This document shows, in pieces, positions 1 to 49,378 of a stretch of DNA of 49,378 bases. The number at the start of each line of letters is the position of its first letter. Positions within the stretch are counted from its first letter, which is position 1. Position numbers and translations under genes: made by a program. The notes beneath the pieces were generated by a model. The model was not told where the DNA came from. It was given only the letters and a program-made list of their open reading frames with translations, and searched no databases. Source of the stretch: a bacterium (GTDB lineage Bacteria; Cyanobacteriota; Sericytochromatia; S15B-MN24; VGJW01); contig JAJXWQ010000018.1 of NCBI GenBank assembly GCA_021781555.1, positions 1 to 49,378 of the forward strand, given 5' to 3'.

Positions 1-690
1 CAGATCGCCGCGGTGCTCGACGGCCAGCCGGCGCGCAGCGCGGTCAACATCCCCACGATGCGGCCCGAAGTGGTCGAGCCGGTGCGGCCCTTTTTGGCGA
101 TCGCCGAGACCCTCGGGGCGTTCCTGGGCCAGCTGGTCGACGGTCCGGTGCAGCGCCTGGAGATCCTCTTTGCCGGCGGTCTGGCGGGATGCAATACGGA
201 TACCTTGACCACCGCGGTCCTGAAGGGTCTGCTGAGCTGGGCCGTCGAGGGCGTCAACTACGTCAATGCCCCGCTGGTGGCCAGGCAGCGCGGGATCGAG
301 GTCTTCGAGTCCAAGACGAGCGAGCACACGGAATTCTCGGACCTCGTCACGGTCAAGGCGAGCTTCGGCGAGCGCGCCCGCGTCGTCGCCGGCACGGTCT
401 TCGGCAACGGCGATCCCCGCGTCGTGCGGATCGACGAGCACGCCTTCAACATGGAGCCGAGCGGCTACATCCTCATCGCCCCGCACCAGGACACCCCGGG
501 CGTCGTGGGCCGGGTCGGCACGCTCTTGGGCGAGGCCAACGTCAACATCTACGGCCTGCAACTCGGTCGGGCCTTCAGGCGCGGACCGGCCGTCATCGCG
601 CTGAACGTCGACGAGGCCATCCCGGCCGAGCTCCTGGCCCGCATCGCCGCCCTGCCCGGCTTCTACGACGTGCGTTTCGTCAAGCTGTAG
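1..690 (+). CDS. serA: D-3-phosphoglycerate dehydrogenase, C-terminal part (cut by window edge)
   Basis: The frame is open from base 1, so the N-terminal substrate and NAD-binding domains lie outside the window; 229 residues are visible. They match the C-terminal half of long-form phosphoglycerate dehydrogenase, the first enzyme of serine synthesis. About residues 15-145 form the allosteric substrate-binding (intervening) domain. About 155-229 form an ACT domain with the typical HQDTPGVVGRVG stretch and NIYGLQLGR, close to the family NIxGMQLGR. ACT domains in this family often bind serine for feedback control. The gene converges on batD, and the two 3' ends overlap by 11 nt. Confidence 0.93.
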   Translation, partial: QIAAVLDGQPARSAVNIPTMRPEVVEPVRPFLAIAETLGAFLGQLVDGPVQRLEILFAGGLAGCNTDTLTTAVLKGLLSWAVEGVNYVNAPLVARQRGIEVFESKTSEHTEFSDLVTVKASFGERARVVAGTVFGNGDPRVVRIDEHAFNMEPSGYILIAPHQDTPGVVGRVGTLLGEANVNIYGLQLGRAFRRGPAVIALNVDEAIPAELLARIAALPGFYDVRFVKL

Positions 691-2380
691 GCGCCTTGTC
701 GGGATAGAGCGGTTCGAGATCCAAGGAGTCAACCTTTCTGGCTCCTGGACCCGTCGTCTTCTGGCTGCTGAACCGCTTCCAGAGCTCGCCCCCTTGCCAC
801 GGGTCGCCGGACGGTGCGTAAAGGGCGCGGTCGAGCTGCTCGAGCGCCTGGGCGAGCCCAGGCGAGCAGCGGCGCGCCAGCCGGGTGAGACTGGCGGGCG
901 GATCCTCGGGCCAGCGGTGCCTGGCCCAAGCCAGCAAGAGGGTCCTGGCTTGCGCCGCGTCGTTCGCCAGACAGCTGGCCTCGAGATCGCGTTCGAGGTG
1001 TCCTTGCGACGGTTCGGCCGCGTTGCGAAGGCGCTCGGGTTTCGGGCGTCGGGCCATCCAGCCCCATGCCAGGATGGTTCCGAGCCAGCCCAGGCCGGCG
1101 AGCAGGGCGATCCACCGCCAGGGTCCGGACGGGGGATGGCCAGGACTTGCCACGGGCGCGCTCGCGGCAAGAAGGGCAGCGGCAGAAGGTAGCTCCGCTC
1201 GCGGCGAGGCGCTCGTGCCCGGAGCCGGCGCGACCATGAGGGTCTGCTCCGGGATGCGTGCGGTCTCCATGCGATCGGCCACGGTGTTCCACCAGGGAAC
1301 CTCGACCTCTGGCAAGGTGGTCCGGCCGGCGTGGGTAGGGATCATGGCCACCGTCTCCCGGCGCACGCCCGTGACCCCCTGGCTATCCTTCTCGTCCTGC
1401 AAGCGCGGTTGATCCGGATACTCCTTGAGCCCGGGGATCGGAGCCTCTAGACCTGGCAACTGGGCCGCCGTCAGGCCGTTGGCCGTCACGGTGAGCGTCC
1501 GCGTGATCGGCTGGCCGACCGTGAAGGTGGAGGGCGACTGGGACCACCTCTGCTCCAGGCGCAGGCTCCGGGCGGGCAGCCACTCGCCCCCCCTGAATCC
1601 CGGGGGCTGGGGCCTCACGTCGAGCGTCACCGCCGGCGATCGCACCCGCAGGTAGTGCGTGCTCGCATTGAAGGGATCGAGCCCGAAGAAGCCGCCGCCC
1701 CCTTCGACCACATCCCCGTCGAACACGACGGGGGGGATGACCAGCTTGCCGCTCCTCTGGGGATAGAGGGCATAGTCCCGCTCGACCACGTCGTAGCGGA
1801 TTCCGTTGCGCGTCGTCTCGTATTCCCGGGCCTTGCCAAGCCTCTCGACGATGGCGCCCCCCGATGCCAGGCTCGGCTCTGAGAGCGTCGCCCCGCTGCC
1901 CAGATCGACGGCGTGATACAGGCGCACGGTATAGTGCACCTGCGCCTGGACGTAGGGGTTGCGGGGATCCGCCTGGACGTCCAGGAAAAGGCCTTTGGGT
2001 TGCCCGCCAGAAGACCGGGCGCCGGTCGTGACCGTCAGCGCGATCGGGGGGCTTTTCTGGCTGCCGACCGAGATCGAAGGAATCACCAGGTGTCCCGGGC
2101 GCCTGGCCATCAGGCTGATCTGCCACTGGATCTGCTGGCTGGTGGCCCCGTTGACGTCCTGGAAGGTGCTGCTCTGGCTCTGATTCAGGACGTCGAAGTC
2201 CTTCTTGAGGCCCGCCAGGTCCGGGGATCCGCCCGCACCATCGCTCTGGAGCGTCAACGTGAACGACTGGTTCGCCGGCACGGGGTTTTGATCGACGTAG
2301 GCTTGCAGCGCCGCGAATGCAGGCTTCGGAGCCAGGCAACAAAGCCACCCGGCCACCAGGATCATCAAGGCTTTTCTCAC
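680..2380 (-). CDS. batD: BatD-like oxygen-tolerance protein
   Basis: A 566-residue protein starting at GTG 19 nt after the batBC stop. An N-terminal signal peptide (hydrophobic to PKPAFA, cleavage about residue 23) is followed by repeated beta-rich immunoglobulin-like regions. One transmembrane helix lies near residues 420-440 (WIALLAGLGWLGTILAWGW) with a cytoplasmic tail. This is the BatD layout: a periplasmic domain anchored in the inner membrane and encoded last in MoxR/Bat clusters. Bat proteins are thought to form a VWA complex that aids envelope integrity or aerotolerance; the exact substrate is unknown. The stop lies inside the 3' end of serA. Confidence 0.88.
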   Translation of the reverse strand: MRKALMILVAGWLCCLAPKPAFAALQAYVDQNPVPANQSFTLTLQSDGAGGSPDLAGLKKDFDVLNQSQSSTFQDVNGATSQQIQWQISLMARRPGHLVIPSISVGSQKSPPIALTVTTGARSSGGQPKGLFLDVQADPRNPYVQAQVHYTVRLYHAVDLGSGATLSEPSLASGGAIVERLGKAREYETTRNGIRYDVVERDYALYPQRSGKLVIPPVVFDGDVVEGGGGFFGLDPFNASTHYLRVRSPAVTLDVRPQPPGFRGGEWLPARSLRLEQRWSQSPSTFTVGQPITRTLTVTANGLTAAQLPGLEAPIPGLKEYPDQPRLQDEKDSQGVTGVRRETVAMIPTHAGRTTLPEVEVPWWNTVADRMETARIPEQTLMVAPAPGTSASPRAELPSAAALLAASAPVASPGHPPSGPWRWIALLAGLGWLGTILAWGWMARRPKPERLRNAAEPSQGHLERDLEASCLANDAAQARTLLLAWARHRWPEDPPASLTRLARRCSPGLAQALEQLDRALYAPSGDPWQGGELWKRFSSQKTTGPGARKVDSLDLEPLYPDKAPTA

Positions 2381-2399
2381 CGTGGTTTCTCGCCTCGCT

Positions 2400-4241
2400 C
2401 TACTTTCCGGAATCCTCGTGCTGGTACTGGTAGAGGAACTTGCGGCGCCACAGGCCTCCCGGGTCGTCCGGGATCCGCTGCAACCACTGCCTGATGGCCT
2501 GCTCGTCCTCCTCGTGCGATCGCCGTGCCTGCAGGCCAGACGGCTTCCCCTCGGATCGAGGAGTCAATGGCTTGCCAGTCCCCTGGGCCTGGCTCTGCGG
2601 CCTGGCTGCCGGATGATCCGGCCTCCGGGCCAGCTGGCCCGCACCCTTGCTACCAGGTTTCGACTGCGAGTTCGACGCCGGCCGCTGGCCCTGGTTTTCC
2701 GGCGGCTCGCCCCGCTTCCCCGGGCGCTGCGGACCTGGCTTCTTCCGATCCTGGGGACCCGGCTTCTTGGCCGCAGGCCCTTTCGAGGACTGCTTTGCCT
2801 TGCCGGGGGCAGGCCTGGAATTCTTCTGCGATCGCCCCGGCGATGAACGCGGCGGCGCCTGCTGCTCGAGCCAGCGCTTGACCAGAGCGCGATTGTAGCG
2901 AGCGTCGGCGAGCTTGGGGTCGATCTTCAGGGCCTGGTCGTAGGCAGCGAGCGCTGCTTGCAGCTGCCCCAGGTGGGCCAGCGCATTACCCCGGTCATAC
3001 GCCGCGGTGGCTCCCGGCTGGCCCTTGAGGTCCTGGACAACGGCGCGGTAATCCCCGGCGCGGTAGTGCGCCACCGCTCGCCACAGGGGGTCCGCGAAGA
3101 GCTTTGCCGCCTTCCTGGGGTGATGCTGAGCCAGGGCGCTGGCCCCGCGTTGATCTCGGTTCTGCCACCAGGAGGACCAGCTCGCGGCGCTGGCCGGAGC
3201 CGGCCGGATCAAGGTCAATCCCAGGACCAGGACCAGCGCCGGCAAGTAGCCGCGCCGGAAGGCCAGCGCCGCCAGCGGGATCAGGAGCAAGAGGAGCCAG
3301 GGCCCCTGCTCCTGCCACTGATCGCTCTTGAAGCCCGGGACCCGTGCGGTTTGCCGAGCCGAACTCGCGCGCTCGAAGAAGGCGGTCAAGGCATCGGTGT
3401 CGCTGTCATCCGGGGCGAGGCGGCGGTAGATGCCGTGCCCCTGCTGCGCCAGTTGCTCGAGGGCGCCTTCGTGCAGCTTGGCCCAGACAATGGTGCCATG
3501 GTCATCCTTCAAGAAGCCGCCGCCTGCCTGCGGAATGGGAGCTCCCGCGCGAGTCCCCACGCCCAGGACGCTGAGGCGGTAGCCGCTCGCGACGAGCTGT
3601 CTCACGGCGGTCCTGAGTCGCCCTGCGGGGGTGTTCTGGATCCCGTCGGTCACGAGCAGGACCTGCCCCTGGATGGAGCCCGCCTGTTCGAGCAGATCCG
3701 CGGCCTTCGCGATCGCCAGATCGGCGCGGGAGCCCTGAGCCGGCATCAGGTCCGGCGTGAAGACCGGCAACTGCCGGGTGATGATCCGCGCGTCGCTGGT
3801 CAAGGGCGTCACGACGAAGGGATCGGCAGCGTAGACGATCAGTGCGGTATCCCCCTCCTTGCGGCGGGCGAGGATGTCCTGGAGCTTGTACCTGGCGATC
3901 TGCAAGCGACTGGGCTCGAGGTCGGCGGCGTCCATGGAGCGAGACAGGTCGAGCAGGACGACCAGCTGCGAGCTCCGCCGGAAGACCGGCACCTGCTGCC
4001 GGCTCCAGACCGGACCGGCCAGCGCCACGATCGCCAGCATTCCTCCCAGGGCCAGCGCAGCGATGGACCCAAGATGGCGCCTTTGCGGCTGGCCGATCAG
4101 CAGGTGGGGCAAAAGCTGCGGATCCACGACCGCCGCCCAGCTGCGCTGGCTGAGCTGACGCTTCCAGAGCAGAGAAAGTAGCAAGCCCACGGGTATCAGG
4201 GCAAAAAACCACAGGGGTCGCAGGAAGTGGAAGGCCGCCAT
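2400..4241 (-). CDS. batB: BatB-BatC fusion: VWA domain membrane protein with TPR region
   Basis: 613 residues from ATG 4241, which overlaps the batA stop by one base (TGATG); GTG 4244 is an alternative start. Transmembrane helices lie at about 10-27 and 58-77. They are followed by a von Willebrand A domain whose MIDAS motif DLSRS (98-102) should bind a metal. More membrane segments occur near 315-355. A TPR unit follows (about 375-460), then a Pro/Lys/Gln-rich low-complexity stretch, and the tail IPDDPGGLWRRKFLYQY, which is the typical BatC ending. BatB and BatC are separate proteins in some species and fused in others; here they are fused. Confidence 0.9.
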   Translation of the reverse strand: MAAFHFLRPLWFFALIPVGLLLSLLWKRQLSQRSWAAVVDPQLLPHLLIGQPQRRHLGSIAALALGGMLAIVALAGPVWSRQQVPVFRRSSQLVVLLDLSRSMDAADLEPSRLQIARYKLQDILARRKEGDTALIVYAADPFVVTPLTSDARIITRQLPVFTPDLMPAQGSRADLAIAKAADLLEQAGSIQGQVLLVTDGIQNTPAGRLRTAVRQLVASGYRLSVLGVGTRAGAPIPQAGGGFLKDDHGTIVWAKLHEGALEQLAQQGHGIYRRLAPDDSDTDALTAFFERASSARQTARVPGFKSDQWQEQGPWLLLLLIPLAALAFRRGYLPALVLVLGLTLIRPAPASAASWSSWWQNRDQRGASALAQHHPRKAAKLFADPLWRAVAHYRAGDYRAVVQDLKGQPGATAAYDRGNALAHLGQLQAALAAYDQALKIDPKLADARYNRALVKRWLEQQAPPRSSPGRSQKNSRPAPGKAKQSSKGPAAKKPGPQDRKKPGPQRPGKRGEPPENQGQRPASNSQSKPGSKGAGQLARRPDHPAARPQSQAQGTGKPLTPRSEGKPSGLQARRSHEEDEQAIRQWLQRIPDDPGGLWRRKFLYQYQHEDSGK

Positions 4242-5224
4242 CACGCGATTCTCACCTCGAACCAGACCACTGCCAGCCCGAGCAGGAACGCCAGCGCGAG
4301 CGGCCAGTAAAAGACACTGCGTTGCGGGCGGAAGATCTCTTTTTGCCGATCCACCGGCTGGAGCTCGTCGAGGATCCGGTAGATCTGGTTCAACTTCGCC
4401 GTATCGGTCGCCCGGAAGTACCGGCCATGTGTGATCCGCGCGATCGCTCGCAGGGTCTGCTCATCGAGGTCCTGGGAGGGATCGACCCGCTGCATGCCGA
4501 AGAAACCCGGAACCATCATGGATCTGGCCCCGAGGCCGATGGTGTAGATCGTCAGGCCCTCCCTGGCAGCCAGTCGGGCAGCGGTCATCGGGCCCACGTT
4601 GCCCGCGTCGTTGCCACCGTCGGTGAGCAGGATGAGCACCTTGTTGTCGTGCCGATGACGGCGCAACTCCTTGATCGCCAATCCGATGGCGTCGCCGATG
4701 GCGGTCTGCTGGCCAGCGAGGCCGATGGCGGACTCTTGCAGCAGCGCGTCCACCGTCTTGCGGTCGAAGGATAGCGGCGCCTGCACGTAGGCATTCGTCC
4801 CGAACAGGATCAGACCGATCCGATCCCCGACCCGGCGCCGGATGAAGTTTCCGGCGATCGCCTTGACCGCGGCCAGACGCGGGATCGGGTGACCATCCAG
4901 CATGAAGTCGCGGGTGGCCATGCTACCCGAGAGGTCGACGGCAAGCATGAGATCCCGCCCGCTCCGGTTCAGCGCGATGGGCTGGCCGTACCAGACCGGC
5001 CGGGCCGCGGCGGTTACCAGCAGGATCCAGGCCAGCAGGGCCAGCCAACCGATCCAGTGCCGCCGGGCCGGAGCTGCAGACGAAGAGACTCCCAGATCGA
5101 AGCGACCGAGTTCGGGAACCCGCAGCGCCGCTTCCTGGGCTCGGGCGGCGGGAGGCCACAGGAATCGGATCAAGAGCGGCAGCGGCAGGCACACGAAGAG
5201 CCACGGCCAGGTGAAGGCGATCAT
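4241..5224 (-). CDS. batA: BatA-like VWA domain membrane protein
   Basis: 327 residues. N-terminal membrane segments (about 5-22 and 57-75) precede a VWA domain with MIDAS motif DLSGS (97-101) and the later conserved LLTDGGNDAGN. A C-terminal transmembrane helix (YWPLALAFLLGLAVVWF) completes the BatA topology. The start ATG overlaps the stop of the preceding DUF4381-like gene (ATGA), which suggests translational coupling. It is expected to pair with BatB in a membrane VWA complex served by the MoxR ATPase encoded upstream. Confidence 0.92.
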   Translation of the reverse strand: MIAFTWPWLFVCLPLPLLIRFLWPPAARAQEAALRVPELGRFDLGVSSSAAPARRHWIGWLALLAWILLVTAAARPVWYGQPIALNRSGRDLMLAVDLSGSMATRDFMLDGHPIPRLAAVKAIAGNFIRRRVGDRIGLILFGTNAYVQAPLSFDRKTVDALLQESAIGLAGQQTAIGDAIGLAIKELRRHRHDNKVLILLTDGGNDAGNVGPMTAARLAAREGLTIYTIGLGARSMMVPGFFGMQRVDPSQDLDEQTLRAIARITHGRYFRATDTAKLNQIYRILDELQPVDRQKEIFRPQRSVFYWPLALAFLLGLAVVWFEVRIA

Positions 5225-5685
5225 CGCCCACCTCCCGGCAAGCGCCGGATCCAGCGTTCGCAGAGGGCAAGCAGGGCATCCGTATCGACCGCACTATCCG
5301 GGGCATAGGGGCCGACTGCGAGGATCCGACCGGCCCCGTTCTGGAAGGGCGCATCGGTGCCCAAGGCGCCATCGAGAAACGCCAGCCACGCCTCTCCCGA
5401 GAGGGAAGCCACCTCCTCGCGAGGGTAACGGTGCAGCGCCACGCGGCGAAGCAATACGGAGATCTCCCGCACGACAGCCTCGGGCTCCAGGTTCCGCAGA
5501 CGCCTCAGTTCCTCGATGGCGGCCCGACGCCAGCGATCGCGCAGATGGCGAAGGTAGAGCCAGGTTCCCAGGGCAAGGCCGAGCCATACGAACAAGCCGA
5601 GAATCCACCAGCCTGTCGCCGGCGGCCACCAGGAAACCGGCCCGGGGACGTGGATATCGCGAAGCTTGCCGAGCTCAGGCGTCAC
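5221..5685 (-). CDS. DUF4381-like membrane protein of the Bat cluster
   Basis: 154 residues starting at GTG 5685, whose GTGA overlaps the DUF58 stop; this decides the start over a longer reading of the same frame. The protein begins VTPELGKLRDIHVPGP and has one transmembrane helix (WWILGLFVWLGLALGTWLYL, about 23-43). A basic cytoplasmic helix (RHLRDRWRRAAIEELRRL) and the pattern RRVALHRYPREEVASLSGEAWLAFLD follow, typical of DUF4381 proteins found between DUF58 and BatA genes. Function is unknown; context implies membership of the MoxR/VWA complex. Confidence 0.85.
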   Translation of the reverse strand: MTPELGKLRDIHVPGPVSWWPPATGWWILGLFVWLGLALGTWLYLRHLRDRWRRAAIEELRRLRNLEPEAVVREISVLLRRVALHRYPREEVASLSGEAWLAFLDGALGTDAPFQNGAGRILAVGPYAPDSAVDTDALLALCERWIRRLPGGGR

Positions 5686-6644
5686 GACCTGCCTCCCAGC
5701 ACGCGCTGGAGTGCCGCCAGGGGGTCTTCCGCGGTCGCCATCGGGACCCAGGTGATGGGATAACGTCGACACAGGGCCTTCAAAGCTTCCTGCCGCTCGG
5801 CATGCTGCTGGCGGTAGCGCTCGCGCCGCCTGGCATCGCCCGTCTCGAGGGCGACGAACCTGTTGCCGTCGCTCACCCGGTAACTTCCAGGCGGAGGTAA
5901 CTCCGCGTCCAGCGGGTCGTGAATCTGCACCAGGAGAATCTCGTTGTGCCGCGAGAGCTGCGCGAGGTGGGTACTGCCCTCCCCGGCGAGCACAGAGAGA
6001 TCGGTCAACAGGACGATCAAGCTGCCGGGCTGGACCACCCGATCCAGGCGCGCCAGGGCCTGGTTCATCGCATCGAGAGAGGCCCGCTCGTCGCTGGCCC
6101 TCCGGGTGTGCCAGGACGGATGCGCGGCCAGCTGACCGAGCAAATGGACGACCGCAGCCCGGCCCCGGCGAGGCCGGATCTCCACGTGGCGCTCCCCGTC
6201 GAAGAGCAGAGCGCCCAGACGATCGCCCTGCCGCAGTGCGCTCCAACCCAGGAGGGATGCCGCCTGTGCCGCGCGCACCGCCTTGAAGGCCCCGCGCGTG
6301 GCAAAGAACATGGTCGGACGCAGATCGATCCACAGCACCACCGCACGCTCACGCTCCTCGCGGTAGATCTTGGTGTGGGGCCGGCCGGTTCTGGCCATCA
6401 CGCGCCAGTCGATGCTGCGCACGTCGTCGCCCGCAATGTAGGGACGCACCTCGTCGAACTCCATGCCACGTCCCTTGAAGACCGAACGATGGCCGCCCGG
6501 GGCCCAGGCACGCACCTGCCGCGGCTGCAGCGAGAGCGCCCGGGATGCTTCGTGCAGCGCGAGCAAGGACTCGAGGCCGACCCGCACCAGGCCCTCCGCG
6601 ACCGTGGGGGATGCGATCCGGCGGAAGAAGTTCCGATCCATCAC
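5682..6644 (-). CDS. DUF58 domain protein
   Basis: 320 residues. The signature RSIDWRVMARTGRPHTKIYRE, with the preceding DEVRPYIAGDD, identifies the DUF58 family. Its members carry a degenerate VWA-like fold and almost always sit next to a MoxR ATPase, as here. It overlaps moxR and the DUF4381-like gene by 4 nt at each end, so it is surely co-transcribed. No catalytic residues can be assigned. The family is inferred to be an adaptor or client of MoxR. Confidence 0.92.
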   Translation of the reverse strand: MMDRNFFRRIASPTVAEGLVRVGLESLLALHEASRALSLQPRQVRAWAPGGHRSVFKGRGMEFDEVRPYIAGDDVRSIDWRVMARTGRPHTKIYREERERAVVLWIDLRPTMFFATRGAFKAVRAAQAASLLGWSALRQGDRLGALLFDGERHVEIRPRRGRAAVVHLLGQLAAHPSWHTRRASDERASLDAMNQALARLDRVVQPGSLIVLLTDLSVLAGEGSTHLAQLSRHNEILLVQIHDPLDAELPPPGSYRVSDGNRFVALETGDARRRERYRQQHAERQEALKALCRRYPITWVPMATAEDPLAALQRVLGGRS

Positions 6645-7627
6645 GGCACGGGGATGAGCTCGACCAGGGTTTCGACGATGCGATCCGGGGTCAAGCCTTC
6701 CGCCTCGGCCTCGTAGCTGAGCACCACGCGGTGGCGCAGCACGTCGCAGGCCATGGCCTGGACATCCTCAGGGGCTACGTAGTCGCGGCCCGCCAGCCAG
6801 GCATGCGCCCGAGCACAGCGATCGAGAGCGATGGTGGCGCGTGGGCTCGCTCCCCACTGCACCTTGCCGATCAGCTTCGCGCCGCAGCGGGAAGAGTCGC
6901 GGGTGGCAAGGACGATCTCGATCAGGTAACGCTCCAGGTTCTCCGCCATGTAGAGGTTCAGCACCTCGGCTCGAGCCGAAAAGAGCTGTTCTTGAGTCAG
7001 CCGGGTCTCGATCGGCTCGTTGTGTCCGCTGGCCTCGCTACGCGCCAGGTGCAAGATGGCGCGCTCGGTCTCCGCTTCCGGGTAGGTGATCTTCAGGTGC
7101 AGCAGAAAGCGATCGAGCTGCGCCTCGGGCAGCGGGTAGGTCCCCTCCTGCTCGATCGGGTTTTGCGTCGCCATCACCAAAAAGAGTCGGGGCAGGGCGT
7201 AGGTCGTCTTGCCCACCGTGATCTGACGCTCGGCCATGGCCTCGAGCAGGGCTGACTGGACCTTGGCGGGCGCCCGGTTGATCTCGTCGGCGAGGATCAG
7301 GTTGTGAAACAAGGGCCCCGGCTGGAAGAGGAAGGATCCGTCCTGCGGCCGAAAGACGTCGGTACCCGTCAGGTCGGCCGGGAGCAGATCCGGGGTGAAC
7401 TGGACCCGGTGGAAATCCGCCTCGATGCACTCGCCGAGGATCTTGATCGCTCGCGTCTTGGCCAGGCCGGGCGCTCCCTCGACGAGCAAGTGCCCGTCCG
7501 CCAGGAGGGCTATCAGCAAGCGATCGACCAGGGCCTCCTGCCCGAGGATGCTCCGGGATAGCTGCTCCTTGAGGGTCAGGAAGGTGCCTTGCAGGACGGT
7601 CGTTCCGGTCGGTGTAGCCAGGGTCAT
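6641..7627 (-). CDS. moxR: MoxR family AAA+ ATPase
   Basis: 328 residues if translation starts at ATG 7627, which has GGGAG five bases upstream; ATG 7639 is in frame but lacks a ribosome site. Walker A is GAPGLAKT (51-58). Walker B (LILADEINRAP) and sensor 1 (LVMATQNPIEQEGTYPLPEA) are clear, with a C-terminal lid domain. MoxR ATPases act as chaperones that load metal or cofactor onto VWA-domain partners. The genes immediately downstream encode DUF58, DUF4381-like, BatA, BatB-BatC and BatD proteins, the standard partners. Confidence 0.95.
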   Translation of the reverse strand: MTLATPTGTTVLQGTFLTLKEQLSRSILGQEALVDRLLIALLADGHLLVEGAPGLAKTRAIKILGECIEADFHRVQFTPDLLPADLTGTDVFRPQDGSFLFQPGPLFHNLILADEINRAPAKVQSALLEAMAERQITVGKTTYALPRLFLVMATQNPIEQEGTYPLPEAQLDRFLLHLKITYPEAETERAILHLARSEASGHNEPIETRLTQEQLFSARAEVLNLYMAENLERYLIEIVLATRDSSRCGAKLIGKVQWGASPRATIALDRCARAHAWLAGRDYVAPEDVQAMACDVLRHRVVLSYEAEAEGLTPDRIVETLVELIPVP

Positions 7628-7816
7628 GCGTTCTCCCATCGCAAAGAAAGTGGGGCCGTAGCGGCGGCCTCACACCTTACAGACGGCCCGGCCTGCAAAA
7701 AGTTGACCAGCTCACAAGAACTCACGCGCGCAGACCTCAGGGCGCCGCCGCCGCGCACTCCGCCCCCGAGGCAGACCGACCGCCGTTTGCCCCGACGCGA
7801 GGAAGCCTCGGGGGCT

Positions 7817-8494
7817 CTACTCGACCAGGCCCTTCTTGAGGGCGAACTGGACGAGCTCCGAGCGCTTGCGGATGCCGAGCTTGTCGATGATGTGGGCGCG
7901 ATGGGTCTCGACCGTGCGGACGCTGATGACCAGGCGATCGGCGATCTCCTGGTTGGTGAGACCCGAGGCGATCGCCTTGAGCACCTCGCGCTCGCGGGGA
8001 GTCAGCGCCGAAAGGGCATCCGGGCCGTCGGGAGTATCGCCCGAATCGAGCGCCTCCTGGAGGATGCGCTGCGCGGTAGGCTGGCGGAGGTACACGCCGC
8101 CCCGCAGGATCTCGCGCAGGGCCCCGAGGAGCTCGGTCTCCGTGGCGCGCTTGAGAACGTAGCCGGACCCACCGGCGCGCAGGGCCTTGAAGAAGTACTC
8201 GTCGCCCTCGTGCATCGAGAGCAACAGGACCTTGGTGGCGGGCAAGGTGCGACGGATCTCGTGCGTGGCCTCGAACCCGTTGAGCCTCGGCATCGAGACG
8301 TCACAGAGGACGACATCGGGGTTGAGCTCCTTGGCCATCTTGATCGCCTCGACGCCGTTGGCGGCCTCGCCGACAACCTCGTAGCGGCCGTCGGCCTCGA
8401 GCAGCATGCGGACTCCCGCCCTCAAAAGGGCGTGATCGTCAGCGAGCAGAACGCGAATGCGGCGTGTGGGGGGCGAGGGCACTGCATCCATCAT
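7817..8494 (-). CDS. NarL/FixJ-family response regulator
   Basis: 225 residues. The receiver domain (about 14-130) has acidic pocket ADD (18-20), phospho-acceptor D65 in LCDVSMPRL and conserved K in YVLKRA. A LuxR-type helix-turn-helix (about 160-222, LTPREREVLKAIASGLTNQEIA) follows. It should be a DNA-binding transcription factor. No cognate kinase is adjacent on the same strand; kinases of the 9222-14060 block are the nearest candidates. It lies upstream of moxR on the same strand, 189 nt away, so co-transcription is possible but not shown. Confidence 0.95.
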   Translation of the reverse strand: MMDAVPSPPTRRIRVLLADDHALLRAGVRMLLEADGRYEVVGEAANGVEAIKMAKELNPDVVLCDVSMPRLNGFEATHEIRRTLPATKVLLLSMHEGDEYFFKALRAGGSGYVLKRATETELLGALREILRGGVYLRQPTAQRILQEALDSGDTPDGPDALSALTPREREVLKAIASGLTNQEIADRLVISVRTVETHRAHIIDKLGIRKRSELVQFALKKGLVE

Positions 8495-8757
8495 ACCTAG
8501 AGCATACCGCCATGCGCCAGCGGGTGCATGCGTAGTCGATACTTAGCGCCAGCCCCCGCCACTTGCCCTGAAAACCGTCGTTATTGCTTGGTCCTGGCCG
8601 TATCAGCAGGCATGCCGTTCCGCGGCGGGAGACCGACAGCGGGTCTGCTTGCCGCGATCGCCGGGACCCGAACCGCTCCCAGGAACATCAGTGCTTTCCA
8701 GGGAAGAGCCGGGTACGTCGTCCCGCTAGGATCGAGCCGCGAGGGCGATGCCAGGCG

Positions 8758-9162
8758 ATGAGGGTTCTCTTTGCGACGGATGGTTCCCGCTCGGCCGAAG
8801 CCGCGCTGGAACGCCTTCCCGTATTGCTGGGTCCGGGCCTCGGGCAGCTTTCCGTGGTCCTGATCGCCGTCAGCTCCGGCCGGGACGATGGGGCCGCCCG
8901 CGCCATCGCGGACCTGGCACGCTCCAAGGAGATCCTGGGCCGGCAAGGCATCGTGCCCAAGTCCATCTGGCGCGTGGGTCAAGATCCCGTCACCGTCATC
9001 CTGGATGTGGCTGCGAGCGAGAGCGCCGACCTCGTGGTCGTCGGCAGCCGGGCGAAGAGCCGCACGGGTGCTCCGCTCGGTGAGGTCCCGCGCCACCTGC
9101 TGGAGCGTTCTTCCGTCCCCGTGCTGCTCGTCCGGCAGCAGGCGGCGCAGCCTTCCGACTAG
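8758..9162 (+). CDS. Universal stress protein (UspA-like)
   Basis: 134 residues from ATG 8758, chosen because MRVLFATDGS is the normal UspA N terminus; upstream in-frame sequence looks non-coding. The C-terminal part, LVVVGSRAKSRTGAPLG followed by SSVPVLLV, resembles the UspA nucleotide loop G-2x-G-9x-G(S/T). The second glycine is alanine and the final serine is missing, so ATP binding is uncertain. The gene converges on the receiver-kinase gene at 9222. Its TAG stop is the edge of a relic of the interspersed CTAG element. Confidence 0.88.
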   Translation: MRVLFATDGSRSAEAALERLPVLLGPGLGQLSVVLIAVSSGRDDGAARAIADLARSKEILGRQGIVPKSIWRVGQDPVTVILDVAASESADLVVVGSRAKSRTGAPLGEVPRHLLERSSVPVLLVRQQAAQPSD

Positions 9163-9182
9163 CACGCTCCCGGCTTGAAGGC
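9159..9182 (-). repeat. Relic end of the CTAG-bounded interspersed element
   Basis: CTAG followed by CACGCTCCCGGCTTGAAGG closely matches the right end of the intact elements (CTAG then AGTGCTCCCGGTTTGAATGG when read inward). The central palindrome is missing. The TAG inside CTAG is the stop of the UspA-like gene. It lies between two convergent genes. Confidence 0.55.
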
Positions 9183-9221
9183 ACCGGGCCAGCTCCGAAT
9201 ATATTCTTGGGATCCCGGCCG

Positions 9222-10286
9222 TCAGCGGACCGAGGGGGCCGCGGGAAGGGTAAAACCGATCGACGTCGGCTGGCCGATCTGGGTCTGGACCGCGATCGTT
9301 CCGCCATGGGCCTCGACGGCCTGCCGGCAAAAGGCCAGGCCCAGGCCGAGGCCGCCGGACTCCTTCTCGCGCCGGCGGCTCTGGTGGAAGTAGCGGTCGA
9401 AGGCGTGCTCGGCCACATCGGGAGCCATCCCGGGGCCCGGGTCCTGCACCTCGACCTGGATCAGTTCGCCCGTCACGGCCGCCGTCACGGTGATGTCGCC
9501 CGGATCCGCGTACTTGATCGCATTGCCCACGAGGTTGGCCAGCACCCGCCGGACGATGCGCCGATCGGCCCGGCAGCGCACCTCGGCAGGAACCTCGAGC
9601 CGGATGTCCATGCCGCGCTGGCGAGCTTGCAGGTCCGCGTGCTGGGCGACCTCCGCGCACAGCGGGCCGAGTTCGAACACGGACGGCTCGAGCGGCAGCT
9701 CGCCTTCGTCGAGCCGGTAACCCTCGATGAGCCCCTCCACCAGGTCCTCGACCTCGGACAGGCCGGTGCGGGCGAGGCTCACCAGCTGGTGCTGCGGCTC
9801 GGAGGCCTGGCGATCGAGCAGGGAGAGTGCCAGGCGCACGCTCTCGAGGGGCGCCCGGAGGTCGTGCAGGAGCATGGCCGAGAAGTCGCGGCGCAACTGT
9901 TCGAGCTCCCGCTCGGCCGACGCGGCGCGGAGGACCGCGTGGACGCGAACCAGGAGCTCGTCGGTCTGGAGGGGCTTGGTGAGGTACTCGCTCGCGCCAA
10001 GCTCCAGGCCCCGCCGGATGCTGTCGGGATCCTTGTAGGCGGCCGTCAGCAAGATCACCGGGATGTGGTCGATCCGGGAATCCCGGCGCATGGCCTCCAG
10101 CGTGGCGAAACCATCCATGCCCGGCATGTGGACATCCAGCAAGACGAGATCCGGTCTGAAGGTGCGGGCCTTCTCGAGGCCCTCGGCCCCCGAACTCGCC
10201 AGCTCGAGCCGGTATTCAGGCAAGAGCGCCTCGAGCAACGCCAGGTTGTCGGAGTTGTCGTCGATCGCGAGTATCCGGCGGCTCAT
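9222..10286 (-). CDS. Receiver domain-histidine kinase protein
   Basis: 354 residues starting at ATG 10286, whose ATGA overlaps the stop of the upstream receiver gene. An N-terminal receiver domain (about 4-120, phospho-acceptor D51 in LLDVHMPGMDG) precedes a HisKA domain with phospho-acceptor H141 in LLHDLRAPL. A HATPase_c domain follows, with N box NLVGNAIKYAD and G boxes DPGPGMAP and GGLGLGL. No membrane helix is seen, so it is probably cytoplasmic and fed by phosphotransfer from the neighbouring hybrid kinase. It is the last gene of a three-gene signalling operon. Confidence 0.93.
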   Translation of the reverse strand: MSRRILAIDDNSDNLALLEALLPEYRLELASSGAEGLEKARTFRPDLVLLDVHMPGMDGFATLEAMRRDSRIDHIPVILLTAAYKDPDSIRRGLELGASEYLTKPLQTDELLVRVHAVLRAASAERELEQLRRDFSAMLLHDLRAPLESVRLALSLLDRQASEPQHQLVSLARTGLSEVEDLVEGLIEGYRLDEGELPLEPSVFELGPLCAEVAQHADLQARQRGMDIRLEVPAEVRCRADRRIVRRVLANLVGNAIKYADPGDITVTAAVTGELIQVEVQDPGPGMAPDVAEHAFDRYFHQSRRREKESGGLGLGLAFCRQAVEAHGGTIAVQTQIGQPTSIGFTLPAAPSVR

Positions 10287-10663
10287 GGCGACTGCGGCAG
10301 AGTACAGTCGACGACCTGCTGGACGAAGCTGGGCACGTTGAGTGGCTTGGGGATGTAGCCTCGCGCTCCGGCCTCGAGGATGCGCTCCTTGTCGCCAGCC
10401 ATGGCGTGGGCCGTCAGGGCGACGACGGGAATCGCAGCGAGCGCGGGATCGGCCCGCAGGCGGCGCAGGACCTCCCAGCCATCGACGATCGGAAGCGACA
10501 TGTCCAGCAAGATGAGGTCGGGGTGCGAGCGCTCGGCCCGATCGAGGGCATCGGCGCCGTTCAGCGCCTCCTCGACGACGTGGCCGGCGCTCTCGAGGAG
10601 GCAACGCGCCAGGTAACGGTTGTCGTCCACGTCCTCGACCAGGAGTACGCGCAAGTCTTCCAC
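10283..10663 (-). CDS. Single-domain response regulator (CheY-like)
   Basis: 126 residues that form a complete receiver domain and nothing else. D54 in ILLDMSLPIVDGWE is the phospho-acceptor, and the acidic pocket (EDVDDN, 10-15), T in LTAH and K in YIPKPL are all present. It starts 2 nt after the hybrid kinase stop and overlaps the receiver-kinase gene downstream. This suggests a phosphorelay intermediate between the two kinases. Confidence 0.95.
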   Translation of the reverse strand: MEDLRVLLVEDVDDNRYLARCLLESAGHVVEEALNGADALDRAERSHPDLILLDMSLPIVDGWEVLRRLRADPALAAIPVVALTAHAMAGDKERILEAGARGYIPKPLNVPSFVQQVVDCTLPQSP

Positions 10664-10665
10664 CG

Positions 10666-12669
10666 TTACCGCTTGCCTGCCAGGGAGAGCACTGCCTTGA
10701 TCTCGCCGAGCAGCTCATCGGGCGAGAGCGCCGCCTTGCGAAGCACGCGCTGGGTGCCTGCCGTCAGCCAGGTCAAGTCCTCCTCGGACAGATCGCGGCC
10801 GGTGAACACCAGGATCGGAAGGCTGGCCGTATCCGCGCGATCCCGCAGCCGCGTGATCAGCTCGAAGCCATCCATCTCGGGCATCAACAGGTCGAGGACC
10901 AGCATCCCGGGGGTGAACCGGCTCAGGATATCGAGGGCCTGGCCGCCGCTCGAGGCCTCCAGGACGCCGAATCCAGCCGATTCGATGACGTGCCGCAGGA
11001 AAGCTCGATCGTCGGCCGAATCGTCGACGATCAGGATCGGCCCCTCGCGATCCGGCACCATCGCCGAGAGGACCTCCAGCAGACGCTCCTTGGCGATGGG
11101 CTTGACCAGGTACTCGGCCGCACCGAGGCTGAAGCCCAGGCTCTTGTCCTCCATGATCGTCGCCATGACCACCGGGATCGTGCGGAGCTCGGGATCGCGC
11201 TTGAGCGCGATGAGCACCTGCCAGCCATCGAGGCCGGGCATCATCACGTCCAGCGTGATGACGTCGGGGTGCAAGGCCTTGGCCAGGCGCAGGGCTTCCT
11301 CGCCGGTGCGGGCTCGCACCATGGCAAAACCCGACCCCGCGAACTTCTCGCCCATCAGGTCGAGGACCTCGGGGTCGTCGTCGACGACGAGCACCACGCG
11401 GTTGGCGGCCGTCAGGGTGGTCGAACCCGGTTCGGGGAGGTGGATGCCCGTCGGCAGGAACATCGCGAACGCGCTGCCCTTGCCGACCTCGCTCTCGAGG
11501 GTGAGCCAGCCGCCCATCAGATGCGCCAGCTTGCGGCTGATGGCCAGGCCCAGACCGGTGCCTCCCGCCTGGCGCGCCGGCGAGGAATCCGCCTGGCGAA
11601 ACTCCTCGAAGATCAGCTCGTGGAACTCGGGGGCGATGCCGATCCCGGTGTCCTCGACGCACACGGACCAGGTCTTGTCGTCGAGCATCCCGAGCACGAC
11701 CCGCACCTCGCCCTGAGCTGTGAACTTGATGGCGTTGGAAAGCAGATTGAGCACGACCTGCCGCGCCTTGGGCTCGTCACCCATGACCAGCGGCGGGCAG
11801 CCCTCGTCGATCATCGTGACCGCCAGTCCCTTGGCCGTGGCCATGGGCTCGAGCGTGGAGAAGACCGCCTGGATCATCTGCAGGGGGCGGAAGGCTTCGA
11901 TCTGGATGGTCGTCTTGCCGGCCTCGATCTTGGACAGGTCGAGGATGTCGTTGATGAGCCCCAGAAGGTTCTTGGCATTGCGCAAAACGCGCTCGAGGCT
12001 GTTGTGCTGGCGATCGGTGAGCGGACCGTGGTTGCCGGACAGCACGAGCTCGGTGAAACCGATGATGGAGTTCATCGGCGTGCGCAGCTCGTGGCTCATC
12101 TTGGCCAGGAACTCGCTCTTGAGGCGGTTGGCCTCGCGAGCTTGCTCGTAGAGCATCGCGTTCTCGATGGCGACCGCCGCTTGCGAGGCCAGAATCCCGG
12201 CCAGCTGCTCATCCTGCAGGCTGAACTCGTCGGTCCCGATCTTGTCGGTGAGGTAGAGCCGGCCGAAGGTCTTGCCCCGGAAGCTGATCGGTACCCCGAG
12301 GAACGAGCGCATCGGGGGGTGGCCCTCCGGGAATCCGCCGGACCTCGGGTCGTCCTTGAGGTCCGCCAGGCGCAGAGGCTTCTTCAGCACCACCCCCAGG
12401 AGCCCCTTGCCGGTGGGAAGGGAGGGGATCCTGACGCGATCCTCTTCGGTCAGGCCAGTCGTGACGAAATTGGTGAGCCTGGACCCGTCTTCCGAAAGCA
12501 CGCCCAACGCGGCGTACCGAGCGGAGAGAATGGACGACGCGACCTCGACGATGCGCTGCAGCACGGCATCGAGCGACAACTGGCGGGTCAGCAGGATCCC
12601 CGCCTCGACCAGGGAGCGGTAGCTGCGTTCGCTGGCCTCAAGCGGAACCGGTGGAAATTCCGGATTCAT
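10666..12669 (-). CDS. GAF-domain hybrid histidine kinase with two receiver domains
   Basis: 667 residues from ATG 12669. A GTG at 12717 would add 16 residues; neither start has a clear ribosome site. A GAF sensor domain (about 30-175) leads into HisKA with H193 in SHELRTPMNSIIGF. A HATPase_c domain follows with N box NLLSNAIKFT and G boxes DTGIGIAP and GGTGLGLAIS. Two receiver domains carry phospho-acceptors in ITLDVMMPGLDGW and LVLDLLMPEMDGF. No transmembrane segment is visible, so the signal is probably cytoplasmic. It is the first gene of the operon and is divergent from another GAF kinase; the shared 74-bp gap must hold both promoters. Confidence 0.93.
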   Translation of the reverse strand: MNPEFPPVPLEASERSYRSLVEAGILLTRQLSLDAVLQRIVEVASSILSARYAALGVLSEDGSRLTNFVTTGLTEEDRVRIPSLPTGKGLLGVVLKKPLRLADLKDDPRSGGFPEGHPPMRSFLGVPISFRGKTFGRLYLTDKIGTDEFSLQDEQLAGILASQAAVAIENAMLYEQAREANRLKSEFLAKMSHELRTPMNSIIGFTELVLSGNHGPLTDRQHNSLERVLRNAKNLLGLINDILDLSKIEAGKTTIQIEAFRPLQMIQAVFSTLEPMATAKGLAVTMIDEGCPPLVMGDEPKARQVVLNLLSNAIKFTAQGEVRVVLGMLDDKTWSVCVEDTGIGIAPEFHELIFEEFRQADSSPARQAGGTGLGLAISRKLAHLMGGWLTLESEVGKGSAFAMFLPTGIHLPEPGSTTLTAANRVVLVVDDDPEVLDLMGEKFAGSGFAMVRARTGEEALRLAKALHPDVITLDVMMPGLDGWQVLIALKRDPELRTIPVVMATIMEDKSLGFSLGAAEYLVKPIAKERLLEVLSAMVPDREGPILIVDDSADDRAFLRHVIESAGFGVLEASSGGQALDILSRFTPGMLVLDLLMPEMDGFELITRLRDRADTASLPILVFTGRDLSEEDLTWLTAGTQRVLRKAALSPDELLGEIKAVLSLAGKR

Positions 12670-12743
12670 CAGTTGAATGATACCGCGAAAGAGGGCAGCC
12701 GTATCAGGGGCAAGCACGGATCGAATCTGGCTTTGGGGGAGAG

Positions 12744-14060
12744 ATGTTACATGTGGTGCACGTCGTGGAGGACCGCAAGGCGTGGCTGCCCATACCGGGC
12801 AGCCGCTTCTTCGTGTCGGAACCGGCCGGCGACGATGCCGCAGGGCGCGAGATCCTCGAGGTCCTCGTCGCGCTCAACAAGGGGCTGTCAGCCGAGCAGG
12901 TGGTAGATCTCCTCTTCGACACCCTCGACCCCCTGATTCCCGTCGACCGGATCGGCATCGCGATGCTGGAGCCTGGCGACCAGCTGGTGAGCCGCTACGT
13001 CCGCTCGCGAGCCCCGGTTCTGTGGGGAGTCGGCGACGAAGGCTCGGTAGCGGACAGCAGCCTGGAGCCCATCGTGCTCCGGCGCCGGCTGCGCATCATC
13101 GAGGATCTCGAGCTGTATCGCGCCAATCGGCCCTCGGCACGGTGCGACCTCTTGCTTCAAGAGGGCATGCGCTCGAACCTTTCGGTGCCACTGCTGATCT
13201 CGGATCGCGTGACCGGCGTGGTCTTCTTCTCTTCGTTCAGGCCCCATGCCTATACCGAGGAGCACCTGCCGCTGGCTCAGACCCTGGCAATGTCCCTGGC
13301 GGTGGCGATCGAGCGCGGGGAGCTCCTCGACGGATTGCGCCGGGCCAACGAGGAGCTGTCGACGCTCGACGAGCTCAAGACCAATTTCCTCGCCACCGTC
13401 AGCCACGAGCTCAGGACTCCCCTGCACAAGGTCATCAACTACGCGTTCGCGCTTCAAGACGGTCTGGCGGGCCCCGTCAGCGGGGAGCAGCGTGTCTTCT
13501 TGCAGGAGATGATGTCTGCGGCCGAGCGGATGAGCCGGATCGTCAACGACCTGCTCGATTTCACCGCGATCGGCGCCGGCAAGGTCCGCTTGCGGCCCGT
13601 CTTGAGCGACCTGAACGAGGCGGCGCGCCAGTGGGCCCGCGACTGGCGCGAGCAGTTCAAGGCCCGCGGGTTGATCTTCGAGCTCAAGGTGGCCAGAGAG
13701 CCGGTCCTGGGCCTGGTCGATCTGCCTCGCATCTCGCGCATGATGGGATTCTTGCTCGAGAACGCCCAGACCTTCACTCCCGCCCCGGGCCGCGTCACCC
13801 TCAAGATCGGAGCCACGCCGGATCGGGCGCTCCTGTCGGTCGTGGACTCGGGAATCGGCATCGAGCCCGCCGTCCAGCCAAAGATCTTCGACAAATTCTT
13901 CCAGGCCGACCAGGGCAGCACGCGGCGTTTCGGAGGCATGGGACTCGGGCTCGCGTTCGCCAAGGCGATCGCCGAAGCGCACGCCGGCGAGATCCGGGTC
14001 GCCAGCACTCCCGGCAAGGGCGCGACCTTCACCGTTTCGCTGCCCCGCGCCCTCCGCTAG
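12744..14060 (+). CDS. GAF-domain sensor histidine kinase
   Basis: 438 residues from ATG 12744, preceded by GGGGGAGAG. A GAF domain (about 45-190) is followed by HisKA with H221 in VSHELRTPLHK and a HATPase_c domain with G boxes VDSGIGIEP and GGMGLGLAFAKAIAEAH. The N box reads LLENAQTFTP, so the usual basic residue before FT is threonine. No receiver or membrane domain is present. It is divergent from the hybrid kinase operon and may share regulation with it. Confidence 0.93.
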   Translation: MLHVVHVVEDRKAWLPIPGSRFFVSEPAGDDAAGREILEVLVALNKGLSAEQVVDLLFDTLDPLIPVDRIGIAMLEPGDQLVSRYVRSRAPVLWGVGDEGSVADSSLEPIVLRRRLRIIEDLELYRANRPSARCDLLLQEGMRSNLSVPLLISDRVTGVVFFSSFRPHAYTEEHLPLAQTLAMSLAVAIERGELLDGLRRANEELSTLDELKTNFLATVSHELRTPLHKVINYAFALQDGLAGPVSGEQRVFLQEMMSAAERMSRIVNDLLDFTAIGAGKVRLRPVLSDLNEAARQWARDWREQFKARGLIFELKVAREPVLGLVDLPRISRMMGFLLENAQTFTPAPGRVTLKIGATPDRALLSVVDSGIGIEPAVQPKIFDKFFQADQGSTRRFGGMGLGLAFAKAIAEAHAGEIRVASTPGKGATFTVSLPRALR

Positions 14061-14172
14061 GACCGAGCCCGCGCCACCGGAGAACGGGCCGCGGCACGAA
14101 CCTGCGCTACGGGGAACCAACGGATGGATTGCCCGCCCGGAGGGATAGGGTGAGGTGGGGGGGGAGATGCCC

Positions 14173-14355
14173 ATGTCACCTCGAACGAAACACTCGTGCT
14201 CGTGTCCCTGCGAGCCGCTATCTACCGGGGTCCGGCCCTGTTTCGTGCGGGGCCCGTGCCTGTCGTGTCCGGGTTTCAAGGACTGTTCCGAGGCCTGCCC
14301 GATCTGCCGGCAGCGTGCACGCCTCCTGGATCTCCTGTCCCTTCGCCTGTGGTGA
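14173..14355 (+). CDS. Possible small cysteine-rich protein
   Basis: 60 codons from ATG 14173, which lies six bases after GGAG in a long G-run (14155-14166); an in-frame GTG 14155 and ATG 14167 also exist. Nine cysteines occur in 60 residues, in CSCPC, CFVRGPCLSC and CSEACPIC, which suggests a zinc or iron-sulfur mini-protein. No family is recognised. It lies in the 359-bp gap between the GAF kinase and the convergent SRPBCC-like gene. Support is a good ribosome site and unusual composition only; it could be chance. Confidence 0.35.
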   Translation: MSPRTKHSCSCPCEPLSTGVRPCFVRGPCLSCPGFKDCSEACPICRQRARLLDLLSLRLW

Positions 14356-14419
14356 GATTTTCGCGATCCGTGCTCGGCTGACGAGAGCGTTCCGCCTCGA
14401 AACGATCGGGCCCGAAAAG

Positions 14420-15046
14420 TCAGGACGCGTGCTGACGCGAGCGCCGGAGGATCTCGGCACGAACCGCCTCGAGCTGCGACCGGGCCGTGTCCTCGAAGAG
14501 CTGGCCCGCCCAGAACGGGGGAAAGGTCCGCGGCTTGGCTTGCGCCTCGTACCGCACCTCGACCGAGCCACTGCCGTCGCTCAGGGCCCAGTCGCCATGG
14601 TAGAAGGCAAAATCGCGCCTCGATACGTCCGTGAAGGAGATCGAATGTTCGGGGTCCTCGTGGATGTCCAGCAGGACCTGCAGGGTCCGGGAAAAGATGA
14701 GGAACCTGCCGGCGATCTGCTGGAGAACCATGAGGCTATCCCCGTCTGTGGATTGGACCCGGCTGCACAGGATCGACGGGACGAACCGGCCGAGGTGGCC
14801 ATAGTCGGTCAGGACAGACCAGGCACAGGCGGTTGTCGCGGGGGCCGAGAACGATCCCTGGATATCGACGGCCCCGCCTCGGAGGCAATGGACCTCGACG
14901 GCGATGGGCGAACGGGCGCCCATCAAGAGTGTCGCCCCGGCCACCAGGGGAACCAGAGCCCAACGTTGCGTGCGCGGGATCGCTCTATCCTTTCGTGGGA
15001 ACCACCGAGAGTATAGCCGGCGCCCGCGGCGTCGCCATACCGTCAA
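14420..15046 (-). CDS. SRPBCC (START/polyketide-cyclase-like) exported protein
   Basis: At most 208 residues, from TTG 15046; the start is unsure. A TATACT box at 15010-15015 on this strand lies inside the reading frame, so the true start may be nearer 14980-14923. A hydrophobic segment (WALVPLVAGATLLMG) resembles a signal peptide or anchor. The rest has the SRPBCC pattern of ligand-binding helix-grip proteins: ACAWSVLTDYGHLGRFVPSI, then RYEAQAKPRTFPPF and a long C-terminal helix. Such proteins bind hydrophobic ligands; no ligand can be named. Confidence 0.72.
   Translation of the reverse strand: MTVWRRRGRRLYSRWFPRKDRAIPRTQRWALVPLVAGATLLMGARSPIAVEVHCLRGGAVDIQGSFSAPATTACAWSVLTDYGHLGRFVPSILCSRVQSTDGDSLMVLQQIAGRFLIFSRTLQVLLDIHEDPEHSISFTDVSRRDFAFYHGDWALSDGSGSVEVRYEAQAKPRTFPPFWAGQLFEDTARSQLEAVRAEILRRSRQHAS
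15010..15015 (-). promoter_or_regulatory. Possible -10 box (TATACT) for the SRPBCC-like gene
   Basis: TATACT on the minus strand is a near-consensus sigma-70 -10 hexamer in a GC-rich context. TTGACG lies 25 bp upstream, too far for a standard -35. If it is used, the SRPBCC-like gene must start downstream of about 15003. Confidence 0.25.
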
Positions 15047-15085
15047 ATGCAGGATATTGAATGGCCATCGTGCAGCGGGCCCGAT

Positions 15086-15275
15086 CTTGCAGTATAAACG
15101 GGTCCCTCTGCGCGGTCGCTGCGCTGCGCAACCGGGCCCCGGTATCTTTTTGCAGCGGGAACGGGTCCCTCTGCGCGGTCGCTGCGCTGCGCAACCGGGC
15201 CCCGTATCTTTCTCAGTTTGACGGGTCCCTCTGCGCGGTCGCTGCGCTGCGCAACCGGGCCCCGTTTGACTCCTT
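15086..15275 (+). repeat. Tandem array of three copies of the element's central palindrome
   Basis: ACGGGTCCCT starts at 15098, 15161 and 15221, a period of 63 then 60 bp. Each copy carries the element's central palindrome (CTGCGCGGTCGC, then GCGCAACCGGGCCCCG). The linkers keep pieces of the element's TTTGCAG/AGTTTGA end. The array sits in the 392-bp region between the divergent SRPBCC-like and YceI genes. The remainder (15276-15438) holds only the yceI ribosome site and no other feature I can name. Confidence 0.85.
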
Positions 15276-15438
15276 TGGGCCGCTCATTTTTAGACGAATC
15301 CGCCCTGCAATTCGTAGCGGGAGACGATGACGAAGATCCTGCGTCTGCGTAGGGGCTGCGGATGGCTTCAACGGGCAAAACCCTGATGTCAAGGGCATTC
15401 GAGTGCCCGATGATCGGATCAAAGAGGAGATCCTTGCC

Positions 15439-16062
15439 ATGAAGAGTTCAACGCCATCCTCCATTGCGTCCAAGATCCTGGCCGCCAGCACGCTCGTCTT
15501 CGCCGTGTCAGCGCCGGCGCTCGCCGCGCCGAGCATCGTCTTTTCCAGCAGCCGTGTCTGGCTCGAGGGGCGTTCGACGCTCCATCCCTACAAGGCGACG
15601 AGCCACTCGGTCGACATCTCGGTCGGGCTCGCATCCAGCATCAGCCCCGCATCCTTCGCCGCGGGCCTGCGCAAGGGCGGCTTGTCCACGCTCGTGGTAA
15701 AGATTCCAACCAAGAGCCTCAAGTCTCCCGAGGGCGGCATGATGAACAGTGCCCTCTACAAGAATCTCAAGGCGGATGCCAACCCTGACATCTCCTTCGA
15801 CCTCGCGAGCTATCACGTGGTCAGCGAGCAGGGGTCCAGGCTCGACATCGAAGCCACCGGCGCCCTGACCGTCGCGGGCCACGAGCAGGACGTCACGCTG
15901 GACGCCGAGGGCCAGATGGATGGCTCCAAGATCCACATCACCGGCAAGAAGGCCCTCAAGATGTCCGATTTTGGAATCCAGCCGCCCGTCATGATGTTCG
16001 GTGCCATCAAGACCAGCGACAAGGTCGTCATCCACTACGACCTCGAGGGCGAGATCCGCTAG
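15439..16062 (+). CDS. YceI-family secreted lipid-binding-like protein
   Basis: 207 residues from ATG 15439, which has AGAGGAG upstream and gives a clean signal peptide (MKSSTPSSIASKILAASTLV to PALAAPS). An earlier in-frame start at 15403 is less likely. The mature part matches the YceI beta-barrel: LEGRSTLHPYKATSHSV, then LKADANPDISFDLASY, TGALTVAGHEQDVTLDAE and MSDFGIQPP. YceI proteins bind isoprenoid-like lipids in the periplasm in known cases. The TAG stop is the left edge of a CTAG element copy. Confidence 0.92.
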   Translation: MKSSTPSSIASKILAASTLVFAVSAPALAAPSIVFSSSRVWLEGRSTLHPYKATSHSVDISVGLASSISPASFAAGLRKGGLSTLVVKIPTKSLKSPEGGMMNSALYKNLKADANPDISFDLASYHVVSEQGSRLDIEATGALTVAGHEQDVTLDAEGQMDGSKIHITGKKALKMSDFGIQPPVMMFGAIKTSDKVVIHYDLEGEIR

Positions 16063-16151
16063 GCCTTTTGCAGTTTGAACGGGGCCCGCTGCGCTGCGCA
16101 ACCGGGACCCGTTTGACTCCTCGGGCCCGATCCACTCGAGCCGGGAGCACC
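16059..16151 (+). repeat. CTAG element copy, shortened (93 bp)
   Basis: It begins CTAGGCCTTTTGCAG and ends CCGGGAGCACC, so the right-hand CTAG is lost. The central palindrome lacks the GGTCGCTTC part found in full copies. The left-edge TAG is the YceI stop codon. Confidence 0.9.
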
Positions 16152-16199
16152 GTTGACCTTTTCAAACCGGGAGCGACCTGTAGTTCCTTGACCCTTGAA

Positions 16200-16228
16200 C
16201 CCCTCCGGGCTTTTCCCCGGGGGGGTTT
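16200..16228 (+). terminator. Probable rho-independent terminator after the YceI gene
   Basis: A 10-bp stem (CCCCTCCGGG with CCCGGGGGGG, one T-G pair) and a six-base loop are followed by TTT. It lies 138 bp past the YceI stop, with a CTAG element copy in between. The short T-run makes it a weak terminator by standard rules. Confidence 0.5.
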
Positions 16229-16290
16229 CGTCGTGAGTCCGAACTCCGACACGCTCCGGACGCGCTCGGCTGGCCCCTGCGCGCAAAGAC

Positions 16291-16326
16291 TTCGGGCGAG
16301 CCGGCCCGTAGACCGGCTCGCCCGAA
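16291..16326. terminator. Perfect 14-bp hairpin between the convergent YceI and rpoC genes
   Basis: TTCGGGCGAGCCGG and CCGGCTCGCCCGAA are exact inverted copies around the 8-base loop CCCGTAGA. No T-run follows on either strand. It is strong enough to act as a bidirectional terminator or to stabilise transcript 3' ends, but that role is inferred from position. Confidence 0.5.
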
Positions 16327-16345
16327 CCTGAGCGGATCTGGATGC

Positions 16346-16453
16346 CTAGGCCTTTTGCAGTTTGAACGGGGCCCGCTGCGCGGTCGCTTCGCTGCGCAAC
16401 CGGGCCCCGTTTGACTCATCGGGCTCGATCCATTCAAACCGGGAGCACTCTAG
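16346..16453 (+). repeat. CTAG element, full 108-bp copy
   Basis: It runs from CTAGGCCTTTTGCAG to GGGAGCACTCTAG with the complete central palindrome. It shares its exact length with the copies at 25563, 30951 and 34149. The right-edge CTAG holds the rpoC stop codon (minus strand TAG, 16450-16452). Confidence 0.93.
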
Positions 16454-19400
16454 ATCGACTCGAGCACCTCGGGGGGCACGCCCCCGATGATGGCCGACTC
16501 GGGGCCGAGCGGCTCGGGCTCTTCCTGGGTGTCGAAGAATCCCGTGCCCGCGGGGATCAGGCGACCGATGACCACGTTCTCCTTGAGGCCGTGGAGCCAG
16601 TCCCGCTTGCCTTCGATCGCAGCCTCGGTGAGGACGCGGGTGGTCTCCTGGAAGGAGGCCGCCGACACGAAGGACTCGGTGTTGAGGGAGGCCTTGGTGA
16701 TGCCGAGCAGGATCGGACGAACGTCGCCCTCAGCCTTGCCGGTGGCTCGCATCTCCTCCTGGATCTTGGCGGCCTCGAGGCCCTCGATGAGCTCGCCGGG
16801 TAGCATCGTGCTGTCTCCGGGATCCTCGACCTTCATCTTGCGCGTCATCTGCCGCACGATGACCTCGATGTGCTTGTCGGCAATCTCGACGCCCTGGCTG
16901 CGATACACCATCTGGACCTCGTCCACCAGGTAGCGCTGCGTGGCCTCGACGCCCAGAACCCGGAGCACGTCGTGAGGATTGATCGGGCCGTCGGTGATCG
17001 GGGAGCCCGCCGGTATGAAATCGCCCTTGTTGACGATGACGCGGGAACCCGGCGGGACCGTGTACTCGTCGACGCCCCCGCCCTCGACGCGGACCTGAAC
17101 CTTGGCGACTTCCTCGGGATCGCCCTCCATGTCGACGTCACCAAGACGCTCGGTGATGACGGCGCTGTCCTTGGGCTTGCGGGCCTCCAGGAGTTCCTCG
17201 ACGCGAGGAAGACCCTGGATGATGTCCCCGGTCTTGATGCGATCGTAGACCAGCGTGGCGAGGGTCTCGCCCATGACCACGATGTCGCCCGAGGTGCAGA
17301 GCAACTGCGTGCCGGCGCTGATCAGGTACGGCCGGGCGTGCCGGACGAAGAGCCGATCGCCGTCGACGTAAACACGGCCTGGCTTGGCACTCTTCTTGCC
17401 ATCGCCCAGCTCGGTCCCCTCGAGGATGTACTGGCCATTCTTGACCAGCTGATCGCGCTTGGCGACGTCGTACACGTCGCCGTGCTCCGGGGTGACCAGG
17501 AGCAGGCGGGTGATGATGCCCTCGCCGAGCCTGGGCTCCTCCAGGGTGCCCGTGGCGTGGCTGAGGATCTCGGTGCGCACGACGATCGTACCGGGGGTGA
17601 CCTTCTGGCCCGCCTTGGCCATCAGGTAGGTGACCACCTGTTGCTCGCGGAAATCCGCCCGCTTGGCCAGGGCAGGAATATCGCGCCGCAGCGCCAGGGA
17701 CTCGAGAATGGTGATGTCGAAGCCGCGAGGCTGGCTTGCAACCTCGGTCTCAACCTCGGCCTCGGCCTCGATCTCGTCCTCCCCGTGCTCGCCATGTGCG
17801 ATCGTCTCGATCTCGGGAAGCTCGACCTTGCCGGCCAGGAAGGCCAGCTGGCCCGTCAGCTTGAGCGTGACCTCGGTCTTCGCCAGGGTTGCGCCCGCCT
17901 TGACGCGCTCGCCATCCTTCACCTGGAGCCGGGTGCCGAACTGCAAGGCCATCTCCTGCGCATTGGCCAGGAACGGGATGCCATCCGTCGAGGGCTTGAT
18001 GACGCGCTCCACGGCGCGCCGCACGACCACGACCTTCAGGCCATCCTCGTCGATCTCGATCACGCGGATGATGCCCGACGTACGGCTCTTGATTCCCTGC
18101 GCGATGAGCTGGCCTTCCTTGATCTCCTGGGCATCCTCGACCTCGAGCGCCAGATCCTCGGGGATCTCGTAGCGCTCGCCAGGGAAGACCAGGATCTCGC
18201 GGATGATGTTGTTGTCCTCGAGGATCTGCATGACGCCGTTGGACTTGATCTCAACATCGCGGACGACCTCGCTGCCGGCCGCGACCTCCATGCCGTTCTT
18301 GAAGCCCTCCATGAGCAGCGAGTTGTCCTTGTTGACGCTCACGCGCTCCTCGGGCACGAACAGCAGCTTCACCGGCTTGGAGAACGTGCGCTTGTCCTTG
18401 TCGAGGAAGTTGGCGTCGACGTAACGGATCTCGCCGGCAGACGGCACCAGGTCCTCCTCGTCGATATGCTCGGCGATGATGGTGTCGTTCTCGACGCGCT
18501 GGCCGTCGCCCACCTTGACGGTGAAGAGGCGTTCAGTGCCGCTCTCGGCATCGCCGATGCGGAGCTTGGGCTCCTTGGTGCCGGTGAGGTAGCCGTCGCA
18601 GTGCAGGCTCGCGGTGACCACCGAGATGTCGCGGCCGCCCGTGATGACCGTATCGCGACCCCGCTCCTCTAGCTGCACGTCGGCGCCGAGCCGCAGCTCA
18701 CCGCCGAGCTCCGTCGAGATCGTCGTCTCGGCGATGACGTCGCCATCGTTGACGGTCTGGCCGTCCTTGACCTTGATCCTGGCACCTGCGGGGAGACTGA
18801 AGACGTCGCCACCGACGACCCAGATGATGGACTCGCCTTCCTTGCCCTTCTCGGGGACGGCAAGGCGGGTGACGTTGTTCTGGCGATCGGTCTTTTCTTC
18901 CGAGCGGAAGTTCTGGAAGTCGACCATGCCACTGATGTCGGAGCTGATCTCCTTGAAGGCCTTCTCGAGCGACTTGCGCGCCGCGCCGCGGAGCTCGCCC
19001 GAGCTCTCGGCGAGGGTATGCCCGACCTCGACGGTGTCGCCATCCTTGACCTTGAGTTCGAACGCCATGGGGATCGTGATGTGATCGACCTTCTTGCCGT
19101 AGCGGACGTCGATCGAGCACTCCTTGTCGGTGATCTGGATCCGGGCGCCGTGCTTGGTGCGGTACTCGCGGGTAACGGCTTCTTCGACGAAGTGCACCGA
19201 ACCGCCGTGCTTGGCCTTGATCTGGACGGCCGTCGAGGCCGCCGTGAAGACGCCGCCCGTGTGGAACGTGCGCATCGTGAGCTGGGTTCCGGGCTCTCCG
19301 ATCGACTGGGCCGCGATGATACCCACGGCCTCGCCGATGTTGACCAGGTGGTTGTCCGCCAGGCTCCAGCCGTAGCAGAGCTTGCAGATGCCGCGCATGC

Positions 19401-22083
19401 TGGCGCAGGTCAGCGGGGACCGGATCAGCATCTCGGTGATCCGATGCTGTGCGAGCTTGGCCATGTCGCCTTGCTGCAGCAGGTGCCCCCGCTCGAAGAT
19501 GATCTCGCCCTGGCGCTCGGGGTCATGGCTCGTGACGTCGGCCGCCACGACCCGGCCCACGGCCCGGTCCCGCAACGGGACCACGACGCTGTCGCCCTCC
19601 TTGATGTCGGTGAGGAGCAGGCCCTTGGTGGTCAGGCAGTCCTCCTCGCGAACGATGACATCCTGCGCCACGTCGGCCAGGCGGCGGGTGAGGTACCCGG
19701 AGTCGGCCGTGCGCAGTGCCGTGTCGACCAGACCCTTGCGGGCGCCGTAACTCGAGATGATGTACTCGGTGACGTTGAGCCCCTCACGGAAGTTGGACGT
19801 GATCGGGAGGTCGATGATCCGGCCGGCCGGGTCGGCCATCAGGCCGCGCATGCCGACGAGCTGGCGGACCTGCGAGAGATTACCTCGGGCTCCCGAGAAG
19901 GCCATCATGTAGACCGAGTTGAGGCGGTCGTAGGTCTCGACGATCTTGCCGGTTAGCTCCTCGGTGGCCGCCGACCAGGTGTCGATGACCTTGGAATAGC
20001 GCTCGACCTCGGTGATCTGGCCGCGGAGGAAGTCGTGGCGCGACTGCTCGATCTCGCGCTCGGCCCGATCGAGGATCTCGCGCTTCTCGGTGGGGACGTA
20101 GAGGTCGGCGATCGCGATGGAAACGCCGGCCTTGGTCGCGTACTTGAAGCCAAGGCTCTTGAGGTCGTTGGCGAGCTGGGCGGCCCGGGTGGCCGACAGC
20201 TGGTCGTAGGCCCGCATGATGAGCCGACCGAGCTCCTTCTTGTCGATCATCTTGTTGATGAAGGGGAACTCGGGCGGCAGCACCTCGTTGAGGATGATGC
20301 GGCCCACGGTCGTGACCATGACCTTCTTCTGCGCCAGGGCATTCTCGAGCCACTCACGCTTGGCATCGCCATCGGCGATCGCAAGGGAGCGATCGAGCCA
20401 GTCGCCGGGCTCCTCGCGCGGCCCCTCGAAACGGACGATGATCTTGGCGTGGAGGTCGAGAATCGTGTGGTGGTTGTCCTTGCCCCGGCCTTCGGCGAAC
20501 GCCGACAGGGCATCGGTGAACGTCTTGAACACCATGCCCTGGCCGCGGAGGGCCTTGGCATTCTCGATGGTGAGGTAGTAGGTTCCCAGCACCATGTCCT
20601 GGGTCGGCGTGATGATGGGCTTGCCGGTAGCGGGAGAGAGCACGTTGTTGGAGGCGAGCATCAAGATGCGGGCCTCGGTCTGTGCCTCGATGGACAGCGG
20701 GACGTGGACGGCCATCTGGTCGCCGTCGAAGTCGGCATTGAACGCCGTGCAGACCAGCGGATGGATCTGGATCGCCCGGCCCTCGACCAGCAGGGGCTCG
20801 AAGGCCTGGATGCCCAGCCGGTGCAGCGTCGGGGCGCGGTTGAGAAGGACCGGGTGGTTGCGGATGACCTCCTCGAGGATGTCCCAGACGATGTTCTCAC
20901 CGCGCTCGATCTTCTTCTTGGCGGACTTGATGTTCTGGACGATGCCGCGCTCGACGAGCTTGTTCATGACGAAGGGCTTGAACAGCTCGAGAGCCATCTC
21001 CTTGGGCAAGCCGCACTGGTGCAGCTTGAGGGGCGGACCGACGACGATGACGGAACGGCCCGAGTAGTCGACGCGCTTGCCGAGCAGATTCTGGCGGAAG
21101 CGGCCCTGCTTGCCCTCGATGATGTCCGACAGGCTCTTGAGGGGGCGGTTGTTGGGGCCCACCACGGCGCGGCCCCGGCGACCGTTGTCGATGAGGGCAT
21201 CGACGGCCTCCTGGAGCATCCGCATCTCGTTGCGGATGATGATGTCGGGCGCGCCCATCTCCTTGAGCCGGTACAGGCGATTGTTGCGGTTGATGACGCG
21301 GCGGTAGAGGTCGTTGAGGTCGCTGGTGGCGAACCGACCACCGTCGAGCTGGACCATCGGGCGGAGATCGGGCGGGATGACCGGGATGACGTCGAGGATC
21401 ATCCAGCTTGGCCGATGGCTCGCGGAGAGGAAGGCCTCGACGACACGGAGCCGCTTGATGGACTTGGCCTTCTTGGTGCCGGAGCTGGTCTCGACATCGT
21501 TCTTGAGCTTCTTGGCGAGCTCGGCCATGTCCATCTTGTCGAGGAGCTCCTTGATGGCCTCGGCCCCCATCTTGGCCGTGAAGGTGGCCTCTTTGGACTC
21601 GAGTTCCTCGAAGACGTCCTCGGTGATGGTTTCGCGTTCCTGGAGCGGCTGACCGTTGACCGCGGCATTACCGGGATCGAGCACCAGGTACTCGTTGAAG
21701 TAGACGACGTTCTCCAGGCTCTTGAGCGGGATGTCGAGGAGCAAGGACATGAAGCTCGGGATGCCCTTGAGGTACCAGATGTGCGCCACGGATGCCGCAA
21801 GCTTGATGTGTCCCATGCGGTAGCGGCGCACCTTGGAGTCGGTCACCTCGACGCCGCAGCGCTCGCAGATGATGCCCTTGTGGCGGACGCGCTTGTACTT
21901 GCCGCAGTGGCATTCCCAGTCCTTGGCCGGGCCAAAGATCCGCTCGCAGAAAAGGCCGTCGCGCTCGGGCTTGAGCGTCCGGTAGTTGATGGTCTCGGGC
22001 TTTGTCACCTCGCCGCGGGACCACGAGAGGATGCGTTCCGGAGAGGCGATGCCGATCTTGATGTAGTCGAACCTGGAACTCAT
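16450..22083 (-). CDS. rpoC: RNA polymerase beta' subunit with giant trigger-loop insertion
   Basis: 1877 residues, ATG 22083 with AAAGGAG upstream. Zinc site 1 uses C58, C60, C73 and C76. The catalytic motif [12 protein letters not shown] (449-460) has Mg-binding Asp 451/453/455. Zinc site 2 uses C816, C893, C900 and C903. The trigger loop starts at TFHTGG (939-944), but its partner [13 protein letters not shown] only appears at 1624, so about 665 residues are inserted. The insert is rich in GDxV/KxGDxV-like turns, as in the SBHM repeats of the SI3 insertion. SI3 is about 190 residues in E. coli and around 600 or more in Cyanobacteria, where the gene is split into rpoC1 and rpoC2. Here it is unsplit. 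The upstream neighbour is aceA, not rpoB. Confidence 0.97.
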
Positions 22084-22342
22084 CCGTGCTCCTTTACTTG
22101 GGGGGATATTCGTGCCGGGCCTGGGCCTGGGCAGCTTTAACGGACCTTGTGATCGAACAAACTCAGATCGAACGCCCGACGGCCTGCATCCGCCTGGTCG
22201 CGGGCTGCCATCGGGTCAGTCAGAGAAGCCGAGCTGATCGATCAAAATCCAATTACGCAATTTCCGGAACAGGCATCGTACAGGCTCAAGGCGAGAAGAT
22301 CAATGCCGAATCTCGCCCGGTCGGGCTCCCGACTGCCGCGGC
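22084..22342. other. rpoC leader and aceA 3' region
   Basis: 259 bp without a gene. Minus-strand transcription enters from aceA and continues to rpoC. Near aceA the inverted pair TCGGG/CCCGA could form a small hairpin. The middle is locally AT-richer (about 22235-22265), a plausible place for the rpoC promoter, but no convincing -35/-10 pair was found. An rpoC ribosome site (AAAGGAG) lies at the end. Confidence 0.4.
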
Positions 22343-23704
22343 TCACCAGAGACGCACGTTGGCCTCTCCGTTCTCCAGCTGCTCGATCGTGTACAGATCC
22401 CCCTGCACGCAGGGCGCGGGTTCGACGAACTGGTCGTTCTCAGTAGAACCGTCCAGGGCCGAGGTCGAGCTGCAGCCGCCGGCGGCGGTCGCGCTCACGA
22501 GGTCGAAGTAGCCCGTGCCGGCCTCCCGCTGGTGACGACTGGCGGTATAGCCTTCGATCTCCCGGTCCAGCTCCGCCTGCTGCAGGCGGACATAGGCGGG
22601 CAGACCCTCGGCGCCAAAGGCCTGGGCCAGGTCGAAGGTATGGTAGTTGAGGAGGTGCCACCCGGCCAGCGTGATGAACTGGAAGTGGTAACCCAGCTCG
22701 GCCAGGTCGTCCTGGAACCTGGAGATCGCATCGTCGGCGAGCTTGAGCCGCCAGTTGAACGAGGGTGAGAGGTTATAGGCCAGGAGCTTGCCCGGGAAGC
22801 GAGCGGCGATCGCCTGCGCGAAAGCGCGCGCCTCGGCGATGTCCGGCACCGAGGTCTCGTACCAGAGCACGTCGACATAGGGCGCATACGCCAGCGCCCG
22901 GTGGATGGCGGCCTCGATCCCGCACCGCACGATGAAGTATCCTTCGGGGGTTCGATCGCCCGTGAGGAACTCGGCATCCCAGGGATCGATGTCGCTGGTC
23001 ACGAGCTTGGCCCCCAGGGAGTCCGTGCGGGCCACCAGCACCGTCGGCACGTCGAGGACGTCCGCCGCCAGGCGAGCGGCCGAGAGTGTCCGGATGAACT
23101 GGTTCGTCGGCACCAGGACCTTGCCGCCCAGATGCCCGCACTTCTTTTCGGAAGCCAGCTGGTCCTCGAAGTGCACGCCGGCCGCCCCGGCCTCGATCAT
23201 GGCCTTCATCAGCTCGAAGGCATGGATCGCGCCTCCGAAACCGGCCTCGGCGTCCGCTACGATCGGGGCGAACCAGTGGCGCGTGGAGTGGCCGTTCTCG
23301 GCCCAGTCGATCTGGTCGGCACGGGCAAAGGCATTGTTGATCCGGCGTACCAGTGCCGGAACGCTGTTGCTGGGATAGAGGCTCTGATCGGGGTAGGTGT
23401 GGGCCGCCGCGTTGGCGTCGGCCGCCACCTGCCACCCGCTGACATAGATCGCGTCGAGTCCACCCTTGACCATCTGCGTGGCCTGCGCGCCGCTAAGCGC
23501 GCCGAACGTCGCCACCCTGTCCTGCCGGGTCAAGAGCTCCCAGAGGCGCCCGGCGCCCGCCCGGGCGAGCGAGTGCTTGATGCGCTGCGATCCCCGCAAG
23601 CGCACCACTTCCGCGGCCGTGTAGTTCCGGCGGATCCCCTGCCACCGGGCTTGCCGCGCCCAGGCGTGCTCGAGCTGGTGCACTTCCCCCTGGAACCGAT
23701 CCAT
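22343..23704 (-). CDS. aceA: Isocitrate lyase
   Basis: 453 residues from ATG 23704, which follows AAAGGGGGGG at good spacing; a TTG at 23755 is an unlikely alternative. The catalytic signature KKCGHLGGK is intact, with [12 protein letters not shown] before it and NLSPSFNW after it. The enzyme splits isocitrate to succinate and glyoxylate. The end differs from E. coli-type enzymes: after the normal [18 protein letters not shown] about 25 extra residues follow, ending GEANVRLW. It lies 47 nt after aceB on the same strand and is surely in one operon with it. Confidence 0.96.
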
Positions 23705-23751
23705 GTGCTGGCCCCCCCTTTCAAGATCGCCATCTCGTCCGGCCGGCGCTT

Positions 23752-25473
23752 TCAATCACCCAGCGCGGCTTCGTTTGCCACCAGGACGTCGTAGGCCGAA
23801 AGCGTCAAGAACTCCACGAAGGCCGTACGGGTCGCCAGGATGTCGAGGAGCCGGGCGGCCTGCTCGAGGTTGCCCAGGCCGGGACCCAGGAGCTCCAGCT
23901 CTTGGCGGCAGACCTGACGAAAGCGCTCGACCGTGACGACCTCACCCGAAGCACGTCCGGCCTCGCGCTGGCCGACTCCCGTGCCGCTCGCCCGACCAGA
24001 CGGCGCCGGCCCGGCCTGGCGACGGGACCCGGAGCCCGCAGACGGAGCACCGTCGCGGTCCAGAACCGCCTGGTGGTGGATCCACTGCCAGAGCTGGGCG
24101 CGGGATATCTCGGCGGTCGCGGCGTCTTCCATCAGGTTGTCGAGGGCTGCGGCCCCGGTTCCGGCAAGCCAGGAGTCGAGATACCGAAGGGCGACGTTGA
24201 TGTTCTTTCTGAGCCCGGCTCCGGTCATCGTCCCCCCCGGGATGCAGAAATCCGTCAGGTCGTGGGCCTCGACGCGGACGTCTGCGCGCAGCTGGTGCTT
24301 CTGGTGAGGCTCGGCGCCCAGCACGCGATCGAACTCGGCGCGGGCAACCGGCACGAGGTCCGGATGGGCGACCCACGTGCCGTCGAAGCCGGCACGCGCC
24401 TCTCGCTCCTTGTCGGCCACGACGTGGGCGATGGCGATCGCGTTGATCTCGGGGTTGGCACGGCTGGGGATGAACGCAGCCATGCCGCCGATGGCATGGG
24501 CTCCCCGCCGGTGGCAGGTCTGCACCAGCAGGTCGCAGTAGGCCTGCATGAACGGGGCGGACATCGAGATCCGGGACCGATCCGGGAAGCAAAATCCCGG
24601 TTCGGCCTGGAACTTCTTGATGATGCTGAAGATGTAATCCCACCGGCCGGCGTTGAGTCCCGAGGCGTGATCCCTGAGCTCGTAGAGGATCTCCTCCATC
24701 TCGAGAGCGGCGGTGATCGTCTCGATCAGGACGGTGGCCCGGATGGTTCCCGCAGGGATGCCGAGCGCTTCCTGGGTGAAGTTGAAGACGTCGTTCCACA
24801 GCCGTGCTTCGAGGTGGTTCTCGAGCTTGGGCAGGTAGAAATACGGCCCGCTCTGGCGCGCCAGGAGAGTCCTGGCGTTGTGGAAGCAGTAGAGCCCGAA
24901 GTCCACGAAGCTTGCAGACATGGGCTCGCCGTCGAGCTCCAGATGCCGCTCCGGCAGGTGCCATCCCCGGGGGCGCACGACCAGCGTCGCGAGGGCGTCG
25001 CCGAGCTCGTAGCGCTTGCCCTCGGGGCTCTGATAGTGCAAGGTCCGGCGGACCGCATCCTGGCAGCTGGCCTGACCTTTGATGACGTTCGCCCACGTGG
25101 GCGACAACGCGTCCTCGAAATCGGCCATGAACACCTTGGCGCCCGAATTGAGGGCGTTGATCATCATCTTGGGCTCGGCCGGGCCCGTGATCTCGACGCG
25201 CCGGTCTTGGAGGTCGAACGGCGCAGGCGCGACCCGCCAGTCGGCAGCCCTGACCGCACGGGTCTCGGGCAGGAAGTCCAGGGTGGCGCCGCGGTCCAGA
25301 TCCTGCTGGCGTCGGGCGCGTCGGGCGAGCAACCCTTGTCGCCGAACTCGAAACTTGCGCTCGAGGGCCGCAAGGAAAGCCATGGCCGGCGCGGTCAGCA
25401 CGCGATCGAGATCCCGGACGGCAGGGCCCACGATCTTCGCGCCAGGGGAACCTGTTTTTGGCATCGTGCTCAT
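23752..25473 (-). CDS. aceB: Malate synthase A with low-complexity insertion
   Basis: 573 residues, ATG 25473 with GGGAGGAAGA upstream. Conserved features include [24 protein letters not shown] (catalytic Arg about 167-169), [10 protein letters not shown] and [21 protein letters not shown] (general-base Asp about 450). It condenses glyoxylate with acetyl-CoA. About residues 474-511 form a Gly/Ser/Arg/Ala-rich stretch (for example [16 protein letters not shown]). It sits between the catalytic core and the C-terminal helices, where E. coli has only a few residues. No frameshift is needed to read through it. It is first in the aceB-aceA operon. Confidence 0.95.
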
Positions 25474-25562
25474 CGAAAGGGGTCTTCCTCCCAGACGCGG
25501 GCCCTCGCTCGCCGCGGGCTCGAAGCGCCACGAAATGAGCTCATGGCGCCTGTTCGATACGC

Positions 25563-25670
25563 CTAGACCTTTTGCAGTTTGAACGGGTCCCTCTGCGCGG
25601 TCGCTTCGCTGCGCAACCGGGCCCCGTTTGACTCATCGGGCTCGATCCATTCAAACCGGGAGCACTCTAG
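25563..25670 (+). repeat. CTAG element, full 108-bp copy
   Basis: CTAGACCTTTTGCAG to GGGAGCACTCTAG with a complete central palindrome. No gene stop adjoins either edge. It lies upstream of aceB (minus) and before the tRNA (plus), so this copy is not between convergent genes. Confidence 0.93.
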
Positions 25671-25918
25671 CCGAGCCCACAGGGGCACCAGTGTCCGACG
25701 GCCGTGGGGAGGGCCGCTAGTGAAGACTGCCCAACGATATTGGGCTCCATCGGTAGGCCGCACCGGCCCCCCGGAGCCCCCGACAAGGCCAAAGGGAGTA
25801 GCGCTGCAGAGTCACTCCGGGTCCGAACCAGCGGGCTCCCACCTCGAGGTCAAGGCGGCGCCACTCTCGGGGCGCTCGCATTTCCCGACCTGCCAACAGA
25901 TGCGGTATCCTGCATCGC
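25671..25918. other. Intergenic region before tRNA(CAU)
   Basis: Together with the element and the aceB upstream region this makes a 445-bp stretch without protein genes. Apart from the possible tRNA promoter at its end I recognise nothing. It contains GC-rich inverted segments (CGGCCGTGGGGAGGGCCG near 25696) but no riboswitch or structured RNA family I can name. Confidence 0.3.
25906..25911 (+). promoter_or_regulatory. Possible -10 box of the tRNA promoter
   Basis: TATCCT lies 7 bp before the tRNA 5' end, the right distance for a start close to the mature end. A weak -35 (TTCCCG, 25882-25887) is 18 bp upstream. A similar GGGTATCCTG occurs at 40128-40137, upstream of the gene at 40202. Confidence 0.3.
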
Positions 25919-25991
25919 GGAAGCGTCGTCCAGCGGTCAGGACCCCTGGCTCATAACCGGTGCAACCTCGGTTCGAATCCGAGCGCTTCCA
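25919..25991 (+). tRNA. tRNA with anticodon CAU (Met or Ile2)
   Basis: A 73-base cloverleaf. The acceptor stem is GGAAGCG/CGCTTCC, the D arm GTCC-AGCGGTCA-GGAC, the anticodon loop CTCATAA, and the T arm CTCGG-TTCGAAT-CCGAG, with discriminator A. The CCA end is not encoded. The first anticodon-stem pair (27-43, C and T) is a mismatch. The 8-25 segment (TCGTCCAGCGGTCAGGAC) resembles tRNA-Glu/Gln types rather than the usual TAGCTCAG..GAGC of tRNA-Met. CAU can be elongator Met or, with lysidine, Ile2; I cannot decide. The lack of three G-C pairs in the anticodon stem argues against initiator tRNA. Confidence 0.9.
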
Positions 25992-26019
25992 CTGTGGGGG
26001 GGACCGGTGGGCAGGCCGG

Positions 26020-27471
26020 TTACATCCGCACGTGCAAGGGGCGGAACTCGAGCTGGTGCTGGTCGCCGGATACCTGATCCCAGAGCGCCAGCCAGGTATG
26101 GTGGCCGGCGGGGACGAGGCCCCGGAGCGAGATCGAGCTGGATGCGGCGGCCAGGAGCAACGGTGGGCTGATCGCGTAATCCTCCGGGTAGTACAGGCGG
26201 CCCTCGAGAACCATGTCACTCCCGGTGGCTTCCTCGTACTGCGGGTAGATCGCCAGCCAGAGATCCCGGCCGACGCCAGCCACGGCATAGGGACGACGGA
26301 GATCAGGATGCAGGTCAGTACGCAAGTAGCGTTCCGGGCCTTGCCAGCCGCGCAGCGATGCCGCCTTGAAACGCAGCTCGCGACCGCCACCGCGCAGGGC
26401 GGTCCAGAACACGTCGAACTGCCCATCCCGGCTCACGATCTGCGGATGATCCAGATCCCCACCCGAAGCGGTCGCCCGCGCGGGGCCGGACTGCGCAGCG
26501 CGGTCATCGAGCGGCAGCCAGGCGATCTTGTGCCTGGCCCAGAATCCGGGCGCTGCCAGGGTGTTCTCGAAGTCCATGCGCACCGACTCGGAGCGGGGGT
26601 AGTTGCCAGGAGTCGCACCAGGCCAGACCATGGGTTCGGGGGACGGAGAGGGGCTAGCGAGGCTCGTCTCCCGGTCGGCGCGCCCTCGGACGAAGGCCAT
26701 CATGAAGCCCCCGGGGCCCGCGGCGATCGCCGGTCGGGACAGATTGACGCCCGGCGGATCCAGCAGTCGGAGGGGACCGAGCCTGCCATCGGCCTGGATG
26801 GCGCGCATCCGCAGACCGGCGGGCCGCCCGGGAAGAGCCGTCGACCAGGCGAGCATGGAGGTCCCATCCGGGGCGACCGCCGCCGCGAGCTGAGTGGGCC
26901 GGGCCGGACCGCGCTCGAGGATCCGTACAGGCCCGTTGGTCGCTGCGTCCGGCAATCCGGGCATCCAGACCTCGGCCGATACCAGCGACTCCTCCGGGTC
27001 GTGGCCGCTGATCCCCAGAACGACCTTGCGGCCGTTGCTGGCCATCGCCAGTCCGTCGACGACCTCGTCCTCGTATCCCACCAGGGACGCGCCGAAAGCT
27101 GGAAGCGGTTCCGGGGTGGGCGACGGAGTCGCCTCGTCGGGCGGTGTGGAAGGCGGGTTGGCAACCGGGCTGAAAGGGGACGGTTCCGGTGTGAAGGATA
27201 GCTCGGGAGCCGGGCTAGGCTCGACGCGGCCGAGAACCATCCGGTAGAGCGCCAGGCCATGGCCATCGTCCTCGGATCGGGCCACCAGCGTGCTGCCCGC
27301 TCGCACGGCCACGGCCGCGATCGGCTGATCCTGCGGCGGACCGATCGCTCCGCCAGGCCAGAGTTCGACCGCGGGCAGGTCCTGGGCCCCGATGGGGCAG
27401 GCCAAAAGCATGAGCGCGGCGCCGGTGGTGATGCCGAAAAGTAAGGCGGAGTGCCGTTTCGGAGGGTTCAT
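26020..27471 (-). CDS. Putative lipoprotein, beta-propeller-like
   Basis: 483 residues. The N terminus MNPPKRHSALLFGITTGAAL continues to a lipobox LLAC with Cys25, so it is probably lipid-anchored; SPI cleavage is also possible. A Pro/Ser/Thr-rich linker (about 85-125, repeated SPTPEP-like) follows. The remainder has repeated short beta-rich units with GRK, GDGx and WLALWD-like motifs, as in surface beta-propellers. No enzyme motif is seen. It converges on the tRNA and is divergent from the cpaC-like gene. Not recognised as any named family. Confidence 0.75.
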   Translation of the reverse strand: MNPPKRHSALLFGITTGAALMLLACPIGAQDLPAVELWPGGAIGPPQDQPIAAVAVRAGSTLVARSEDDGHGLALYRMVLGRVEPSPAPELSFTPEPSPFSPVANPPSTPPDEATPSPTPEPLPAFGASLVGYEDEVVDGLAMASNGRKVVLGISGHDPEESLVSAEVWMPGLPDAATNGPVRILERGPARPTQLAAAVAPDGTSMLAWSTALPGRPAGLRMRAIQADGRLGPLRLLDPPGVNLSRPAIAAGPGGFMMAFVRGRADRETSLASPSPSPEPMVWPGATPGNYPRSESVRMDFENTLAAPGFWARHKIAWLPLDDRAAQSGPARATASGGDLDHPQIVSRDGQFDVFWTALRGGGRELRFKAASLRGWQGPERYLRTDLHPDLRRPYAVAGVGRDLWLAIYPQYEEATGSDMVLEGRLYYPEDYAISPPLLLAAASSSISLRGLVPAGHHTWLALWDQVSGDQHQLEFRPLHVRM

Positions 27472-27593
27472 GCCCTGATTCTAGCACTCCGCGGGTCCGC
27501 CTCTGTCCAGGGAGATCTCGGTGTATCGTGGCAGCCAGGCGAGAAGCCGTGCCCCTGTAGGCCTCGTTCTGCACGGCGAGAGCGTGCGCTGGG

Positions 27594-27599
27594 TATACT
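27594..27599 (+). promoter_or_regulatory. Possible -10 box (TATACT) upstream of the cpaC-like gene
   Basis: TATACT lies in a GC-rich gap between the divergent lipoprotein gene and the secretin gene. It would give a leader of about 110 nt. No good -35 hexamer sits at 16-19 bp. Confidence 0.3.
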
Positions 27600-27717
27600 T
27601 GCCTTGCACGGGGCCCCTCAAGGGTTTCCACGGTATCGTTCGACGGCCGGTGTTTCCGAGACCGCTATGCGGCGTGGGGCGGCCGTCTCACTCACACCGG
27701 GGCCGAAGGCTCATCGA

Positions 27718-28722
27718 TTGAAACGTCTCGCTATCGCGGTTCTCATCCTGACGGCGGCCCTGCTTGCTTCCGCCCATCCTGCGGCGGCGCGGGCTCCCGA
27801 CATCTCGATCCCGCTCGGCCAGGTGGACATCATCACGGTCCCGAGCGGAGTCACCCGTGTGGCCATCGGTGACGCGTCCATCGCCAACGTCTCGCTCGTC
27901 CAGGACGGCACGGGCCGGACCCTGCTCATCGAGGCGCGCAAACCCGGCCTCACCAACTTCCTGGTCTGGCCCAACAGCGGGCCGGTGCAGAACTACCTGC
28001 TCGAGGTCCTGACCAGCCGGCGCCCCGAGTCGATCGCCATCCGCGTCAAGATCCTCGAGGTAAAGGATGGCGACGACAACAGCACCGGCATCGCCTGGTC
28101 GCAGCAGCTCAAGTTCAAGGAGGCGCCTCCCCAGGATCCCTTCGCCCTGGGCTATCCCGTCCGGGACTCGGTCCTCGACGCGACCCTCAACATGCTGCTG
28201 CAGCACGACAAGGCCAAGCTGCTGGCACAACCGACCCTCGTCACGATGAATGGCGAGTCGGCCAAGTTCCTGTCCGGGGGCGAGATTCCGGTCGTGATCC
28301 AGACGGCCAACACCTCGTCGGTCGAGTGGAAGACCTACGGCGTGTCGCTCGAGGTGACGCCCACGATCGAGGGTGTGGACGACATCGTCCTCAACCTCAA
28401 GCCCGGGGTTTCCAACATCGACAAGACCAACGGGGTGCAGGAAAACAACTTCAACATCCCGGCAATCGATACCCGCACGGCCGATACGACCGTCACGCTG
28501 AAGAGCGGTCAGAGCATCGTGCTGGCGGGCCTGATGCAGGACACCGAGCAGAAGGTCGAGTCCCGGGTCCCGATCCTCGGGCAGATCCCGATCCTGGGAT
28601 CGCTGTTCACCAGCACGAGCTACCAGGACACCCAGAGCCAGCTCGTGATCGTCGTGACGCCGTCGATCGTGCACAACAACCAGGTCGAGCCGGAGGCCAG
28701 CTACGGCCAGGGAAAGCCCTGA
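27718..28722 (+). CDS. cpaC: CpaC/RcpA-like pilus secretin
   Basis: 334 residues from TTG 27718, which has GAAGG 8 nt upstream and gives a compact signal peptide (MKRLAIAVLILTAALLASAH, cleavage near AARA). ATG 27667 is an in-frame alternative with a long N-region. About 28-100 match the pilus-assembly secretin N domain (ISIPLGQVDIITVPSGVTRV). About 165-325 are the secretin core (LLAQPTLVTMNGESAKFLSGGEIPV, then LVIVVTPSIV). The protein is short for the family, with little between the two domains. It should form the outer-membrane ring of a Tad-type pilus or secretion apparatus. The next gene starts on the base after its stop. Confidence 0.88.
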   Translation: MKRLAIAVLILTAALLASAHPAAARAPDISIPLGQVDIITVPSGVTRVAIGDASIANVSLVQDGTGRTLLIEARKPGLTNFLVWPNSGPVQNYLLEVLTSRRPESIAIRVKILEVKDGDDNSTGIAWSQQLKFKEAPPQDPFALGYPVRDSVLDATLNMLLQHDKAKLLAQPTLVTMNGESAKFLSGGEIPVVIQTANTSSVEWKTYGVSLEVTPTIEGVDDIVLNLKPGVSNIDKTNGVQENNFNIPAIDTRTADTTVTLKSGQSIVLAGLMQDTEQKVESRVPILGQIPILGSLFTSTSYQDTQSQLVIVVTPSIVHNNQVEPEASYGQGKP

Positions 28723-30954
28723 GTGGGGCAGCTGCCAGAAAATGACCAGCATGCGCACGCCCGAAGGATCCCGGTGGCCGCTCCGCTAGCGGGACCGCGG
28801 CTGACCCTGGTCTTCGGGGCACGCGGCGGTCTCGGGCGCTCCGTCATCGCCGCCAACGTGGCTGTGGCGATGGTTCGGCGCTTCAAGCAGGCAACCGCGC
28901 TCTGGGACCTGGACTGGCTCTCTGGCGGGCAGCTGGCGTCTGCCCTCGACCTCGATGCGGCGGGCAACTGGGCCGAGGTCGTCGGTGGGGGGCGCCAGGC
29001 AGCCCAGGTCCTCTCGCCTCACAGCTCGGGGGTGCGGCTCCTCGCGGCGCCCCCGGCAGGATCCTCGCCCCCGCCCACGCCACGGCAGGTCGTTCGGGTG
29101 GTCGCCGAGCTGGCCAAGCTCTCACCCCAGATCGTCGTGGACACATCCTTCCCCCATCTGCAACACGAGACGATCCTCGCCTTGTTCGATCTGGCCAGCA
29201 CGGTGTTGCTCGTCATCACCCCCGACATCCCGACCCTTGGCGCCACGCGCGTTCTGCTGGAGCAAGCGCAGAACCAGCATTACCCACCCGATCGCTTGCA
29301 GATCGTGCTCAACCGAGCTGGCGTGACGGACGACCTCCACGCCACGGACCTCGAGGAGCATCTCGAACGACCGATCCTCGCGAGCATCCCCTACCATCCC
29401 TCGGTCGCGGCCTCCGTCAACCGGGGCGTACCCATCGTGGCAGCTGCCGGTAGTGGGCCGGTCGCGAACGCCGTGGCCCAGCTCGCCCAGAAGCTCCTCG
29501 GCTTCCCCCTGGTGAACGTGGCCCAGGCGGGTCAGAGCATCCTGGCGCGCTTCCCGGAGGTCCCGGCGGCCGCCGCGGTCTCGCCAGGTCCGTCCGGCGA
29601 CGGGTCGGGCCTTCCGGCCAGCCCGGTTCCGCCTTCCGGAGCGACCGGTCCCCAGGTGACGAGCCTGGTGCCCATCGCGTATGCGACCGATGGCGAGAAG
29701 ATCGCCCAGATCAAGCAGGCCGTCCACAAGGAGCTGGTAGAGGAGCTCAAGCGCCAGAACCTCACGCTCGAGCGGCTGCTCGATCCGGCCGCCAAGAAGG
29801 AGATCCGGCAGACCGTCCTCAAGGCCGTGATCGCCATCGTGGACGATATGGCCGACCTCCCGCTGCCGAACCGCGAACAGCGCGCCAAGCTGGTCAACGA
29901 CATCGCGGACGAGGCCATCGGCTATGGCCCACTCGAAAGGCTCCTGGCCGACCCGCAGATCACCGAGATCATGGTCAACGGCCCCAGGCAGATTTACGTC
30001 GAGCGTGCCGGCAGGCTGGCGGCGGTGCCCGATCGCTTCACCGACGAGACGCAGCTGCGTGTCGTCATCGATCGCATCGTGGCCCCCTTGGGCCGCCGCG
30101 TCGACGAATCGAGCCCGATGTGCGACGCTCGCCTGCCGGACGGCAGCCGCGTCAACGTGATCGTGCCACCCCTTGCGCTCAAGGGCTCGACGCTCACCAT
30201 CCGCAAGTTCCCGTTGACCCGGTTCAAGATGGAGGATCTGCTCGGGTTCGGCTCCTTGACGCCCGAGATGGCGACGTTCCTGCGGCATTGCGTCATGGCA
30301 CGGCTCAACGTCTTCATCTCCGGGGGTACGGGCTCCGGCAAGACCACACTCCTCAACGTCCTGAGCCAGTTCATCCCGGGGGACGAGCGGATCGTGACGA
30401 TCGAGGACTCGGCCGAGCTGCAGCTGAGCCAGGATCACGTGATCACGCTCGAGTCCCGCCCCCCCAACCTCGAGGGCACGGGGGCCGTGGTCATTCGCGA
30501 TCTGGTGCGCAACTCCCTGCGGATGCGCCCCGACCGGATCGTCGTCGGGGAGGTGCGCGGCGGCGAGGCCCTCGACATGTTGCAGGCCATGAACACCGGC
30601 CACGATGGCTCGCTGTGCACCGGCCACGCAAACACGCCGCGCGACGCCATCGCCCGCCTCGAGACGATGGTGCTGATGGCCGGGATGGAGCTGCCGGTGC
30701 GCGCCATCCGGGAGCAGATCGCCAGCGCCATCAACGTGGTCGTGCAGGTCAGCCGCCTGCGCGACGGCTCTCGCAAGGTGACCAAGATCACCGAGATCTC
30801 GGGCATGGAGGGCGACGTGATCACGATGCAGGATCTCTTCTCGTACGAGCAGACCGGCGTCGATCCCGAGGGGCGAGTTCTGGGAGCTTTCAGGCAAGCC
30901 AATCTGCGCCCCCAGTTCGCCGAGGCGTTCGAGCGGGCGGGGCTCAAGGTTTAG
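28723..30954 (+). CDS. CpaE-CpaF fusion: MinD-like domain joined to Tad secretion ATPase
   Basis: 743 residues from GTG 28723, directly abutting the cpaC stop. About 25-270 resemble CpaE/TadZ, a MinD/ParA-like localisation factor. Its P-loop reads GARGGLGRS (32-40), so both lysines of the KGGxGKS/T deviant Walker A are arginine and ATP hydrolysis is doubtful. A Pro/Gly/Ala linker (about 275-320) leads to a full CpaF/TadA ATPase (about 325-743). The ATPase has [20 protein letters not shown], Walker [10 protein letters not shown] (about 533) and Walker [13 protein letters not shown]. These are normally separate genes. The TAG stop is the edge of a CTAG element. Confidence 0.93.
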
Positions 30955-31058
30955 AGTGCTCCCGGTTTGAATGGATCGAGCCCGATGAGTCAAACGGGGC
31001 CCGGTTGCGCAGCGAAGCGACCGCGCAGAGGGACCATTTCAAGCTGAAAACGGTTTAG
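30951..31058 (-). repeat. CTAG element, full 108-bp copy (edges TTAG/TTTAG)
   Basis: Inverted relative to the 16346 copy. It runs from TTAGAGTGCTCCCGG to CGGTTTAG; both outer CTAG tetramers have drifted to TTAG, and the inner arm is diverged (GACCATTTCAAGC). Length is still 108 bp. The left-edge TAG is the stop of the CpaE-CpaF gene. It lies between convergent genes. Confidence 0.92.
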
Positions 31059-31097
31059 GCGCCTGCGGTCTCGAGCGGAGCTGCCAGGCCCCGCAGG

Positions 31098-32504
31098 CTA
31101 CTGCACGGCAGGGCCGAGGTAGAGCGTTACCCAGAAGAACTCGTCGAGGGCCTTGCCATCGGTGTCATTCATCAGCGAGATGGTGTTAGGCGATACGGTC
31201 CACGGGGATACTCCAGCTGGAGAACCGAAGTCGTCACGCCAGCCGCCGTGGACAAAATGCAACCCGGTCTGGTCGATCGAGTAGGTCCCGCAGATCATCC
31301 CGCCCGTCGTGCGCGCCGTGAACGTTCCGTACTGGCCAAAGGAGATGTAGTCGCTGGTCGGGTCGTTGTCCGTGGCGTAGTAGGTACCCTGCAGCGGGTA
31401 AGCCGGAGTGGCGGCGGGATCCGGGGTGGGGCATGCAGCCGAGGTTGGCGAAGCGACCGGAGTCGGACTCCCGCTGGGTGACGGTGACGGGCTCCCGGTG
31501 GGTGAGGGCGTGGGGCTCCCGCCAGGCGCCGGGCTGGCACCCGAGATCTGCGTGAAACCGGTCGGTGTGGCCTGGTACTCCGTCCCGTCGGATCCTTGCA
31601 CCAGGAGATCGCCCGAGGCCTCGAGCGTCAGCGTGGCCACCTTGGTCCCGCTGCTGTCGTCGATCTCCCCGGACTTCAAGGTGCCATTCGCGCCCAGGGT
31701 CAAGACGGACTTCAGGCCGTCGAGTCCCTGGACCGTCTCCGTGGCGTCGCTGCCATCTGCCGGGATGGTGTCGGTAAAGTGGATGGGGGTCGAGGCCAGG
31801 TCGTTGAGAAGAATGTTTCCGGTGAGGCTCAGGTTGCCGGACGAATCCTCGGTGCTGGTGGCCTGGTAGGTCACGCCCCGGGACACGATGGTGAGGCTGG
31901 CCTGGCTGGGAGCATAGTTGCCGTTGATCGTTTCGTAGCTCGAGAAGTCCATCGTCAAGCTCAGGGGCTGGCCCCCGTAGGCCAGGTCAGAGCCGCTCTG
32001 GAGCGTCGTCTCGTAGATGCCGTCCGAGAACGAGGATGCACTCGGATCGAAGGTGATCACCATCGAGAAGGATCCGGTCATGGCTGCACCGGTTCCGGCC
32101 TGGTAGTCGAAGGTCCACTGCTGGTCGCCGCTGGGGGCATTCCCCGCAGCTGCGACCGGTGCGCTCGGAATGGTGATCGTGCTGCCATCCTGGTTATTGA
32201 TGACGTAGGGATATGTGATTCCCATCAGGCGATAGGGCGAGGTGTTTGCCAGCGAGCTTGAATTGCCGGCGGCCAGGCCCGCCGATTCGAAGGTCGAGGA
32301 CTTCTGCGCGTTGGAGAGCACGGTGTCGGTGGCTCGAGCGGTATAACCGAGCGCCTGCGGTTCGGTCACGCTGCCGAGCGTCGAGCCGCTGCCGGCCTTG
32401 ACGCCGGAATGCGAGGACAAGGGGCAGCCGGCCAGCAACACGAGGGGGAGCAAACTCGCGATCCGGGCGATGCGGGCCCTGGACAAGACGCTCTTCGTTG
32501 CCAC
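31098..32504 (-). CDS. Putative lipoprotein with Ser/Pro-rich linker
   Basis: 468 residues from GTG 32504 with AAGGAG 8 nt upstream. The signal peptide ends in lipobox LLAGC (Cys27). About 30-330 form a beta-rich, Ser/Thr/Gly-rich region with repeated TLEASGDLLVQGSDGTEYQ-like units. A GSPTPSP-type linker (about 335-375) joins a C-terminal domain with paired Cys. No family is recognised. It converges on the CpaE-CpaF gene across a CTAG element and is divergent from the barrel-like gene at 32743. Surface exposure is inferred. Confidence 0.75.
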   Translation of the reverse strand: MATKSVLSRARIARIASLLPLVLLAGCPLSSHSGVKAGSGSTLGSVTEPQALGYTARATDTVLSNAQKSSTFESAGLAAGNSSSLANTSPYRLMGITYPYVINNQDGSTITIPSAPVAAAGNAPSGDQQWTFDYQAGTGAAMTGSFSMVITFDPSASSFSDGIYETTLQSGSDLAYGGQPLSLTMDFSSYETINGNYAPSQASLTIVSRGVTYQATSTEDSSGNLSLTGNILLNDLASTPIHFTDTIPADGSDATETVQGLDGLKSVLTLGANGTLKSGEIDDSSGTKVATLTLEASGDLLVQGSDGTEYQATPTGFTQISGASPAPGGSPTPSPTGSPSPSPSGSPTPVASPTSAACPTPDPAATPAYPLQGTYYATDNDPTSDYISFGQYGTFTARTTGGMICGTYSIDQTGLHFVHGGWRDDFGSPAGVSPWTVSPNTISLMNDTDGKALDEFFWVTLYLGPAVQ

Positions 32505-32742
32505 GTTCTCGACTCCTTACACTCTGGGCTCCGGCGCGCCCCGTACGGCAACGGCGACGGCACACCCGTATCAGGAGGTCTTCACGTACAGACGCCGGCT
32601 CTCCGGCGCCAGCCGAGATCTCCCACTGCAAGATTATCAGACCTGCTCCCTCGGTTTCCAGGGGCCTCGAGCTGGAGGGCCTGACGGACAAGCGTGCTAT
32701 CATTTTCCTTCCCGTTTTATCTCACGATGACGAGGTTTCACC

Positions 32743-34152
32743 GTGTCGAAGTATCGCAGCGTCTTGCTGGCCCTCTCTTTCACCATGACCAGTGCATGCC
32801 CGGCCTTCGCGCAGTTCGGGCCGCCGCTGCCGAAGCTCGACAAGAACGGCGCGGTGGCAACCTCGAGTGGCTCGGGGAACCTTCACGTTTACGTCGGTCC
32901 GGCCCTGGAGCTTGGACAGCAGACGGTGGTGATGCAGCAGACCACCACCGTGACTACGACTCCCAGCAGCATCAAGAGCGGCACGACCAAGTCGGACGTT
33001 TCCAAGACGGCCAGTCCCACCACGGCAGGTAGCGGCTCGGGGTTGATGCTGGGCGCCCGGTACACGTGGTGGATCGCGCCCAGGTTCGGACTGGGGATCG
33101 ACGAGTACGACGACCTGTCTCCGATCTTCGGCCTCGGCAGCCAATCGACCAACATCCTCCACCTGGATGGCCAGAATTCCTCGACCTACAAGGGGTCGCA
33201 GACCACGAGCGGGAACCTGACGTCCACCACCGATACGCAGACGACCATCGCGGTCACGCCCATGGCTTTCGGTTCGCCCAACTTCAACATCAACATCTCC
33301 AGCCAGGGCCCCGATTTTGCGGCCAATGATCCCAAAAGCACCGAATTCCAGACCGACTACGGGATCCAGGTGCCGGATCCCGTGGTCGGAGGGCAACAGG
33401 ATTTCACGCTGACCAGCGGAGATTCCTCCAGCAATCCGCAGCACGATCACTACGATGCCGCGGGCGGGCTCCAGGTGGCCAACTCGGATTCCGTCTGGGT
33501 CAACGACCTGGGGTTGACCGGGAATTACAGTCTGTGGCAAAGCGCGGGCGGATATCTCGGGCTCCTGGCGGGTATCCAGGTCCCCGTCGTGCGACAGCAT
33601 ATCGAATCGCTGATCCGGACCCTCGGCCCTGGCAACAAGCCCGGCGCTGCGATCGAAACCAAGACCTCCTTCGATGCGGCCGGGAGCCAGCAAGAAAAGG
33701 ATGTGACGAGCACGACGATCGACGACGACTACACGGCGGACGCGTTCGTGCTGGCCGCCGGGCCGATCGTGGGAATTTCCGGGGCCTACGGGATCTCCCA
33801 TGGACTCGATCTCACCGTGAAGGCAGGCTACGTGCCCGTCTTGATCGGCAGCAACTGGGGGAGCACGATGGGCCGGACCTCGGCCGAGGTCAACTACCAG
33901 GTGTTCAACGGTACCAGCACGTCCCCTGCCACCACGACCGACACCACCAGCTCCGGCACCGCTCCGGACACCAGCGTCGGAGAAGTCAGCGGCAGCGAAG
34001 CCCTGGCCTCGCTCGGGGTCGCTGGCATGGTCGGTCCGGTGGATCTGGGCGGCGAGATCGTGGCCAGGACCTACAACCTCGCGAGCGGAGTCAACCCGGT
34101 ATTCAACGACGTCGAGCTGGGCGTGCGGGTCTCGGCCAGACGATCGTTCTAG
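32743..34152 (+). CDS. Putative outer-membrane beta-barrel protein
   Basis: 469 residues from GTG 32743 (GAGG 7 nt upstream). The signal peptide is MSKYRSVLLALSFTMTSACP with cleavage after PAFA. Alternating strands (LMLGARYTWWIAPRFGLGI, YLGLLAGIQVPVV, LDLTVKAGYVPVLIGS) and a C-terminal VELGVRVSARRSF ending in Phe fit an outer-membrane barrel. Long Thr/Ser-rich loops (TTTVTTTPSS, TSPATTTDTTSS) are unusual. No specific porin family is recognised. The TAG stop is the edge of the next CTAG element. Confidence 0.7.
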   Translation: MSKYRSVLLALSFTMTSACPAFAQFGPPLPKLDKNGAVATSSGSGNLHVYVGPALELGQQTVVMQQTTTVTTTPSSIKSGTTKSDVSKTASPTTAGSGSGLMLGARYTWWIAPRFGLGIDEYDDLSPIFGLGSQSTNILHLDGQNSSTYKGSQTTSGNLTSTTDTQTTIAVTPMAFGSPNFNINISSQGPDFAANDPKSTEFQTDYGIQVPDPVVGGQQDFTLTSGDSSSNPQHDHYDAAGGLQVANSDSVWVNDLGLTGNYSLWQSAGGYLGLLAGIQVPVVRQHIESLIRTLGPGNKPGAAIETKTSFDAAGSQQEKDVTSTTIDDDYTADAFVLAAGPIVGISGAYGISHGLDLTVKAGYVPVLIGSNWGSTMGRTSAEVNYQVFNGTSTSPATTTDTTSSGTAPDTSVGEVSGSEALASLGVAGMVGPVDLGGEIVARTYNLASGVNPVFNDVELGVRVSARRSF

Positions 34153-34256
34153 AGTGCTCCCGGTTTGAATGGATCGAGCCCGAGGAGTCAAACGGGGCCC
34201 GGTTGCGCAGCGAAGCGACCGCGCAGAGGGCCCCGTTCAAACTGCAAAAGGCCTAG
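34149..34256 (-). repeat. CTAG element, full 108-bp copy
   Basis: CTAGAGTGCTCCCGG to CAAAAGGCCTAG, inverted relative to the 16346 copy. Its left TAG is the stop codon of the barrel-like gene. Confidence 0.93.
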
Positions 34257-34317
34257 CGCGGTTGCGCAGCACTGCGCCCGCGCAGAGTGACCCGTCCAAC
34301 TTCAAAAAAGATCTAAA
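34257..34317 (-). repeat. Degenerate half copy of the CTAG element upstream of flagellin
   Basis: It repeats the inner part of the adjoining element (CGCGGTTGCGCAGC, CGCGCAGAG, GACCCGTCCAACTTC) and ends in TCTAAAG where a full copy has CCTAG. The TAAAG forms the -35 half of a sigma-28-like promoter. Confidence 0.7.
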
Positions 34318-34340
34318 GCGCTCGCCGGACGTGCCGACAG
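34314..34340 (+). promoter_or_regulatory. Sigma-28-like promoter of the first flagellin gene
   Basis: TAAA, 15 bp, then GCCGACAG, compared with the flagellar sigma-28 consensus TAAA-N15-GCCGATAA (6 of 8 at -10). The -10 box ends only 10 nt before the flagellin ATG, so the leader would be almost absent and the CAGGA ribosome site would overlap the -10. This weakens the call, or means the transcript is nearly leaderless. Confidence 0.4.
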
Positions 34341-34350
34341 GAATAGCAGC

Positions 34351-35187
34351 ATGTCCATCCGCTTCGACACCAACATCGTGGCTGCGATCGCCCATCGCAA
34401 CCTCGAGATCAATACCGACGCGCTCAATACGTCGATCGAGAAGCTTTCGTCCGGGCTCCGCATCAACAGCGCATCCGACGACGCTGCGGGCATGGCCCTC
34501 AGCGAGCAGCTCTCCATGCAGGTCACGGGCCTCGGCCAGGCTCAGTCCAATGCCCAGGATGGCATCTCTCTGCTGCAGACCGCCGATGGCGCCCTTTCCG
34601 AGACGACGACCCTCTTGCAGAGAATGCGGCAGCTAGCGGTCGAGGCGGCCAACGACACGATGACGGCCTCGGATCGCGCCCAGATATCCGATGAGATGGT
34701 CCAGCTCTCGGCCGAGGTCAATCGCGTCTCGGACGACACCCAGTTCAACACCCGGTCGCTGCTCGCGGGCGGCACGATCTCGACGACGGGAATCACCCTC
34801 TTCATCGGGGCCAACGCCAGCCAGACCATGGTCGTGATCATCGGCACCGCCAACGCGGCGGCTCTCGGGGTCATGACGACACAGCTGTCGGTGGATTCGG
34901 CCCTCGATGCCAGTACCACCATTGCCAACGTGGACAAGGCCCTGGGGCGTCTGATGAACATCCGCTCCGGACTCGGAGCGATGGAGAACCGTCTCCAGCT
35001 TACCGTTTCCAATCTCCAGACCGAAAGCCTGAACACCTCGGCTGCCGAGAGCCAGATCCGGGATCTCGACATGGCCTCGGAAATGGCGACGATGACCAAG
35101 TACCAGGTTCTGCAGCAAGCCAGCACGGCCATGCTGGCCCAGGCCAACCAGGCACCGCAGTCGCTGCTGACCTTGCTCAAGGCCTGA
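34351..35187 (+). CDS. fliC: Flagellin
   Basis: 278 residues, ATG 34351 with CAGGA upstream. The N-terminal D0/D1 motif is canonical (IEKLSSGLRINSASDDAAGM, then AQDGISLLQTADGAL). The C-terminal D1/D0 is too (RSGLGAMENRLQ, then QVLQQASTAMLAQANQAPQS). The middle is short, so D2/D3 are nearly absent and the filament subunit is minimal. It heads a filament cluster with a second flagellin, flaG, fliD and fliS. Confidence 0.97.
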   Translation: MSIRFDTNIVAAIAHRNLEINTDALNTSIEKLSSGLRINSASDDAAGMALSEQLSMQVTGLGQAQSNAQDGISLLQTADGALSETTTLLQRMRQLAVEAANDTMTASDRAQISDEMVQLSAEVNRVSDDTQFNTRSLLAGGTISTTGITLFIGANASQTMVVIIGTANAAALGVMTTQLSVDSALDASTTIANVDKALGRLMNIRSGLGAMENRLQLTVSNLQTESLNTSAAESQIRDLDMASEMATMTKYQVLQQASTAMLAQANQAPQSLLTLLKA

Positions 35188-35284
35188 TCCTGCCTGGCCT
35201 GACGGCCCGAACGACGAGCGCGCAGGACCTGTTTTCGAGGGATCGTTTGTCTCTCTCGTTCAGAATCTCGCCTGGCACTTGTGC

Positions 35285-35361
35285 GTTATGTTCCGCGATC
35301 TGCTCGCGATCGGCGGCCCTTGGGCATAACTTTAGGGGTTATGTGGTAGGCTGACCATAAC
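35285..35361. promoter_or_regulatory. Cluster of four GTTATG/CATAAC hexamers
   Basis: GTTATG at 35285 and 35338, and CATAAC at 35325 and 35356. The pair at 35325-35343 forms a perfect 6-bp inverted repeat around TTTAGGG. These are AT-rich islands in GC-rich DNA upstream of the second flagellin, so they could be an operator. No regulator is known. Confidence 0.35.
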
Positions 35362-35555
35362 GGCCGATCTATGGATGGATCAGCCTGCAGACGAGTCCCA
35401 AGGGTAAGGGGGATTCGGGGTCGACCCAGGGAGTGGGTCGTCGGTCCCAACGCAAGGAGGTTTGTTAAGGGACACGCGATCGCGCGCGACCCGTCCGACT
35501 TCCGGACCAGGCATTCGAACCGGGTATCTATCCGGGTTCGTCACGATGGTTCCGG

Positions 35556-35700
35556 GATGTTCTGACGTGCCAGCGGCAGGATGCCGAGGCCCGGCGGGTC
35601 TCGGCGGACGTGCTGGCCCACGTCGAGTCGCGGCTGCGCGCGGCCGGCTTTGACCTCGATCCTGTAGGCCCCTTGCCCGCAGGAACCAGGCTCCCGCAAC
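35556..35700 (+). pseudogene. Possible remnant of a small gene before the second flagellin
   Basis: This frame reads DVLTCQRQDAEARRVSADVL and then AHVESRLRAAGFDLDPVGPL, with strong G/C third positions like the real genes nearby. No usable start codon follows the AAGGAGG at 35454, and the frame runs on into flagellin out of phase. It may be a decayed or frameshifted small gene, or chance. Confidence 0.2.
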
Positions 35701-35772
35701 CACGCAGGTGTCGGGAGGGGAACCCGCGCGGCCTGGAGATCCCGGGCCGCGCCACGGACAAGGAGGTCAACC

Positions 35773-36663
35773 ATGTCCATTTGGATCGCCGGCAATTCGG
35801 CAGCGTACCGGATCTGGGCCTATCTGACCGAGAATGCAAGGGCCGAGGCCGATACCGAGGCCCACATCGCGACCGGTCTCCGCATCATGAACGCTTCTGA
35901 CGATGTGGCCGGTATGGCCATCTCGCAGCGTCTGCAAGCCCAGATCGGCGGGCTCAACGAGGCCCAGCAGAACGTCCAGGAACTCACCAACATGATCCAG
36001 ACCGCCGAGGGCGGCGTGCAGACGATCGTGACGACCCTCGGCTCGATGAACACGCTGGCCATCGAGGCCGCCGGCGGCGCCCTCAGCAGCGCCGCGATCG
36101 ATGCCATCCAGCAGGAACTCTACTCGTATGCCCAGCAGATAGACAACACGGGCAAGTACACGTCCTTCAACGGCCACGAGCTTCTGGACGGGGGGGCCAA
36201 CGCGCCCAACGACAACGGCTTCTCGGCCCTGCTCTTCACGGCCCTGGTGGGGGCGAACCAGTTCGAGCAGATGACCTTCTCGATCGGCACGATGACCGCC
36301 GCGGCGCTGGGCATCCTCAACACGCAACTATCCGTCACCTCGGCGGCGCTGGCCTGCCAGACCATTCTCAACATCCAGAACGCCAGCAACCTGGCCATGG
36401 CCGAGGAAGGGCAGCTCGGGGCTTACGTCAACGTGCTCAACGCCCAGCTCTCGGTGTTGACGGTGCAGTCGTCCAACATGTCGGCCGCCAATGCCGACCT
36501 CACCAACCTCGACGTCGCCCAGGCGAGCCTCCAGCTTGCCGGCGAGCAGCTGATCGCCCAGTCCGCGACCGCGATGCTCGCCCAGGCCAACCAGTCGTCC
36601 TTTGGCCTGCTCAGCCTGCTGGGTGTCTCACCGTCTTCCTCGACCGCCGCGGCCCTCGGCTGA
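35773..36663 (+). CDS. Divergent second flagellin
   Basis: 296 residues, ATG 35773 after a near-perfect AAGGAGGT. The flagellin helices are recognisable: ATGLRIMNASDDVAGMAISQ in place of LSSGxRIxxAxDDAAGxAI, and QSATAMLAQANQSS at the end. The N terminus is altered (MSIWIAGNSAAYRIWAYLTE). A Ser/Ala-rich tail of about 20 residues (GVSPSSSTAAALG) extends past the usual C terminus. It may be a minor filament or junction subunit. Confidence 0.9.
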   Translation: MSIWIAGNSAAYRIWAYLTENARAEADTEAHIATGLRIMNASDDVAGMAISQRLQAQIGGLNEAQQNVQELTNMIQTAEGGVQTIVTTLGSMNTLAIEAAGGALSSAAIDAIQQELYSYAQQIDNTGKYTSFNGHELLDGGANAPNDNGFSALLFTALVGANQFEQMTFSIGTMTAAALGILNTQLSVTSAALACQTILNIQNASNLAMAEEGQLGAYVNVLNAQLSVLTVQSSNMSAANADLTNLDVAQASLQLAGEQLIAQSATAMLAQANQSSFGLLSLLGVSPSSSTAAALG

Positions 36664-36760
36664 CCGCCGATCGCCCTTCTCCCGACAGCCGACAAAGGCT
36701 CTGGCCAGGCTGTCGGGAGCCGCGGGGGGCACCGTCCTTGCCAGAGATTCGGAGGGACGG

Positions 36761-36849
36761 CTAGATTTTTTGCAGCTCGAAGCCAGGCAAAGCGGGAGCA
36801 CCCTAGGCCTTTTGCAGCTCGAACCATTCAAACCGGGAGCGCCCTAAAG
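36761..36849 (+). repeat. Two tandem mini copies of the CTAG element
   Basis: Mini copy A is 36761-36806 and B is 36803-36849; they share one CTAG. Each has only the ends (TTTTGCAGCTCGAA and CGGGAGC), with the central palindrome deleted. B ends in CTAAAG instead of CTAG. This is the pattern of internal-deletion derivatives. Confidence 0.8.
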
Positions 36850-36872
36850 ATCGCTTGCAGAGTGACCGATAT
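36845..36872 (+). promoter_or_regulatory. Sigma-28-like promoter upstream of flaG
   Basis: TAAA, 16 bp, then ACCGATAT (6 of 8 against GCCGATAA). The TAAAG is the last bases of the mini copy of the CTAG element. The leader to the flaG ATG is about 70 nt, which is normal. Confidence 0.55.
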
Positions 36873-36950
36873 GCGATCTGGGAGTGTGGCCCCGGCCGGG
36901 GCCCCATTTCAAGGCCCGCGCTTCGCACGGGATAACGGGCAGGTCTTCTG

Positions 36951-37352
36951 ATGAGGATCGAAGGAACAATAGCCGTCACGGCGGCTGTCAGCGACCAGAT
37001 GCTGACGGTCGATGCCGCGGTGTCGAGCCAGGCCCGCGATCGCATCAACCAGGATGCCGAGCGCCAGCAAGCGCTCGCGAGCGCGAACCCCGTGGCGATC
37101 GCCACCGAGCAGCAGGCGGTGGGACCGAAGCTTCTGTCGAGCGCCGTGGAGGCGATCGAGCGTTTCCTCGAGGAGATGGACGACGGCAGCGTGGCACTCA
37201 GGATCAAGCTTGACGGCAAGCGGCTCGTCGTCCGGGTGGTCGACCGCAAGACCGGGAAGGTCGTGCGCGAGCTCCCCGCCCCGCATTTTCTCCGGTTGCT
37301 GGCGGCACAGGACCAGCGCATCGCCGGGCTTTTCGTGGATGAGCACCAGTGA
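36951..37352 (+). CDS. flaG: FlaG-family flagellar protein
   Basis: 133 residues, ATG 36951. The C-terminal half carries the FlaG pattern: LRIKLDGKRLVVRVVDRKTGKVVRELP followed by a short Leu-rich helix. FlaG proteins influence filament length or stability; their mechanism is not settled. The N-terminal half is Ala/Gln-rich and less conserved. Position between flagellin and fliD is usual for flaG. Confidence 0.9.
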   Translation: MRIEGTIAVTAAVSDQMLTVDAAVSSQARDRINQDAERQQALASANPVAIATEQQAVGPKLLSSAVEAIERFLEEMDDGSVALRIKLDGKRLVVRVVDRKTGKVVRELPAPHFLRLLAAQDQRIAGLFVDEHQ

Positions 37353-37494
37353 GGGGGCCCGAGATGACCGACGGCACCCCCCAGAGGGCCGCAAAGACCA
37401 GGCAGCGGCCTGATAGCGGATAGGACCGGGACTCACAAGGATGGGTAGACGACGGGTCTGGTACCCGTAGTGCCAGGAAGGCAGGAAAGAGCTT

Positions 37495-39273
37495 ATGAGC
37501 GTTGCACCGGTTTCCATTTCCGGAATCGCGTCAGGCCTCAATACGAGCCAGATCATCCAGGAGCTGATCCAGGCTGACTCGGCTCCCATGAAGATGATGC
37601 AGCAGGAGATGTCGACGGATCAGGCCAACAACTCGCTGTTCCAGTCCATCGAGACCAACACCAGCGCGCTGCAGCAGGCCGCCTTCAACTTGACCCAGGA
37701 TGCGACCGTCAAGGCGATGCTGGCGACGAGCTCCAATACCTCGGCGTTGACGGCAACCGCCGGTTCCGGTGCGGCTGCGGGAACCTACAGCATCACGGTC
37801 AACCAGCTGGCGACCTCGACGGTGGCGACGAGTGCCGGCGCGCTCGGCATCCCCATCTCGTCGACCTCGCAGCTCGTGTCGAGCTCCAATACTGCCGATC
37901 CGATCACCACCGGCAACTTCACCCTGACCGTGGGACAGTCCAACGGCACCCAGACCGCCTATTCCATCGCGGTCAACGCGGGCGATACCTGGCAGAACGT
38001 GTTCAACCGGATCAACACGACGACGGGCGGCCTCCTCTCCGCCTCGCTGTCCGGCAACAAGATCTCGCTCACGGGCGCCAGCGGTGTCACCTCGGTGGTC
38101 ATGGGCAACCAGGACGACACGAGCAACTTCCTCGCCCAGACCCACCTCGATACGGCGACCTACAACTCGACCACGCTGACGGCCACCTCCACGGGACCCG
38201 TGGGCGTGGCCCAGATCGACTCCACGCTCGCCAACGCGCAGCTCAGCACGGCGCTGACCGCCACGTCCGGCGATTTCAAGATCAATGGCGCCGACATCAC
38301 GTGGAACTCGGGCGTCGACACGATCACCTCGATCATCAACAAGATCAACGCGTCGACCGCGGGGGTGGTCGCGGCCTACGACGCGACCGACGACAAGTTG
38401 GTGGTGACCAGCAAGAATACCGGGGCGCAAAACATCGACTTCCAGGATGTCAACGGGAACCTCTTGCAATCCCTGCAACTCGGCACATCTTCCGAGGTCA
38501 CCGGGAAAGACGCCAGCATCACGGTCTCCGGGATGAACCTCGATCCCACCACCAACCAGCCACAGCCGATCTACAGCACCAGCAACGATTTCAGCTCGGT
38601 CCTTCCGGGCGTCGACATCACGGCCCTCGAGGCCGGCCAGACCTCCACGCTCACGATCAGCCACGACACCGGCACGCTCGTCGGCGCCGTCAACAACTTC
38701 ATCACCCAGTTCAACCAGACCATCGATGCCATCAACTCGGCCACCTCGCAGGGCCAGCCGCTGGCCTTCAACTCGGACCTCATGAACCTCGAGGACAACC
38801 TGTACAACATGGTGAGCACCCCGGTGTCCGGGATGTCTGGCCCCTACACCACGTTGATGGACCTCGGCATCAGCACGTCCACGAACGACAAATCCCACCT
38901 CTCGCTCAATCAGAGCACCTTGCTCGCGGCGGTCCAGGCCAATCCAAACCAGGTTGCAGCGATCTTCGACCAGACGACTCCCAATGCCAGCGATCCCACC
39001 AACCCCACGCCGCAGGGCGTCATGGCGGTCCTCAACCAGTACCTCTTCAATTCCGACGGAACCAACGGAATCTTTCAGAACCAACAGAACGAGACGAATA
39101 GTCTAGTAAGCGACCTCCAGAGTTCGATCCAGCAGCAGCAGGACATGCTGAACACCCAGCAGCAGAACCTGCAGCAGGAGTTCACCGCCATGGAGATCGC
39201 TATCTCCAAGCTCAAGAGCCAGGACGCCTCCGTTGCCTCTCAGCTCGGCGGCTCTGCCTCGACAACCTTCTGA
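37495..39273 (+). CDS. fliD: Flagellar filament cap protein FliD (HAP2)
   Basis: 592 residues, ATG 37495 with AGGAAAGAG upstream. The N-terminal FliD motif ISGIASGLNTSQIIQELIQ is clear. A large Ser/Thr/Ala-rich variable middle (about 90-370) follows. The C-terminal FliD domain has ITQFNQTIDAINSATSQ, LGISTSTNDKSHLSLNQ and a terminal coiled coil rich in Gln (QQQQDMLNTQQQNLQQEF). FliD caps the filament and guides flagellin folding. The preceding 141-bp gap has no clear promoter. Confidence 0.96.
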   Translation: MSVAPVSISGIASGLNTSQIIQELIQADSAPMKMMQQEMSTDQANNSLFQSIETNTSALQQAAFNLTQDATVKAMLATSSNTSALTATAGSGAAAGTYSITVNQLATSTVATSAGALGIPISSTSQLVSSSNTADPITTGNFTLTVGQSNGTQTAYSIAVNAGDTWQNVFNRINTTTGGLLSASLSGNKISLTGASGVTSVVMGNQDDTSNFLAQTHLDTATYNSTTLTATSTGPVGVAQIDSTLANAQLSTALTATSGDFKINGADITWNSGVDTITSIINKINASTAGVVAAYDATDDKLVVTSKNTGAQNIDFQDVNGNLLQSLQLGTSSEVTGKDASITVSGMNLDPTTNQPQPIYSTSNDFSSVLPGVDITALEAGQTSTLTISHDTGTLVGAVNNFITQFNQTIDAINSATSQGQPLAFNSDLMNLEDNLYNMVSTPVSGMSGPYTTLMDLGISTSTNDKSHLSLNQSTLLAAVQANPNQVAAIFDQTTPNASDPTNPTPQGVMAVLNQYLFNSDGTNGIFQNQQNETNSLVSDLQSSIQQQQDMLNTQQQNLQQEFTAMEIAISKLKSQDASVASQLGGSASTTF

Positions 39274-39281
39274 CGGAAGCC

Positions 39282-39689
39282 ATGATCAACAATCCCTTCG
39301 CCCAGTACCAGGCCGCCCAGCTCGAGACGGCGCCGCCCGAGAGGCTGCTCATCATGCTCTTCGACGGCGCGGTCCGGTTCGCCAATGCCGCCATCAAGGG
39401 CATGCAGGAAAAGAACATCGAGGTGGCGCATCGCAACTGCATGAAGGTGCAGAACATCCTGACGGAGCTGATGAGTACCTTGCGTTTCGACGTCGGTGGC
39501 GAGATCGCCGAGAACCTCTTCCGGCTCTACGAGTATCTGCACCGGCGCACGGTGCAGGCCAACATCCAGAAGGATCCGGAGATCCTGATGGAGGTCCTGG
39601 GCCACCTCAAGGATCTGCGGGACGCCTGGATACAGGCCGCCAAGAATGTCGCGGTCGAGAAGGCTGCAGCGCGGCAGGCAAGCGCATGA
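39282..39689 (+). CDS. fliS: Flagellin export chaperone FliS
   Basis: 135 residues, 8 nt after fliD. The FliS motif QLETAPPERLLIMLFDGAVRF and the helical repeats (ENLFRLYEYLHRRTVQANIQ) are typical. FliS binds the C-terminal helices of flagellin before export. It overlaps the fliT-like gene by 4 nt (ATGA), which couples their translation. Confidence 0.95.
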   Translation: MINNPFAQYQAAQLETAPPERLLIMLFDGAVRFANAAIKGMQEKNIEVAHRNCMKVQNILTELMSTLRFDVGGEIAENLFRLYEYLHRRTVQANIQKDPEILMEVLGHLKDLRDAWIQAAKNVAVEKAAARQASA

Positions 39690-40069
39690 GCGACGATCTG
39701 TTGGGCCTCTACCGGCAGATCCTGGATCTGACGTTCCGGCAGCGCCTGGCGATCAAGCGCAGGCGCTGGGACGAGCTCTCGACCCTGACCGACGAGCGCC
39801 AGCAGCTGCTGGCTGCGGCCGATGCCGCCGGACGGGCCCCGGGACAGCGAGATCCGGCCGAGATACGCACCGTGCTCGAGCAGATTGCCATCCACAGTGC
39901 GACCAACCTTCGTATCCTGGGCGCCAGGCGCGAAGAGATCCTCTATGCCATGCGCGGCTTCGTGCGGGGAAAGCAAGCGCTGTCCGGCTATCAGAGCGCC
40001 TTGTCGGGCTATCCGGTCGCCGTCGCTGGACGGGGATCGAGTGCCTCTGCGATCGACCAGGCGGGATAG
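39686..40069 (+). CDS. fliT: FliT-like flagellar chaperone
   Basis: 127 residues starting at ATG 39686 inside the fliS stop. All-helical: LLGLYRQILDLTFRQRLAIK, then RRWDELSTLTDERQQLL and a third helix. Length, position after fliS and helix pattern fit FliT/FlgN-type chaperones, which guard FliD and can modulate flagellar gene control. Sequence identity of this family is low, so the name rests mostly on context. Confidence 0.72.
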   Translation: MSDDLLGLYRQILDLTFRQRLAIKRRRWDELSTLTDERQQLLAAADAAGRAPGQRDPAEIRTVLEQIAIHSATNLRILGARREEILYAMRGFVRGKQALSGYQSALSGYPVAVAGRGSSASAIDQAG

Positions 40070-40201
40070 CTCGCCTCCTTTGGTGGCCGCGGCCGAGACG
40101 AACGGCCTGCCAGCGGCCTGCAGACCCGGGTATCCTGTCGCCCTGGAACATGGCGCCGTCCCGTCTCGACAACGCGAGGCGGCCGGGGAATAATTCGGTC
40201 G

Positions 40202-41245
40202 ATGTCTGGGGCAGCGCACTATCTCCTTCCTGGCAAGGTCCTTGCAGCCAACCTGTGCGCGCCCGGGTCGGATACGATCCTGGTCGCCGGTGGAACGCCC
40301 CTGACCCCCGAGATCATCGACAGGATCCGCCGTGCGGGCCTCGAGGAGGAGGCGCAAAAGAAGCTCCTCAACCGCAGGCAGGCGGCGGAAATTGGCGTCG
40401 AGACCCGGGAGATGGACATCTCGGCGCTGCGATCCCGCGACCGGGCCAGGATCGCGATGCAGCAGATGCTCGAGTCCAACACGAGCCTGCGGACCGTTCT
40501 CTACTTGCTGCTGGTGGCTTCCGGGCTCTTCTATGCGGTCACCGCGGCGCCGGAGTTCTTGTGGGCGACCGTGCTCGCGTTCGGAGGTATCGCCGGAACC
40601 CACGTCGCTCCGGCTGTCATCTCGGGGTCCTACCGGCGCCGTCTCGCTGCGATCCAGAAGAAAGAGGATGCCGACCTGGAGGCCAAGGTGGCGTTCGCCC
40701 GGCGGATCGCCGAGGGCGATGAGGAGGCGATCGCCAAGATCGTCTGCGACAGCGTCGTGGTCAAGGACGACCTGATCCTCCTCGACATCAAGCGCCAGAC
40801 GATATCCTTGCATGCGCTGCTTCCCGACAGCATGGCCCTGGTGAACCAAGCTGGCATCTCGCTGCAGCCCGCGCCACCGGCTCGGGACCGCGAGCGCGCC
40901 GAAAGCCTGCGTGCCGCCGAGGGGGTCGAGATCGGCCTGCTCCTGGAAGCGCTCTCGGAGCTGATCTCCGATCTCTTCTCGGTATCGCCCTCGACCACCT
41001 GCGTGGCCGTATCGGTCTTCGATCCCTTCGTCACGCCAGAGCCCCGGACCGGCTACCTCGGGTGCATCGGGTCCCTGGCCCTCGAGCGCGCCGAATTTGG
41101 CGAACTCACGCGGGACTCGGATCTCTCGCTCTCGATCCGGACCTTGCCCGATCTGCGCCTGGCCTACGAAGAGGATGGCCGGTTTCGCGAGCAGGTCCCG
41201 GCCAGCCCGCAGACCGGCACCCCGCAATCAGGCGAGGCGGGTTAG
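40202..41245 (+). CDS. Membrane protein with HD-GYP-type N-terminal segment, no HD domain
   Basis: 347 residues, ATG 40202; a possible TATCCT -10 lies at 40131-40136. Residues 8-50 (LLPGKVLAANLCAPG, then GGTPLTPEIIDRIRRAGLEE) resemble the module that precedes HD-GYP domains (LxPGMVLAxDV...GTxLTxxxIxxLxxxGI). No HD or GYP motif follows. Two transmembrane helices (about 96-114, 119-140) separate it from a cytoplasmic C-terminal region of unknown fold (AEGVEIGLLLEALSELISDL). Function unknown. The TAG stop is the edge of the CTAG element shared with the ABC permease. Confidence 0.75.
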   Translation: MSGAAHYLLPGKVLAANLCAPGSDTILVAGGTPLTPEIIDRIRRAGLEEEAQKKLLNRRQAAEIGVETREMDISALRSRDRARIAMQQMLESNTSLRTVLYLLLVASGLFYAVTAAPEFLWATVLAFGGIAGTHVAPAVISGSYRRRLAAIQKKEDADLEAKVAFARRIAEGDEEAIAKIVCDSVVVKDDLILLDIKRQTISLHALLPDSMALVNQAGISLQPAPPARDRERAESLRAAEGVEIGLLLEALSELISDLFSVSPSTTCVAVSVFDPFVTPEPRTGYLGCIGSLALERAEFGELTRDSDLSLSIRTLPDLRLAYEEDGRFREQVPASPQTGTPQSGEAG

Positions 41246-41381
41246 GGCGCTTTCGGTTTGGGTCGAAACCGATCTATAACTTTTTGCAGGTTGACCGGGT
41301 CTCTCGGCGCGGTCGCTGCGCCGCGCAACCGGGGCCCGTTTGACACCCAAGGCCCGATCCCGTCAAACCGGGACACTCTAG
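41242..41381 (+). repeat. CTAG element plus inverted end fragment filling a convergent gap
   Basis: A 36-bp end fragment (TTAGGGCGCTTTCGGTTTGG, then TCGAAACCGATC) is joined at about 41274 to a diverged full copy that ends ACACTCTAG at 41381. It fills the whole 132-bp gap between two convergent genes. It supplies the stop TAG of both: 41243-41245 on plus and 41378-41380 on minus. Confidence 0.88.
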
Positions 41382-42322
41382 ATCTGGCCCACCGCCGCTG
41401 GCCCGCGGGTGCGGCCGACCAGACCCATCAGCGCGACCAGGGTGAGGACGTAGGGCAGCATCTCCAGGAACTCGGCGGGAATCTGGATGCCCCAGGTCTG
41501 CAGCAGCACCTGGCTCGCGTCGGCCAGCCCGAAGAACAGCGCAGCGGCCAGGGCATAAAACGGCTTCCAGCGACCGAAGATCATCACAGCCAGTGCGATG
41601 AATCCCTTGCCGGCGGTCATGTTCTCGTTGAACTGGCCGACCTGCTCGAGCGTGAGGAAGGCACCGGCCAGACCGGCGATGGCGCCACCGATCGCAAGAT
41701 TGGTGTAGCGGATGGCGTCGAGGCTCATGCCGAGCGTGCGCACCGTGGTCGGGTGCTCGCCTGCCGCCAGGGTCCGCAGGCCCCAAGGAGTGTGGAAGAG
41801 CACCAGGTGCGTGGCGACGACCAGCACGAGGGACAGGAGCATGATGGGGGTGAACTGCGCGGAGATCGTCTCGCCGTGGCTGTTGGTGAGGTTCCAGACG
41901 AACAGCGGCGGCAAGGTGCTCGGCAACTTGGGAGAGCCTCCGACGTCGTAAATGAGGCGCAGCAGGTAGGCGGTGAGGCCCAGTGCCAGGATGTTGAGGG
42001 CGGTGCCGCTGATGATCTGATCGGTGCGCAGCTTGAGGGACCAGAAGGCGTGGACCAAAGCGAGCAGGGCTCCGGCCACGCAGGCGGCGAGCACGCCGAG
42101 CAGGAGGTTGCCCGGGATGGGGCCGAGGCTCCACCTGGCGACATCGAGGGTCTGCTCGGCCACCGTATAGCCGGCGAAAGCCCCGGTGAGCATGATGCCC
42201 TCGATCGCGATGTTGACGACACCCGAGCGCTCCGACCAGATCCCGGTCAGGCTTCCGAGGATGAGCGGCGTTGCCAGCTGCAAGGTGGCAGCCAGCAGCG
42301 CGATGAACATGGCGAAATCCAT
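41378..42322 (-). CDS. ABC transporter permease (BmpA-type, second permease)
   Basis: 314 residues with about eight to nine hydrophobic segments. The pattern SGVVNIAIEGIMLTGAFAGY is typical of the NupQ/YufQ permeases of nucleoside or simple-sugar importers. It overlaps the first permease by one base (TGATG) and is last in the operon. Its TAG stop is the right edge of the CTAG element. Confidence 0.93.
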   Translation of the reverse strand: MDFAMFIALLAATLQLATPLILGSLTGIWSERSGVVNIAIEGIMLTGAFAGYTVAEQTLDVARWSLGPIPGNLLLGVLAACVAGALLALVHAFWSLKLRTDQIISGTALNILALGLTAYLLRLIYDVGGSPKLPSTLPPLFVWNLTNSHGETISAQFTPIMLLSLVLVVATHLVLFHTPWGLRTLAAGEHPTTVRTLGMSLDAIRYTNLAIGGAIAGLAGAFLTLEQVGQFNENMTAGKGFIALAVMIFGRWKPFYALAAALFFGLADASQVLLQTWGIQIPAEFLEMLPYVLTLVALMGLVGRTRGPAAVGQI

Positions 42323-43503
42323 CAGCGCGGTCCCTCGGCCGTAGGTTCGGCAACGGACGATTGGTGGGGGGCGGGCGGGCTGGCCGGGACGGTCGCGGCT
42401 TGCTCGAGCGACGCCCGGTTGGCGACTGTCTGGGCCTTCTTGCGCCGCTGATCGACGTAGTAGCGCAGGCCAGCCTCAGCCGAAACCATCAAGATCACCA
42501 GGGCCTGCAGAACACTGATGATCTGGCTCGAAACGCCGGCAGCCACCTGCATCTCGCCCGCGCCCGATCGCAGTGCCGCGAAGAGCCAGGCGGCCAGGAC
42601 GATGCCGAGCGGATGGTTGAGGCCCAGGAGCGAGATGGCGATGGCGTCGTAGCCATACCCCGAGGAGAACCCCGTCTGCACCAGGCCAAAGTCGACGCCC
42701 GCGATCTGGACCGCACCCGCCAGGCCGGCCAGAGCGCCGGAGAGGGCCATCGTCCCGAAGACGAGACGCTTCATCCCGATCCCGGCGTACTGCGCCGCGT
42801 CGGGGTTGAGGCCGACCGTTCGTACGGCGAATCCCCAGGGGGTCTTCCACAGGAAGAACCAGACCCCGACAGCGACGGCCAGCGCCACCAAGAGGCCGGC
42901 GTGCAGCCGGGTATCGGGGATCAGGATCGGCAAGTGGGCGGCCTTGGAGATGAAAGGAGTCTGGGGAATCGGCCCGGGGCCGTGCAGGGGAACTCGCACG
43001 AGGTAGCTCACCAGGCCGATGGCCACGTAATTGAGCATGATGGTCGTGATGACCTCGTGGGCTCCGAAGCGCGCCTTGAGTAGGCCCGACAGGCCTCCCC
43101 ACAGCATGCCGCCGACCACGCCGGCCGCCAGGATGAGGACCATCTGCACGATGCCCGGGACCGCCGGAGCGTGGAACAGGCGCCAGGCAGATCCAAGAGG
43201 CTGGTCCGAGAACTGGTATCCGACCACCGCGGCAAAGAGGCCACCGATCGTGATCTGGCCCTCGACCCCGATGTTGAAGAGTCCGCCCCGCAGCCCCACG
43301 GCCACGGCCAGGGCCGCCAGGATCAGGGGGGTCGTCTGCAAGAGGGTCTCGGCGTTGGCGTTGACGCTGCCGACGGCTCCCTGTGCCAGGGCGCCCAGCG
43401 CGTCGCCCACGTCGTAGCCCGACAGCGCCAGCACGATGGCTCCGAGTGCCAGAGCCAGGGCCACGGCTCCTGCCGAGTTCAGCAGGGTGCGCAAGCGACT
43501 CAA
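42322..43503 (-). CDS. ABC transporter permease (BmpA-type, first permease)
   Basis: 393 residues from TTG 43503, supported by a strong AGGAGGT five bases upstream. GLRGGLFNIGVEGQITIGGLFAA is the permease signature of NupP/YufP. About ten transmembrane segments are present. A C-terminal Ala/Pro-rich tail (about 360-393) is extra. It overlaps the ATPase gene by 4 nt (TTGA). Confidence 0.93.
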   Translation of the reverse strand: MSRLRTLLNSAGAVALALALGAIVLALSGYDVGDALGALAQGAVGSVNANAETLLQTTPLILAALAVAVGLRGGLFNIGVEGQITIGGLFAAVVGYQFSDQPLGSAWRLFHAPAVPGIVQMVLILAAGVVGGMLWGGLSGLLKARFGAHEVITTIMLNYVAIGLVSYLVRVPLHGPGPIPQTPFISKAAHLPILIPDTRLHAGLLVALAVAVGVWFFLWKTPWGFAVRTVGLNPDAAQYAGIGMKRLVFGTMALSGALAGLAGAVQIAGVDFGLVQTGFSSGYGYDAIAISLLGLNHPLGIVLAAWLFAALRSGAGEMQVAAGVSSQIISVLQALVILMVSAEAGLRYYVDQRRKKAQTVANRASLEQAATVPASPPAPHQSSVAEPTAEGPR

Positions 43504-45035
43504 GCGGCACCTCCTGGCAAGGGCCCGCTCCCCGCCCCTGCGATCATCATCCGGCCCAGCTCCTCGCGGCTGCAGCTACCCCGCACACGCCAGCCGGCGA
43601 TCTTACCGTGGAACATGACACCGATGCGATCGGCCAGGACCATGAGCTCGTCGAGCTCGTTCGTGACCAGCAGGACCGCGGCCCCGGCATCGCACAGCTG
43701 CCGGATCTGGTCGTGGATGAACTCGGCCGCCCCGGCGTCGACTCCCCGGGTGGGCTGGCTGACGACGAGCAGCCGGTGGTTGGGATCGAGTTCGCGGGCC
43801 ACGACGACCTTTTGCTGGTTGCCGCCCGACAGCGAGCTGACCGGCGTGCGGGCATCCGGCGCCTTGATCCGGTAACGTTCGAGGGAAGTTGCGCCATTAC
43901 GGGTGATCGCGCGGTCGTCGAGCATGGCGTTGCGCGAGTAGGGTGGAAGGTAGTAGCGGTCCAGCACCAGGTTATCGGCGATGGAATACGCCGTCACCAC
44001 GGCGTGCCGCAGGCGATCCTCGGCGACGTGCCCGACGCCTTTCTCGCGTCGCTGGCGCACGGTCGCGCCAGCGATGCCTTCGCCGAGAAGGCGCAGCTGC
44101 CCGCTGCTCGCCTTGCGCAGGCCGGTGATGACCTCGACGAGCTCGGATTGTCCGTTGCCCTCCACGCCGATGATGCCCACGATCTCGCCCTGACGGACGT
44201 CGATGCTGACGCCCTCGAGTGCCTCGAGGCCGCGATCATTGGCGGCGTGCAGATCCCGGATCTCGAGCACAACCTCCCCGCCAAGGCGAGCCGGCACCTC
44301 CGCAACCGGGGCAAGCGGGCGCCCCACGACCATTGCCGCCAGCTCGCCGGCGCTGGTTGCCGAGGGTGTGGTCGATCCGATGACCCGCCCTGCACGCATG
44401 ACGGTGACGTCGGTGGCGATCGCCATGACCTCTCGCATCTTGTGGGTGATGAAGACCAGGGCCCGGCCCTCCTGAGCCAGGCGCTTCATCACGGCGCCGA
44501 GTTCGTCGATCTCCTGCGGAGTGAGGACTGCCGTCGGTTCGTCGAAGATCAAGATCCGCGCGTCCCGCTGGAGGACTTTGAGGATCTCGACCCGCTGCTG
44601 CATCCCGACCGGGAGCTGCTCGACGCGAGCGGTAGGATCGACGGGAAGGCCCACGCGATCGGCCAGATCGGCGACTCGCTGGTTGGCCTTCCGGGTGTGG
44701 AAGAACGGGCCCAGGCGCGGTTCGCAGCCCAGGAGAATGTTCTGGGCGACCGTGAGCGGGCCCACCAGCTGGAAGTGCTGGTGGACCATGCCGATGCCGA
44801 GCTTGATGGCCGCGCTGGGCGCGGGGATCTCGACCTGACGTCCGTCGACGTGGATCTCCCCGGCGTCGGGCCGGGTCATCCCGTAGAGGACGTTCATCAG
44901 CGTGGACTTGCCGGCGCCGTTTTCGCCCAGCAGCGCGTGGATCTGGCCCCATTCCAGGGTCCAGTCGACGCGATCATTGGCGATCACGCCGGGATAGATC
45001 TTGTGGATGCCCTTGAGCTGTACGGCTGGCGCCAT
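43500..45035 (-). CDS. ABC transporter ATP-binding protein with two nucleotide-binding domains
   Basis: 511 residues from ATG 45035 (AGGTGG upstream), 7 nt after the bmpA-like stop; a longer in-frame start at 45155 gives Arg/Ser-rich junk. Domain 1 has Walker A GENGAGKST (37-45), signature LPVGMQQRVEIL and Walker B ILIFDEPTAVL. Domain 2 has a degenerate Walker A (GVEGNGQSE), signature LSGGNQQK and Walker B LLVVSQPTRGVD. The Glu after Walker B is Gln in domain 2, as is common in this class. This is the RbsA/NupO type, driving nucleoside or sugar uptake. Confidence 0.95.
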   Translation of the reverse strand: MAPAVQLKGIHKIYPGVIANDRVDWTLEWGQIHALLGENGAGKSTLMNVLYGMTRPDAGEIHVDGRQVEIPAPSAAIKLGIGMVHQHFQLVGPLTVAQNILLGCEPRLGPFFHTRKANQRVADLADRVGLPVDPTARVEQLPVGMQQRVEILKVLQRDARILIFDEPTAVLTPQEIDELGAVMKRLAQEGRALVFITHKMREVMAIATDVTVMRAGRVIGSTTPSATSAGELAAMVVGRPLAPVAEVPARLGGEVVLEIRDLHAANDRGLEALEGVSIDVRQGEIVGIIGVEGNGQSELVEVITGLRKASSGQLRLLGEGIAGATVRQRREKGVGHVAEDRLRHAVVTAYSIADNLVLDRYYLPPYSRNAMLDDRAITRNGATSLERYRIKAPDARTPVSSLSGGNQQKVVVARELDPNHRLLVVSQPTRGVDAGAAEFIHDQIRQLCDAGAAVLLVTNELDELMVLADRIGVMFHGKIAGWRVRGSCSREELGRMMIAGAGSGPLPGGAA

Positions 45036-45042
45036 GCGCCAC

Positions 45043-46032
45043 CTATACCCGGTCGCTCGCGGGGAGCTTGATCTTGATCTTGCCGGTCTCGATCTCCTGC
45101 TCGAAGGTTTCGATCTTCTTCTGTGCTGCGGGAGAGACGTCGCTGGCAAGGTCATAATACGGCGCCAGGCCCACCGCGCCGTCCTTGAGGGTCAAGCGCG
45201 TGTTGCCAGGAGCGAAGTGGCCGTCCTTGGCTGCGACGATCGCATGGTAGACGGCGAGGTTGACGTTCTTGAGAGCGCTCGAGAGCACGTGATGTGGCGA
45301 GATGGCATGCTGGTCGGCATCCACGCCGATCGCCAGCTTGTTGGCATCCTTGGCGGCGTCGATGACCCCGAGTCCGCTGGCCCCCGCGGCCTGGAAGCAG
45401 ATATCCGCCCCCTCGTCGTACTCGGCGGCCGCAACCTCCCGGCCCTTGGCCGAGTCCTGGAAACTCCCGGTGTAGGCCGACAGGACCTTTACCGTGGGGT
45501 CGGCGGCCCGGGCGCCGTCCTCGAAGCCGATCTTGAAGCGATGGATGACGGGCACGTCCATGCCGCCGACGAAGCCGACGACGTGGGTCTTGCTGACGAG
45601 CGCCGCCAGGGCCCCGGCGAGAAATCCGGACTGCTCCTCGGCAAAGGAGATGCCCTCGATGTTGGGGTGCTCGTGCTGGTACTTGTAGTCGACGATGATG
45701 AACTTGCTGTGCGGATAGCGCTTGGCCACGGCCTCGGTGGCATCGCCCATCATGAAGCCCACGCTGACGATCACGTTGTAGCCCGCATCCGCGAACTCCT
45801 GGAGGTTCTTCTCGTAGTCCGTCGCCTGGTGGGACTCGATGACGTTCGTCAGGACGTGGAGCTTCTTCTTGGCCTTGAGGAGCCCCTGGTAGGCCAGGGA
45901 GTTGAATCCCTGATCGTTCAGTCCGCCGACGTCGGTGACAAGGCCGACCTTGAAGCCCCTTTGCAGCCTGGGCGCGCAGCCTGCCAAGAGGACCAAGGAG
46001 AGGAAAACCGGGAGGGTGTGGCGTGCCTTCAT
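45043..46032 (-). CDS. bmpA: BmpA-family substrate-binding lipoprotein
   Basis: 329 residues, ATG 46032 with GGGAG upstream. Lipobox LLAGC (Cys19) anchors it. The basic membrane protein family pattern is clear: KVGLVTDVGGLNDQGFNSLAYQG, then GFMMGDATEAVA, VGFVGGMDVPVI and GASGLGVIDAA. Family members bind purine nucleosides or related compounds. It is first in the four-gene importer operon; the Nudix gene upstream is separated from it by a CTAG element copy. Confidence 0.95.
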   Translation of the reverse strand: MKARHTLPVFLSLVLLAGCAPRLQRGFKVGLVTDVGGLNDQGFNSLAYQGLLKAKKKLHVLTNVIESHQATDYEKNLQEFADAGYNVIVSVGFMMGDATEAVAKRYPHSKFIIVDYKYQHEHPNIEGISFAEEQSGFLAGALAALVSKTHVVGFVGGMDVPVIHRFKIGFEDGARAADPTVKVLSAYTGSFQDSAKGREVAAAEYDEGADICFQAAGASGLGVIDAAKDANKLAIGVDADQHAISPHHVLSSALKNVNLAVYHAIVAAKDGHFAPGNTRLTLKDGAVGLAPYYDLASDVSPAAQKKIETFEQEIETGKIKIKLPASDRV

Positions 46033-46129
46033 GCGGATCTCCCTGTCGCAAAGGGACGCACCATCTTACCAAAGGCGGCCACTTCCTGCCGACACCCGCC
46101 GAAACCGGGCCGGCGGTGCCGCTTGAACC

Positions 46130-46217
46130 TATTCGTAGTGTGAACGGGTCCCTCTGCGCGGTCGCTACGCTGCGCAACCGGGCCCCGTATCTTTCTCGAG
46201 TGTGATCGGGGCCTAAT
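46130..46217 (+). repeat. CTAG element variant between the Nudix and bmpA genes
   Basis: The central palindrome (ACGGGTCCCTCTGCGCGG to GGGCCCCG) and a right flank GTATCTTTCTC, as in the 15086 array, are intact; the ends are diverged. GCCTAAT at the right edge contains the Nudix gene stop (minus strand TAG, 46213-46215). Confidence 0.8.
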
Positions 46218-46641
46218 GGGGCCCAGCTGCCGTATTTCCCTCGGGATCGAGGGCCAGCGCCACGACCAGCTGCTCCCGAACCAGGCGGTCGGCTTCGCTC
46301 AAGACCACTCGACCGAGCTCGTCCGGCGCGATCCAGGCGATCGCCTCGCATTCCAGCGGCGCCGGCTCGCCCGACCGCAGCGTCGCCCGGTAGGCCCTGA
46401 GATGAATGCGGCGATCCTCGTAATCGTGCAGTACCGTCGCGAAGCACGGGCCCACCTGCACCTCGATGCCGAGCTCCTCGCGCAGCTCTCGCTCGAGCGC
46501 TTCTTGCGGGGTCTCGCCGGGCTCGATCTTGCCACCCGGGAACTCCCATTCGAGAGCCCGCTCCTTGCCCAGGGGCCGCTGTGCGAGCAGGACCGCTCCA
46601 TCCAGGACGAGGGCGGCGCAGACGACATCGAGCGCTATCAT
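46213..46641 (-). CDS. Nudix hydrolase (MutT-like)
   Basis: 142 residues. The Nudix box is complete: GGKIEPGETPQEALERELRE then ELGIE (G-x5-E-x7-REUxEExGU). LLAQRPLGKERALEWEFPGG before it is MutT-like, so an 8-oxo-dGTP or other nucleotide-sanitising role is likely but unproven. GGAGG sits immediately against the ATG at 46641, with no spacer, which is unusual. It is divergent from cheR. Confidence 0.93.
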   Translation of the reverse strand: MIALDVVCAALVLDGAVLLAQRPLGKERALEWEFPGGKIEPGETPQEALERELREELGIEVQVGPCFATVLHDYEDRRIHLRAYRATLRSGEPAPLECEAIAWIAPDELGRVVLSEADRLVREQLVVALALDPEGNTAAGPH

Positions 46642-46714
46642 CCTCCTACCTTACGGCACGCCGTCGCAGTTCGGACATCCCGGGATGCGGCCGAGGGGCC
46701 CGATTGCGCCAAAG

Positions 46715-46722
46715 ACCGATAA
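46715..46722 (+). promoter_or_regulatory. Sigma-28-like -10 element upstream of cheR
   Basis: ACCGATAA matches 7 of 8 bases of the sigma-28 -10 (GCCGATAA) 100 bp before the cheR start, but no TAAA is present 15-16 bp upstream. A GGGC-ATAAAA-GCCC hairpin (46738-46751) follows. Confidence 0.3.
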
Positions 46723-46822
46723 GGCGCCCCGACCCTGGGCATAAAAGCCCCATGCGCGCTGTTTTCCCTGACCCTGAAGCGGTACCTCTCGACCCGCTCG
46801 TCCCCTGGCTGGAGGGGGCACG

Positions 46823-48202
46823 GTGATCCAGTCCGATCCGCAGGTGGCATCCCCCGCAGCTGAACTGGCCCGGTTCGTGGCACGCGAGTACGGCCGGGTC
46901 CTCGACATCGAACTCGCAGAGCGCGTGCTCGAGCGCTGGGTCCCCGACGGGGAAGAGCTTGCGGCTTGTCTCGCGCAGGCCGAGCGCTCGGGGCCTGGCT
47001 CGCCCGAGCGCCGGCGACTCGTGCAACTCGTGACGGTCGGGGAGACGTACTTCTTCCGCGAGGCCGCACAGTTCCGGGTTCTCGAGCAAACTCTCGACGA
47101 GCTGTGGGCGCAACAGGGCCGCAGGCTGGTCGTCTGGTGCCCGGGAACGTCGACCGGCGAGGATGCTTATTCGCTTGCCATCACGGCGCTCCGGGCCTTC
47201 GGAGCCGAAGCCGGGGCCAAGGTGCGCATCCTGGCCACCGATCTCAACGCCGCCTTCATCGCACGAGCCGAGCGGGGCGTCTTCGGGCGCCGGAGCTTCC
47301 GTGGCACGACGCCCGAGCAGCTCCAGGATTTCTTTACGCCCGAGGGCGAGGGATTCGCCATCTCCAGGGCGGCCCGGGAGCTGGTTTCCTTTGCCGAGCA
47401 CAACCTGGTCGCGCCGGAACCCTACGAGGACATCGTGGGCGCGAGGCCCGACGTGATCCTCTGCCGCAACGTCTGCCTGTACTTCGATCGCCAGACCTTC
47501 CGCGAGGTCAACCTGCGCCTGGCCAAGGTACTGGCGGACGGGGGCTCGCTGTTCCTCGGGGCGGCGGAGACCGTGCTGCACGACTCTGGCCTCGTGGCGC
47601 TGGTCAAGCGCGAGCAGACCTTCAGCCTGGACAAGGCGGCGTCCGGGGGCACAGCTGCGGGGATGCCCGCGCCGCCCGCCGTGCGCCAGGCCGAATTTCG
47701 CCGTGCGACCGGGTTGCTCGGCAAGCGGCCCTTCCACGGCGGCACGGGGCCACTGCGCCCGCTGCCCTTCCGTGCCGACGTCGACGCGGAGCTCCCGCTC
47801 GATCAGGACATCCTCGGCGAGGCGGCGATTCTCCTCGATATGGGCGAGTATCTCAAGGCCGCGGCCCTCTGCCACCTGGCGCTCGAGGACGACCCGTTCC
47901 GCCCGGCCGCTCACTTCTTGCTGGGGCTCTCCCGGCGCCTGATGGGATCGCTCCAGGAAGCCGTGCACCAGTTCCGGGCGGCGGCTTATCTCCAGCCGGA
48001 TGACTGGCTCGCCTCCTTCCATCTCGCCGAGACCTACCGGTCTCTCGACGATCACGACGAGGCCCTGCGCGAGTATCGAGCGACCCTCGCCCGGATGGAC
48101 GCGGCCGTGGACGAGCCCGCTCCGGCCCTGCTCGGGGGCTTCGCGCCGGAGTATTTCCGGCGGGCGAGCCAGCGCCAGGTCGACCGGCTGCTGGAAGAGT
48201 AG
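46823..48202 (+). CDS. cheR: CheR-type chemoreceptor methyltransferase with TPR domain
   Basis: 459 residues from GTG 46823 with GGAGGGGG upstream. An N-terminal CheR domain (LVTVGETYFFREAAQF) is followed by the SAM-binding motif CPGTSTGEDAYSLA (106-119), a variant of AAGCSTGEEPYSLA, and ILCRNVCLYFD. It should methylate glutamates of chemoreceptors using S-adenosylmethionine. About 345-435 hold TPR-like repeats (AALCHLALEDDPFRPAAHFL, FRAAAYLQPDDWLASFHLAE), which in other CheR-TPR proteins mediate partner binding. No receptor or cheB gene is in the window. Confidence 0.94.
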   Translation: MIQSDPQVASPAAELARFVAREYGRVLDIELAERVLERWVPDGEELAACLAQAERSGPGSPERRRLVQLVTVGETYFFREAAQFRVLEQTLDELWAQQGRRLVVWCPGTSTGEDAYSLAITALRAFGAEAGAKVRILATDLNAAFIARAERGVFGRRSFRGTTPEQLQDFFTPEGEGFAISRAARELVSFAEHNLVAPEPYEDIVGARPDVILCRNVCLYFDRQTFREVNLRLAKVLADGGSLFLGAAETVLHDSGLVALVKREQTFSLDKAASGGTAAGMPAPPAVRQAEFRRATGLLGKRPFHGGTGPLRPLPFRADVDAELPLDQDILGEAAILLDMGEYLKAAALCHLALEDDPFRPAAHFLLGLSRRLMGSLQEAVHQFRAAAYLQPDDWLASFHLAETYRSLDDHDEALREYRATLARMDAAVDEPAPALLGGFAPEYFRRASQRQVDRLLEE

Positions 48203-48319
48203 AGCCGCCTCTTAGTCTTCTGTTAACGTCAAGCGCAAGACCTCCAGGCCAAAACCTGGCAGAGCCGCGGACCGGAATGCCGGCCGAACGGGAGCTCACA
48301 GGAGAAGGAGGAGGCCCAC

Positions 48320-49318
48320 ATGGCGCTCAAAGTTTCGCCCGTCGTCACCCAGAAGGCCATCAAGAAGCCGATCACCAGGCAGGGGGCTGCGCCCAGCCTG
48401 TCGAGCGATGCCTATGTAAGGAGCTCGGTCTCGGCGGCCAGCGCCCCGGTCTCGATTCCCGATATCCCTGCGATCCGCACCCTCAACAGCGTCAACCAGA
48501 TCGCCGGCGAGGGCCTGAACTACTTCAACGACGGGCTGCCTTCCTGGCAGTACCAGAATACCGAGACGCACACCCGCTCGGACGGCAGCCAGTACACGAC
48601 CACAACCTATGACTGGGGGGCGGCGTTCGCCGACGTCCGCAGCAAGTTGCAGGCGATCGCGGGCGTGGCCGGCGGCACGGACGACTCCCGTTGCCAGCAG
48701 ATCGCGAACCTGGCCAACACGGCCCTGGAGTCGAACGACTGGCAGTACTTCCTCGACGAAGGGAGCGACGCGTCTCGCTATGCGCAGCTCCAGAACACGG
48801 TCAACGACATCTACACCCTGACCCAGAACTTGCCCCACGAGCCGCAGACGACCGTCACCAACATGAACGGCGCGATCGACAGCGCCAGCAATGCGATCCA
48901 GGATCTGCGCACCACCTTGAAGAATCCCACCCTCACCGCGTCGAATCTCCCGCAGAAGGTGCAGTCCAAGGTCGACGAGTACAACCAGAAGGCCAGCAAC
49001 ATTCCCTGGTGGCACTACCTCCTGCTCTTCGGGTTCTTCGAGAAGTCTGGCGATCACGGTACCGCCAGCCGCCTGCAGCAAGATCTGAGCACCGTCCAGT
49101 CGGCAAATCCGGACCAGCTCCAGCAGCAGCTCGACGGGATCGAGAGCAAGGTCCCGGGTGTCACGCAGATGGCCGAGAACACGACGACCATCGACGGGGC
49201 AAGCCAGCTCCAGGATGCGGCCCAGCCCGTGACCTCCGCGGCCAAGGGCGTGGCGAGCACGGCCAGCAGCGAGAATAACCAGGGCAAGGACCTGATCCAC
49301 ACCGTCAGCACGCCCTAG
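48320..49318 (+). CDS. Hypothetical protein, Gln/Ser/Asn-rich and largely helical
   Basis: 332 residues, ATG 48320 after AGGAGAAGGAGGAGG. No signal peptide. Residues 1-60 look disordered. The middle holds helical segments (LQAIAGVAGGTDDSRCQQIA, YAQLQNTVNDIYTLTQNL). A Trp-rich hydrophobic patch (IPWWHYLLLFGFF, about 230-243) may be one membrane dip. The C terminus is Gln/Ala/Thr-rich with coiled-coil character. It follows cheR by 117 bp; a small CCAGG/CCTGG hairpin (48243-48258) lies between. No family recognised. Confidence 0.7.
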   Translation: MALKVSPVVTQKAIKKPITRQGAAPSLSSDAYVRSSVSAASAPVSIPDIPAIRTLNSVNQIAGEGLNYFNDGLPSWQYQNTETHTRSDGSQYTTTTYDWGAAFADVRSKLQAIAGVAGGTDDSRCQQIANLANTALESNDWQYFLDEGSDASRYAQLQNTVNDIYTLTQNLPHEPQTTVTNMNGAIDSASNAIQDLRTTLKNPTLTASNLPQKVQSKVDEYNQKASNIPWWHYLLLFGFFEKSGDHGTASRLQQDLSTVQSANPDQLQQQLDGIESKVPGVTQMAENTTTIDGASQLQDAAQPVTSAAKGVASTASSENNQGKDLIHTVSTP

Positions 49319-49378
49319 CCCGGAAAATTCGCGGAGCTTGTTGGAAGGCCGGGCCCAACGGTACGCAATCGAAGCCAC

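Follow-up and report, generated by a model that had tools for sequence, protein, structure and literature searches.

Short intergenic repeats end within the -35 boxes of putative sigma-28 promoters upstream of the flagellin gene fliC and of flaG in the window (the whole 49,378-nt stretch of DNA analysed here), and the boxes are probably ordinary sigma-28 (FliA) promoters that predate these MITE-like repeats, which would have landed at the TA within CTAAAG. As a genome of the same genus (G001) has the signals at flaG, and at flgM outside the window, without the repeats, the promoters were most likely already in place when the repeats landed on them, and an apparent promoter co-option is thus reversed by comparison with a relative. 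The window belongs to a 3.8-Mb draft genome whose beta' subunit (1877 aa, with a long insert), taken together with the kinship table, suggests that the organism may be a non-photosynthetic relative of the cyanobacteria.

The repeat family and its target site

The repeat is about 105 bp long and non-coding, with many similar copies dispersed over intergenic gaps. Using nhmmer, we obtained 108 matches in 410 kb of sequence, stretches mostly picked as rich in the element, and 37 matches in 261 kb picked without regard to it. Among 40 full copies, the left end was CTAG in 32, TTAG in 6 and CCAG in 2, and the right end CTAG in 32, CTAA in 2 and CCAG in 2, with four single variants. Written as Y-TA-G...C-TA-R, most of the variation at the ends falls on the base outside the TA, which, read towards the element, was C or T in 94 of 96 consensus-matching ends (end-match scoring was calibrated on 60,000 shuffles, of which 0.005% reached a score of 10 and none reached 11). 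The left and right tetranucleotides of one copy are often unlike (TTAG/CTAG), a mismatch that a TA duplication allows and a four-base duplication does not. At two sites, the rpoC stop codon (window 16450) and L099:16469, CTAG and one of the two flanks are present in G001 but this element is not; the tetranucleotide at the element end is therefore host target sequence, and the repeat targets TA within CTAG/YTAR. At L099:12957, TTAG is kept in G001 with no end of this element beside it, although a decayed, older element is possibly situated beyond it. The G001 comparisons yielded no clean two-sided empty site, and we infer the TA duplication itself. Searches of five further genomes from the order (G002, G003, G005, G006 and G009) did not detect the family, and a scan of genome contigs for element ends returned one other assembly only, on two contigs, with the records of the window genome possibly left out of that scan. 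At L091:3468-3783 (G000:C44), at least three identical element copies stand head-to-tail with shared CTAG junctions, and a second short repeat family, of about 75 bp, is represented at L099:16583-16664, with dozens of copies in G001 that are roughly 90-96% identical.

IS630-family elements insert at TA with TA duplication, and IS630 prefers CTAG, according to PMC2170065 and a title in its references; examples of IS630/Tc1-mariner insertion sequences and their MITEs are ISY100 (PMC2170065) and Nezha (cited in PMC10969869). The repeat shares with them the TA target and the CTAG preference of IS630, and differs in that its two ends resemble each other only partly and in that the only DDE_3 element detected in the genome carries different terminal repeats; for the latter reason we file it as MITE-like with an IS630-like target choice and not as an IS630 MITE. 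No transposase with ends matching the repeat was found. The single IS630-type element (L116 610-2131; G000:C164) is bounded by CTAG on either side, but its 26-bp terminal repeats differ from those of the intergenic repeat, and it was rejected as the source on that ground.

Promoter boxes at fliC, flaG and flgM

Table 1. Flagellar genes, element copies and putative promoters in the window
Feature	Position	Strand	Evidence or remark
fliC, flagellin, 278 aa	34351..35187	+	Pfam Flagellin_N, Flagellin_C
flaG, 133 aa	36951..37352	+	Pfam FlaG
Full element copy, CTAG to CTAG	34149..34256	+	upstream gene terminates at the first TAG of this copy
Second element copy, partial, decayed	34253..34316	+	nhmmer E=4.9e-11; right-end score 11
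Putative sigma-28 promoter, fliC: CTAAAG, TAAA-N15-GCCGACAG	34313..34340	+	kept from CTAAAG to ATG in G001
Short, internally deleted element copy, weak	36761..36806	-	seen in sequence; nhmmer E=0.052
Short, internally deleted element copy, about 42 bp	36803..36847	-	left-end score 20; nhmmer E=2e-4
Putative sigma-28 promoter, flaG: CTAAAG, TAAA-N16-ACCGATAT	36844..36872	+	boxes kept, spacer diverged in G001

The original prediction had described two decayed copies (34257-34317 and 36803-36849) ending in TAAAG, with a -10-like box following at 15 or 16 bp, and its letters, coordinates and spacing proved correct (Table 1). Upstream of fliC, the second copy has its CTAG in common with the first, runs as CTAG(34253)...GATCTAAAG and ends at CTAA within the -35 box, with TAAA at 34314-34317, a 15-bp spacer, GCCGACAG at 34333-34340 and the ATG at 34351. 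Upstream of flaG, the better-matching copy (CTAG(36803)...GCGCCCTAAAG) likewise ends at CTAA within the -35 box, followed by TAAA at 36845-36848, 16 bp, ACCGATAT at 36865-36872 and the ATG at 36951. A third case lies outside the window on contig C4, where an element copy (nhmmer E=4e-28) abuts the CTAAAG of TAAA-N16-GCCGATAA ahead of a putative flgM, identified by its own sequence and by the following gene, read here as flgN.

Taken as motifs alone, the boxes carry little evidential weight, and what makes them convincing is conservation. A genome search for TAAA-N13-18-CCGATA returned three matches (flaG, upstream of flgM and one within an open frame) whereas the reversed pattern, run as a control, returned four; the bare motif is therefore not significant. 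The motif match on C98, which lies within an open frame, was taken as chance. At a stringency corresponding to these boxes, a scan of the window gave three sites where 0.8 were expected. G001 retains both boxes, -35 and -10, at fliC, flaG and flgM: at fliC almost the whole stretch from CTAAAG to the ATG is kept, at flaG CTAAAGATC and CCGAYATGCGATCTGGGAG flank a diverged spacer, and at flgM the spacer has also diverged between the two boxes. The genome holds a single FliA gene (TIGR02479, 258.7 bits; cut-off 189.6), as does G001 above the same cut-off. Conservation of boxes and spacing, the FliA gene and the third case at flgM thus support the predicted sigma-28-like character of the boxes, which we treat as putative promoters. 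Eight genomes of the order also have a sigma-28-like motif upstream of flgM, three of them with TCAAG instead of TAAAG. Strict CTAAAG...CCGA boxes were not found at the four flagellins on C99, and for the flagellin on C50 a "TAG inside" proved to be merely a stop codon.

The E. coli sigma-28 consensus is TAAAGTTT-n11-GCCGATAA, and the E. coli aer promoter reads TAAAGATA-n11-GCCGACAT (PMC2859248). The boxes described here share with these promoters TAAAG, the 15-16 bp from TAAA to the -10 box and GCCGAYAW, and the flaG -10 box of G001 is identical to that of aer. Unlike the E. coli promoters, the three here have repeat DNA upstream, and the fliC message would be almost leaderless. The fliC -10 box ends merely 10 nt 5' of the ATG, a position that implies either such a message or a different promoter. 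It is conceivable, although we consider it unlikely, that only the boxes at flaG and flgM serve as promoters and those at fliC do not, with fliC transcribed from elsewhere and the -10-like GCCGACAG belonging to its ribosome-binding region: the implied leader would be only about 3-6 nt, AGGA overlaps the -10 box, and the flagellin promoters of relatives sit 79-99 nt upstream, whereas G001 keeps CTAAAG and TGCCGA at fliC but not AGGA.

Order of promoter and repeat

The original prediction further held that the -35 boxes were decayed CTAG ends and that the element had donated them, so that element ends decaying from CTAG to CTAA would have created new sigma-28 promoters at flagellin and flaG. Such a donation would account for the coincidence of element end and -35 box at three promoters, and element-made promoters are known from Neisseria (PMC2649163). 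The close-relative comparison that the prediction itself had proposed speaks against it: G001 has the same CTAAAG...CCGA at flaG and flgM with no element end there. At flaG, homology begins at CTAAAG and no trace of an element precedes the G001 promoter; at flgM, the G001 promoter has no element end at its -35 box and the gap gave no significant element match (E=0.25). CTAAAG-type boxes also occur at flagellar genes in G002, G003 and G006, where the repeat family was not found. Moreover, CTAG joined to AAG would read CTAGAAG, from which CTAAAG would need a further mutation. The simplest account is thus that the flaG and flgM promoters predate the repeats; the TAAA fits host target sequence better than a decayed CTAG, and donation appears very improbable. 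This order is limited to flaG and flgM, because the G001 fliC gap also holds an old decayed element of its own (E=1.6e-06), which does not visibly reach the -35 box; at fliC, donation may therefore still have occurred. On present evidence, the repeat neither supplies a promoter box nor is needed for one. In the 5' leader of flaG in G001 (L005 1380-1485; G001:C58 near 7711-7787), a different element copy lies between promoter and gene; the window has none at this place.

Under the preferred reading, in which the repeats landed on existing promoters, a small non-autonomous MITE-like element would insert at the TA inside YTAR sites, with CTAG preferred, served by a transposase acting in trans and duplicating the TA. 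The -35 box of this clade, CTAAAG, contains the YTAR site C-TA-A; on insertion, the C would stay on the element side and TA with the native AAG on the gene side, and an insertion at this TA therefore keeps TAAAG and its spacing to the -10 box. The promoter would outlast the insertion with FliA-dependent transcription, and the element copies would decay afterwards. A single simple insertion does not explain fliC and flgM, since element copies there leave almost no other sequence between the upstream stop codon and the -35 box.

Small MITEs that target TA can produce chimeric promoters, as illustrated in Neisseria by the Correia repeat enclosed elements (CREE) and their Black and Snyder promoters (PMC2649163). 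CREE resemble the repeat described here in being about 105-155 bp long, intergenic, inserted at TA and directly upstream of genes, with the junction between element and host falling inside a promoter. CREE supplies one box of a sigma-70 promoter, whereas in the present case host sequence appears to make up both boxes, which are of the sigma-28 type. A target site inside the -35 box would offer a concrete mechanism by which mobile repeats sit harmlessly on promoters, and the same effect may underlie other claims of repeat-derived promoters where TA-targeting elements are common.

Whether the repeat prefers these promoters is a separate matter. We counted seven CTAAAG-N-CCGA candidates in the genome (flgM, fliC, flaG, one each on C97, C136 and C152, and one antisense in the window), three of which have an element on the upstream side. 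For comparison, an element abuts 3 of 62 noncoding TTAG/CTAA sites in stretches picked without regard to elements, and 13 of 91 in an element-rich sample that includes the three promoters themselves. The resulting binomial P of 0.003 to 0.065 indicates mild enrichment at most, because the candidate set was assembled after the pattern had been seen and the coding mask was rough. It is an even call whether chance suffices, with a GC-rich genome full of YTAR-ended repeats placing some of them beside CTAAAG by no preference for promoters; all three abutted sites, however, lie upstream of core flagellar genes and have conserved boxes. Chance in this sense is compatible with repeats landing on existing promoters and denies only a preference. 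In support of the landing reading, one copy, in L093, terminates at a CTAAAG that no -10 box follows. The stronger proposal, that the element favours the flagellar -35 CTAAAG because this box includes its target, which insertion rebuilds, and so cuts promoters off from upstream DNA without breaking them, is one we entertain only tentatively and find somewhat doubtful.

Further signals near flagellar genes

A TPR-type gene (L083, L078) has a conserved sigma-28-like box in the window genome, G001, G002 and G003; it adjoins a flagellin cluster in G002 and is possibly a flagellar accessory gene. On the minus strand of the window, at 35310-35335, a conserved sigma-28-like motif (CTAAAGTTAT...GCCGA) is directed antisense towards the 3' end of fliC, and G001 has one too. 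An Rfam search of the window returned one tRNA and nothing else, leaving the leader of the second flagellin without a match. The gap of about 590 nt upstream of that gene (window 35280-35772), which may contain a promoter as well as a structured leader, is well conserved in G001; GTTATG/CATAAC motifs recur in it, and it includes a conserved stretch, GGTAAGGGGGATTCGGGGTCGACCCA...GGTCCCAACGCAAGGAGG.
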